Positions 1 to 40,094 of a stretch of 40,094 nucleotides of DNA are shown here, piece after piece. Position 1 is the first letter of the stretch; every line of letters starts with the position of its first letter. The stretch covers positions 1 through 40,094 of the IMG/VR virus record IMGVR_UViG_3300027985_000569; one strand, 5' to 3'. The notes below the pieces were generated by a model that saw nothing but the letters and a program-made list of their open reading frames with translations, did no database searches and was not told where the DNA came from. This DNA is from a virus. The position numbers were made by a program, and so were the translations under genes.

Positions 1-144
1 ATACCCGGCAAACAAATTAAATAAAACACGAAAGCGGCAACTGTAAGTCCAATCCACATCATTATTGTTTCTTTTTCATCTTGATACATATTTTTTGTTT
101 TAATGCTTAATATAAATCCTCACTAAAAAGTCTTTCCTCGTCAC
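1..144. repeat. Terminal direct repeat, left copy
   Basis: These 144 bases are identical to 39951-40094. The repeat shows that the contig closes on itself. It contains the last 38 bases of the gene ending at 107 and the 5' part of the small membrane-protein gene that runs across the join. It may be an assembler overlap of a circularly permuted genome, or a true short direct terminal repeat of the kind T7-like phages carry. Sequence alone does not decide. Confidence 0.9.
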
Positions 145-376
145 AATATCCGCTTGGATATATCGACTTAATGCCAGCTTCTTTTTGCAGTCTCAACGCC
201 TCCTCACGCTCTACAAACCTATTTCTTGATGAAATGAACCCCTCCGCGTGTAATTCGTTGCTAGGCGCGTATTTTCGCACTCTGATAGCAGTATAGCAAT
301 CGCTATGGAGATGACCACGAAAGATTTTCCCCGTGGTTGTTTTGACTGCGGCACAAATTATAATTTCTTTTTCCAT
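107..376 (-). CDS. Conserved-looking phage protein of unknown function (89 aa)
   Basis: I do not recognise the function. The protein begins MEKEIIICAAVKTTTGKIF, a beta-rich start, continues with a His-rich GHLHSDCYTAIR stretch, and ends in a basic/acidic helical region (FVEREEALRLQKEAG). An upstream ATG at 439 would add 21 residues. I prefer 376 because the added residues are low in structure and MEKE follows an AT-rich leader like those of neighbouring genes. The gene lies between the HAD phosphatase and the membrane protein that precedes TerL. Its last 38 bases recur at 40057-40094 because of the terminal repeat. Confidence 0.7.
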   Translation of the reverse strand: MEKEIIICAAVKTTTGKIFRGHLHSDCYTAIRVRKYAPSNELHAEGFISSRNRFVEREEALRLQKEAGIKSIYPSGYCDEERLFSEDLY

Positions 377-528
377 AAATTTACTAGAAAGGTCGGGCTT
401 GCCTCGTCCCGAAATGGTGTCCCCTCGCGATAGCAACATCGGGCAAAATAAATAAAATCCCTTTGCGCTTATCTCATTCCGGGTCGATTCGGAATGATCC
501 GATTACAATGACACTCCCCAAAGAACAT

Positions 529-987
529 TTAGAAATAATTAAGCATATCCTGCCAATTTCCATTGAAACGAATTGCGCGGTCATCAATGTATGCCATAGC
601 CGGAACTTTTGTGCTGGTAATTATAAGCTCATTGAAATTAAGCTCCTTTTTCTTATCGTGCTTTTGGACCCATTTTCCAATTTCAAGATATTCCCTGCGT
701 GCCGTGAAAATGACAACCCTAAAACCTTTGCGCTGTAATTTTGCCATTGCCTGAATAGACCCCTCAACAGGCTCGTCGTAAACAGAACCGTCAAGCCAAC
801 CTTTCGAATACTTATGAATCACACCGTCGAAATCCACAAGGATTGTCGGCGGATAGCTTTGCTTTTTTGTTCTTATTGGGCTTTCAGTGTTTTCATCTTC
901 AATCTCCTCAATCTTTTTGCAATAATCTTTATATTTTTGATAATCAGAATAAAAGCCAAGCGTGAGAAAGTTAAGAATTTTTTTCAT
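529..987 (-). CDS. HAD-superfamily phosphatase (152 aa)
   Basis: Hydrolase of the HAD fold, which uses an aspartate nucleophile and Mg2+ to remove phosphate. Motif I is VDFDGVIH at residues 51-58 (DxDG with nucleophile Asp52), the motif II threonine is in VIFTARRE at 92-99, and motif IV is YIDDRAIRF at 133-141. Residues 1-45 are a charged helical extension. The start is supported by AAGGA 8-9 bases upstream, one of the clearer ribosome sites here. It sits 4 bases after rtcB. Small phage HAD proteins include nucleotide and polynucleotide 3'-phosphatases. An RNA-end phosphatase acting with RtcB is an inference from position only. Confidence 0.85.
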   Translation of the reverse strand: MKKILNFLTLGFYSDYQKYKDYCKKIEEIEDENTESPIRTKKQSYPPTILVDFDGVIHKYSKGWLDGSVYDEPVEGSIQAMAKLQRKGFRVVIFTARREYLEIGKWVQKHDKKKELNFNELIITSTKVPAMAYIDDRAIRFNGNWQDMLNYF

Positions 988-991
988 TGTT

Positions 992-2203
992 TTATCCTTT
1001 AATTACTGCCAACGGTTTAAGTTCTACAAGGACCTCGACTAAATCCTTTTGATTTTCCATTACAACATCAATGTCTTTATATGCTCCGGGCGCTTCGTCC
1101 AAATCTTTTTTACCGCGGATAGCGTGAAGAATACCCTGATCATCAAGGCGCTTTATTTCTTCCTCCAAATTCAATTCTCTTTCGGCCTGTTTTCTCCCCA
1201 TTCTTCGACCTGCTCCGTGAGAACAAGATTTGAAACTGTCCGAGTTTCCTTTTCCTTTGACGATATAGCTTGCTGTTCCTTGGCTTCCCGGAATAATGCC
1301 GATAGTGTCCTCATCTGCAAGCGTCGCTCCTTTTCGGTGGACGACAACATTTTCGCCAAAATGGTTTTCAATTCTCGCGTAATTATGCGCAATGTTTAAA
1401 ATTCCATTTCCTGCGTATTCTCTGCTTATTTCAAAATCCGGGAAAATATCTGTGAAAATCTCTAAAATTCTATTCATCATCAAGCTCCTATTCGCCAAAG
1501 CGAAATCAACGCAATACTGCATTTCTTTCAAATACTTTTTTCCCTCCTCTGAATCAAGCGGCAAGAAAGCCAGCTCCCATTTCTCCGGGACCTGCGTGTG
1601 CCACTTCCTATTTAATTTAACGGCTAGTTTATTATAATAATCGGCGACCTGCTTCCCCAAATTTCGGGAACCTGAATGAATCATAATCCAAATATAACCG
1701 TCAGACCCTCTTTGAATTTCGATGAAATGATTTCCACCCCCGAGAGTTCCAATTTGTTTGAGCGCCGACTGATATTGTTCATTCACAATCGGATATTCTT
1801 TTTGCACAAAACAATTATTATATTCTCCGATTTTATTTACCGGCATAAGTTCCTCGTCTTGTTTCTCTTTTTGATGTGAAAAACCAACCGGAATTTGTTT
1901 CCTTATTTCACCCAAGGCCTTTTTGAGGTCCTCTGTTTTGTATCCCTCTTTCAAATTTGTTTTTACTGCGCACATACCGCAACCAATATCTACACCAACA
2001 GCGTTCGGGATTATAACTCCCTTTGTGGCAAGCACTCCGCCGATCGGCATACCATAACCTTGATGACTGTCCGGCATAATAGCGATATGTTTAAAAGCAA
2101 AAGGAAGATTAGCAAGGTTTTTGACCTGCTCCATTGCTCCGTCTTCGATGTCATTTAGCCAAAGTTTGATTGGCAACTTTTCACTTGATATTACTTTTTC
2201 CAT
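992..2203 (-). CDS. rtcB: RtcB-type RNA 3'-phosphate/5'-OH ligase (403 aa)
   Basis: RtcB joins RNA 2',3'-cyclic-phosphate or 3'-phosphate ends to 5'-OH ends, using GTP and Mn2+, in RNA repair and tRNA splicing. All family signatures are visible: PDSHQGYGMPIGG near 44-56, VGVDIGCGM at 69-77 (metal ligands Asp72 and Cys75), GGGNHF at 155-160, HSGSRN at 176-181, VHRKGAT at 288-294, PGSQGT at 305-310 and HGAGRR at 329-334, whose His329 should be the guanylylated residue. Length is near that of short bacterial members and nothing looks broken. No archease gene is seen. It is followed directly by a HAD phosphatase and preceded by a 79-aa protein and peptide deformylase, which suggests a module protecting host RNA or translation during infection. 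Confidence 0.97.
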   Translation of the reverse strand: MEKVISSEKLPIKLWLNDIEDGAMEQVKNLANLPFAFKHIAIMPDSHQGYGMPIGGVLATKGVIIPNAVGVDIGCGMCAVKTNLKEGYKTEDLKKALGEIRKQIPVGFSHQKEKQDEELMPVNKIGEYNNCFVQKEYPIVNEQYQSALKQIGTLGGGNHFIEIQRGSDGYIWIMIHSGSRNLGKQVADYYNKLAVKLNRKWHTQVPEKWELAFLPLDSEEGKKYLKEMQYCVDFALANRSLMMNRILEIFTDIFPDFEISREYAGNGILNIAHNYARIENHFGENVVVHRKGATLADEDTIGIIPGSQGTASYIVKGKGNSDSFKSCSHGAGRRMGRKQAERELNLEEEIKRLDDQGILHAIRGKKDLDEAPGAYKDIDVVMENQKDLVEVLVELKPLAVIKG

Positions 2204-2215
2204 TTTTTTAAACTC

Positions 2216-2455
2216 TTAATTATTTTCCTTTCTTTTCAAAGTTCTTAATAAATAACCTATTTGGTCCTTGAAAATATCGACCACATCTTCAAAGACTTCT
2301 TTTGTTATTTCCTGCTTTACGCAAACGAAATCACCATATCCATTGCCCTTGTGTTCCAATACCCAGCCTATATTTTCCCCAACCCTTAAAATATCAACCT
2401 CGTAATTCTCTTTGTCCATTTTGACATTCAGGACTTTTTTAAATACTTTATTCAT
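2216..2455 (-). CDS. Small protein of unknown function (79 aa)
   Basis: Not recognised. It starts MNKVFKKVLNVKMDKENYEV at the ATG one base after the deformylase stop codon. A longer reading from 2545 would run inside the deformylase gene and is unlikely. A central beta-rich part (VGENIGWVLEHKGNGYGDF) is followed by an amphipathic helix. The GW...YGD pattern resembles that of the 87-aa protein at 3431-3694, so the two may be distant paralogues. It ends 12 bases before rtcB and is probably co-transcribed and translationally coupled. Confidence 0.75.
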   Translation of the reverse strand: MNKVFKKVLNVKMDKENYEVDILRVGENIGWVLEHKGNGYGDFVCVKQEITKEVFEDVVDIFKDQIGYLLRTLKRKENN

Positions 2456-2456
2456 T

Positions 2457-2987
2457 TTATTGTTCGAAATAGATGTTTTTACCTCTGCAATGTTGTTCTT
2501 CGTGCTGGAAGACGTGAGATTGCAAGCCCTCGATCCATTTCTCAACCTTTTTCATACCAAAGAAACGGCGCGGAATGTAATATCTAACCTTGATACTAAA
2601 AAACCTTTTAACCTTTCTCGGCTTCCTATACGGGAAAGAGAAACAACCCTCCTCGTATTCGATGACATTTTTCCTTGTGTCCTTATTGGTCCCGTTGCTT
2701 ACTTCGATTGTTTCCGGCGCCTCGATAATTTCCGGGTTCATTATGACTTGGCTTTCAAACAGTTTTGCCGTCTTCACCCCGTCGCCGGCATATTGAGAAT
2801 GAACAATAAAAAAAGAAAGCGGTTTTTTATCCTCAACCTGATTGTGAGCAAGCGCATATCCGTCGCTATACTCTCCTTTGTTGATTCCTGCCTCCAAAAA
2901 CTTAATCATTTCGGCGGCAATGCTCTCGATCTGCGAGTATTTTTTTACCCTCTCGCCGGGTATGTAGTGGTTTTTTACGATTTCCAT
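2457..2987 (-). CDS. def: Peptide deformylase (176 aa)
   Basis: Peptide deformylase removes the formyl group from the N-terminal methionine of new proteins. The three family motifs are present: GYALAHNQ at 43-50 (motif I, GxxxxxxQ, divergent), EGCFSFP at 113-119 (motif II, ligand Cys115) and QHEEQH at 161-166 (motif III HExxH, ligands His162 and His166, catalytic Glu163). Length is normal for the family. The leader holds AGGA followed by an AT-rich stretch before ATG. Phage deformylases are known from marine phages. Here the enzyme lies beside rtcB, which suggests a translation-support role. The divergent motif I may alter substrate preference. Confidence 0.9.
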   Translation of the reverse strand: MEIVKNHYIPGERVKKYSQIESIAAEMIKFLEAGINKGEYSDGYALAHNQVEDKKPLSFFIVHSQYAGDGVKTAKLFESQVIMNPEIIEAPETIEVSNGTNKDTRKNVIEYEEGCFSFPYRKPRKVKRFFSIKVRYYIPRRFFGMKKVEKWIEGLQSHVFQHEEQHCRGKNIYFEQ

Positions 2988-2989
2988 AT

Positions 2990-3103
2990 TTATTTTTTCC
3001 TAAAAACAATTATTAGCAATAAAAATGTGATAAAAGCGAGCAACATTTCAATCTTATCCAAGCTCGATTCAATCGTCCGAAGCAACAACTGCGTGTATTC
3101 CAT
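2990..3103 (-). CDS. Small single-span membrane protein (37 aa)
   Basis: A gene too short for routine calling. A polar N-terminus (MEYTQLLLRTIESSLDKIEM) leads into one strongly hydrophobic segment (residues 20-34) and ends FRKK, a positive-inside anchor. It lies two bases before the deformylase start and 25 bases after the 42-aa gene. Function unknown. A membrane role is inferred only from hydrophobicity. Confidence 0.55.
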   Translation of the reverse strand: MEYTQLLLRTIESSLDKIEMLLAFITFLLLIIVFRKK

Positions 3104-3128
3104 AGGCTATTATTCAGTTTTGACCCTG

Positions 3129-3257
3129 TTATCTCAATCGTTTTTGGCATTTTGAGCAGTAAATTCGGTCCCACGGCTCATTATATAGCGTTTTAGCGTG
3201 GCAACACGGACTAAGATAACCAATGAAAACGAGAAACTTTGTCCAAAACTTTTTCAT
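3129..3257 (-). CDS. Small CxxC zinc-ribbon-like protein (42 aa)
   Basis: Hidden small gene. It begins MKKFWTKFLVFIGYLSPCCH and continues with a CSKC pair near the C-terminus. Together Cys18-Cys19-His20 and Cys34/Cys37 could bind one zinc. Its ATG follows the TAA of the 58-aa gene with no gap (TAAATG), which argues for coupled translation. The basic C-terminus (QKRLR) is typical of tiny phage zinc proteins. Function unknown. Confidence 0.6.
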   Translation of the reverse strand: MKKFWTKFLVFIGYLSPCCHAKTLYNEPWDRIYCSKCQKRLR

Positions 3258-3434
3258 TTATTTGTTTATTAGTATTTTTTTAGGCTTAAAGCGTCCCTCT
3301 TGATTCCAATTCCAGCAATGACATAACCTTTCGCACGGCTCTTTGTCTTTGAAGATTTGCAACTGCAAGCGATTATCTACCGCGTAGTCTTTCTCGACCG
3401 TGTCCCAAATTGTCCATAAAAAATTTCTTTTCAT
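3258..3434 (-). CDS. Small Cys/Trp-rich protein (58 aa)
   Basis: Hidden small gene whose start overlaps the stop of the 87-aa gene in an ATGA junction, a classic coupling arrangement. It begins MKRNFLWTIWDTVEKDYAVD and has a cluster of cysteines and tryptophans (EPCERLCHCWNWNQ) about two thirds along, then a basic tail. It could be a small metal-binding protein. The family is not recognised. Confidence 0.65.
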   Translation of the reverse strand: MKRNFLWTIWDTVEKDYAVDNRLQLQIFKDKEPCERLCHCWNWNQEGRFKPKKILINK

Positions 3435-3694
3435 TTTTTCTTTTTATTAACCTTATTCAGATCGACCAAAAGTCTTGTCGCGCACTTCTTGCCTATCTCA
3501 ATGAGCTTATCATCGCCCGGATATTTTTCGTGTGCCATTCCTACTGGCCCGTCGCCATATTTTTTACTCTCATATTCGAATATCCAGCGATATGACCAAC
3601 CAAGCTCATTTTGAAACAATCTAACAAACAAACGACCGCCTTTATAATCAACAGTTATCACTTTTTTTAAATACTTGTTTGATATTTCGCTCAT
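3431..3694 (-). CDS. Unknown protein (87 aa)
   Basis: Not recognised. An N-terminal helix and beta strands (KVITVDYKGGRLFVRLF) are followed by aromatic-rich LGWSYRWIFEYESKKYGDG and a helical, Lys-rich tail. It overlaps the small-terminase-like gene upstream by 4 bases and the 58-aa gene downstream by 4 bases, so it belongs to a tightly coupled operon. It shares a GW...YGD pattern with the 79-aa protein at 2216-2455. Confidence 0.7.
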   Translation of the reverse strand: MSEISNKYLKKVITVDYKGGRLFVRLFQNELGWSYRWIFEYESKKYGDGPVGMAHEKYPGDDKLIEIGKKCATRLLVDLNKVNKKKK

Positions 3695-4338
3695 TTTTCT
3701 TTTCTTAAAAATTTTTTACTTTCGCTTATAACCTCGGCCAGCTCCTCATCAGTCAAATCCTTGAAAGGACGATTGACAGTCAAATCCAATTTCTCTTTCG
3801 GGTATTTGTCTTTAAGTTTGTAAGCCATATCAATTGCCTTGTTCATTGACATTGTGTCCGGGACTGCATAAACACATTTCTTTGCGCGAAACGATTTCAA
3901 TTCTCCCTTGCTATTTGTATATTCAACCTCGGCCTCGTGGATCCGCATAACCGTAAAGCCTGCCTCGTCCATAATCATTGCAATTTCTTCGTCCGGCATA
4001 TCTTCATCAAAATTCATCTGTAAAAGTCTTTTGGCCGTCAAAGTTTTTCTGTGAGCTTCGGCAATCAATTTATCAGAAATGTTTTCATCTACGAGTTGCT
4101 TCCAGCTTTTCGTCTTCTTAATCCTGCCACTGTGAGCATAACTTTCAGAATAACCAGCCTCAATCATTGACCTTTTCAAACTTCCTACATTTTCCGACAT
4201 TTTCTGCATTGTCTTTTTTTGTCTCAAATTCTCAATTTTCCTTGATTTTACGGCCTTTTTTTCATTTTTAACACTCGATTTTTTTGAAACCGTCTTTTTT
4301 TTCGAAACTTTTGCTTTTTTTGTCTTTTTCTTAGGCAT
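3691..4338 (-). CDS. terS: Probable small terminase subunit (215 aa)
   Basis: The small terminase recognises the packaging site and regulates the large subunit. Residues 1-40 are a Lys/Ser-rich disordered tail. Residues 40-105 resemble the N-terminal helix-turn-helix region of Terminase_2-type small subunits: a repeated helix pattern with SLKRSMIEAGYSESYAH (helix-turn-helix-like), then KSWKQLVDENISDKLIAEAH. A C-terminal part contains AVPDTMSMNKAIDMAYKLKD, which could serve oligomerisation. It lies about 4 kb (on the circle) upstream of TerL instead of next to it. The assignment rests on pattern, not on a database hit. Confidence 0.65.
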   Translation of the reverse strand: MPKKKTKKAKVSKKKTVSKKSSVKNEKKAVKSRKIENLRQKKTMQKMSENVGSLKRSMIEAGYSESYAHSGRIKKTKSWKQLVDENISDKLIAEAHRKTLTAKRLLQMNFDEDMPDEEIAMIMDEAGFTVMRIHEAEVEYTNSKGELKSFRAKKCVYAVPDTMSMNKAIDMAYKLKDKYPKEKLDLTVNRPFKDLTDEELAEVISESKKFLRKEK

Positions 4339-4672
4339 TTACTTTTTTATTTCTTCTAAATAAAACCTCAAATAATTCCCTGATTCTTTCCCAAAAACTT
4401 TTCTTTTTTTCTTTTTGAGCCTCTCTCGACTTCTTCAACATTTCCTTAATCTCCCGGACCTGCCTATTCTTAGCCGCTATGTCTTTGTTTCTTGCTTCCA
4501 TTCTATGCCCTCGCGCTACGCGCTCACGCTTTAACCTTTTTAGCATTTTCTTTTCGAGCTTCTTTTCTTCTGAAATCTTTGACTGTTTGAGTTGCTTTGC
4601 TTCCTTGCGCTTTCTTCTTTCTTCGCGAGTTCTTTTTTTTGCTGGGCTTTGCCCGGGTGTTTTAGGCTTCAT
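4331..4672 (-). CDS. Very basic coiled-coil protein (113 aa)
   Basis: Not recognised. Most of the chain is Lys/Arg/Glu helix (EERRKRKEAKQLKQSKISEE and similar), with a C-terminal amphipathic part (FWERIRELFEVLFRRNKK). Such proteins may bind nucleic acid or act as assembly chaperones. It overlaps the terS-like gene by 8 bases and the upstream gene by 11 bases. The first residues (MKPKTPGQSPAKKR) are disordered. Confidence 0.7.
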   Translation of the reverse strand: MKPKTPGQSPAKKRTREERRKRKEAKQLKQSKISEEKKLEKKMLKRLKRERVARGHRMEARNKDIAAKNRQVREIKEMLKKSREAQKEKKKSFWERIRELFEVLFRRNKKVNA

Positions 4673-5033
4673 AGGTTTTTATTTCTTTTTTTATGCTATT
4701 TATAAATTCCGCAAATTTGTTGGCCGTTTCACCGGTCCCAATTCCCAATTTTTCGGCATAATAATTCGGGTGGCTTTCGGTGTCCAAATTGAAACCGAAA
4801 GAACCGATCCGCATAACACTCACAAATAAGTCTGATGATTTCACCCCTCCTTGAATCAAAATGTCATTCTCAAAAATAACGTCCGGGCAAATAGCCAATA
4901 AAATATCAAATTGAGTTCCTTGGCCGTCTGTCCACGCGAATAAAACCGCACCCTCTCCCTCTACCAATTGCTTTGCAATATCCTTATAATTCTCTTGGTC
5001 GTTTATGATTGTTTTATATTCGTCAAATTTCAT
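4662..5033 (-). CDS. Unknown protein (123 aa)
   Basis: Not recognised. It has a mixed alpha/beta composition: an N-terminal helix, then EGEGAVLFAWTDGQGTQFDI, strands through PDVIFENDILIQGGVKSSDL, a second strand pair (LFVSVMRIGSFGFNLD), then a C-terminal helix. There are no metal-binding or catalytic motifs. It overlaps its upstream neighbour by 4 bases, so it is part of the same coupled run. Confidence 0.7.
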   Translation of the reverse strand: MKFDEYKTIINDQENYKDIAKQLVEGEGAVLFAWTDGQGTQFDILLAICPDVIFENDILIQGGVKSSDLFVSVMRIGSFGFNLDTESHPNYYAEKLGIGTGETANKFAEFINSIKKEIKTYEA

Positions 5034-5428
5034 TTCTTTATTTCTTCGATTAAAAAATCAACCTCATTTTTCGTAAAAACAAAACTTATCTTATTCAAAA
5101 GCTCCTTGTCTTTTTCCCCAATAATCTTTTTCATCAACTTATTTTTGACTGTCGTGTCGCTTTTCTTCTCCTTAATCACAACCTCCGTCGCTGTCTCCGG
5201 CTTCTTCTCCGGCTCCGGCGCCGTCGCTTCGCTATATCCTTGAATCTGATTAACCGGCAAAAACGATGAAACTGCAAGACTGAATGTTGACGGGTCATCT
5301 CCCATTTTCTGCATTTCACCCTCTGCGCTTATCAAGGCGCCTGAAAGTGTGTCAGCGTCTTTCAACGAAAGAATCAATCTGTTTGTTCCCGGCTTTACGA
5401 AAACCATTGCGAATACTTTTCTTATCAT
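5030..5428 (-). CDS. Unknown protein with Pro/Glu linker (132 aa)
   Basis: Not recognised. Residues 1-65 look folded and beta-rich (VFAMVFVKPGTNRLILSLKD). Residues 66-95 are a Pro/Glu/Lys/Thr-rich linker. The C-terminal 40 residues are helical and charged. It overlaps the exonuclease gene by 4 bases and the 123-aa gene by 4 bases. Confidence 0.7.
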   Translation of the reverse strand: MIRKVFAMVFVKPGTNRLILSLKDADTLSGALISAEGEMQKMGDDPSTFSLAVSSFLPVNQIQGYSEATAPEPEKKPETATEVVIKEKKSDTTVKNKLMKKIIGEKDKELLNKISFVFTKNEVDFLIEEIKK

Positions 5429-6012
5429 ATAATTTTTTTATCTTTAAGTTTGAAAAAGCAATCAACCATTACGCGGACATCTTGAAGCGCGTCGTGCATT
5501 GCTTCCTCGTCCAATAATCCTCCCGGGTGTGTTTTGGCGTAAAGTTCTGCCAGCGTTGGCCACTTATACCCATACTTTCCGGGAATCTTGCAAAACTGCG
5601 TCGTCTTCTGCATTGTGCAAATCCTCTCTTTTTCGGAAAAATTTTTATAGGCGTCTTCCCAGCCTAGCCGGATCATCTCACTCCCGACAATCGACTTGTC
5701 AAAACTGATATTATGCGCGACCAAAAAATCTGATTGCGAAAGAGTCAAATCGAATAACTCCAAAACATAATGAATCGGCACTCCCTCTTTCTCCGCTCTG
5801 TCCTGCGTTATTTTGTTTATTTTTGCGGTTTCTTCCGGTATAGCAAAACCGTTTGGTTTTATAATATAGCTATGCTCTGCGAGTTTGTTTCCGTTTTCGT
5901 CGTAATGCGACCAAGCAAGTTGAATCATTCTTGGCCAGTTGTCTAAGTCGTGGACGTGGGCGTCCCATTTTTTCGGAAGCCCGTTTGTCTCTGTGTCAAA
6001 AAAGAGATACAT
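5425..6012 (-). CDS. DEDDh 3'-5' exonuclease, DnaQ-like (195 aa)
   Basis: Exonuclease of the DnaQ/RNase T superfamily, which removes 3' nucleotides from DNA or RNA with two metal ions. Exo I is FFDTETNG (Asp6, Glu8), Exo II is AHNISFDKS at 99-107 (Asp105), and Exo III is HDALQDVR at 173-180 (His173, Asp178), the DEDDh arrangement. No polymerase is attached and the phage has none of its own, so a repair, recombination or host-DNA/RNA degradation role is as likely as proofreading. It is preceded by a promoter at 6050-6078 and heads a coupled series of genes. Confidence 0.93.
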   Translation of the reverse strand: MYLFFDTETNGLPKKWDAHVHDLDNWPRMIQLAWSHYDENGNKLAEHSYIIKPNGFAIPEETAKINKITQDRAEKEGVPIHYVLELFDLTLSQSDFLVAHNISFDKSIVGSEMIRLGWEDAYKNFSEKERICTMQKTTQFCKIPGKYGYKWPTLAELYAKTHPGGLLDEEAMHDALQDVRVMVDCFFKLKDKKII

Positions 6013-6049
6013 ATTTTTATTTTCAAGTTTGGCGATTTATGTTGATTAA

Positions 6050-6078
6050 ATTATAGCACACTTTTCAATTTTTTTCCA
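6050..6078 (-). promoter_or_regulatory. Extended -10 promoter before the exonuclease gene
   Basis: On the minus strand TGGAAA (6078-6073) is followed after 17 bases by TATAAT, preceded by TGC to give the extended -10 TGCTATAAT (6058-6050). The transcript would start near 6043 with a leader of about 30 bases to the ATG at 6012. The leader also holds AAATCGCC, a motif repeated elsewhere in this genome. Confidence 0.65.
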
Positions 6079-6550
6079 GCTTCTTGATTTTCATTTTTTC
6101 ACGTTCGAGCGGGTTTCCTCTCAAAAGCATTTCTGCCTCCTTTATCGTCTTGGCGTAGATGATAACATTCTCAAAAACAAACGACCTTTTCACCGGGTCC
6201 CAAAATTCAATCGTTGCCGAATAATCCCCGTCTTTCAATTTCATTCTCCGATTATCTTTCTGCCGATCAAGACCCTCGACAGCAATCTTTTTCAGTGAAA
6301 CTTTCAATGTTCTTGACATATCATAATCCGACGCATATTCTGCAACCTGTTTTATTTTCTTCAAGGCGTTCCGGGCTACATCGTGGCCCTCCTCCTCCTC
6401 GAAATGGTTATAAATACAATCAAGATGAAAGAATACCCCGCACCCCGTGCAACGATAGGCGTCTCGAATATCAAGCTCTTTTCCGCAACCGCCTTTCGAG
6501 GTCATTGCGATATTTCCGTGTGGATTAGCGTCCCCGCAAATTACTTTCAT
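6065..6550 (-). CDS. Treble-clef/PHD-like zinc protein (161 aa)
   Basis: Residues 1-60 carry a Cys/His series (MKVICGD, then GGCGKELD, YRCTGCGVFFHLDC, and a following His) that fits a RING/PHD-like or treble-clef zinc-binding fold. The remaining 100 residues are mixed alpha/beta and contain DGDYSATIEFWDPVKRSFVF. The actual function is unknown. It overlaps the 99-aa gene by 4 bases and ends just before the exonuclease promoter, whose -35 lies inside its 3' end. Confidence 0.75.
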   Translation of the reverse strand: MKVICGDANPHGNIAMTSKGGCGKELDIRDAYRCTGCGVFFHLDCIYNHFEEEEGHDVARNALKKIKQVAEYASDYDMSRTLKVSLKKIAVEGLDRQKDNRRMKLKDGDYSATIEFWDPVKRSFVFENVIIYAKTIKEAEMLLRGNPLEREKMKIKKLEKN

Positions 6551-6846
6551 ATTAAAAAATATCTTTTAATAAATTTACCGAGTTCCCTTTCCTCGACGCT
6601 CCATTCTGATTTTTCCCAAGTTTCAGCCAGCTTTTTCAATTCTTCCTCGGTGTATTTTATGGCCGACCATTCTGTCTCATCAAAATCATAGTAAGAACAA
6701 TGGCTACCCTCGACAACTATAAATTCAGAATAAGACGGTCCGCTCAACAAAATAACCCTCGACATTTCATAATCTTGCTCGCTTGTCGAAGCAAATAAGA
6801 TATTGTGAGCTTTTATTTCAACCTCCTTGAAATCAATTTTTTTCAT
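6547..6846 (-). CDS. Unknown phage protein (99 aa)
   Basis: Function unknown. The central stretch SEFIVVEGSHCSYYDFDETE resembles small phage proteins carrying a V-E-G-x-H-C-S-x-Y signature. The rest is helical (YTEEELKKLAETWEKSEW). It overlaps both neighbours by 4 bases. The family resemblance is from memory only. Confidence 0.7.
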   Translation of the reverse strand: MKKIDFKEVEIKAHNILFASTSEQDYEMSRVILLSGPSYSEFIVVEGSHCSYYDFDETEWSAIKYTEEELKKLAETWEKSEWSVEERELGKFIKRYFLI

Positions 6847-7064
6847 ATTTTTGTATGGCTCAATGTGATTTTATGTTCTGCCTCGCGTATATTTTCGGAA
6901 TAAAATTCCGAGTGTCCCATTTTTGAGAAGTCCGGTTTTTTTCCGACGACCCCGGCCTTGAACATCTCCCACACTTCGCCTTTAGCGCTATTTATTATGT
7001 GATTTTTAAGCCCGCATTTTAGCAGAACCTTTCCGCATACCGGGCATTTTTTGGTTTTCTCCAT
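6843..7064 (-). CDS. Small zinc-finger protein (73 aa)
   Basis: It begins MEKTKKCPVCGKVLLKCGLKNHI: a CxxC followed by a downstream Cys and His, consistent with one zinc finger of C2HC type. A start at 7079 would add five residues and overlap the upstream gene by 11 bases. I chose 7064 because TTTTAAAAAAATGGA matches the leader form of rtcB in this genome. Function unknown, possibly nucleic-acid binding. Confidence 0.65.
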   Translation of the reverse strand: MEKTKKCPVCGKVLLKCGLKNHIINSAKGEVWEMFKAGVVGKKPDFSKMGHSEFYSENIREAEHKITLSHTKI

Positions 7065-7068
7065 TTTT

Positions 7069-7362
7069 TTAAAAGTCATCTTCTGCGTCGCTTAGACATT
7101 CGGGGCATATTGCCTCATCTGCCGGACGCTCTAAGAGATATTCCGGTCCCATAAATTCAGCCTTGCACCGATCGCATAAAATTGCTATCTTTTCAAATTC
7201 TCCCAATTCTTGCGCTTCGATGTTGGCACAAATTTCTTTCATTTTTTGCTCTGAAATTTGGAAACCACACTTACAAATTAAGAATTTATCAAGGCCAAAG
7301 CTATCGACCAAACTTTTGCCACATTGCGGACATTTATTCCTCCGCAGATTTTTCCAATTCAT
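7069..7362 (-). CDS. Double zinc-ribbon protein (97 aa)
   Basis: There are two zinc-binding regions. The first has CPQCGK and ICKCGF, and the second has LCDRCKAEF and ICPECL, each a pair of CxxC knuckles. Together they look like two rubredoxin-type ribbons. The C-terminus is acidic (DAEDDF). The start lies 29 bases inside the 3' end of the preceding gene. No catalytic motif is visible. Confidence 0.75.
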   Translation of the reverse strand: MNWKNLRRNKCPQCGKSLVDSFGLDKFLICKCGFQISEQKMKEICANIEAQELGEFEKIAILCDRCKAEFMGPEYLLERPADEAICPECLSDAEDDF

Positions 7363-7531
7363 TTTCTTTTTGTTTTGTCTCCGGCGCGCCGTCGTAGCGC
7401 TTACCGCAGTTTTTACAGATTAAGACACTTATCATTTTTTTTGTAGGCGAGCCGTCTTTTTTCTGCCCTTTCGGCTCTGTTATGACAGCCAATCCCTGAT
7501 TACAGTTTGAGCATTTTAAAATTGTTTGCAT
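7334..7531 (-). CDS. Zinc-ribbon protein (65 aa)
   Basis: The protein MQTILKCSNCNQGLAVITEP... carries CSNC near the start and ICKNCGKRY some 35 residues later, a four-cysteine ribbon. The tail is Glu/Lys rich. A reading from 7564 would overlap the upstream gene. The ATG at 7531 lies four bases after that gene's TAA in the A-rich context usual here. Confidence 0.7.
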   Translation of the reverse strand: MQTILKCSNCNQGLAVITEPKGQKKDGSPTKKMISVLICKNCGKRYDGAPETKQKENELEKSAEE

Positions 7532-7535
7532 TTTT

Positions 7536-7985
7536 TTATAACAATTTGCCCTGAAAAATATCAAAGCTAAATTCGTTTTGAAAATACTCGTCGCTATATT
7601 CAGGAGGGTAAAAATCCTTTATCTTCACCGTCTCCTCTGATTTTTCATAAATCTTATTTCTCCACATCTTGATTGTGTGCGGGACCTCGACCTCGTTCCG
7701 CAAAAACTGTCCGCCTAACCTCGTGAGTAGCCAGTGTCCGGCAATCCGGTTTCCGGCCTCATCTTTTACCCTCGCAATAAATCCCCAATATCTCAATTTG
7801 TGAAAATTGGTGTATTGAGTATTGCTTTGAATCATATCTTGCGCGAAATGAATATCATTATTTCCTTTTCTTTTGACGGCCCCGACAAAGGTTTTTAAAA
7901 TTTCAACCAATCCGGGCGTCAAACGGAACTCCCAAATTTTCATATTCGCCCCGCAGTGCGGGCATTTTGTTTCTTGTTGTTCCAT
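7536..7985 (-). CDS. Zinc-ribbon plus winged-helix-like protein (149 aa)
   Basis: It starts MEQQETKCPHCGANMKIWEF, and this CxxC may bind zinc with a partner elsewhere or in a dimer. Residues 25-110 look like a winged helix: helices LVEILKTFVGAVKRKG and FAQDMIQ, then NFHKLRYWGFIARVKD, and a wing around RIAGHWLLTRLGGQFL. This composition suggests a DNA-binding or replication accessory protein. The specific role is unknown. It is one base away from the coiled-coil gene upstream. Confidence 0.7.
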   Translation of the reverse strand: MEQQETKCPHCGANMKIWEFRLTPGLVEILKTFVGAVKRKGNNDIHFAQDMIQSNTQYTNFHKLRYWGFIARVKDEAGNRIAGHWLLTRLGGQFLRNEVEVPHTIKMWRNKIYEKSEETVKIKDFYPPEYSDEYFQNEFSFDIFQGKLL

Positions 7986-7986
7986 A

Positions 7987-8355
7987 TTATTTTTTTAAAA
8001 CCTGATCGGTTTTCTTTAAATTGACTTTGTATTCCGGCTCGTATAAATTGCCAAACTTGTCGGAAACTTCGACCGTTTTTCCGTCCATTAAATTTGACAT
8101 AGCAATATCTGAAATCATTTGCTTTTGTCCTTTTATTCCGCGCGTCAAATCATCAATCTTATCATAAGAATCACCCATTTTACTTTGGACCAATGTTTCA
8201 ATTTGCTTTTTCTTATTTTTCAATTCCTTGATTTTTTCAACCGTCTCCTGATATTCGTCGGCGTCATTTAGCGCTTCTTTGTATTGATTTTTTAACTTTC
8301 TCAATTCTTTTTTGTTTTCAACCATTTCGTCGAAAACGATTTGTAGCTGTTGCAT
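7987..8355 (-). CDS. Coiled-coil protein (122 aa)
   Basis: Residues 1-75 are a long charged helix (MVENKKELRKLKNQYKEALN and following heptads), likely a coiled coil. The last 40 residues contain short strands (TVEVSDKFGNLYEPEYKVNL). No catalytic motif is seen and the function is unknown. It belongs to the same minus-strand run as its neighbours. Confidence 0.7.
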   Translation of the reverse strand: MQQLQIVFDEMVENKKELRKLKNQYKEALNDADEYQETVEKIKELKNKKKQIETLVQSKMGDSYDKIDDLTRGIKGQKQMISDIAMSNLMDGKTVEVSDKFGNLYEPEYKVNLKKTDQVLKK

Positions 8356-8365
8356 AATGTTTATT

Positions 8366-8842
8366 TTAAAAATTATTTGTTAAATCTTTCGCTGGAAGAT
8401 CGCTTTTAGCTTCTTCCGGGAAAAGCTCGCACGGCATTTGCTTTATCGACCCGAATAATCGGCAAATAGCCGGCCTAGCTTCATAAATTAAACAACCTTT
8501 TTCTCCTAAATATGCGCATTTTGGAGAATTTTTCCACTCTTTTTTGTCTGTTGAAAATCTCACAATATCCTCTAAACTCATCAATTTCCCGTCTTTTATG
8601 CTTGGTATAAAGTATCCGTCCCCGATATACATTTCAGTTTTTGGCAAATCCAGTTTATTTTTTTTGATGAATTTATTTATAAATCGAGCCTCTTTGTCTG
8701 AACACCCAGAAACAGTGCAACACTTAAAATCACATTTTCCACTCCGGCAAGCCTGCTCGCATTTCGTAGCGTCCATTTTTGGAAGACGCTCATACTTTTT
8801 GAACATTTTTGCTTTGAAATTTTCGAATTTATCTTTTTTCAT
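8366..8842 (-). CDS. YkgJ-like cysteine-cluster protein (158 aa)
   Basis: Cysteines at 28, 32, 37, 41, 42 and 47 are followed by CAYLGEKGCLIYEARPAICR (Cys109, Cys117, Cys127) and Cys138. This is the hallmark spacing of the YkgJ/UPF0153 family, whose members bind zinc or an iron-sulfur cluster and whose biochemical role is poorly known. The ICRLFG segment matches the family's conserved C-terminal motif. It ends a block of metal-binding small proteins just downstream of the replication initiator gene. Confidence 0.82.
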   Translation of the reverse strand: MKKDKFENFKAKMFKKYERLPKMDATKCEQACRSGKCDFKCCTVSGCSDKEARFINKFIKKNKLDLPKTEMYIGDGYFIPSIKDGKLMSLEDIVRFSTDKKEWKNSPKCAYLGEKGCLIYEARPAICRLFGSIKQMPCELFPEEAKSDLPAKDLTNNF

Positions 8843-8844
8843 TT

Positions 8845-9576
8845 TTACATTTTCATCTTATCCGCGAGATTTTTCGCAAAAGTAGATGATTGATTACTTT
8901 TCATTTGTGTTGCTTTGATCCGTTCTTGAAGCTCAATATCTTCCGGTTTTCTTTCCCCAAAATCCCTTTTTAAAGCATTTCTCATAAAAGCCTTATAATC
9001 CTTATATTGCTTACCTTTAGCTTTGCAATAATTATATAAATCCTTACCTTTCCCTCGTATTCCCTGCTCATAAACATTAAATTCCTTTGAAAACTCTGCG
9101 ATAACTTCTGCGGGTATATTTAAAAGAAAATTGATGTGGTTCTCTTTCTTTAATTCTTTAATTCTTACATTCTTACATTCTTTAGGTGTTTTCACTGGCG
9201 TTTCACTGGCGTTTCGTTGGCGTTTCATTGTCGTTTCATTTTGTGTTTCAGTTGATTGATATTGTTCCCAATTTTTGACTGTAATAAGCGAAAATTGGTT
9301 GCTTGTTTGAATTTCAATCATTGTTTCACTTTTGAACAAGTCAAGGATACGCTTGCAAGTGCCGCGCGGAACTCCCGTCCACTCTGAAAGTTGCTTTAAT
9401 CCACAAGTTAATTGCCCGGGTTTTATGGTAATCCTCTCACCTTTCCAAAGAATATCTCTGCTCTCGTGGTTGGCTTCCAATAAAAGCTCAATCCACACGG
9501 CGCGATAAGCCGGCTTTTTCATATAGGGATTTTTCCTAAGACTTCTATGTAGTTTTATCCAACCTTTATTTTCCAT
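8845..9576 (-). CDS. Replisome-organizer / DnaD-like replication protein (243 aa)
   Basis: The N-terminus MENKGWIKLHRSLRKNPYMK begins a winged-helix domain like those of phage replisome organizers and DnaD-type proteins, continuing through WKGERITIKPGQLTCG and LSEWTGVPRGTCKRILDLF (residues 45-90). A linker of charged and Thr-rich residues follows, then a C-terminal helical region (about 150-225) like that used for helicase-loader contact. Such proteins bind the phage origin, often in or beside their own gene. The ATG at 9576 is chosen. An in-frame reading from 9627 only translates the inverted repeats of the leader. The adjoining DnaA-box region strengthens the call. No helicase, primase or polymerase is present, so host enzymes are presumably recruited. 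Confidence 0.78.
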   Translation of the reverse strand: MENKGWIKLHRSLRKNPYMKKPAYRAVWIELLLEANHESRDILWKGERITIKPGQLTCGLKQLSEWTGVPRGTCKRILDLFKSETMIEIQTSNQFSLITVKNWEQYQSTETQNETTMKRQRNASETPVKTPKECKNVRIKELKKENHINFLLNIPAEVIAEFSKEFNVYEQGIRGKGKDLYNYCKAKGKQYKDYKAFMRNALKRDFGERKPEDIELQERIKATQMKSNQSSTFAKNLADKMKM

Positions 9577-9594
9577 ATTTATTTTTTCTAGCAA

Positions 9595-9696
9595 CCAAAA
9601 GGCCTCTTGCAGTATGGACGGGTGCATTACTACCCACTACAAGAGGCCTGTTGGCAACTACTTTTAAGTTGTGTGTAATGCTTTTGTCCATACTGC
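9595..9696. promoter_or_regulatory. Interleaved inverted repeats in the replication-gene leader
   Basis: Two inverted repeats interlock in the order A-B-A'-B'. A is AGGCCTCTTG at 9600-9609 with partner CAAGAGGCCT at 9640-9649. B is 9609-9630 with partner 9675-9696: arms GCAGTATGGAC/GTCCATACTGC and GCATTAC/GTAATGC with a 4-base mismatch between them. As RNA this is a pseudoknot topology. As DNA it could be an initiator-binding array. It fills the leader between the promoter at 9698-9726 and the ATG at 9576. Confidence 0.75.
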
Positions 9697-9697
9697 A

Positions 9698-9726
9698 ATT
9701 ATAGACCATTTGTTTTTAACGTGCAA
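9698..9726 (-). promoter_or_regulatory. Promoter for the replication protein
   Basis: On the minus strand TTGCAC (9726-9721) is followed after exactly 17 bases by TATAAT (9703-9698). Transcription would start about 9691, inside the B' repeat arm. The resulting leader of roughly 115 bases contains the interleaved repeats, so expression of the initiator may be controlled by RNA folding or by its own binding. Confidence 0.6.
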
Positions 9727-9742
9727 CCCACTTTCTCAAAAC

Positions 9743-9771
9743 TGTTGATAACCCTGTGGATATGTGGATAA
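9743..9771. other. Candidate replication origin: cluster of DnaA boxes
   Basis: Three 9-mers in one orientation resemble the DnaA box: TGTTGATAA (9743-9751, one mismatch), TGTGGATAT (9755-9763, one mismatch) and TGTGGATAA (9763-9771, exact complement of TTATCCACA). They adjoin the interleaved repeats and the replication-initiator gene, and an AT-rich tract follows. Use of host DnaA at this site is an inference. Phage origins beside a replisome-organizer gene are well known. Confidence 0.6.
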
Positions 9772-9772
9772 C

Positions 9773-9916
9773 CTAGTTCTTTTTTTCTCTCAACTCTTTC
9801 GCTCTTGCATTTATGCAATCCTTGCAAGTATTGCGAAGTTTCCCGTTGTCGCTTCGCACTGCGAATTTACTGACTGCTTTTCTCTTTCCGCACTTTTGGC
9901 ATTTTTTTGTAGCCAT
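9773..9916 (-). CDS. Small zinc-binding protein (47 aa)
   Basis: It begins MATKKCQKCGKRKAVSKF and has a second pair CKDC near the end, making a four-cysteine zinc knuckle. The pattern CxxCGKxK...F...N...CKxC matches the zinc-finger part seen in small HNH-associated or stand-alone phage proteins. No HNH residues follow. A start at 10000 would read through a 13-bp palindrome, so the ATG at 9916 is preferred. Confidence 0.7.
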   Translation of the reverse strand: MATKKCQKCGKRKAVSKFAVRSDNGKLRNTCKDCINARAKELREKKN

Positions 9917-9930
9917 TTTTTTTGTTTTGT

Positions 9931-9963
9931 GTAATTCACTGGAATTGAAATCCAGTGAATTAC
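9931..9963. repeat. 13-bp perfect inverted repeat
   Basis: GTAATTCACTGGA (9931-9943) and its exact complement (9951-9963) are separated by 7 bases. It lies between the nuclease-FtsK stop and the 47-aa zinc-protein start. No T-tract follows on either strand, so it is not a standard terminator. It may be an operator or an mRNA processing/stability hairpin. Confidence 0.8.
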
Positions 9964-9971
9964 TACATTGT

Positions 9972-12026
9972 TTAAAAATTATAACCTTGCAAACGAACAT
10001 CTCCCTCGTCCGAGGAGAAAATCATATCTCCTTTTCCGAGCAGTTTTTCCGCCCCGGCCTCATCAAGCACAACCTGACTATCAATCGCTTTGGCGCAACG
10101 GAACGCAACCTTTGTCGGGAAATTAGCCTTGATTGATCCGGTGATTATATTGACCGACGGACGCTGTGTTGCGATGATTATATGAATACCGCAAGCCCGC
10201 GCCTTTTGGGCCAATAACAGAATGAATCTGCTTATTTCTTTTGAAATGCTTATCTCTTTGGTGAGAATTTTCTTGCCTTTTTTGTATTTCTTTACTATCG
10301 AATAATCGCCGACAATCAAATCTCCAAACTCATCAACAACGACAAATTTGTAGGGTATTTCAGATAAATTTTCAATGCTTCTGACCTTAGCCTCCGCCAT
10401 AATTTTATAGCGGTCATTCATCTCATCAACGAGCGCTTTCAATGAATAATAAATCTGTTCCGGGTCCGACTGATATTCGACGACATTTTTTGAATCTTGA
10501 AACATTGCCAACTCAACCAATTTCGGATCAAACAAGTGAAGTTCAACATTTTTGATTTTATTGAACTGTTCGATTATTGAGTTCAAAAATACCGATTTCC
10601 CCGAACCAGTGGCCCCGGCAACTAGAATGTGCGGCGCCTTTCTGACGTCGAAATAAAACACGTCTCCCATAACATCTTTACCAATAGCCAATTCAAATCC
10701 CCTGTTGACTGGCTTTTCTTCGATGAATTTGCGCTCTTTGCGCGGGACCTCGAATCCGACAAAAGTTGTGTTTGGTATAGGCGCCAAAACTCTAACGCCT
10801 GACACTCCTACAACCTGCTCGATGTCGGCAACATATCCCTCAATTCTTTTCATCTTCAATCCAATGCTCGGCTCAAATCGGTAGAGGTCGATATTCAACC
10901 CCTCGATTTTATCCACGAAATGCAGGACCATTCCGTGTTCGAGCAATTTGGTTTGAATTTGTTGCTCTTTTGACATATCCTTGTAATTTATTTTATTAGC
11001 GACCTCCATTGTCTTTTCAAGCCCTTTGAGAAACTTCTTCATCGTTCCGGCTTTTTGGATCTTCTTTTTCAAAAGCTCGGTGATGTTTTTGACGCGAAGT
11101 TTCTTCATCTCCTTTGCCTTTTCCTCCGGCATATCCAACCGGTGAATGTAGGCAATTATGGCCGTCTCATTATCCCAAAATGAAAGGATATTTGGGACAA
11201 ATACAGCCTCCCCGCTCAACGCTCGCGTCATATCGTCGTAGAAACGGAAGAAAAAGTCGAAAAACTGCTCATTTTCCTCGAATACAATCTCGTATCGCTT
11301 CACCTGTGGCCCTCCGTCGCGGTTTTTAGTGGTTTTGACCTCCTCATATACCATTGAGTGCGGTTTCTCGCCGTAGGCGCTAAAAACAAGCAAATAATAC
11401 ATAACTGATTGAATGATTTTAGCTCCGTCAATCTTATCCGGGTCCGAAAACGCGCGGGTAGTCTTGTAGTCTTTAATCACGAGGCGCCCTTTGTCGTCCC
11501 TGACAATCTTGTCGATGTATCCTTTTACCGGGACCGGAAGCGATAATTTTTCCCCTCTCCACTCAACGTCTATTTTTTCCTCCAATTTCTGCTCGGTATC
11601 AACGACATTTTCTTTCTTGTTGTTCTCGTTCAAATAGGCGTTGTAAGTGAAAGCGAAAATTTCTTGGGCTTTTTGGATATTTGGAACGGTGGAATTAAAC
11701 TCAACAAAGTTCGGGTTATATTCCTGTAAAAAATCCATTCCATATTGAAGCCCTGCCTCGACCTGCGTTTCCGGTTCGCTCTGATAAAAAATATCCATAG
11801 CGGCGTGAAACGCTCGACCAATTACCGATGAAATGCTGTTGGCGGTGTCGATATTGTCCCCGTTGATATACCGCACTTTGAACATTATCGGATTGACTGA
11901 AAACTGGACCATTGAAGAATAAGAGTAGTGTGTGAGCGGAAACCCATCAATCACTTCCTGCTTCTTCATTCCCTTGATTATTTTCGGCAGTTTCGACTTA
12001 TATTTTATTTTTCTTGTTTTTGCCAT
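9972..12026 (-). CDS. RecB-like PD-(D/E)XK nuclease fused to FtsK-type DNA-pumping ATPase (684 aa)
   Basis: There are two recognisable parts. Residues about 27-225 have RecB/Cas4-family nuclease features: LTHYSYSSMVQFSVNPIMFK, the histidine in GRAFHAAMDIF (His74), VKGYIDK (Asp172), VIKDYKT (Asp186, Lys188) and a following QSVMYYLL (Gln206). Residues about 370-684 are an FtsK/SpoIIIE motor: APIPNTTFVGFEVPR, Walker A GATGSGKS at 471-478, Walker B FVVVDEFGDL at 561-570 and ATQRPSVNIITGSIKANFP from 619. The FtsK gamma DNA-reading domain and membrane anchor are absent. It starts 5 bases after recT, so it probably supplies the processive exonuclease that makes single strands for RecT. A packaging or host-DNA-degrading role is an alternative. 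Confidence 0.9.
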   Translation of the reverse strand: MAKTRKIKYKSKLPKIIKGMKKQEVIDGFPLTHYSYSSMVQFSVNPIMFKVRYINGDNIDTANSISSVIGRAFHAAMDIFYQSEPETQVEAGLQYGMDFLQEYNPNFVEFNSTVPNIQKAQEIFAFTYNAYLNENNKKENVVDTEQKLEEKIDVEWRGEKLSLPVPVKGYIDKIVRDDKGRLVIKDYKTTRAFSDPDKIDGAKIIQSVMYYLLVFSAYGEKPHSMVYEEVKTTKNRDGGPQVKRYEIVFEENEQFFDFFFRFYDDMTRALSGEAVFVPNILSFWDNETAIIAYIHRLDMPEEKAKEMKKLRVKNITELLKKKIQKAGTMKKFLKGLEKTMEVANKINYKDMSKEQQIQTKLLEHGMVLHFVDKIEGLNIDLYRFEPSIGLKMKRIEGYVADIEQVVGVSGVRVLAPIPNTTFVGFEVPRKERKFIEEKPVNRGFELAIGKDVMGDVFYFDVRKAPHILVAGATGSGKSVFLNSIIEQFNKIKNVELHLFDPKLVELAMFQDSKNVVEYQSDPEQIYYSLKALVDEMNDRYKIMAEAKVRSIENLSEIPYKFVVVDEFGDLIVGDYSIVKKYKKGKKILTKEISISKEISRFILLLAQKARACGIHIIIATQRPSVNIITGSIKANFPTKVAFRCAKAIDSQVVLDEAGAEKLLGKGDMIFSSDEGDVRLQGYNF

Positions 12027-12031
12027 AAGTC

Positions 12032-13000
12032 TTATTTTTTGGTCTTATTATTTACCCACGCCGTCGCGTCTTCGAAACTCATTCCTCCCTCAACTCTTTC
12101 ACCGTTTTGGTCGAAAATGTTGAATGTCCCCGGATTTTTTTCAGATTCTTCAATCAAATACTCATCGCTTTCAATCATCTCCGGCGCTGGCTTTTGTTCG
12201 GTTTTTTTGACTTTCGGCGTCCCTGATTTCTTAACTTCTCCGGCCTCACTGTGTCCCTCGATAAGATTTCCCATTTTGATTGATTCCGCCTCTTGCTCCG
12301 CTTTCTTCATTCTCTCCGCAACATTGCTGTCTTTATTGTCTTCGGCAATAGCCCTGAATATCGTCTCATTCTTTGGGACCAATTTCGCGACCTGCTTCAA
12401 TACTGTTTTTTTCCACATCCAAAGCTCGGGGTCGTTAGCCTCTTTCCAAGGTGTGAAACTCGTATTATATGATTTTGAGAATTTCTGACCGATATTCATA
12501 ATGTCGGCCTTTTTCATAACCTTTGAAATTCGACCTCCTTGCTGTGTCTCAACAATCACATAGGCGCCGATCGCTTCTCCTCTATCATCAGCAAAAACAT
12601 CGGGATTATGCTCGATTTTCCCGTTCTTGTATTTAAAATCATCTTTTTTGTAAACGATTTCAGATACAATAGACTTGACGCCTGCCCGATAAAAAAGCGT
12701 GACGAGGCCTTGATAGCCTAGCTGGAACTGTGCTTTTTGCTTATACGGGATAACGTAAGCCTCACCGGAAACGTCCGACGGCATAAGATTCAATTCGGCC
12801 ATTGTAATAAACGAATTGATTACGCTTGTCGGCTCGCAATTTAAAAGCTCCGGGTTTCTCTGAACAGAAGAAACAACCGAACTCAAGAATTTCAGCGCCT
12901 TTTTATCGTCGCCAAAATAATTTTCGATTTGTCTCTTGTAATTTGACGCAAGAGTAGTTTTCAGAGTATTCAACTTTTGCGTTTGTAGGTCTGTTGACAT
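12032..13000 (-). CDS. recT: RecT single-strand annealing recombinase (322 aa)
   Basis: RecT-family proteins bind single-stranded DNA and anneal complementary strands in phage recombination and repair. The family core is clear: AELNLMPSDVSGEAYVIPYK and then QFQLGYQGLVTLFYRAG (about residues 70-110), followed by VETQQGGR and the helical SFTPWKEANDPELWMWKKTV. The last 90 residues are charged and probably disordered, a usual site for SSB or partner contacts. AGGAAATCGCTATATG precedes the gene, giving a reasonable ribosome site. It pairs with the downstream nuclease-FtsK fusion. Confidence 0.95.
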   Translation of the reverse strand: MSTDLQTQKLNTLKTTLASNYKRQIENYFGDDKKALKFLSSVVSSVQRNPELLNCEPTSVINSFITMAELNLMPSDVSGEAYVIPYKQKAQFQLGYQGLVTLFYRAGVKSIVSEIVYKKDDFKYKNGKIEHNPDVFADDRGEAIGAYVIVETQQGGRISKVMKKADIMNIGQKFSKSYNTSFTPWKEANDPELWMWKKTVLKQVAKLVPKNETIFRAIAEDNKDSNVAERMKKAEQEAESIKMGNLIEGHSEAGEVKKSGTPKVKKTEQKPAPEMIESDEYLIEESEKNPGTFNIFDQNGERVEGGMSFEDATAWVNNKTKK

Positions 13001-13034
13001 ATAGCGATTTCCTAATTTAATTACTGAAAAAGAT

Positions 13035-13175
13035 TTATTTGGATAGCCTCTTTTTCTTCTTGGCTATTGTGCTGGCTTTTTGTAGCTTGCGGTAATGGTC
13101 TGGGCCGTATTTTTTAAAAGTTTTTTTGCCCCCCATTTTTCCAAGCTCACTTGCCGGATTCTTTTTCTTAGCCAT
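13035..13175 (-). CDS. KGG-like small basic protein (46 aa)
   Basis: Hidden small gene in the gap upstream of recT. It begins MAKKKNPASELGKMGGKKTF and continues KKYGPDHYRK, a GxxGGKxTxxKYG pattern like the KGG repeats of stress-associated small proteins and of many small bacterial and phage proteins. The tail is strongly basic (AKKKKRLSK). AAGG lies just upstream of the ATG. Nucleic-acid binding is likely from charge alone and the function is unknown. Confidence 0.7.
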   Translation of the reverse strand: MAKKKNPASELGKMGGKKTFKKYGPDHYRKLQKASTIAKKKKRLSK

Positions 13176-13187
13176 ACCTTGATCTAT

Positions 13188-13436
13188 TTAATAATTAACC
13201 GTTTCGACTTCGACCTCGCCGAAAACTTTTTCCTCTAACCACTTATCGACCTCAATCTCAATTTGTTTGTCAATCATTGCGTCCACCGATTCCATAAACT
13301 CGGAAAGGGTAATAATACCGTTGGCTTGGCAATATGTCATTATATTGGCCAGCCATTCCCGGGTCGCTGGTATTGATGAAACTTTGGGAATGATGACGCG
13401 CTTCCCGTCGCGATTGAAGATGTAAGGCCGTTCCAT
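13188..13436 (-). CDS. First gene of the early operon, unknown (82 aa)
   Basis: Not recognised. It begins MERPYIFNRDGKRVIIPKVS, a short beta hairpin-like part. Two amphipathic helices (ATREWLANIMTYCQANG and MESVDAMIDKQIEIEVDKWL) follow, and the end is acidic. It is the first gene after the strong promoter at 13463-13491 and so may act earliest, for instance against host functions. That is inference from position. Confidence 0.75.
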   Translation of the reverse strand: MERPYIFNRDGKRVIIPKVSSIPATREWLANIMTYCQANGIITLSEFMESVDAMIDKQIEIEVDKWLEEKVFGEVEVETVNY

Positions 13437-13462
13437 TTATTTTTTTTAGTGATTATGTTTCC

Positions 13463-13491
13463 ATTATACACCCTTGGCGAGCGCTTGTCAA
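13463..13491 (-). promoter_or_regulatory. Strong sigma-70-type early promoter
   Basis: On the minus strand there is a consensus TTGACA (13491-13486), a 17-bp spacer, and a consensus TATAAT (13468-13463). It drives the leftward early operon that begins at 13436. An operator-like repeat overlaps the -35 and the spacer. Confidence 0.85.
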
Positions 13492-13504
13492 TAGCGAGCG
13501 CTTG
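13477..13504. promoter_or_regulatory. Twin operator-like direct repeats
   Basis: GCGAGCGCTTG occurs at 13477-13487 and again at 13494-13504, 17 bases apart from start to start, each with an AGCGCT palindrome inside. The first copy covers the -35 and spacer of the early promoter, and the second lies just upstream. This is the layout of a repressor site, but no repressor gene is evident, so a host regulator or a small phage protein may bind. Confidence 0.6.
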
Positions 13505-13553
13505 CTAGATAATACTTGAAAGCCAAAATGATATTTCAAAATCATTGTTTTTG

Positions 13554-13562
13554 TGCTATAAT
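13554..13562 (+). promoter_or_regulatory. Extended -10 promoter for the VRR-NUC/tRNA unit
   Basis: TGCTATAAT at 13554-13562 is an extended -10 element. The -35 region is poor (TTTCAA at 13534-13539) and is flanked by an inverted repeat AATGAT/ATCATT (13527-13546). The expected start is about 13569, one to two bases before the ATG at 13571, so the mRNA would be leaderless or nearly so. Confidence 0.65.
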
Positions 13563-13570
13563 AAAAAAAT

Positions 13571-13915
13571 ATGAAACAAAAATTGCCTGAAAAAGAAATC
13601 CAAAAATTCATTCTCGACTACCTTTTAACGTGTAGAAATGGGTATTTTTGGCGCAATAACACCGTCGGAGTTTTCGACCCAACAAGAAAGCAATTCAGAA
13701 AAAACGCCCAGCAGGAAAAAGGGGTCGCCGACATCTTGGGGATATTCAACGGAAAATTTATTGCCATAGAGTGCAAGGCTTCCGGGATAAAAACATTGCG
13801 CCCCGATCAAGAAAACTTTAAGGAAAGATTTGAAAAATCCGGGGGTATATTTTATTTAGCAAACGACATCGACGAATTTATAAAATGGTTTGAGGCCGGT
13901 ATAGCTCAATGGTAG
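13571..13915 (+). CDS. VRR-NUC family nuclease (114 aa)
   Basis: Stand-alone VRR-NUC (PD-(D/E)XK) nucleases resemble Holliday-junction resolvases and the nuclease of FAN1. The active-site pattern is present: Glu8/Gln11 in the first helix, GVADILG (Asp54), IAIECK (Glu67, Lys69) and Gln80 in RPDQENF. This is the only protein gene on the plus strand. It has no ribosome site and probably no leader. Its last seven codons and stop lie inside the tRNA-Thr gene, so the message and the tRNA cannot both be made intact from one transcript. A branched-DNA resolving role in recombination or packaging is inferred. Confidence 0.9.
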   Translation: MKQKLPEKEIQKFILDYLLTCRNGYFWRNNTVGVFDPTRKQFRKNAQQEKGVADILGIFNGKFIAIECKASGIKTLRPDQENFKERFEKSGGIFYLANDIDEFIKWFEAGIAQW

Positions 13916-13965
13916 AGCAATTGTTTTGTAAACAAAAGACAAGGGTTCGATTCCTTTTATCGGCT
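13895..13965 (+). tRNA. tRNA-Thr (anticodon TGT)
   Basis: The acceptor stem GCCGGTA pairs with TATCGGC, the D arm is GCTC/GAGC, the anticodon loop is TTTGTAA with TGT at its centre, and the T loop is TTCGATT closed by AAGGG/CCTTT (one G-T pair). The anticodon stem has an A-A mismatch at 27-43. CCA is not encoded. The first 21 bases overlap the end of the VRR-NUC gene. Confidence 0.92.
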
Positions 13966-13971
13966 CATAAT

Positions 13972-14043
13972 CCGCGAGTAGCTCAATGGTAGAGCGTCTC
14001 CCTGTTAAGGAGAGGGTTCTAGGTTCGAATCCTAGCTTGTGGG
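13972..14043 (+). tRNA. tRNA-Asn (anticodon GTT)
   Basis: The acceptor stem CCGCGAG pairs with CTTGTGG (with G-T pairs), the D arm is GCTC/GAGC, the anticodon stem TCTCC/GGAGA encloses CTGTTAA, and the T arm is CTAGG-TTCGAAT-CCTAG. All canonical stems form. CCA is not encoded. Six bases separate it from tRNA-Thr, and a terminator follows directly. Confidence 0.95.
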
Positions 14044-14047
14044 CAAT

Positions 14048-14078
14048 AAAAAAAGGCCACCTTTCGGGCGGCCTTTTT
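14048..14078. terminator. Bidirectional Rho-independent terminator
   Basis: AAAAAGGCC (14050-14058) and GGCCTTTTT (14070-14078) form a hairpin with two more G-C pairs inside and an A-C mismatch. An A-run on one side and a T-run on the other let it act in both directions. It separates the plus-strand tRNA unit from the minus-strand lysis and late genes that converge on it. Confidence 0.92.
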
Positions 14079-14089
14079 GCGTGGTTGTC

Positions 14090-14947
14090 TTATTTGCCTT
14101 GCAAAAACTCCAATATCTTTTTCAGTTTTCCGTTAGCTTCATTCAGCGCGTCAACATTCTGCTTTTCAAGGTTTCCTCGTTCTGATAGGTCCTTTATGAT
14201 TTCAGCAGTCTCATCATCGTTTGGATTTTCGCCGTCATTTCTTCCGAGAAAATCTTGAACTGCTCCATAAATTTTATACAGATTTTCGGAATAATCATTG
14301 CCCGGGGTTGATTGCGCGTCTTCTGCCGGCTTTCCGTATTTTTTAAGAGTTGGCAAGTCCATTGTAGTTGTGTCCAAATCAACCCGTCCTTTTATCCCGT
14401 CAATGCTTCCGGTCGAACTGAATTGCCAAATTGCAAAAAATTTCCATTCGTCAGTATCAGGAATTTCGTTGTCTTCTGCCTTATCGTCATTGTCTCCGTA
14501 TCTTGCTATCCAAAGGCCATAATTTGCGCCTGCGACCTTTTTCCAATCAGCCCTCTTAACTCGGTCCGCATTGGTATAAAGTAATGGTCTGAATCCAACC
14601 TTGGAAAGAACACGGTCAAGCCAATCCTTGCACCAATTATCCGGGTTTGAGTGTTCTATTTCCCAGTCAAGGGCGATAAATTCTCCCTCTTTTATGTCTC
14701 CGACATTTTTCAAAAACCAGTCGGCCTCTTTTATCGCGTCGGATCCATTCGCAAAATGATAATATCCAAGCAAAATCCCGTTCGCCCTTGCCTCTTTTTT
14801 GTTATAAGCGAACTCATCGTCAAGCATACCGGTTCCTTGTGTGCATTTTATAATTGCCACATCGACGCCGGCCTTTCGAACTTTTTTCCAATCTATGTAT
14901 TTGCTCTCATTGGAATCCTGCCAGTGAGAAACATCAATGATTTTCAT
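14090..14947 (-). CDS. GH25 muramidase endolysin (285 aa)
   Basis: GH25 enzymes cleave the beta-1,4 bond between MurNAc and GlcNAc in peptidoglycan. MKIIDVSHWQ at the start places the conserved Asp5, and FIALDWEIEHS holds Asp94 and Glu96, the catalytic pair region. GYYHFANG and LLYTNAD are also family features. The catalytic domain covers about 1-205. The tail (210-285) is a linker plus a charged helix with no recognisable wall-binding repeat. No signal peptide is seen, so a holin should release it. It is the last gene of the late run and ends 11 bases before the terminator. Confidence 0.95.
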   Translation of the reverse strand: MKIIDVSHWQDSNESKYIDWKKVRKAGVDVAIIKCTQGTGMLDDEFAYNKKEARANGILLGYYHFANGSDAIKEADWFLKNVGDIKEGEFIALDWEIEHSNPDNWCKDWLDRVLSKVGFRPLLYTNADRVKRADWKKVAGANYGLWIARYGDNDDKAEDNEIPDTDEWKFFAIWQFSSTGSIDGIKGRVDLDTTTMDLPTLKKYGKPAEDAQSTPGNDYSENLYKIYGAVQDFLGRNDGENPNDDETAEIIKDLSERGNLEKQNVDALNEANGKLKKILEFLQGK

Positions 14948-14958
14948 AATTTTTTATT

Positions 14959-15102
14959 TTAATGATTAAAACGCTGTTCCGAGGGCGGTATTCTCGGCAC
15001 AATTTCAATACTGGAAACCGCCTTATAGACGCCAAAGAATAAGAAGAAAACTATAACTAAGAAAAGAAGCAGATAAAATTTCTCTAATTTACTAATAAGC
15101 AA
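14959..15102 (-). CDS. Small membrane protein of the lysis cassette, TTG start (47 aa)
   Basis: A short gene between the holin-like gene and the endolysin. The frame opens with TTG three bases after the preceding stop. One hydrophobic span (about residues 9-28, rich in Leu/Phe/Val) is followed by a polar tail with EIVPRIPPSEQRF. The topology resembles an inner-membrane spanin or an accessory holin, but no partner lipoprotein is visible. The TTG start is inferred, as no ATG exists in frame. Confidence 0.5.
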   Translation of the reverse strand: MLISKLEKFYLLLFLVIVFFLFFGVYKAVSSIEIVPRIPPSEQRFNH

Positions 15103-15105
15103 ATT

Positions 15106-15348
15106 TTAAGAATTAAATGCTGGTATTCCGGCAATCCATTGACGGATTGTTTGATAACCAGTCTGCGAAAACCAAGCCAAAGCCATAATCGCGATTGCGT
15201 TGTCAGTCTTGATCATTCCGACCATATTGGCCAGATAATCAAGAACTCCCAACAGCGCAGAAACGATGAGCGCGTGCATAGCGCCTTTGGCGATTTTCCG
15301 CATAGTTTCTTGGTCGAAACTAAATGCGATTTGCTCTTGTGGTCCCAT
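15106..15348 (-). CDS. Holin-like membrane protein (80 aa)
   Basis: Residues 22-42 (MHALIVSALLGVLDYLANMV) and about 48-65 (NAIAIMALAWFSQTG) are hydrophobic and could span the membrane twice. A polar N-terminus and short C-terminal tail flank them. Its size and position just ahead of a GH25 endolysin fit a class II-type holin, though no family is recognised. It has its own promoter at 15381-15409. Confidence 0.65.
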   Translation of the reverse strand: MGPQEQIAFSFDQETMRKIAKGAMHALIVSALLGVLDYLANMVGMIKTDNAIAIMALAWFSQTGYQTIRQWIAGIPAFNS

Positions 15349-15380
15349 TTTGTTTGTTTTTAATGGTTAATTATACTCAC

Positions 15381-15409
15381 ATTATAGCACGATTTTGTCG
15401 TTTATTCAA
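15381..15409 (-). promoter_or_regulatory. Promoter for the lysis genes
   Basis: TTGAAT (15409-15404), 17 bases, then TATAAT (15386-15381) preceded by TGC (extended -10). The -35 overlaps the stop codon of the 39-aa gene. Transcription would start near 15374, leaving a leader of about 26 bases before the holin-like gene. This gives lysis genes an entry independent of the 7.6-kb gene upstream. Confidence 0.72.
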
Positions 15410-15521
15410 TGCCCCAGCCAGTCCCAAAAATAAGGGTTCCGAAAAGCGCAAAAGCGTATATCGCCCATAAGAGATATTTCATTCCGGTCCAAAAAATCTC
15501 TGTCAGATTAAATTTGTTCAT
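15402..15521 (-). CDS. Small membrane protein overlapping the giant gene (39 aa)
   Basis: Hidden small gene. It starts MNKFNLTEIFWTGMKYLLWA, and its ATG lies within the last codons of the 2541-aa gene (14-base overlap), suggesting coupled translation. Residues 14-34 are hydrophobic and can span the membrane once. Possible roles are a second holin or antiholin, or a small virion membrane protein. The function is not shown by sequence. Confidence 0.6.
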   Translation of the reverse strand: MNKFNLTEIFWTGMKYLLWAIYAFALFGTLIFGTGWGIE

Positions 15522-18500
15522 AGACGTTTGCGCTTATAACTTTGTTGTCGTAAAGGTCATTGATATAATCGTAAAATTCTTGGTCGTCCATTTCCAATTT
15601 GAATTTTTTGAGCATTTCAACTTTGGCCGCGTTGTTTTTAGCTTTCAAAAGCATTTCTGTTTTGGTTCCGGTTCTTTGCCTGATTTGCTCTTTCTTTACC
15701 TCTGTTCTGATGAGGTTGGTTTTTTTGTAGTCTTCAATGCTGTTTTCCGGGTCGAGTTTCAATTCTTTAACTACGGCGCCCACAATGTCCTCGGTATCGG
15801 ACCCCTCTTTTACCATATCCTTAATTGTTTCCTTTTTCTGCAATTTCTGCTTGGCCGCTTCTTTTTCAGATTTCTTTTGCTTGGTATATTCCTGCTCTTG
15901 CAATCCATAATCACTAACCTTTATCAATCTGTTGAATAATGGGGTCAGTCTCAAAGTTGTTTCGACGGTCGTATCTTTCGAGGTGTCATAAGTTGCAAAA
16001 GATGAAACTCCCATTGTGTTTGTCGTCCACTGCAACATCTTTTTAAGCGAGCGCCAACCTCCTGCCTTGAAAGTCTGGTCGTCAATCACATTTCTACCGC
16101 GGAAATTATCATAAGGATTTCTACCTGATAAAAATTGTGTCCAGTTTGAAAGAATGTCTATTGCCGGAGTGACGGCTGGCAACTGTCCGGCTCCAATCGC
16201 GAACATATCGTTTAACTGTGAAAGCTCTTTGTCCTTGGCAAAGTTTGCCATTTTCCAAAAGGCGGCCGAGATCAAGCGAGCTGTTTCATCGTGAGGTATT
16301 CTCATATAAATCGCTTTTCCGTCAGAAGTCGTCCCGAGCGGGATAATGATATAGTTCGTTTTGTCGTATTCTGAAATTTTGGAAAAGAATTTTTTAATAG
16401 GACCGTCTTTGTCTTCGTCGTCTCCTCCTCCAAGTCCAAACAATGCGTCGATTATTCCAGCAGAAGCGGCAAACATCATCGCTTTAGGAAGCAAATCGAC
16501 TTTGACAGTTTTCCACCAAAAGCCTGCCCTTGTTTCTGGGCTGGTCGCAACCTTATAGTCTGATTTCAACCCCTCTTTCATAATGTTTGAAAAGACAAAA
16601 ATTGCATTTGTGGTCCGGGTGTGGATACCTTTTCTTGTCCAATTCGGGGTTCCGGTATAGTCTCGGATATTCGCATAAAGCGATTTTCCAGTCTCTCCGG
16701 CTTTTATTCTCACCTTTGCGCCTGCAATTTTAGAAACGATTTCAAACGTATTGGAAGCCAAACGCATACCATCCAAAATTCTCAGCACATTTTTAATTAC
16801 AACTTTGCGGACAACTTTTGGCAGTTTTGATGTCTTTTCATCAACTTTGATAAGCCCGTATCTTTCAAGCATTTTTCCGAACTCGTCCTCGCGAGCGTCA
16901 AAATTATAGTCGTTTATCGGCGCCATTATTGACTTATTTTCAACAAGCGAGCGCGTGAACTCGTCCATTTGAGCCTTTCTCGCATATCGGAAAGATTGAG
17001 GCAAACTGGTAGCATACGCTTTCAAAAGTTTCAAAACAGTCGCGTTTTTGATGTTTTTGTAATTTCTCTTAAAGTCTCGAATAGGGTTGAACGCCAAAGC
17101 GAATCCCATATTGTAGGTAGTGACGAGCGGTTTGAAAACATTGTTATTGAACATATCAACGGCCGCCACAAGTCGATTGATGTCTCCAATTGAATCACGG
17201 TCAAATCTTTCCGCAATATACGGATCCACGTCGTAGCTTTGAAGTTTTCCGTCTTCCAAAAGTTGAATCGTTCCTTTTCCTTTGGCTGGTTTGAATATGC
17301 GGAGTTTTCCGTCGGTGGTTATACTCTTTGATTTTACTGCTTCATTTTCTTTGGCCAGCATTTCAATCGTAGTGTTTTTGGCTCGCTGGTATGCGTTCAA
17401 TCTATTAAGCGACAATGTTTTTATGATTGTGGCCGTGAAAGGATTTCCAATTTCTTTGAATGTTCCGACCTGTTTTTTGATTGTGGCCGGCATATTCTCC
17501 TCGATATAATCAACAACCCGGAAAGCGGCATAAGTGTCTTTGTTTGGCTTGATTGTTTCCTCAAAAATCTGTTTGTTATAACTTCCAACGCGCACAGCCT
17601 CCTCAACGGAAGCAAAGACTTTTTCGTGAAAGGTTTTCATTTTTTCCTCCAACATCTTGAAGTTTTCCTCACCAACTGATTTTTTGAAGTATTCCAATTG
17701 TTCCCGGGCGCTGTCCGGTGTAAATCCGTAAGGGTTAGCGACGTCGCTTCTGTCGTTCATTATACGATTAAGCACGAGATATTCTCCCATATCGTCCATT
17801 GTCATACCGGCCAATTCTATCGGCTGGACAACCTCTTTGTTCATATCATCGAGCAAGAGATAATTTTCATTGTCCACAAAAGGCAATTCATCGAGCGCAA
17901 ATTTTGGGTTCTTTTCTTCCGGCATAACCAATCCGTTTGCCTCAAAATCACGCTGTCTTTTTAATATAGGATAGTTTTGATCATCGAGTTGCTGTCTAAG
18001 TCTAGCCCAAAAATTCTTATTCCCGGCCTTTCTTTCTTCGTGTTTTTGCTTGATGATTTCCTCTGCCTTGGCAAACCCCTCGCGCAAATCCTGCTGTCTT
18101 GCCTTAATGACTTCCTCTCTGTTTCCGTCAAGCAATTCTTGAAGATTGAAAAATGTTTGTTTGACGGCCGGCTTATTATCCAAGAACTCAAAAAATGCGT
18201 TGTAAAAATTCGGTGCTTTTTCCTGCAACAGTCCCGGAGAATTAAAGAGAACAGAAAGCGCGTCGGCATAAATTTCAGAATTGCTTTCCCTGTATTTAAT
18301 AAATCCCGGAGACGCCTTTTCCTTATCGTATGGGTGCCAGTATTCGGAAAGCGCAATCAATTCGTTTTTCAAATCCCTTGCTTTTCCAAATCTTCCGCCT
18401 CCCATTTCGGCCGGCAAGGTGTGTTTCAGGTATTTTGAAAGTGTGGCAATATGAGCAAGAATGTTTCCCTTTTTCATTGCCTTATCGGGCAAGAAATCGA

Positions 18501-21500
18501 CGACGTGGCCTAATTCGTGGGCCAAGACGGCTTTTGCCTCCCTCAACTTGTTTTCTTCGAATAGAGACGCCAAAATACGCACGCGTAGCGTTCCAGTTTG
18601 CGCGTCTCCGAGGCGATTGCCCCTAAACGACCGTTTGACCTCCGGGAACTCTCCCGTAAGCTCACGGACCATTTTAACAAGCTCCGGCAATTCCAGCGGC
18701 TTGATATGCTCCATTCCTCCTATTCCCTCGCCGAATTTCTCCTCAAAATCAGCAAATTCACCGCGAGCATAGAAAGTCGGTTTGTATCCGTAATTTTCGC
18801 TAAATTCTTTCGCTGTCTTCTCGTCCGTCTTTTCTTCCGGGTTTATATCGAATGAAATTCCGCGCGACGAAAAACCGGTCTCTTGATCGAGTATCCGTCC
18901 GCGCATAAATCCGTTTTTTTCAAGCTCCGCCAAATAGCCCTTGCTTCTTGCAAATCGAGAACCTCCTTGTTGTGAGAAAACCTCGTCAAAAATGTTCTGA
19001 ACTTTTATCCTGTTGGCAGTTTTTTCAAAAATCTTGCTGTTCAAATTATTCAATGCCAAGACGATTTTTTCAATCATCTTTTTGTAAGCCAAGAAAATTT
19101 TGTTTTGTGATGACTTTCCTTTCATTTCAATTTGCCGGTTGATTGCTTCGTCGGCCATTCTTTTATCGAGGTCTTTTCCTTTGTGGTCTTCAAGATACTG
19201 ATTCAATGTTGTTTCATTTCCAAATAAATTGACAAGCTCTCTTTTGGAAAGTTTTTTATACCAATCAACAATTTTTTGCTGGTCCTCCGATCCGAGCAAT
19301 GAAAAAGCGGCGTGTCTTATTTCGTGTTTAAGCGTCAAGGCAAATTTTTCCTCCGACATATCGCGAGCCATTGCAACCGTGTTTTTACCGTCGAACCAAC
19401 CACCTTGATAAAGTTCTTTGTTTTTCAATTTCTCCGATGTGATTGATTTGAAAAGTTCAAAAGTCAAAACCTTTTGAATGTTAGGGTTTGTTTCCGATGT
19501 AATTCTTTTAATAAGTTCTTTCGCCTGTGAAGTCGTCAAAAGTTTTTCCGATTTCTTTTTATCGGTTATGTTGGCAAAAATATCATCGACATTGATTTCA
19601 TTTTTTCCAGTCAATGCGTCGAGTTCTTCTTGCCAATAATTTTTGTGAAGTTTTTTAGATTTTATTGCGTCGTATATTTCCCTCGTTTTTTTCAAGTCTT
19701 TTGAAAATCCTTGCATATTTTCACGCAAGAACATTCCGAGGTCGTCCGACGGTATTCCCTTTATTTCTCCCTCTTGGCTTCCTTTAGCGCCTCCACTAAC
19801 GCTTTCTTTAATTTGCGCTTCCTGCGCATTTTGAGTTGTTTCTTTGGCATAGATTTCATTATAATTATTGATTATATTTTCTCGCATTTTAGAGGTGTCG
19901 ATTCCTGCTCGGCTATCAACTTCATCTAAAAGCAAATTGTAAAATTCGCGTTGTTTGCTTTTGTTTTTGTCCGGGAAAGAGACCTCATCAATGTTCATCA
20001 ACCCCCCCATAACTTTATCAAAAAGTTTTTTCGAGCGATATTCTTCCGGTATCCATTGCGGAAATTTTGATTTTTCACCAATCACTGTTGGCTCTCCTCC
20101 AACCTTATTGTCGTCCCAAACAAAATGTTTTTGGCCAGCTTCGGCAATATCCAATTCTGCATATACTTCATAAAGCGCTTTTTCAACCTTTTCCTTATTT
20201 TCGGAATATACTTTTTGCAAATCATTTTCGCTTGTTTTGATAGCTTCCTGCAATCTAGGTTTAATAAACTCATCAACTGCCTTTTGATTCTTTTCTACAA
20301 GAACCGCTTTCCTCCCGGCCTTTACTGCCTCCGCTCCCGTCACGCCTGAACCGGCAAACGGATCAAGAACAGTCCCACCCTTTTTTGTCCCTTGCTTTAT
20401 AAGCGAAGAAAGAAGCTCGGCCGGTTTTTCAGTTTGATAACCTTTCGGACGAATAAGTTTAAAATCAAGTTTTCTTTTCTCGTCTATCTCGTCAAATTTT
20501 CCGCTCTTAGTTAAAAGAATAATTCCCTCCGGTGGTATTTCAGCACCGCGCATATTTCTCACAACTGTCAACCCGTCTTTTTGCAATTTTGTAAGCCCTC
20601 CCTCGGCCACTGGCTTAAATCCTTTTTCAATTAAAACGTCATTATATTGCAACATCTTTTTCAATCCCGACGGCGCTTTTGAATACATATAATATAAAGG
20701 CGTGTTTTCGTCTCTAGCAATCTTTGAAACCGCGTCCATAACCGTTTTAAATTCATCGACGCTTATTGTTTCAAATTTTACGCCTCTATTCCCTCCCGTG
20801 ACGGCTGGGGTTTTGTAAGGAATATCCAAGAAAATCATATCAGCTTTTAATCCGTCCTTGGCCAATTTCGGCAGTGTTTCGATCGCGTCTCCGGTATGGA
20901 CAAAGGCGACGTCTTGACCGTCCTTGTTTAAAATATAGACACCCTTTTCAACGCGCTCGAATGTTCCCTCTTTTGCTCCAACTCCAAGAATACGCCTGAT
21001 ATTAGGCTCTAAAATTTTTGTTTCTTCCGCAATCTCTTTGATTGATTTCGGTTTTTCCTTGATTGCTTCTGCCACTTTTTCCTTTTGCGTCTGTGTTGTT
21101 TCGACGTCTTTTGATTCTACCGTATAGCTTCCGCTCTTTGTTTTGACTGTCATCGCGTTTCCACTTTCTGAAAGACTGGTTATTTTCCCCGTCTCTTTTC
21201 CGTTTAAGGTGTTTATGGAAACCTCGTCGCCAACATTGAAAGACGGCGCTGTTTGTGCTTGCGCGCTATTGAAAAATTTATATGCCTGATAACGAATTTC
21301 TCGAGATGATACTGTGTTTTTATTTTCAAGAATTTTTTGCTGTTCCGGTGAAAGAGTTTTTGCGTATTCTGTAAAATAAGATTCAAAATCATTGTAGTCG
21401 GCCGGATTGACATTTTCGGCCGGTTTTACTTCTTGCGGTTTAGGATTTTTCCCGTCGATTATTTCTTGAACTTTGGCGGTCAAATTATCAAGTTTCGCCT

Positions 21501-23133
21501 GCACTTCCGGGTCTGCTCCTTTTGATTCATTATTAGCCCAATCTATAATCGCGTTAGCTCCTGCTTTCACGGCTTCATTTCTTGTATTGAATAATTCGGT
21601 ATTTGAAAAATTACCGGAAACACTAGCCGGTCCAACGTCTGCCGAAAATCTAAAAGCAAATTTTCCGTCCTGATATTTGACGGTTTCAACTTCGGCAAGC
21701 GGGTTGGCCTGCTTACTATCTGAAAGATAAAGCGGACGCTCTTTCACGGCATTTTGATAATCTCCTAATTTGTCTTGAAGATCAACAAGCTCCGTCAAAG
21801 AGTTTTCGTCCGTTGATGTTTCGATTGCTTTTTCCAGCTTGGCCACTTTATCGCGAACGTCTGAAAAGTTCTCGTTTAATTCCCCGACTACTTTGGGACC
21901 TGTTTTTGGCGCTTCCTCTCCTCCGACGGTCGCTTTATTCGGTTGTAGGCTAGGATTGACTTCTCCTTGCCCCTTTCCTGCCACCATACCGGCGCCTGTG
22001 GCCGTTCCGGTGATAATACCTCCCGATATACCTCCAATCAAGAACTCGTCCACCATACCCCCATTTTTGACGTAATCTGTGAGGTCTGCGACGACTGCCT
22101 GCTTTTCCGCTTCCGTTTTAGCGTTTTTGTAGTCATTGGCATATTTTAAGAAAGATTGAGCCGGTTCCGTTGTTCCCTCAACCAAAAAACCTTTTCCTGT
22201 TTCTTTCATCAATGTTTTAAGCGTTGCCTCTCCACCCTCTTTCAAAACGCTTTTTAGCGCGGCCTCTGCAACGCCTGAAATTACAGTGTCGCCCACTGTA
22301 TCAATCGCGATATTCCCCAAGTTCTGAACTTGTCCTTTTTCCTGTCTTTGACTTTCTGCCGAGATTGCCGCGAAGTATGTCATTGCTACCGTCTGGCCGA
22401 CTTTTGGATTTCTCGACAAAATAGATGTTCCAATCGCGAGAAGTGTTCCGACGGCCGACTGAACACCACTGTCTTGTATTCCGTAAAGTATGCGCTCCCA
22501 ACGTGGATTTGTCGGGTCGTTTCTTTCTGCTAAAAGAGATGAATATGCCTCGTCGAAAGTATCGTCTCCGATCGCTTTTAATGAAGCCCACGCTTTCAAC
22601 GGCAAATTTGATGTTCCGCTTGCCACTGTTCCGGTGATTTTCTTTCCCGTTTCCGTATTGAGCCATTGAATAAGCGGGGTTTTTTCGGCTGTTGCTTTTT
22701 CCGCTTCGGAGCGAATTTGCGCTTTTTCTTCTTCCGTTTTTGCTTGATTATATTTTTCAAGTCTTGGATATTCAACTTTTAATTTTCCTTTTTCATCGAC
22801 AGTATAATTTTGCTCTCGTCCGGGATTGAAAAGACTTTTTTCATTCATCCTAAAAGAAACATCGTCCCACCAGTTTTTTAATTTGCTGGCATTTCTCGAA
22901 ACAAAATCGACGCTCTTGTCCCAAACGCTCGGCTTGTTTTCGTCTGCCTTTATTCTCGCCTCATTATCACTTTGGATTTTATCTTGACGCGCCTTTTCTT
23001 CGTCGATTCTCTTTTGAGCTTCTTCGACTTGCGTTTTGGCTATTTTGTTTGCTTCCTCCCAAGAGGAACCAATCTCGTTGGTAGAAGACCCGAAACGCTT
23101 ATTTTCGTCGTCCCAAGTTTTATATTTATACAT
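15508..23133 (-). CDS. Giant polyvalent virion-associated protein with winged helix, DNA methyltransferase and two zincin-like sites (2541 aa)
   Basis: It fills about 19% of the genome. In order: a charged N-terminal coiled-coil part; hydrophobic Ala/Gly-rich segments around 205-395 that may insert in membranes; a beta-rich part near 635-690; a winged-helix-like segment (KSIKEIAEETKILEPNIRRI); and a beta-type N6/N4 methyltransferase with FLDIPY at 768-773 (motif IV, DIPY instead of DPPY) before LDPFAGSGVTG at 923-933 (motif I). HEIRH at 1270-1274 and HELGH at 1539-1543 are HExxH zinc-protease motifs. Residues about 2000-2350 resemble large-polyvalent-protein domains of phages. It is probably packaged and injected, protecting DNA and acting on host proteins. 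No tape-measure pattern is obvious. Confidence 0.85.
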   Translation of the reverse strand: MYKYKTWDDENKRFGSSTNEIGSSWEEANKIAKTQVEEAQKRIDEEKARQDKIQSDNEARIKADENKPSVWDKSVDFVSRNASKLKNWWDDVSFRMNEKSLFNPGREQNYTVDEKGKLKVEYPRLEKYNQAKTEEEKAQIRSEAEKATAEKTPLIQWLNTETGKKITGTVASGTSNLPLKAWASLKAIGDDTFDEAYSSLLAERNDPTNPRWERILYGIQDSGVQSAVGTLLAIGTSILSRNPKVGQTVAMTYFAAISAESQRQEKGQVQNLGNIAIDTVGDTVISGVAEAALKSVLKEGGEATLKTLMKETGKGFLVEGTTEPAQSFLKYANDYKNAKTEAEKQAVVADLTDYVKNGGMVDEFLIGGISGGIITGTATGAGMVAGKGQGEVNPSLQPNKATVGGEEAPKTGPKVVGELNENFSDVRDKVAKLEKAIETSTDENSLTELVDLQDKLGDYQNAVKERPLYLSDSKQANPLAEVETVKYQDGKFAFRFSADVGPASVSGNFSNTELFNTRNEAVKAGANAIIDWANNESKGADPEVQAKLDNLTAKVQEIIDGKNPKPQEVKPAENVNPADYNDFESYFTEYAKTLSPEQQKILENKNTVSSREIRYQAYKFFNSAQAQTAPSFNVGDEVSINTLNGKETGKITSLSESGNAMTVKTKSGSYTVESKDVETTQTQKEKVAEAIKEKPKSIKEIAEETKILEPNIRRILGVGAKEGTFERVEKGVYILNKDGQDVAFVHTGDAIETLPKLAKDGLKADMIFLDIPYKTPAVTGGNRGVKFETISVDEFKTVMDAVSKIARDENTPLYYMYSKAPSGLKKMLQYNDVLIEKGFKPVAEGGLTKLQKDGLTVVRNMRGAEIPPEGIILLTKSGKFDEIDEKRKLDFKLIRPKGYQTEKPAELLSSLIKQGTKKGGTVLDPFAGSGVTGAEAVKAGRKAVLVEKNQKAVDEFIKPRLQEAIKTSENDLQKVYSENKEKVEKALYEVYAELDIAEAGQKHFVWDDNKVGGEPTVIGEKSKFPQWIPEEYRSKKLFDKVMGGLMNIDEVSFPDKNKSKQREFYNLLLDEVDSRAGIDTSKMRENIINNYNEIYAKETTQNAQEAQIKESVSGGAKGSQEGEIKGIPSDDLGMFLRENMQGFSKDLKKTREIYDAIKSKKLHKNYWQEELDALTGKNEINVDDIFANITDKKKSEKLLTTSQAKELIKRITSETNPNIQKVLTFELFKSITSEKLKNKELYQGGWFDGKNTVAMARDMSEEKFALTLKHEIRHAAFSLLGSEDQQKIVDWYKKLSKRELVNLFGNETTLNQYLEDHKGKDLDKRMADEAINRQIEMKGKSSQNKIFLAYKKMIEKIVLALNNLNSKIFEKTANRIKVQNIFDEVFSQQGGSRFARSKGYLAELEKNGFMRGRILDQETGFSSRGISFDINPEEKTDEKTAKEFSENYGYKPTFYARGEFADFEEKFGEGIGGMEHIKPLELPELVKMVRELTGEFPEVKRSFRGNRLGDAQTGTLRVRILASLFEENKLREAKAVLAHELGHVVDFLPDKAMKKGNILAHIATLSKYLKHTLPAEMGGGRFGKARDLKNELIALSEYWHPYDKEKASPGFIKYRESNSEIYADALSVLFNSPGLLQEKAPNFYNAFFEFLDNKPAVKQTFFNLQELLDGNREEVIKARQQDLREGFAKAEEIIKQKHEERKAGNKNFWARLRQQLDDQNYPILKRQRDFEANGLVMPEEKNPKFALDELPFVDNENYLLLDDMNKEVVQPIELAGMTMDDMGEYLVLNRIMNDRSDVANPYGFTPDSAREQLEYFKKSVGEENFKMLEEKMKTFHEKVFASVEEAVRVGSYNKQIFEETIKPNKDTYAAFRVVDYIEENMPATIKKQVGTFKEIGNPFTATIIKTLSLNRLNAYQRAKNTTIEMLAKENEAVKSKSITTDGKLRIFKPAKGKGTIQLLEDGKLQSYDVDPYIAERFDRDSIGDINRLVAAVDMFNNNVFKPLVTTYNMGFALAFNPIRDFKRNYKNIKNATVLKLLKAYATSLPQSFRYARKAQMDEFTRSLVENKSIMAPINDYNFDAREDEFGKMLERYGLIKVDEKTSKLPKVVRKVVIKNVLRILDGMRLASNTFEIVSKIAGAKVRIKAGETGKSLYANIRDYTGTPNWTRKGIHTRTTNAIFVFSNIMKEGLKSDYKVATSPETRAGFWWKTVKVDLLPKAMMFAASAGIIDALFGLGGGDDEDKDGPIKKFFSKISEYDKTNYIIIPLGTTSDGKAIYMRIPHDETARLISAAFWKMANFAKDKELSQLNDMFAIGAGQLPAVTPAIDILSNWTQFLSGRNPYDNFRGRNVIDDQTFKAGGWRSLKKMLQWTTNTMGVSSFATYDTSKDTTVETTLRLTPLFNRLIKVSDYGLQEQEYTKQKKSEKEAAKQKLQKKETIKDMVKEGSDTEDIVGAVVKELKLDPENSIEDYKKTNLIRTEVKKEQIRQRTGTKTEMLLKAKNNAAKVEMLKKFKLEMDDQEFYDYINDLYDNKVISANVYEQI

Positions 23134-23154
23134 ATTTTATTTTGAAATCACAAA

Positions 23155-24384
23155 TTATTTGTCGTATTTCTCGCGATAGTTAAGTCCCAAAGTGTTATCA
23201 ATAAGTTCGGTTGAGGCTTCCGGGTATTTGGCGTGAAGATAATTCCAAGCGGACGACCAAGTTATCTTATCGGTCGGATTGTTGGAAGACATTTTCATTT
23301 GCAAATCAGCCGCGTCGCTTCTGAAAGAGTTGATTTGTTTATCTTGATTATTGGCCGCTGTGCTTGCTCCCGGGGCCGCTCCCTGTCCTACAAAGATATT
23401 TTGAGTTGTAAGCTGTCCAGTCTTCGGGTCGCGAAGAACAACAGCAGAGTATTCTTTGCCTGACGCGTCGGTGTAATTGTTGGTAGTGACGATTTGTCCG
23501 CCCGGATTCTTGCTTTGGATTGTCTTGTAAAATCCAGCAGGAAGACCAGCCTGCAATTCGAGTTTCGTGATTTGTGTTTGTTGTGAAGAAGAAAGAGAAC
23601 CCCAACCGTCGGAATTTTCAGCGATTGCGTTATACATAACTTGAACATTGGCGCGGGCAATATCTTGCTGGCGCTCCTTGTCGCTCTTAATGCTTTCGTC
23701 AATTCCTTTGACTGCATTGATCATCGACATAGCGTTTCCGAACTTGGTGTCATAGTCTCCTTTGGCGGCGTCGTAATCCATTGACTTATATTTCATTATA
23801 GTATCAATGACGCCGTAAGCAGTATTTAATTGCCCCGTGATTGTAGTGATTTGGTCATTCAAAATCATCAACCTTTCATTGGCCGCCTTTTCGTGTTCCC
23901 CTACACGCCCCTCAACTACGTTTTGAGGCGTCATTCCTGATTTTGCTCCCTCGGCATTTTTATTCACATAGAATTGAGTTTTTATGCTATCAGCCTGCGA
24001 GTTCAAATCACCCAAAGAAGTTTCAAGTGCGTCGATTCCTTTGTCCTGTCTAAGTTGCAAATAACTCTGCTCGAAGTTCGGAAGTGCCGGAGCTTTCAAA
24101 TCTGCAATGCTGTATCCGAGCGCTTCCTTTGTGATGTCTTGATAAGTTTTCAATGATTTTCTAATATCGGTTGCGTTTGCCGATGTTGAAGTATCGAGAT
24201 ATTGCTCGCTGTTTATAAAATCCTTGGCGTCATTCAAATTATTAACCGACGAGGAAGAACCGGGAAATTTAGATTTGTCCTGCCCGGTTATAGACGCCCA
24301 ATACTCACGAGCGGATTGCCCCTTAACTGTTCGATCCGCTGTGTTGTATGTTTTACCGTTGTATTCAAAAGATAAATTGGCCAT
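23155..24384 (-). CDS. Probable internal virion or tail protein (409 aa)
   Basis: Not recognised by family. It begins MANLSFEYNGKTYNTADRTV, continues with Ser/Thr-rich and helical stretches (DIRKSLKTYQDITKEALGYS, then long helices over about 130-270) and ends with a part containing NNPTDKITWSSAWNYLHAKY. The long helices suit an ejection or core protein. It lies 21 bases upstream of the giant polyvalent gene and downstream of the fibre genes. Confidence 0.65.
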   Translation of the reverse strand: MANLSFEYNGKTYNTADRTVKGQSAREYWASITGQDKSKFPGSSSSVNNLNDAKDFINSEQYLDTSTSANATDIRKSLKTYQDITKEALGYSIADLKAPALPNFEQSYLQLRQDKGIDALETSLGDLNSQADSIKTQFYVNKNAEGAKSGMTPQNVVEGRVGEHEKAANERLMILNDQITTITGQLNTAYGVIDTIMKYKSMDYDAAKGDYDTKFGNAMSMINAVKGIDESIKSDKERQQDIARANVQVMYNAIAENSDGWGSLSSSQQTQITKLELQAGLPAGFYKTIQSKNPGGQIVTTNNYTDASGKEYSAVVLRDPKTGQLTTQNIFVGQGAAPGASTAANNQDKQINSFRSDAADLQMKMSSNNPTDKITWSSAWNYLHAKYPEASTELIDNTLGLNYREKYDK

Positions 24385-24393
24385 ATTCTTTTT

Positions 24394-24837
24394 TTATTTT
24401 TTAAACGACTTAAATTCTAAATCAAGAATGGCCCTGTTTTTGTTCAAAAGCCACATTGCAAACCTGCCAAAAAACGGAACTTTTCTGTGTGTCGGGAAAG
24501 AGATAACGATTCGACTTTCTAGCTTGTGCTTTTTAAGCAAAGCCTCGTTAGCTTTTTGATAATTTTCAACCGACTTTTTTATCTTGTCGATTTCTTTTTG
24601 TGTTGGCTGTCTCATTTGCATATTGTTATTTTTACTAATTATACCACATTTTTCGCTTTCTTGACAGTCGTTTTCGATTCCTAATATACCGAAAGCGTGT
24701 CGATTGAAAGCGCTTGCGACTGTCTGAACTATCGGGCGAGCTTCTTTCTTTTTATATTCTTGCGCCCATTTTATCAGTGTCGCGACTGCCTCAACTTCTT
24801 CCACTGAAAAACGATATTGTATATTGTTTTTCTTCAT
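24394..24837 (-). CDS. Unknown protein with possible internal start (147 aa)
   Basis: Not recognised. The N-terminal half (RFSVEEVEAVATLIKWAQEY) and the C-terminal half (from MQMRQPTQKEIDKIKKSVEN) are both helical and charged. The ATG at 24837 lies two bases after the stop of the fibre gene. An extended -10 inside the gene (24638-24646) and an ATG at 24621 would allow a separate 75-aa C-terminal product. The segment FFGRFAMWLLNKNRAILDLE is mildly hydrophobic. One or two products may be made. Confidence 0.6.
   Translation of the reverse strand: MKKNNIQYRFSVEEVEAVATLIKWAQEYKKKEARPIVQTVASAFNRHAFGILGIENDCQESEKCGIISKNNNMQMRQPTQKEIDKIKKSVENYQKANEALLKKHKLESRIVISFPTHRKVPFFGRFAMWLLNKNRAILDLEFKSFKK
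24638..24646 (-). promoter_or_regulatory. Possible internal extended -10 promoter
   Basis: TGGTATAAT on the minus strand, inside the 147-aa gene and about 17 bases upstream of an in-frame ATG at 24621. The -35 region is poor (TGTCAA). Its form matches the other extended -10 elements of this genome, but a chance match inside a coding region cannot be excluded. Confidence 0.35.
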
Positions 24838-24839
24838 AC

Positions 24840-26009
24840 CTATAACCAGTCAGTCTCTCCGCCGATATTAGTGATGAGACCGTCTTTCACTGTTATTTCT
24901 CTAAATTTTGCCCGGGAACTTTCAACCGCCGTCACGAAACCATACGGACCTTTGTTTACTCCCGAACTTCCGTCTGATGACATAAATGTCGATCCGCATT
25001 GTATATTTCCAGCCGCCCAAATATCACCGTTCGAAACATACATATTGTTGCTAGAATCCAAAAACATTGCGACTACGCTACCGCTTCCATTGAAAACATA
25101 GAAATTATTTCCTCCTCCGTCATAATTGTAATAAAGTGCTACTTCATTGTCGGCTCTAACGTGAATCGTGCTGTCTGAATCCAAGACCAAATAACCGCTA
25201 GTGTCCGAGGAAATATAAGCCTTGTTTGCGCTTCCATATCTGAAACGGATATATCCGTCATTTCCAATCCAAACGTCAACGCCTGAACCCTCATTCGCCT
25301 TGAAAGTGGATCCAGTGATTGAAGCTCCTGAAACCGTCCCCGAGAATGTTCCACTCGTGAAATTAACCGCTCCGGCCGATGATATTTTTATTGTTGCACC
25401 GGCATAAGTTGTTGAAGAACCCCACCACATATTACCGGAAGAATCAACGTGCCAAGCGTTAGACCCGACTGTAATTGCTCCAAGCGTCCCGGAAGCGGCC
25501 ACCAAAGAACCGCCAAAAGTTGCATTTCCTGAATTATCAATTGCGAAAGTGTTTGCTCCCGCTTTTTTTGCCAAAAGTCCTGTCGGAGAAATCCAAATCC
25601 CATTATCTGCGTCAGTCTTTATAGCAATTGCCCCGGAACCTGCGAAAGTGAACTCTCCCAAAATTGTTTTTGCTTGCGTGTTTAGAGTGGCCGAAACAAC
25701 GTAATTGATGAAATTTCCGTCTGCGTTTATGGCCCCGGCTAAAATATCGCCTGCTAGTCCATTGATCACGACGCTATTCAAAATCACGTTTCCGTTCATA
25801 TCGCAAGAAAAATCTGCGGCCGCAAAAGTATCAGCCCCTAACCACATACCGGAAGAATCAACCTTGAAAGCCGTTGCGCCTGCGCCTACCTGCAAATACT
25901 CGAAATTTCCATATTTCTGTTGACCGCCAGTTTGAGACGCCAAAACCGCCAAATCTTCGCTTCTTTGGGCGGGGTCCACATACGGCACATTTTCAAAAGG
26001 CGTTATCAT
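24840..26009 (-). CDS. Tail fibre or receptor-binding-type beta-repeat protein (389 aa)
   Basis: The protein is Gly/Ser/Asn rich with many short beta repeats, for example VDSSGMWLGADTFAAADFSC, IDNSGNATFGGSLVAASGTL and ISSAGAVNFTSGTFSGTVSG, each with a D/S-S-G-N/A turn. This is the look of trimeric beta-helical fibre shafts. The N-terminal 30 residues (MITPFENVPYVDPAQRSEDL) may attach to the particle. The C-terminus contains SSRAKFREITVKDGLITNIG, a segment often found at fibre ends. It starts at the base directly after the preceding tail gene's stop codon. Confidence 0.75.
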   Translation of the reverse strand: MITPFENVPYVDPAQRSEDLAVLASQTGGQQKYGNFEYLQVGAGATAFKVDSSGMWLGADTFAAADFSCDMNGNVILNSVVINGLAGDILAGAINADGNFINYVVSATLNTQAKTILGEFTFAGSGAIAIKTDADNGIWISPTGLLAKKAGANTFAIDNSGNATFGGSLVAASGTLGAITVGSNAWHVDSSGNMWWGSSTTYAGATIKISSAGAVNFTSGTFSGTVSGASITGSTFKANEGSGVDVWIGNDGYIRFRYGSANKAYISSDTSGYLVLDSDSTIHVRADNEVALYYNYDGGGNNFYVFNGSGSVVAMFLDSSNNMYVSNGDIWAAGNIQCGSTFMSSDGSSGVNKGPYGFVTAVESSRAKFREITVKDGLITNIGGETDWL

Positions 26010-27452
26010 TTAGTCAAATAGCACGCGAGCGTTGCGAATTTCCGGCGCGTCATTTCCGTTGACGGTCGCAATAATGCGAAATTTCACAGTCGCGGCTTTA
26101 ATTTTTATCGAGTTATGTTTTCTTAATCTTCTTGAATCATCTGTCATTGTTTTTACTGCGCTCCAACTTCCATAATTTTTTTGATATTGAAAAGTGATGT
26201 CAGTGTCTGTCGGCAGGCTCTTATAAAATGCCTCAATATCAAATTCTTTTTCTTCGTCCGGGTTCATTTCAATAACACGCGTCTCAAAATATGCTCCGTC
26301 AGTTTTGTTTGAATGGTCCAATTTATCAACTCCGCAAACTGTTCCGGTCGTCGTATCTTTCCAAGAAACATACATATCATATCCAGCCAAGACAATCGCG
26401 CCAATCTCTACGTTCGAGACGTTTCCGGTTGATATTGCATATTCAAAATTCAAAACGCTATTGTATCCAGCGCTATATTTTCCAATCGAATAAATACCTT
26501 GCGGGCAAGGATTTCCATTGACATTTGAAACTCCGAAAAGTGGAAGACCGAAACGATTTGCATTTGAGCCGGGATAAACTTTCGCCTCTTTTGCTCCGCT
26601 CCAATCCCCGGGTATTCTTCTTATTTGGTCGGCCGTATTTCCTCCGAAAGAATAAAAGTTGCCTTTCTTGCCTACGCTGGCCACCGCGTAATTATCAATT
26701 TTCAAAAAGGCGTTTGCTCCCTCCTCCGGCAAAGTGTCTTTTCCGGTGATGTGAGTTGACCAAGTATTCCAAAGCGCCAAGACTGTTTCAGTGGCAAAAG
26801 AAACGGTCCCAAATAAAATGCTAGTCGTGAAATTCATCATCGTGCTTATTCTGTGGCTTCCTGTCTTTACCTGAATGTTCAAAGCTCCGGTTGCTGTGAA
26901 AGTGTAGGCCTCGTCAATTGTGGCCACCTCATAACCGTCCCCGATATAAAGAACATCGCTTTGAATTTCCATTGGGTGATATTCCAAATCTCCAACCGAG
27001 AAAGATTGCCAGTTCAGATCAAGAGTTGTCCAACTTGCCTCACTTTCTGCATTGGTTGTTAAAATCCTATGGACCTTGTTTTGAGTGGCCCAAATAATAT
27101 AACTGCCGTATTCAATCGCTCCAAGACATTTGCTTTCTCCCGCGCTGGCCGCTGTCGTGTAGCAAAGTTCAACTGTATCATCTGCCTTAATTCTCCAAAT
27201 CTTGCCGGATTCTGCCGAGAACATATAAACCTCTCCATTTGAAGCATAAACTCCTTGCTTGCAAAGTTCTGTGATTGTGGTCCCTGAAATCTTGGCCAAG
27301 GCCTGATTTGGGACCATAAGTCCCGGTGTTCCGTGAATGTTGAAACCGACTAGCTTTGAGACGCTGTTTTCAATTCCAAGATAATCGCTGTCGGATATAC
27401 CGCCAAGGACGATGTTTTTTATTTCGATGACATTTCTTTCTGTTGCTGGCAT
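26010..27452 (-). CDS. Tail protein, beta-propeller-like (480 aa)
   Basis: Residues about 50-400 contain repeated beta blades such as GVYASNGEVYMFSAESGKIW, EYGSYIIWATQNKVHRIL and NYAVASVGKKGNFYSFGGNT, which suggests a propeller domain like those of podoviral nozzle/tubular proteins. The last 90 residues (from MNPDEEKEFDIEAFYKSLPT) look like an immunoglobulin-like or receptor-contact domain. The assignment is by composition and position. No catalytic residues are evident. An unusual GC-rich hairpin lies in its leader. Confidence 0.65.
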   Translation of the reverse strand: MPATERNVIEIKNIVLGGISDSDYLGIENSVSKLVGFNIHGTPGLMVPNQALAKISGTTITELCKQGVYASNGEVYMFSAESGKIWRIKADDTVELCYTTAASAGESKCLGAIEYGSYIIWATQNKVHRILTTNAESEASWTTLDLNWQSFSVGDLEYHPMEIQSDVLYIGDGYEVATIDEAYTFTATGALNIQVKTGSHRISTMMNFTTSILFGTVSFATETVLALWNTWSTHITGKDTLPEEGANAFLKIDNYAVASVGKKGNFYSFGGNTADQIRRIPGDWSGAKEAKVYPGSNANRFGLPLFGVSNVNGNPCPQGIYSIGKYSAGYNSVLNFEYAISTGNVSNVEIGAIVLAGYDMYVSWKDTTTGTVCGVDKLDHSNKTDGAYFETRVIEMNPDEEKEFDIEAFYKSLPTDTDITFQYQKNYGSWSAVKTMTDDSRRLRKHNSIKIKAATVKFRIIATVNGNDAPEIRNARVLFD

Positions 27453-27475
27453 AAATTTTTTTGATTACTAATTGG

Positions 27476-27539
27476 TCGGCAGAGGGGAGGAGGCCGACGT
27501 ATGTTTTACGCGGGCCTTTCGGTTCCCTCCCCTCGCCGA
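27476..27539. other. Long GC-rich stem-loop in the leader of the tail gene
   Basis: TCGGC-a-GAGGGGAGG (27476-27490) pairs with CCTCCCCTCGCCGA (27526-27539), 14 base pairs with one bulge. Inside, AGGCC (27491-27495) pairs with GGCCT (27513-27517), with CGTA/TACG beyond. The surroundings are AT-rich. No T-run follows on the minus strand, so it is not a simple terminator. The remainder of 27453-27609 holds no convincing gene. Confidence 0.8.
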
Positions 27540-27609
27540 TAGTGGTAAGTCTTTTAATTTTGGCGATCCAGTCAATTCTCTTGTGCTTTAGCGCACTTTG
27601 CTTTGTCGC

Positions 27610-27783
27610 CTACCAGAGACCTACCGGAAAACTGGCGTTAATCTGTTGTAATTCGTAAGATGTCAAAATTGTTTTGAGGCTTGCGCAAATCGTCTTTCTC
27701 TTTTCGAGGTTGACTTTTATGCACTTCCTCTTTGCCCTTTTTCTCGGAATATATTTCTTTTTCTTTTCACAATAGAACTCCAT
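27610..27783 (-). CDS. Small basic protein (57 aa)
   Basis: Hidden small gene with a strong ribosome site, GGGAGG six bases ahead of the ATG, overlapping the end of the zinc-protein gene by 17 bases. It begins MEFYCEKKKKYIPRKRAKRK and ends SFPVGLW. Its high Lys/Arg content suggests nucleic-acid contact. The frame stays open for more than 70 codons after its TAG. Function unknown. Confidence 0.6.
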   Translation of the reverse strand: MEFYCEKKKKYIPRKRAKRKCIKVNLEKRKTICASLKTILTSYELQQINASFPVGLW

Positions 27784-27964
27784 TCCCGGCCTCCCTTATT
27801 TTCCTGTTAAGCTCTCGCACGACCGGATAGCAAGGCTCACAAATCCCGTGGGTTTCGTCCTCTGACTGCGAACAATTATTGTCGCAATCCGGTCCACAAA
27901 CCTTGCTCTCCGTTCCTACTACGCAACCAAATTTCTTTTTGCAGTAGATACAAATTCGTTTCAT
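27767..27964 (-). CDS. Cysteine-rich zinc protein (65 aa)
   Basis: It starts MKRICIYCKKKFGCVVG, followed by CGPDCDNNC and a HGICEPC motif of the kind found in short bacterial and phage zinc proteins (HGICxxC). At least eight cysteines are present. A good Shine-Dalgarno sequence (GGGAGGTGTCAG before ATG) is unusual for this genome. The function is unknown. Confidence 0.75.
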   Translation of the reverse strand: MKRICIYCKKKFGCVVGTESKVCGPDCDNNCSQSEDETHGICEPCYPVVRELNRKIREAGNGVLL

Positions 27965-27990
27965 CTGACACCTCCCGAATTTTTAAAGGA

Positions 27991-28275
27991 CTACTTCTTT
28001 ATCCACTCCTTGAACGTATAAATTGCCCCTGAAATTATCCCTATTGTCGTAATTATAAAAACGGCCATAATGCCTAATTCCCTGCCTTTTTTGAAAAAAA
28101 TCCTCCAATTCATCACGTCATTAAATGACGGCTCAATATGTGCAAATTTTTCGTGAATCTCTTTTATCATTTCGATTGCGCCCTTTTCTCCTTTCATTGG
28201 ATCGCCAAATAAAGCTCGATTGTGAGCCTCGATGTATTTTGCTTGAACGCAGTAATGCTTTTGTTCCTGTTCCAT
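27991..28275 (-). CDS. Coiled-coil protein with C-terminal membrane span (94 aa)
   Basis: Residues 1-65 are polar and helical (KGAIEMIKEIHEKFAHIEPS). Residues 68-87 (LGIMAVFIITTIGIISGAIY) form one membrane span, and the end KEWIKK is basic. This layout resembles XhlA-like holin accessory proteins. It lies within the virion genes rather than next to the endolysin, so a structural or injection role is also possible. Confidence 0.65.
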   Translation of the reverse strand: MEQEQKHYCVQAKYIEAHNRALFGDPMKGEKGAIEMIKEIHEKFAHIEPSFNDVMNWRIFFKKGRELGIMAVFIITTIGIISGAIYTFKEWIKK

Positions 28276-28286
28276 TTTTTATTTTG

Positions 28287-28496
28287 TTATTTAATTATTG
28301 CGTCATTCCCCTCGTCTTTCTCCTCCGCATTTTCGCAGTGGTTTGGACCAAAGAAATAATTTATTAACTCCTCAATTTTTGAGCCGTGATAATTCTTTCC
28401 GACCCTGCTTGAAATTGTTTCGTCCGGGTCCCCTCCCAAAATGGTATTTGCCAGTTGGTCAAGCGAGATTAAAATGTTTCTGATGTATTTAGACAT
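28287..28496 (-). CDS. Conserved-type small phage protein with GGDPDETISSR motif (69 aa)
   Basis: It begins MSKYIRNILISLDQLANTIL, followed by GGDPDETISSRVGKNY and FFGPNHCENA. A G-G-x-P-D-E-T-x-S-S-R motif with a downstream H-C pair occurs in short proteins of unknown function in many phages, commonly near lysis or tail genes (from memory, not a search). A reading from 28532 overlaps the upstream gene, so the ATG at 28496, five bases after its stop, is preferred. Confidence 0.75.
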   Translation of the reverse strand: MSKYIRNILISLDQLANTILGGDPDETISSRVGKNYHGSKIEELINYFFGPNHCENAEEKDEGNDAIIK

Positions 28497-28501
28497 AATT
28501 T

Positions 28502-29038
28502 TTATGTTTGTGAACGATTTACTTGGCTCCATTCGTCGCCGTCATTTGTTCTGGCAACTTGCGTGAAACCGCTTCCGTCATTGGTCCTTGATTGCTGGGT
28601 CCAGTCTCCCCCGTCGTTTGTTCTAGCCACCTTTGACCAAATCCTAATTTTTCTTAATAATGTGAAACTCTTAACGATAAAATCTCTAATTGTTCTTTTC
28701 AGTGTGATTGATTTCTGAACGAATCCGTTTAAGGCTCTTATCAAGGTATATGTCTGAACAGCAAATTGCCTAATTGTCCTTTTGATTGTCGATGTCTGAA
28801 TGATGAAATTTCTGATTGTCCGTTTCAATGTCCAAGAGTTCAAAACAAATTCCCGAATCGTCCTTTTTAGCGTGAATGTAAGCGGTGTGATGTAATTATA
28901 AATTGCTCTTTTTATCGTGCTTGTTGATGAAACATAGGCTCTAATCGTCCTTTTTAAAACAAATGTCGCGATAGCATAAAGCACGCTTGTTCCTGTGGCT
29001 CCATATTCAGTTGATCCGTAAGTATTGCCTCCATACAT
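28502..29038 (-). CDS. Repeat protein: eight 14-residue TLKRTIRxFI repeats plus three 12-residue ARTNDG repeats (178 aa)
   Basis: After MYGGNTYGSTEYGATGTS comes a series of about eight units of 13-15 residues with the core T-[LI]-K-R-T-I-R-x-F-[IV]. Three units of about 12 residues follow with the core R-T-N-D-G-x-x-[WF]-[TS]-Q (SKVARTNDGGDWTQ, QSRTNDGSGFTQ, VARTNDGDEWSQ). Alternating hydrophobic and basic residues suggest a beta-solenoid or fibre-like stack with a charged ladder. The family is not recognised. It lies between the LamG protein and the 69-aa protein, so a virion surface or host-contact role is inferred. Confidence 0.8.
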   Translation of the reverse strand: MYGGNTYGSTEYGATGTSVLYAIATFVLKRTIRAYVSSTSTIKRAIYNYITPLTFTLKRTIREFVLNSWTLKRTIRNFIIQTSTIKRTIRQFAVQTYTLIRALNGFVQKSITLKRTIRDFIVKSFTLLRKIRIWSKVARTNDGGDWTQQSRTNDGSGFTQVARTNDGDEWSQVNRSQT

Positions 29039-29042
29039 AAAT

Positions 29043-29798
29043 TTAAACGCTAACCAATCCCGGAGTTCTTTTTCTTCCGCGATAGTTTGTTAGGTAATTT
29101 ACAACTTGAAAATCATATAAACTTAATGCTTCTGCGGCAGTTAGTCCTCTTGACCAATACGCGAAATCATCACCTTTTGCGGCGTTTGCTCCAGAATTAA
29201 AAGATTGATTAGTATTGTCCGTCCTGCTTAGTAGATAAGCCGCTTGAGATACCGGTATATTATAGCTGTCGCTAAATTGTTTAACTAGAGAACCATTGTA
29301 ATATACATAGCAAACACCTGAAATCCTTGTGAAAACAATGTGCGTCCAAGTGTCGTATAAAGACGACGCGCTAGGAGTAGTAACAAATTGTTGACTATCA
29401 TTTCTAAGTCTGAATACTATAGAATTTCCACCACCATTAACATTTAATGGATCAAAAAATATAGTTGGCCCTGCATATACTCCACTGTTATAAAATGAAC
29501 CAAAAATCATAGGATAATGTGTCGCGACCGGTGCTTTTGGGTTTAACCAAAAAGATACAGCAAAATCACCTGTGCCTATCGTTCCGGCGACTGTTACTGG
29601 TATTGATATTCCACACGGATTGCCATTTGTTATTGCTCCTTGCCTAAACTTTCCGTATGATGTACCAAAAAGTAAAGACAATGATGTCCCATTCCTTGAA
29701 TTTCCCGATATATCGTTGGCGTCTCCCTCTAGAGGATAATAAGCCTCGAGATATGGGTCCTTAAATAATGGATGATCTAGTAATTCTATTTGAGACAT
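29043..29798 (-). CDS. LamG/concanavalin-like virion protein (251 aa)
   Basis: Residues about 15-230 show the LamG-like jelly-roll: LEAYYPLEGDANDISGNSRN at the start, FAVSFWLNPKAP, SLYDTWTHIVFTRISGVCYV, YYNGSLVKQFSDSYNIPV and a closing DDFAYWSRGLTAAEALSLYD. Such domains bind glycans and are common on phage heads and tails. The start is 5 bases after the previous stop. It probably decorates the particle or aids adsorption. Confidence 0.85.
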   Translation of the reverse strand: MSQIELLDHPLFKDPYLEAYYPLEGDANDISGNSRNGTSLSLLFGTSYGKFRQGAITNGNPCGISIPVTVAGTIGTGDFAVSFWLNPKAPVATHYPMIFGSFYNSGVYAGPTIFFDPLNVNGGGNSIVFRLRNDSQQFVTTPSASSLYDTWTHIVFTRISGVCYVYYNGSLVKQFSDSYNIPVSQAAYLLSRTDNTNQSFNSGANAAKGDDFAYWSRGLTAAEALSLYDFQVVNYLTNYRGRKRTPGLVSV

Positions 29799-29803
29799 TT
29801 TTT

Positions 29804-30163
29804 TTAATCACTTATTCTATTTACAAAACCACTAACCATAACAACATTTGTTACGGAACAATATGCTCTAACTACACTTCCATTTTGCAAAATCAATCCC
29901 GGACACACAAGTTGCAATCCTGAAAGAGCTGGGATAACAACAGAAATTATATCATCCGGTGAAGTCGTACCTCCTAATTGAATATAAAGAGTTCTGGCTG
30001 TAGAATCACTGTTATACGCCCATAACCAAAGTTCGTCATAAGTTCCGTCTGTCGTCCCAGATACTGAAGTATGTACTGTTGTACCCGGGGACGCGGTCGC
30101 GGCGACTTTTATCTGTTTACCGTCCGTTGAACCGCTTAATTTTCTTTTTACTGCTGTTGGCAT
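29804..30163 (-). CDS. Small beta-rich virion protein (119 aa)
   Basis: Thr/Ser/Gly-rich beta protein: MPTAVKRKLSGSTDGKQIKV, then ELWLWAYNSDSTARTLYIQL and PDDIISVVIPALSGLQLVCP. The pattern matches small jelly-roll-like virion proteins. It is one of a series of genes of this type with short intergenic gaps. The exact site in the particle is unknown. Confidence 0.7.
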   Translation of the reverse strand: MPTAVKRKLSGSTDGKQIKVAATASPGTTVHTSVSGTTDGTYDELWLWAYNSDSTARTLYIQLGGTTSPDDIISVVIPALSGLQLVCPGLILQNGSVVRAYCSVTNVVMVSGFVNRISD

Positions 30164-30177
30164 AATTTTTTATATTA

Positions 30178-30525
30178 CTAATTAAATACTTGATTAACTA
30201 GGAAATCCAAACCTCTCATATCTCTTGCAGTGAAGACCGCGGAAACTTCTTTTGTCCCTGCCGAGAAATTCACCAATGAGCCTGAATTGCTAGAAGCAAA
30301 GACCGTCACCCTTGTTAGTGTTGTCCCGCTGGCCGTAAAAATACCCTCCCCGACTTCCCACTCCGATTGATCAGAATTTGCAATCAAATATCTAACCGTG
30401 TAGCCGTCAGCAATGTTGCCGGAAAAGATACGAAAACCTGTCGGGGCTGTTCCGTTTAAGGTTATTGTCCCGGTCCCCGTTGTGGTTGTTTGTTCTTTTA
30501 CTCTGTCAACTCTTGCTATTGGCAT
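30178..30525 (-). CDS. Beta-rich phage virion protein (115 aa)
   Basis: It begins MPIARVDRVKEQTTTTGTGT and contains WEVGEGIFTASGTTLTRVTV, a segment common to many phage tail or fibre-associated proteins (DRVKETT...GTxTxxLxG...YxIAxxxxxEWEVGxGxY). No enzymatic motif. Likely a structural protein of the head-tail region or fibre base. Confidence 0.75.
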   Translation of the reverse strand: MPIARVDRVKEQTTTTGTGTITLNGTAPTGFRIFSGNIADGYTVRYLIANSDQSEWEVGEGIFTASGTTLTRVTVFASSNSGSLVNFSAGTKEVSAVFTARDMRGLDFLVNQVFN

Positions 30526-30543
30526 ATTTTTTCAATTAAATTA

Positions 30544-31047
30544 TTAGGCTTGCGTTTCGCCTTTTACTCCGATTATAAGCGAATCATCGACCGCCTCTGT
30601 TCCTGCTGTGATTGTGTATTCAATCCAAATCGCTTTTGTTTCTCCCGGAGCCAAATCACCCAAGCTCAAACCGTTGGCATATCCGTCAGCCGTTGAGAAA
30701 GTCGGTCCAACCGGTGCAGTGTCTTCATTCGCAATTGTTTCAATTGGAGAACCTGTTTCATCTGCCAAGGCTATTTTCGCGTTGGTTGTCAGCGATGTTG
30801 TGTTCGTGTCGATATAAACCTTTGGATTGGTCAATGTCAAAGTCGCGTGAGTATTCTTGATATACACCGCGCGATATTTGACCGAACCGGCGTCAACCTC
30901 CGAAGCGGAAGCCAAGGCAAAAAGATTGTTTAAAGAATTATCGACCAATTCAGTTGTCGAAATAGCGTCTCCCAAAGCGGCATTTGGGTCGCTGTTTCCA
31001 GCACCTCCCGAGAGGTAGATTTTGATGTCTGTTGCTACGATTGGCAT
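30544..31047 (-). CDS. Beta-rich virion protein (167 aa)
   Basis: It begins MPIVATDIKIYLSGGAGNSD, followed by KYRAVYIKNTHATLTLTNPK and LAPGETKAIWIEYTITAGTE, a two-sheet sandwich pattern seen in phage virion proteins that carry LSGGxxNxDPxxxLG near the start. Function in the virion is inferred from neighbours. No catalytic residues. Confidence 0.72.
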   Translation of the reverse strand: MPIVATDIKIYLSGGAGNSDPNAALGDAISTTELVDNSLNNLFALASASEVDAGSVKYRAVYIKNTHATLTLTNPKVYIDTNTTSLTTNAKIALADETGSPIETIANEDTAPVGPTFSTADGYANGLSLGDLAPGETKAIWIEYTITAGTEAVDDSLIIGVKGETQA

Positions 31048-31072
31048 ATTTTTGTTGTTTTAATTAAATTAT

Positions 31073-31789
31073 TTAGTATTGTGAGCCGTCATTATACGGG
31101 ACGTCTCCAACCGTTGACTGGTCCAAATTTCCATTTTTTATTGAGGCAACTGCCTTGGCCAAATCAGATTCAAAGACCAATTCTTTTTCGGATAATTTCT
31201 TTGGCCTGTCTTGACCTTGCTTATAAGTTATCGAAACAAGTCTCGCAAGCAATTCGTGGAATTGTCGAGGAAATCCAAACGTGTATTCGCTTGGATCCAC
31301 CGACATATCAGTCGTTGAAGAAAATGCTGTGAAATCTGCCGGATAAATTATCGCTTTCAAAATAAGTCCATTCGTCACGGCAATTATGGCGTCCCCGGTA
31401 TAAAGCACAATTTCCCGGCCGTAAATATCATAGGCTGGTTTTTTATCTGCAAAATAAAGTCTTATATTGTCCTCGTCAGTTGGTTTTTTCCAAGAGTTCA
31501 AATCGAAAGGCACTAAGCGCACTTGATTAGAGCCGTCCAATATGGCCTCGACCGATTTTATATTGTTCAAAATTTCGTCCGGGACAGCATAAGCGCGCCG
31601 GTCAGCTTCGAGGTTTTTCTTGTAGGTCGTCCCGAAAATGTCCTCGTTGGCTTTGGCAATTTCTTGCGCCAGCGTGTCTTTTGCGGAATTAGCCAAAACA
31701 AGCAAGAGACTATCCGGCAAATTGTCGGTGTCTGATTCGCTTCCTGTGGCGTAAAATCTGCAAAGTTTGGCGAAATTTACATAATTCAT
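31073..31789 (-). CDS. Head-tail adaptor-like protein (238 aa)
   Basis: Helical N-terminal part (MNYVNFAKLCRFYATGSESD, then DSLLLVLANSAKDTLAQEIA), a beta-rich middle (IREIVLYTGDAIIAVT-type strands) and a C-terminal helix (RLVSITYKQGQDRPKKLSEK). The layout and gene position downstream of the capsid gene fit the podoviral adaptor/tubular A class. Sequence identity to a family is not evident to me. Two tandem GAAATCGCC motifs lie in its leader. Confidence 0.6.
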   Translation of the reverse strand: MNYVNFAKLCRFYATGSESDTDNLPDSLLLVLANSAKDTLAQEIAKANEDIFGTTYKKNLEADRRAYAVPDEILNNIKSVEAILDGSNQVRLVPFDLNSWKKPTDEDNIRLYFADKKPAYDIYGREIVLYTGDAIIAVTNGLILKAIIYPADFTAFSSTTDMSVDPSEYTFGFPRQFHELLARLVSITYKQGQDRPKKLSEKELVFESDLAKAVASIKNGNLDQSTVGDVPYNDGSQY

Positions 31790-31815
31790 AGATTCTTGTG
31801 TTTAATTGCGTATAT

Positions 31816-31834
31816 GGCGATTTCTGGCGATTTC
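31816..31834 (-). promoter_or_regulatory. Tandem GAAATCGCC leader motifs
   Basis: Two copies of GAAATCGCC (minus strand) at 31834-31826 and 31824-31816, 10 bases apart, in the 56-base gap before the 238-aa gene. Single copies lie before three other genes in the same operon. The role is unknown. Confidence 0.75.
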
Positions 31835-31845
31835 CGAGGCTTTGA

Positions 31846-32343
31846 CTATAAAGACAAAGCGTTTGGGTTGAAAGGGTAAGGAGTATTGACATAGACAGCG
31901 TTTGGAACAACTGTCGCGTCGTCCAACTCTGTTGTCCCACCAACAAAGTTTCCAGTTCCGGTCGGATTAACGATCACGAAACCAATAACAACCTCGCTCG
32001 ACGGAACGGTTGGGAAAACTACTGCGCCAATTGTAGCGCCCTCGGTTCCCATAGTAGCCGTGACGGTCCCGTCTGCTTGCATTGAAAGCACAAACATATT
32101 GAATTTAGCGTTTGTGACTGTTCCTGATAATGCAATTTCGGCAGTGGTCTTTTTAGCGATTACACCGTCCACCATTGCGTAGATAGTGTTTACAATCTTG
32201 ACCTTAGCCTTTGCAGAAGAACCAATCGCCAAGCCAGCAGTGTTGAGAACCATATCAACTGCGTTGATTTGTAGTTTCGTAAGGGCATTTCTCATATCTT
32301 GATTTGAAAGCCCACCGTTGCCTTTTGTGATTGATTTAGCCAT
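31846..32343 (-). CDS. Probable capsid decoration or head-fibre protein (165 aa)
   Basis: MAKSITKGNGGLSNQDMRNA starts a helical part. The rest is beta-rich, low in charge and Val/Thr/Ala rich (AEIALSGTVTNAKFNMFVLS, SSEVVIGFVIVNPTGTGNF), the composition of abundant virion surface proteins. It lies two genes after the major capsid protein and has the TAATTCGTT leader motif shared with the capsid gene, which hints at high expression. Confidence 0.65.
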   Translation of the reverse strand: MAKSITKGNGGLSNQDMRNALTKLQINAVDMVLNTAGLAIGSSAKAKVKIVNTIYAMVDGVIAKKTTAEIALSGTVTNAKFNMFVLSMQADGTVTATMGTEGATIGAVVFPTVPSSEVVIGFVIVNPTGTGNFVGGTTELDDATVVPNAVYVNTPYPFNPNALSL

Positions 32344-32358
32344 TTCTTTAAAGCTATA

Positions 32359-32401
32359 AACGAATTAAATTTTTTAGTTGAGTTTCCCCAACGGCGATTT
32401 C
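32359..32401 (-). promoter_or_regulatory. Leader motifs before the 165-aa gene
   Basis: On the minus strand GAAATCGCC (32401-32393) is followed by a small hairpin, GTTGGG-GAAA-CTCAAC with a GNRA tetraloop, and TAATTCGTT (32367-32359). The ATG is 15 bases further. The two motifs recur before the 181-aa protein gene, and TAATTCGTT also before the capsid gene. Confidence 0.7.
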
Positions 32402-32412
32402 CTTATATTCAA

Positions 32413-32949
32413 TTATCCAAGAGCGTTCAATGTCCTGTCATCACGATCAATCAGCTTGTCTTGTCCGGCTTCCGTAGAAACCTTGTAATAATTTGCCAAG
32501 ACTTGCATTACAGCGACCGGGATTGTGACTAACGCACCTTTTTTAATGGTTAGCTTCCAGCCGTTGATAGAAACCGTTTCGACAGCCCCGACTTTTTCAC
32601 CGGGGGCCAAAGGAATGACGAATTGAGTTTGAGGCCCATTCATCAATTTTTCCCTTGTGCGAGCTACACGGTCAAGATACTCTTTCATATCTTGACTAGC
32701 GGTCTGTGGACTAACGGGGTTCATTACTTCTTTAGGCGCTTGGGTTGGAACTGATTTGACCTGCTTCTCGACGATTTTTTGTTCCTCGAGTTCAGCTTGA
32801 TCAACTTCCTCCTCCACGTCGGCCTCTTTTTCCTCCGTTGCCTCATCTTCCAAAATAGGATTTTTCACCTCTTTGGAAGCAGTGCTTTTCTTCGTGGTAG
32901 CCTTTTTTTTGGTCGCTGTTTTTTTAGCAACCGTTTTTTTAGTAGGCAT
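32413..32949 (-). CDS. Head-associated protein with Lys/Ala-rich N-terminus (178 aa)
   Basis: MPTKKTVAKKTATKKKATTK opens a histone-tail-like basic stretch. A Glu-rich segment follows (residues about 35-65), and the folded C-terminal part contains EKVGAVETVSINGWKLTIKK and VAVMQVLANYYKVSTEAG. The GTG at 32958 would add three residues, so ATG at 32949 is chosen. Position directly after the capsid gene suggests a head component. The basic tail could touch packaged DNA. Confidence 0.68.
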   Translation of the reverse strand: MPTKKTVAKKTATKKKATTKKSTASKEVKNPILEDEATEEKEADVEEEVDQAELEEQKIVEKQVKSVPTQAPKEVMNPVSPQTASQDMKEYLDRVARTREKLMNGPQTQFVIPLAPGEKVGAVETVSINGWKLTIKKGALVTIPVAVMQVLANYYKVSTEAGQDKLIDRDDRTLNALG

Positions 32950-32963
32950 AGTTTTCACTTTAT

Positions 32964-32996
32964 AACGAATTATTTGGGACTTTGGCGGGCGATTTC
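32964..32996 (-). promoter_or_regulatory. Leader motifs before the 178-aa head gene
   Basis: GAAATCGCC (32996-32988) then CGCCAAAGTCCCAA and TAATTCGTT (32972-32964), 14 bases ahead of the ATG. The stretch GAAATCGCC-AAAGTCCCAA recurs in the opposite orientation at 34926-34944 inside the structured region before the scaffold gene. Confidence 0.7.
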
Positions 32997-33022
32997 AGGA
33001 CCCACCAAGAGAGCCTAGGCTA

Positions 33023-33988
33023 TTACACCAAGGCTACCTCGATACGATGAAGATAATCATTGTTGAGGATTTTAGCGACAAAGGTCATTTTCCAACCTGT
33101 TGTCATTCTCTGATTCAACGGGTCAGCAGTCCCGGCAGAACCCAAAGGCTTGATTATGTTCTGCATAGCTTCACCGGAAATACGAGTAGTTCCGTAAGCA
33201 TTGGCTCCGAGGATAAGCACGGAGTAAACATCAATGCTAGAAGCTCCCGAAGCGCTAAACACTTTCGCGTTTGTCGTTTCGATGAATCGGACATTGTTGT
33301 AATATCCAAATTCGCCCGGCATTATGTCCGCTTTGGAGGCATAATTTTCGATTTTAACGAAACCGGAAAACGCTTTGATTGTCGCAGTCAAGTTTGTATG
33401 AACAACTCCAACAAAAGCGGCGTCCAAAGGACTTGAAGCGTATCCTGTGGACAGGTTGACCATTCTTTTCAATTTCTTAGCATTGTTGTTTTTCAATGTA
33501 AGAACGGCGGCATTTACAAGAGTTGTGGTCACAACGTCCCCAGCGGCAACTTCCGCTGTTGATGTAGCGTCTCCTCCGTATGTAACGGAAGTTCCAGCGT
33601 TCAACACGTCTCTTGTTAATTGGTCGATTGTGTCGCCAGCCTGTTCGCCGAGAACTTCTCCGGCTTCCATAAGAACAGGATCGGTGCTTTCGTAATCAAC
33701 TACATCAGTAAGGGTCACGAAATCCCCATACTGTGAAACGGAAGCAGTAATATCAGTGATGGACAACTGACTTCCTGCTGGTGTGACACCCTCCGTTAGG
33801 GCTGTGGTAGCGGCTGTAAGACTTCCGTATCTGCGGAACTTAATTGTTCCAGTTCCAGCATTACGCGGAATGTCTCGAATCTGTGCAAACATAGTATGCA
33901 CCAATTCAGGCAACGCTCTGTCAAGGAGATTTCGGTCATAAAACGATTGGTTTTCTGCCGAAATTTCCGTTCTGGTTGTGTTAGGCAT
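33023..33988 (-). CDS. Major capsid protein, N4-gp56 family (321 aa)
   Basis: The main shell protein. The segment GTIKFRRYGSLTAATTALTEGVTP...SITDITASVSQYGDFVTLTDVVDYESTDPV is characteristic of the N4-gp56 capsid family (HK97 fold), and the C-terminal TGWKMTFVAKILNNDYLHRIEV fits its final strands. The N-arm MPNTTRTEISAENQSFYDRN is short, and no protease is visible among the neighbours, so cleavage of a delta domain is unlikely. It follows the scaffold gene and carries the TAATTCGTT leader motif. Confidence 0.9.
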   Translation of the reverse strand: MPNTTRTEISAENQSFYDRNLLDRALPELVHTMFAQIRDIPRNAGTGTIKFRRYGSLTAATTALTEGVTPAGSQLSITDITASVSQYGDFVTLTDVVDYESTDPVLMEAGEVLGEQAGDTIDQLTRDVLNAGTSVTYGGDATSTAEVAAGDVVTTTLVNAAVLTLKNNNAKKLKRMVNLSTGYASSPLDAAFVGVVHTNLTATIKAFSGFVKIENYASKADIMPGEFGYYNNVRFIETTNAKVFSASGASSIDVYSVLILGANAYGTTRISGEAMQNIIKPLGSAGTADPLNQRMTTGWKMTFVAKILNNDYLHRIEVALV

Positions 33989-34001
33989 TTTTTTTAAATT
34001 A

Positions 34002-34010
34002 AACGAATTA
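34002..34010 (-). promoter_or_regulatory. TAATTCGTT leader motif of the capsid gene
   Basis: TAATTCGTT on the minus strand, 13 bases upstream of the capsid ATG. The same 9-mer precedes the next two genes at almost the same distance. No Shine-Dalgarno sequence is present. Confidence 0.65.
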
Positions 34011-34017
34011 ACTTAGA

Positions 34018-34788
34018 TTATCGAGCTTTTTGGCGTATTTCTTCACGCTTTTTCTCGAACTCCTCGTCGGACATAGCCGATTTTGAATAATCGACTTTTC
34101 CGCCGTCTTCTTCGCCACGAGATGAACCTCCGCCAGCGTTTCCGCGATTCGCTTCATCGTTAGCGTTTTCTGCTCTCTTGGCGCCGATTTTCATAAGGTT
34201 ATCCCCCGCGGCGGCGTAGAATAAATCCTTAATAGGCACTTGCGAACGTGACGGGTGTTTCATATCCCGTCGAACTTTGTCCGCATAGGGCTTAAAGTCC
34301 GGGTTATCCTTTATAAACTGCTGGACTTCTTGCTCATCTTCGGCCTCGGCCTGTTGTTTAAAGATCGGAGCAAGTCTTTTATCAACGACCTTGTTGATGA
34401 TTTTTTCGTCCTCCTGGTCGATTTCGCCGTCTCCGTCGTCATCGCCGGAACCGCCGTCATCATCGTTCTTGGAGCCTTTCAGCTTCTCAATTTTGCGCGC
34501 TTGGCGCTCAATGATGTAATCTTTGGCAGATTTCCTTTTTCGGACCGCCGGCTCATCATCGCCGTCGTCATCTTTGTTTTGGGAACCCTTGTCGTCTCCC
34601 TTATCGTCGCCGTCGTCGTTAGATGAACCGTCGTCGTCGCCGTCTTTGTTTTTGCCGTCTCCGTCGCCGGAACCGTCATTGGTGTTTTGATCACCGTTCT
34701 CGCCTGCGCCGTTTTGGTTTTGGTCATCAGCGTTTCCGCCTTCCCCGCCACCGTTTCCCGCGCCTGCGGTGTTTTTTTCTTCTGGCAT
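34018..34788 (-). CDS. Acidic scaffolding protein (256 aa)
   Basis: Scaffold proteins guide capsid assembly and then leave. Residues 1-75 and 105-125 are Asp/Gly/Asn low-complexity repeats (such as DGDGKNKDGDDDGSSNDD), separated by a basic helix (RKSAKDYIIERQARKIEK). A helical part (IFKQQAEAEDEQEVQQFIKD) follows, and the C-terminus is charged and helical (DEEFEKKREEIRQKAR), as expected for capsid binding. Position between portal and capsid genes supports the call. Confidence 0.82.
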   Translation of the reverse strand: MPEEKNTAGAGNGGGEGGNADDQNQNGAGENGDQNTNDGSGDGDGKNKDGDDDGSSNDDGDDKGDDKGSQNKDDDGDDEPAVRKRKSAKDYIIERQARKIEKLKGSKNDDDGGSGDDDGDGEIDQEDEKIINKVVDKRLAPIFKQQAEAEDEQEVQQFIKDNPDFKPYADKVRRDMKHPSRSQVPIKDLFYAAAGDNLMKIGAKRAENANDEANRGNAGGGSSRGEEDGGKVDYSKSAMSDEEFEKKREEIRQKAR

Positions 34789-34810
34789 AGTTTTTTAATT
34801 TACGCCTCTT

Positions 34811-34980
34811 TGTAGAAAATGCCGAATAAACTACATTGAGGGATTGGTTAGCTCGGCCACTAGGGCCGGTAAGCCTTATAGGCTTAGTCCAGCAGTCCAA
34901 CGCCGAAGCGTTCCCCGAAAAAGTGGAAATCGCCAAAGTCCCAATTCAGGGGATAAAGGACAGCTAGACAAAGCCTATAA
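34811..34980 (-). ncRNA. Candidate structured noncoding RNA region before the scaffold gene
   Basis: No reading frame with a proper start is seen in 34789-34998. Hairpins form at 34854-34868 (CGGCC/GGCCG), 34870-34886 (TAAGCC/GGCTTA) and 34899-34912 (AACGC-CGAA-GCGTT on the plus strand, UUCG loop on the minus). A competing fold pairs TTATAGGCTT (34876-34885) with AAGCCTATAA (34971-34980) and AGCAGTCC (34891-34898) with GGACAGCT (34958-34965, one mismatch), enclosing CCCC/GGGG (34913-34916/34949-34952). The two folds exclude each other. It may be a leader switch, a processing site or a stable small RNA. No promoter of its own is clear. Confidence 0.5.
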
Positions 34981-34998
34981 TTCTATGAAGTTGTAAAA

Positions 34999-35361
34999 TT
35001 ACTTGCTTTTTTGCTTTCTTCTCTCTGCTATAATTTCCTTTGCGTCTTTGAAATATGGGTCAAAATTCTCCGGCTCTGCGTCTTCATCGCTCAATTTATC
35101 AATCATATTTTGCGGAATGTTTTTCAAATCGAGCAAATATCCTCTCTTAAATCTCAATAAATCTACTTCGTGGTCATCAATCTGCTTGCCCTCCGGCTTC
35201 CCGTCTTCGGTCTTATTCAAAATCATATTGTTCAGGGTCTCGATATTCGCTTCTATCATCTCCAAAATTATTGCCCACCCGACCGTTGCCTGCATAACCT
35301 GTAAATCTTCAATGATTTCGAGCGGCGCTCTTTCTGATAATTTCTTTTGTTTTTTACTCAT
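34999..35361 (-). CDS. Helical head-region protein (120 aa)
   Basis: Not recognised. It is a helical, charged protein: RAPLEIIEDLQVMQATVGWA, ILEMIEANIETLNNMILNKT and a C-terminal KEIIAERRKQKSK. Lying between portal and scaffold it could be an assembly factor. GAAATCGCC sits three bases before its ATG (35372-35364), in the place normally used by a ribosome site. Confidence 0.72.
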   Translation of the reverse strand: MSKKQKKLSERAPLEIIEDLQVMQATVGWAIILEMIEANIETLNNMILNKTEDGKPEGKQIDDHEVDLLRFKRGYLLDLKNIPQNMIDKLSDEDAEPENFDPYFKDAKEIIAERRKQKSK

Positions 35362-35363
35362 AA

Positions 35364-35372
35364 GGCGATTTC
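35364..35372 (-). promoter_or_regulatory. GAAATCGCC motif at the 120-aa gene start
   Basis: GAAATCGCC on the minus strand, ending three bases from the ATG at 35361 and lying between the portal and the 120-aa gene. It is the same 9-mer found before three downstream structural genes. Confidence 0.7.
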
Positions 35373-35381
35373 TTTAAATTT

Positions 35382-37388
35382 TTACATTGCTGGCATTGGT
35401 TGAGGAACTTGCCCGCCCGGGTTTTGCCCGTTAGCTGGTTTCATTCCCCCCGTCACGCCATTCAATTTTTCCATTATATTTGCAACCGCGTTCGGATCAG
35501 TTTGATTCTGTAATTGCGGGAACAATTCAGGACGCGTCTTTTTAAGCAACATATTCTTTCTGTGGGCTTTGATGTGTTTCTCTTTCCACTCCGTGTCTGA
35601 CGCCTTATTGTGGACGTCTATATGCACCATATCGTCGTCCATTGGGTCAACTTCAACCAATTTGTTATTGTTAAGTTCGTCATTTTCGTCCTCTGCGTCC
35701 ATTTCATCAACATTAGGCGGGATAATGCGGTCAATCTCATCTTTCATCAAACCGGACAATTTACCGAGCCTTTTCAAAGCAAAACGCAAATTTGCCTGCT
35801 GGCCAGCAACCGCCAAAACATCTTTGACGAAAGCGCGGAACATCTGCAATTTTTGAATCCTTTTCTCCTCTGAAAGAATCTTGCTCTCGATCCTCACGTC
35901 CGGGTCTGTCTGCATTATGATATTTTCACGGGTCAATTTTCTCCACTGTGAGCTTGTAGCACCTACGACGCGAATTGATTTCTCGTGAATCTGTGCGGCA
36001 AAACTTCTTTTATAAATGCGATACCACTGTTGCCAAAACCTCTTTTCGGACCAACCGAATATCTTTGCGCTCAATGAGTAGCGTGTATCCACCTTTGAAG
36101 CAACCAAATTGATTTCGCTGGCAGTTCTCTTTTCCTCGCTCTGCACTCCCTGTTGCATTTCCGGGGTTGCTGTCGCTCTTTGGGCTGCTGTGTCCAAAAC
36201 TTCCAAAATCCAGCTTGCCTCTTGTTTCACGGCGTCCTTGTTCATTGGCTGGACTGCGCCGGAAACATCGCCGTCAACTGGAATAAACTTATTAAATTCA
36301 AAATTCAAATCTGCCTTGTTTTTAATCTTCGTTGTATTGAACAAATACATCGGGTGCAAATTCGATTTCGCCTGTTTCAATCCCAAATTCTGCAAAACCG
36401 ATCGCGCTCTCTGTTTGTCTTCTGTAAGGTCCGGGATAGAAACACCGTCCCAATCGTGCGCCATAGGATAAATTGCGCGGTCTATAATTGGCCACAAATC
36501 ATTGCTCTTTCCCAAAACTGTGAGACGAATGACCTTTTTTCTGTTTTCTGCCAAAGCCACAAGAACCTTGTTGCCTTTCCAGTGTGTGAACCATTCAAGC
36601 ACTTTGTAATCTTGATTTTCTCCAAGGTCCACCGCGTCCTTGACCGGATTGTTGAATCCTTGCGCTTCTGCGCGTAATTCACGATTGCGGTCCAAAACTG
36701 AATTTATGTCTTTGCCGTCCTTTTTTAAATTATCAAAATCGAAATAAACCTTTGCCGTTCTCATTTGGTCTTTCGTGAGGTTGATTTCTCGTCCTCCGAA
36801 TCTCATTGAACCACGACCCCAGCGGTCCCCGTTTACACTTCTCGCTTTCGGGTCGCGCAACCAAGTCATCATATCCATAACCTCCGGGATAGGCGTTTTT
36901 GTCTTAGTGTCGAATCCCATAAAAAGACAAAGGCCACGTCCAAAGAAAGACGCGTCCCAATCCCACTCATAATCCAAAATGTCTTTCTGCATATCGTCCT
37001 CATCGAATTGAGCAAGGACATTCAAGTTATCTGCCACATCTTCGTCTCCCTCCTCACGGCCGGAAAACTCACTTGTCAAACGGTCGCTATAAAGCGAAGC
37101 AAGGACTGTTTGATGAACTGTGAACATCAACGGATCACCGACAGCCTCTTTGTCTCTCTTTTGGTTATTGTAAAGTTTCAATCGAATAGCCCACTCATCA
37201 AGTTTCGGCTTCATAAAATCCCAAGACATCTTATACTCGGCTTGAACCTGATTTATCAAACTGGTAAAATCGGTCTTTGATAACCGTTCATTTTCTTGAG
37301 CCAAGTTTTCTGTGCCGTCGTTTTCTTTATAAACGAGTTTCTTCTCCTCGGCTTTCTCTTGGTTTTTTTGTGTTTTAGCCTTTGGCAT
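35382..37388 (-). CDS. Portal protein (668 aa)
   Basis: The portal forms the ring at the capsid vertex through which DNA passes. Supporting features are the location two genes after the terminase unit and before scaffold and capsid, the size, and the segment pattern: an N-terminal helix bundle (VQAEYKMSWDFMKPKLDEWA, VHQTVLASLYSDRLTSEFSG), a beta-rich core with YKVLEWFTHWKGNKVLVALA, a stem-helix region around 385-440 with LDTAAQRATATPEMQQGVQS, and a Gln/Asn/Pro-rich tail (NGQNPGGQVPQPMPAM). The N-terminal 30 residues are Lys/Glu-rich. Confidence 0.82.
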   Translation of the reverse strand: MPKAKTQKNQEKAEEKKLVYKENDGTENLAQENERLSKTDFTSLINQVQAEYKMSWDFMKPKLDEWAIRLKLYNNQKRDKEAVGDPLMFTVHQTVLASLYSDRLTSEFSGREEGDEDVADNLNVLAQFDEDDMQKDILDYEWDWDASFFGRGLCLFMGFDTKTKTPIPEVMDMMTWLRDPKARSVNGDRWGRGSMRFGGREINLTKDQMRTAKVYFDFDNLKKDGKDINSVLDRNRELRAEAQGFNNPVKDAVDLGENQDYKVLEWFTHWKGNKVLVALAENRKKVIRLTVLGKSNDLWPIIDRAIYPMAHDWDGVSIPDLTEDKQRARSVLQNLGLKQAKSNLHPMYLFNTTKIKNKADLNFEFNKFIPVDGDVSGAVQPMNKDAVKQEASWILEVLDTAAQRATATPEMQQGVQSEEKRTASEINLVASKVDTRYSLSAKIFGWSEKRFWQQWYRIYKRSFAAQIHEKSIRVVGATSSQWRKLTRENIIMQTDPDVRIESKILSEEKRIQKLQMFRAFVKDVLAVAGQQANLRFALKRLGKLSGLMKDEIDRIIPPNVDEMDAEDENDELNNNKLVEVDPMDDDMVHIDVHNKASDTEWKEKHIKAHRKNMLLKKTRPELFPQLQNQTDPNAVANIMEKLNGVTGGMKPANGQNPGGQVPQPMPAM

Positions 37389-37391
37389 ATT

Positions 37392-37679
37392 TTATTTATT
37401 TCGCTTAGAAAGGCGATAGGCCTTTTCCTCCTCGAAATTTTTAAACTCTTTGTCTTTTATGCTTTTGATTTCCATTGAACCACGCAAAATTTTCGGTCGT
37501 TTCTCGCCGTCTTCCATTGGTCCGTCGAAGTAGTAATCGCTCTCTTTGTTCATTCCGGTAATTTCCGCCTCGATAATAAGCTGGACTTTATCACCAACCT
37601 TATGCTCTTTAAGGTTTGGCCAGTCATACGCGTTAAGATGAATCATCGGGGACGGTCTGTTTGCTTTGTTGTTTTTCAT
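37392..37679 (-). CDS. Small OB-like protein between terminase and portal (95 aa)
   Basis: A beta-rich middle (HKVGDKVQLIIEAEITGMNK and KILRGSMEIKSIKD) suggests an OB-like fold of the kind found in small head-region proteins. The protein ends FEEEKAYRLSKRNK, a peptide whose EEEKAYRLSK core is also at residues 28-37 of TerL. It starts just after a Rho-independent terminator and ends 3 bases before the portal gene. Confidence 0.72.
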   Translation of the reverse strand: MKNNKANRPSPMIHLNAYDWPNLKEHKVGDKVQLIIEAEITGMNKESDYYFDGPMEDGEKRPKILRGSMEIKSIKDKEFKNFEEEKAYRLSKRNK

Positions 37680-37690
37680 AAGTTTTTGTT

Positions 37691-37726
37691 AAAAAAAGGA
37701 CAACTAATCACGAATGATTGTTGCCC
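37691..37726 (-). terminator. Rho-independent terminator
   Basis: On the minus strand GGGCAACAATCA - TTCG - TGATTAGTTGTCC forms a stem of about 12 pairs with one bulge, followed by seven T. It should stop transcription coming from the 124-aa and 58-aa genes, just ahead of the 95-aa/portal genes. Confidence 0.9.
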
Positions 37727-37763
37727 TCGAAGTTATTTCGTCAAGCGATATTAAATTTTTATT

Positions 37764-37824
37764 TTGAGTTTATGCGCCCAATTTCCGCAAGGATATTAGG
37801 CGAAAAGATAGCGTATAAACTCAA
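37764..37824. repeat. Long inverted repeat after the 58-aa gene
   Basis: TTGAGTTTAT (37764-37773) and ATAAACTCAA (37815-37824) are exact complements. Inside, CGCCCAAT and ATTAGGCG pair with one mismatch around TCC-GCAA-GGA. The right arm includes the stop codon of the 58-aa gene. There is no T-run, so it may protect the mRNA 3' end or serve as a DNA site. Confidence 0.75.
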
Positions 37825-37997
37825 TTCTGCGGTCTGCTTTTGAAATTATGCTCTATTAAAACAAATTTGCTGTCTTGTATTTTTATTGTTATTTCTCCAA
37901 AACCCCGTCGTAAAAGTTCGATTATCAGAGAATCATTTTTTATCTGATTGATTATCTTTTCCTTTTCTTGATCGAGTTGATTTTGGTTTTTCTCCAT
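37821..37997 (-). CDS. DUF2292/YezD-like small protein (58 aa)
   Basis: Hidden gene overlapping the 3' end of the preceding frame by 65 bases. It begins MEKNQNQLDQEKEKIINQIK, and the C-terminal half, LLRRGFGEITIKIQDSKFVL with IEHNFKSRP after it, matches the compact helix-strand-strand pattern of DUF2292 proteins (LxxLxYGxVxIxVxDGxVxxIExxxKxR). The function of that family is unknown. A small inverted repeat begins at its stop codon. Confidence 0.68.
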   Translation of the reverse strand: MEKNQNQLDQEKEKIINQIKNDSLIIELLRRGFGEITIKIQDSKFVLIEHNFKSRPQN

Positions 37998-38307
37998 TTT
38001 CTAAATCTTTAATTGAAATTTTGACAGGCTGGCTTTTTTTCTGCTTGTCAAACTTCATATCAATTAGCGTAGTTGCTCCCATTCTCACAACTGCAACCGC
38101 TTTCATCAACTCTTTTTCTGTGTAAACATCTTTCGCAAAAAGGAATCCGTGCAAAAGTCTTTGAAACAATCTTGGTGAGAACGTAAACGGGTGTGCATAA
38201 ATTTCACCGCGAATCACGACGAGATACTCGAATGTTTCTAAATTGAGACGCCGGACATAAATCAAATGGTCCCGGTATCTAGTTGTTTGTAAAACGCGAA
38301 TTTCCAT
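37933..38307 (-). CDS. Leaderless moron-like gene, unknown (124 aa)
   Basis: Begins MEIRVLQTTRYRDHLIYVRR, with strands (TFEYLVVIRGEIYAHPFTFS) and helices (PRLFQRLLHGFLFAKDVYTE, then KELMKAVAVVRMG), ending in a charged disordered tail. A longer reading from 38346 would translate the promoter itself, so the ATG at 38307 is chosen. The -10 lies six bases upstream, which puts the transcript start at or beside the A of the ATG. With a promoter in front and a terminator behind, it forms an independent unit inside the late genes. Function unknown. Confidence 0.72.
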   Translation of the reverse strand: MEIRVLQTTRYRDHLIYVRRLNLETFEYLVVIRGEIYAHPFTFSPRLFQRLLHGFLFAKDVYTEKELMKAVAVVRMGATTLIDMKFDKQKKSQPVKISIKDLENGEKPKSTRSRKGKDNQSDKK

Positions 38308-38313
38308 ATCCAA

Positions 38314-38342
38314 ATTATAGCATACTTTTTCAAAAAACACAA
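38314..38342 (-). promoter_or_regulatory. Extended -10 promoter between TerL and the moron-like gene
   Basis: TTGTGT (38342-38337), 17 bases, then TGCTATAAT (38322-38314). The -35 touches the TerL stop codon. Expected start about 38307, making the message leaderless. Confidence 0.7.
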
Positions 38343-39875
38343 TCAAGCCATAGGGTTATCATACGGGTCAAGTTCAATCCCTTTGGTTGTGTCCACAAAT
38401 CTATTCTCATAAGGAACGAAAACCGGCTCCTGCATAAGACATCGCCCGAGGTTTTCAATCATATGGTCGTCTTTATCAACCGGCTTTTCTTTTCGGTCTC
38501 GCTTGTCTCCTGTTTTTCCTGACCATTCGTCCCAACGATAATGCTCCATTTCAAAAATCGTCCTGTGGCAAGTATTGAAAATGAAGACGTCCGGGTGCTT
38601 TATAAATTCCCCCGTCGGTAGCTGGTTATAAGTTAAAGCATTTTCAATCTTTTTGTCGGCCGAGCTTCTTGCTTTGGTTGCCGGCAAATAATCAAGCCCA
38701 TATTTCGAGAAATCATCTGACAGTTTTCTTTGCGTCAATTCGTCCTCTGAAAATATCCACGGGTCGGCCATTTTACGAACAACCCTGTATTTCTCATTTT
38801 TATTCTTAATCAACTGCGAAAGCTCCTCAACCCCATTTTGGCATTTGATATAAAGCTCATCGCAAACATACTTTGTCCCGCGCCGATCAACTGCCACCCA
38901 CATTGCGGCGTCCTCGTTTCTCCTGTGCGGGTCCAAGAAGTGATAAACTGTGAAATTCCTGAAACTTATCTCAAAAGGTTTTATGACGTGAATCTTTCGA
39001 CTGAATTGCTTAAATACCAATCCGGCCAAGTGTTGAAATTTACCAAAGACACGAGCTTGCTTTTCGTCTTCGTCATATTCTGCAATCATTTTCTGAATGT
39101 CATCGTGTTCAAGATGTCCACGCACTCCGTGTTGCTTACAGGCGGCCTCTACGCCTGCCTCAATGTTCAAACGCTGTCCTTTGGCCAAAGCGTCCAATTC
39201 CGGGTCCTCATCGTCGCTGTGAGCCTCTACGATGTGGTCATACAACCAACCGGAACCCTCCAAAGGTGTTGCGGATATAAAAATAACACCACCTTTACGC
39301 ATACGAGAAACACAAGCCTTATAAATAGCTTTGGTTGGAATTTCATCGAACCATACCCAGCCAAGCGTCGGACCCTCAAATTCTTTCGGATCCTGTTCGG
39401 TGGTCATTATGTCCCACTTCCAACCATTATTAGCTTGCCATTTACTCTTGAAAGCCTTGCCTGCTTTGCTTGTCGTATATTCTCCTTGCGGTAGCCATTC
39501 CTCCAAAGCGCCAACAACTCCCTCAATGTTTGCCGGATAGGAAACAATACGACCTTGTTTTGGAAAAGGCCAATTGTTATAAAGCGGATAATCAAAATAT
39601 GGATTGAGATTTTCAAAGACTATGTTTGCAACTACGTTGGCCGACACTGCTGTTTTACCGACACCATTGGCCGCCGAGAACATAACCACGAAATACTCTC
39701 CATTTCCAACGGCCTGAATATACTCCTCACATTTACCGTTTGGCTCGTAATAGCGATATTTGTTTTTTGAAAGCCTATAAGCCTTTTCTTCTTCTGCTTG
39801 ACGCTTAAAATCCTCGTCGATGTCATCGACTTCCAAAAGTTTCATTGCTTTTCTGATACTTTTGTTTTCTACCAT
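38343..39875 (-). CDS. terL: Terminase large subunit (510 aa)
   Basis: TerL is the ATP-driven DNA-packaging motor and nuclease. Walker A is in VVMFSAANGVGKTAVSANV (about 63-81), Walker B in LGWVWFDEIPTK (171-182), and the coupling motif in VIFISATPLEGSGW (197-210). The RNase H-like nuclease part begins around 310 with VYHFLDPHRRNEDAAMWVAV (first acidic residue). VRKMADPWIFSEDE (about 370) and DKDDHMIENLGRC (about 470) carry the later acidic residues. Residues 28-37 (EEEKAYRLSK) recur in the 95-aa protein. Its ATG overlaps the stop of the membrane-protein gene by one base (TAATG). Confidence 0.93.
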   Translation of the reverse strand: MVENKSIRKAMKLLEVDDIDEDFKRQAEEEKAYRLSKNKYRYYEPNGKCEEYIQAVGNGEYFVVMFSAANGVGKTAVSANVVANIVFENLNPYFDYPLYNNWPFPKQGRIVSYPANIEGVVGALEEWLPQGEYTTSKAGKAFKSKWQANNGWKWDIMTTEQDPKEFEGPTLGWVWFDEIPTKAIYKACVSRMRKGGVIFISATPLEGSGWLYDHIVEAHSDDEDPELDALAKGQRLNIEAGVEAACKQHGVRGHLEHDDIQKMIAEYDEDEKQARVFGKFQHLAGLVFKQFSRKIHVIKPFEISFRNFTVYHFLDPHRRNEDAAMWVAVDRRGTKYVCDELYIKCQNGVEELSQLIKNKNEKYRVVRKMADPWIFSEDELTQRKLSDDFSKYGLDYLPATKARSSADKKIENALTYNQLPTGEFIKHPDVFIFNTCHRTIFEMEHYRWDEWSGKTGDKRDRKEKPVDKDDHMIENLGRCLMQEPVFVPYENRFVDTTKGIELDPYDNPMA

Positions 39876-40039
39876 TACGATATAAGGCTTAAAAATTTAT
39901 ACAAAATCGTGTGTGAATATCCCGGCTCTAACATCTCCCTGAATGTAATTATACCCGGCAAACAAATTAAATAAAACACGAAAGCGGCAACTGTAAGTCC
40001 AATCCACATCATTATTGTTTCTTTTTCATCTTGATACAT
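39875..40039 (-). CDS. Small membrane protein across the circle join (54 aa)
   Basis: The gene is complete only because the terminal repeat supplies its start. On the circle it runs through the join at base 1. It begins MYQDEKETIMMWIGLTVAAF with one hydrophobic span (about 10-34) and a polar end (FREMLEPGYSHTILYKFLSL). It ends overlapping the TerL start by one base, so it is co-translated. Holin, virion or injection roles are possible. Function unknown. Confidence 0.7.
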   Translation of the reverse strand: MYQDEKETIMMWIGLTVAAFVFYLICLPGIITFREMLEPGYSHTILYKFLSLIS

Positions 40040-40094
40040 ATTTTTTGTTTTAATGCTTAATATAAATCCTCACTAAAAAGTCTTTCCTCGTCAC
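39951..40094. repeat. Terminal direct repeat, right copy
   Basis: Exact copy of bases 1-144, which proves circular continuity. It contains the 5' part of the 54-aa gene and the last 38 bases (40057-40094) of the 89-aa gene that ends at 107 on the left. Confidence 0.9.

Follow-up and report, generated by a model that had tools for sequence, protein, structure and literature searches.

A nuclease-FtsK fusion paired with RecT-family genes in uncultured viruses and its predicted role in phage recombination

An uncultured virus encodes a PD-(D/E)XK nuclease and an FtsK/SpoIIIE-type ATPase in a single chain of 684 aa, directly downstream of a recT gene. Both domains have intact active sites, the fusion has a single origin, and its pairing with a RecT-family gene is constant among the viral loci that were compared. 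The fusion probably acts as an ATP-driven exonuclease that makes single strands for RecT, and thus as the nuclease component of a recombination module made up of two phage genes. The chances are roughly even that the pair is a phage recombination system of a new class that arose a single time, in Patescibacteria viruses: RecT would work with a single-chain, FtsK-powered resection machine, whose nuclease domain some Patescibacteria later captured as a chromosomal gene. To our knowledge, all known pairs of a single-strand annealing protein (SSAP) and an exonuclease are motor-free, and the motor-nucleases of cells, AddAB and HerA-NurA, consist of several subunits. A single-chain FtsK motor with a RecE-like nuclease that travels with RecT would reveal how phages rebuild end resection, and it offers a simple protein for testing.

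Domain architecture and conserved residues

The initial annotation of the window (the whole 40,094-bp virus record) read the chain as a PD-(D/E)XK nuclease fused to an FtsK/SpoIIIE ATPase, and Pfam, AlphaFold and homologues confirmed this reading (Table 1). Residues 34-268 matched PDDEXK_1 (PF12705; E = 6.8e-15) with 56.1 bits at a curated cut-off of 22, which places the domain among the RecB-like PD-(D/E)XK nucleases. Matches to FtsK_alpha (PF17854; residues 336-428, E = 1e-10) and FtsK_SpoIIIE (PF01580; residues 444-625, E = 4.3e-31) were also over their cut-offs, and the motor comprises an FtsK alpha domain and a RecA-like core with Walker A, Walker B, sensor glutamine and arginine finger. 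Two features of full cellular FtsK/SpoIIIE translocases were absent: no fusion protein has the C-terminal gamma winged-helix domain, because all of them terminate 4-10 residues beyond the conserved RLQ of the motor, and the N-terminus is occupied by the nuclease domain, without a membrane anchor.

Table 1. Features of the fusion locus and of related stand-alone nucleases (window positions unless a contig is named).
Feature	Position	Strand	Evidence or remark
DnaD-like helicase loader, downstream of fusion	8845..9627	-	phrog_2514, E 1.9e-33; context only
Nuclease-FtsK fusion gene, 684 aa	9972..12026	-	ORF; Pfam; at least 53 full-length homologues; model pLDDT 83.3
FtsK RecA-like motor, residues 444-684, without gamma domain	9975..10697	-	
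Walker B DE, residues 565-566	10329..10334	-	
Walker A GATGSGKS, residues 471-478	10593..10616	-	
FtsK alpha domain, residues 336-428	10743..11021	-	PF17854; aligns to 2ius/2iut motor from residue 349
Low-confidence helical linker, ~residues 283-344	10995..11180	-	pLDDT ~47-67 over most of 281-350
PD-(D/E)XK nuclease domain, ~residues 31-275	11202..11936	-	H74, E145, D172, D186, K188, Q206, K231
recT, single-strand annealing protein, 322 aa	12032..13000	-	PF03837, E 9.7e-37; TIGR00616
Stand-alone nuclease, L226	12178-13065	-	
Stand-alone nuclease, L227	9859-10758	-	
Stand-alone nuclease, L231	2344-3210	-	
Stand-alone nuclease frames, L232-L237			

The family alignment contained 24 rows, 23 of them spanning the nuclease, with relatives down to about 30% identity. 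The five nuclease residues that had been named from the sequence (H74, D172, D186, K188, and Q206) are present and invariant in 23/23 nuclease-spanning rows, together with E145 and K231. The Walker motifs had been called intact, and K477/S478 of Walker A and D565/E566 of Walker B are indeed invariant in all 24 rows, while R610 and Q621 of the motor are strictly conserved. In a HMMER alignment, K477, D565/E566, R610, and Q621 pair with positions in P. aeruginosa FtsK that we take to be Walker A, Walker B, the arginine finger and the sensor, respectively. An Fe-S cluster as in AddB or Cas4 was rejected, because in most members the nuclease domain has too few cysteines, and that of the window has none.

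Predicted structure

AlphaFold modelled the full fusion, with the family alignment, at a pLDDT of 83.3 and a pTM of 0.50, so the relative placement of nuclease and motor is unsure. Modelled alone, the nuclease reached a pLDDT of 89.3 and a pTM of 0.88, and both the PD-(D/E)XK fold at the N-terminus and the FtsK motor at the C-terminus were found in the predicted structure. Near the top of the VIA-align matches of the nuclease were AdnA (Z 15.8), E. coli RecE (Z 15.2), AddB (Z 13.8), and Dna2 (Z 13.6); lambda exonuclease scored Z 9.0. These models indicate that the fusion nuclease is of the recombination type, with a predicted fold like those of AdnA, AddB, and E. coli RecE. The motor model matched E. 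coli FtsK with a Z of 38.1 (rmsd 1.8 A, 315 residues), ahead of TcpA and HerA proteins, and gave a Z of 20.6 with the HerA of 9x1m.

The FtsK part could alternatively be mainly a scaffold or a ring-shaped processivity clamp for the exonuclease; ATP would then drive loading or switching and not sustained translocation. Neither a gamma domain nor a membrane part accompanies the motor, and conventional RecT-type partners are established to need no ATP; in lambda exonuclease, the trimer itself forms the ring that acts as a processivity clamp. However, the strict conservation of Walker A, Walker B, R610, and Q621 and an FtsK motor structure kept at 1.8 A make a mere clamp quite unlikely.

Gene context

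recT lies upstream of the fusion, and its stop codon TAA is followed by GACTT and then by the ATG of the fusion, a contiguous junction that agrees with the gap of 5 bases reported in the initial annotation. The DnaD-like loader belongs to the same replication/recombination block as recT and the fusion, and a VRR-NUC-like ORF is located upstream of the fusion at 13571-13915. Genes for an SU10-like portal, a terminase and a capsid protein are located at 33-40 kb, and the window carries a 144-bp direct terminal repeat. This repeat, together with the ability of FtsK/HerA family members to pump or segregate DNA, would fit a role of the fusion in genome-end or concatemer processing for phage DNA packaging or segregation instead of homologous recombination. 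Such a role is nevertheless highly improbable, since the fusion sits in the recT/helicase-loader block, distant from the terminase and portal genes at 35-40 kb.

Distribution of the fusion and its link to RecT-family genes

Two IMG/VR scans with the family alignment yielded at least 53 uncultured viral contigs with a match across both halves of the fusion (29-63% identity), a lower bound drawn from the best 80 matches of each scan; one of them (L033) begins inside the nuclease, where the contig is cut. These 53 other contigs with the same fusion rule out chance or an assembly artefact as its source. When the surroundings were searched, as the initial annotation had proposed, a RecT-family gene was found upstream on the same strand in 52/52 fusion loci having upstream DNA, which are not 52 independent events because the fusion phages are related. 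The gap between the two genes was at most 50 bp in 36 of the 52 loci (median -5 bp) and larger in the other 16, up to 2374 bp. Ten divergent partners were confirmed as RecT-family proteins by Pfam and PHROGs (PHROG 148, 2780/252, or 561-like); the type of SSAP varies between loci across three HMM groups, whereas the fusion stays constant. In a control set of 50 FtsK-only phage records, RecT was present in five and was never within 6 kb of ftsK. This old and conserved fusion, always accompanied by a RecT-family SSAP, fits the two-component recombination system with a motor-coupled nuclease that was suggested at the outset.

None of the 50,697 deposited phages and 72,556 plasmids searched held a full-length fusion; their matches span the FtsK half alone. 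A literature search, with most subscription journals outside its reach, found no description of a RecT-linked nuclease-FtsK fusion. The top match, an 8.4-kb 'Bacteriophage sp.' record (MT838987.1), contains bacterial chromosomal genes, an ordinary ftsK and, by eye, rpsB and tsf, and is probably host DNA in the phage collection. Bacillus phage Jayan was examined for split nuclease and FtsK genes beside an SSAP gene, and it is no Rosetta-stone case because the two genes are ~5 kb apart and no SSAP is annotated in the 10-kb region inspected. Judging by BFVD names, separate nuclease and FtsK proteins may be present in ctHip2 and two accessions next to it (I4AZH2, I4AZH4). One fusion phage (contig L018, 2858-4516) encodes a second P-loop ATPase of 552 aa, HerA-like by eye, upstream of recT.

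Comparison with known systems

As in the RecE/RecT and lambda exonuclease/Red-beta pairs, the SSAP gene of the fusion locus directly adjoins a gene for a PD-(D/E)XK exonuclease, and the RecE nuclease of E. coli is close to that of the fusion in fold (Z 15.2). Neither RecE nor lambda exonuclease contains a motor or requires ATP, whereas the fusion joins its exonuclease to an FtsK motor in one chain. The fusion locus therefore shares with the two-component systems the adjacent genes in one operon, but not the motor-free exonuclease. AddAB, AdnAB, and RecBCD also couple a RecB-family nuclease to a motor and feed recombination, and AdnA is structurally near the fusion nuclease (Z 15.8); however, their motors are SF1 helicases and that of the fusion is FtsK, which sets it apart from this group. 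The motor of the FtsK/SpoIIIE-like protein gp196 of Mycobacterium phage Wanda is ~37% identical to the fusion motor, but such phage proteins are without a nuclease domain and have no RecT nearby, and their motors fall outside the clade of the fusion motors.

HerA-NurA shares with the fusion the coupling of a nuclease to an FtsK/HerA-superfamily translocase, which is hexameric in HerA-NurA. It consists of two proteins, the NurA nuclease being RNase H-like, whereas the fusion is a phage-borne, RecT-linked single chain with an FtsK alpha domain and a PD-(D/E)XK nuclease. The fusion is thus no HerA-NurA member: its motor matches FtsK with FtsK alpha best (Z 38.1 vs. 20.6 for HerA), and its N-terminal domain does not have the NurA RNase H-like fold. 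The nuclease of HerA-NurA is placed on the ring face that carries the HAS domain, and the archaeal T. kodakarensis complex cuts both strands, for which a role in foreign-DNA destruction and not in resection was proposed (PMC12977600).

In DndH defence proteins, an FtsK-type motor, in some cases with FtsK-alpha, is immediately preceded in the chain by an REase domain; these proteins have ~1700 aa and eight domains, including a TRD, an inactive methylase and a type II-like REase (PMC10853773). Because DndH contains a PD-(D/E)XK-FtsK fusion, the idea of a nuclease-FtsK fusion is not without precedent (PMC10853773). The initial statement that no such fusion is known accordingly holds for the deposited phages, plasmids and literature searched, but not for nuclease-FtsK fusions in general. 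DndH and SspH act in phosphorothioate-dependent defence and belong to bacterial defence operons with no RecT link, whereas the present fusion is a RecT-linked phage gene, has two functional modules in 684 aa, and resembles SspH in the motor alone, which excludes it from the DndH/SspH group. Parts and principle thus have precedent in DndH and HerA-NurA, and the pairing of a nuclease-FtsK chain with RecT is new; a chain reduced to two modules, with a nuclease of the recombination type and a link to RecT, is unmatched in the records and literature searched.

The main rival to a role in recombination is an ATP-driven DNA destroyer, because the T. kodakarensis HerA-NurA cuts both strands (PMC12977600). 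The motor would then feed double-stranded DNA to the nuclease, both strands would be cut, host or competitor DNA would be degraded, and the link to recT would reflect an early-gene block. The REase-FtsK fusions of DndH work in restriction (PMC10853773), and SspH motors are the best PADLOC matches of the fusion. However, this similarity is confined to the motor, the chain contains neither a modification nor a target-recognition domain, and the nuclease fold is of the recombination type. In addition, a RecT-family partner is kept at every fusion locus with upstream DNA (52/52), even as the SSAP type changes. DNA destruction is therefore rather unlikely, and resection for RecT is preferred.

Proposed mechanism

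In the preferred reading, the C-terminal FtsK alpha/RecA-like part would form a hexameric ring on double-stranded DNA and be moved by ATP, with the nuclease tethered by a flexible linker to the alpha-domain (N-terminal) side of the motor. The loss of the gamma domain would leave no FtsK-type sequence-directed loading, and loading at DNA ends is therefore assumed. At an end, the nuclease would digest the passing DNA and expose a single strand, which RecT from the gene just upstream would coat and anneal with homologous DNA. This annealing may serve recombination-dependent replication, repair, or concatemer formation. The hexamer, the ATP-driven movement, the strand polarity, and the hand-off to RecT are all predicted features.

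Origin and probable hosts

In a quick tree with 28 phage and 22 bacterial FtsKs, the 55 fusion motors grouped in a single clade (SH-aLRT 99), and the fusion thus arose once; the main groups of the nuclease tree are largely those of the motor tree. The Patescibacteria sample comprised 384 genomes from a single class of the phylum to which a 'Candidatus Parcubacteria' genome belongs. One of them (G854) carries recT and the fusion, which are 70 and 62% identical to the window proteins, respectively. On its contig C95 (L230 1-6444), recT comes directly after nifS and an iscU-like gene, and behind it lie the fusion and a gene for a helix-turn-helix replication-type protein; the nifS-iscU pair is conserved without phage genes in three genomes of the G854 family. 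The contig looks like a prophage boundary, and Patescibacteria are therefore the probable hosts of this phage clade, although the phage genes on it may stem from a binning or assembly error. The fusion phages, which are uncultured, probably infect these ultra-small bacteria.

Nine further Patescibacteria genomes of the sample encode a stand-alone nuclease of the fusion subfamily, in frames of 277-339 aa. In the two genomes inspected over 19.5 kb, neither RecT nor FtsK was found near this gene, and the surroundings were ordinary chromosomal. The stand-alone nucleases nest inside the fusion nuclease tree with moderate support (87-91), which suggests that the host captured them from the phage fusion. 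A search for the fusion in Bacteroidota (198 genomes) and Bacillota (199 genomes) gave no match at 1e-15, an absence that holds for the sampled phyla only. Patescibacteria have few genetic tools and their viruses are poorly known; the fusion can serve as a marker in searches for patescibacterial phages and could possibly provide recombination tools for their hosts.

Other genes of the window

A pair of tRNA genes, tRNA-Thr(TGT) and tRNA-Asn(GTT), occupies positions 13895-14044 and overlaps the end of the VRR-NUC-like ORF. The phage encodes an RtcB RNA ligase (992-2203) and a peptide deformylase (2457-2987), and an RtcB-like ORF is present too on the fusion contig L098. The region from 15508 to 23133 encodes a 2541-aa protein with motifs that by eye are methyltransferase-like and protease-like, apparently resembling a polyvalent protein.
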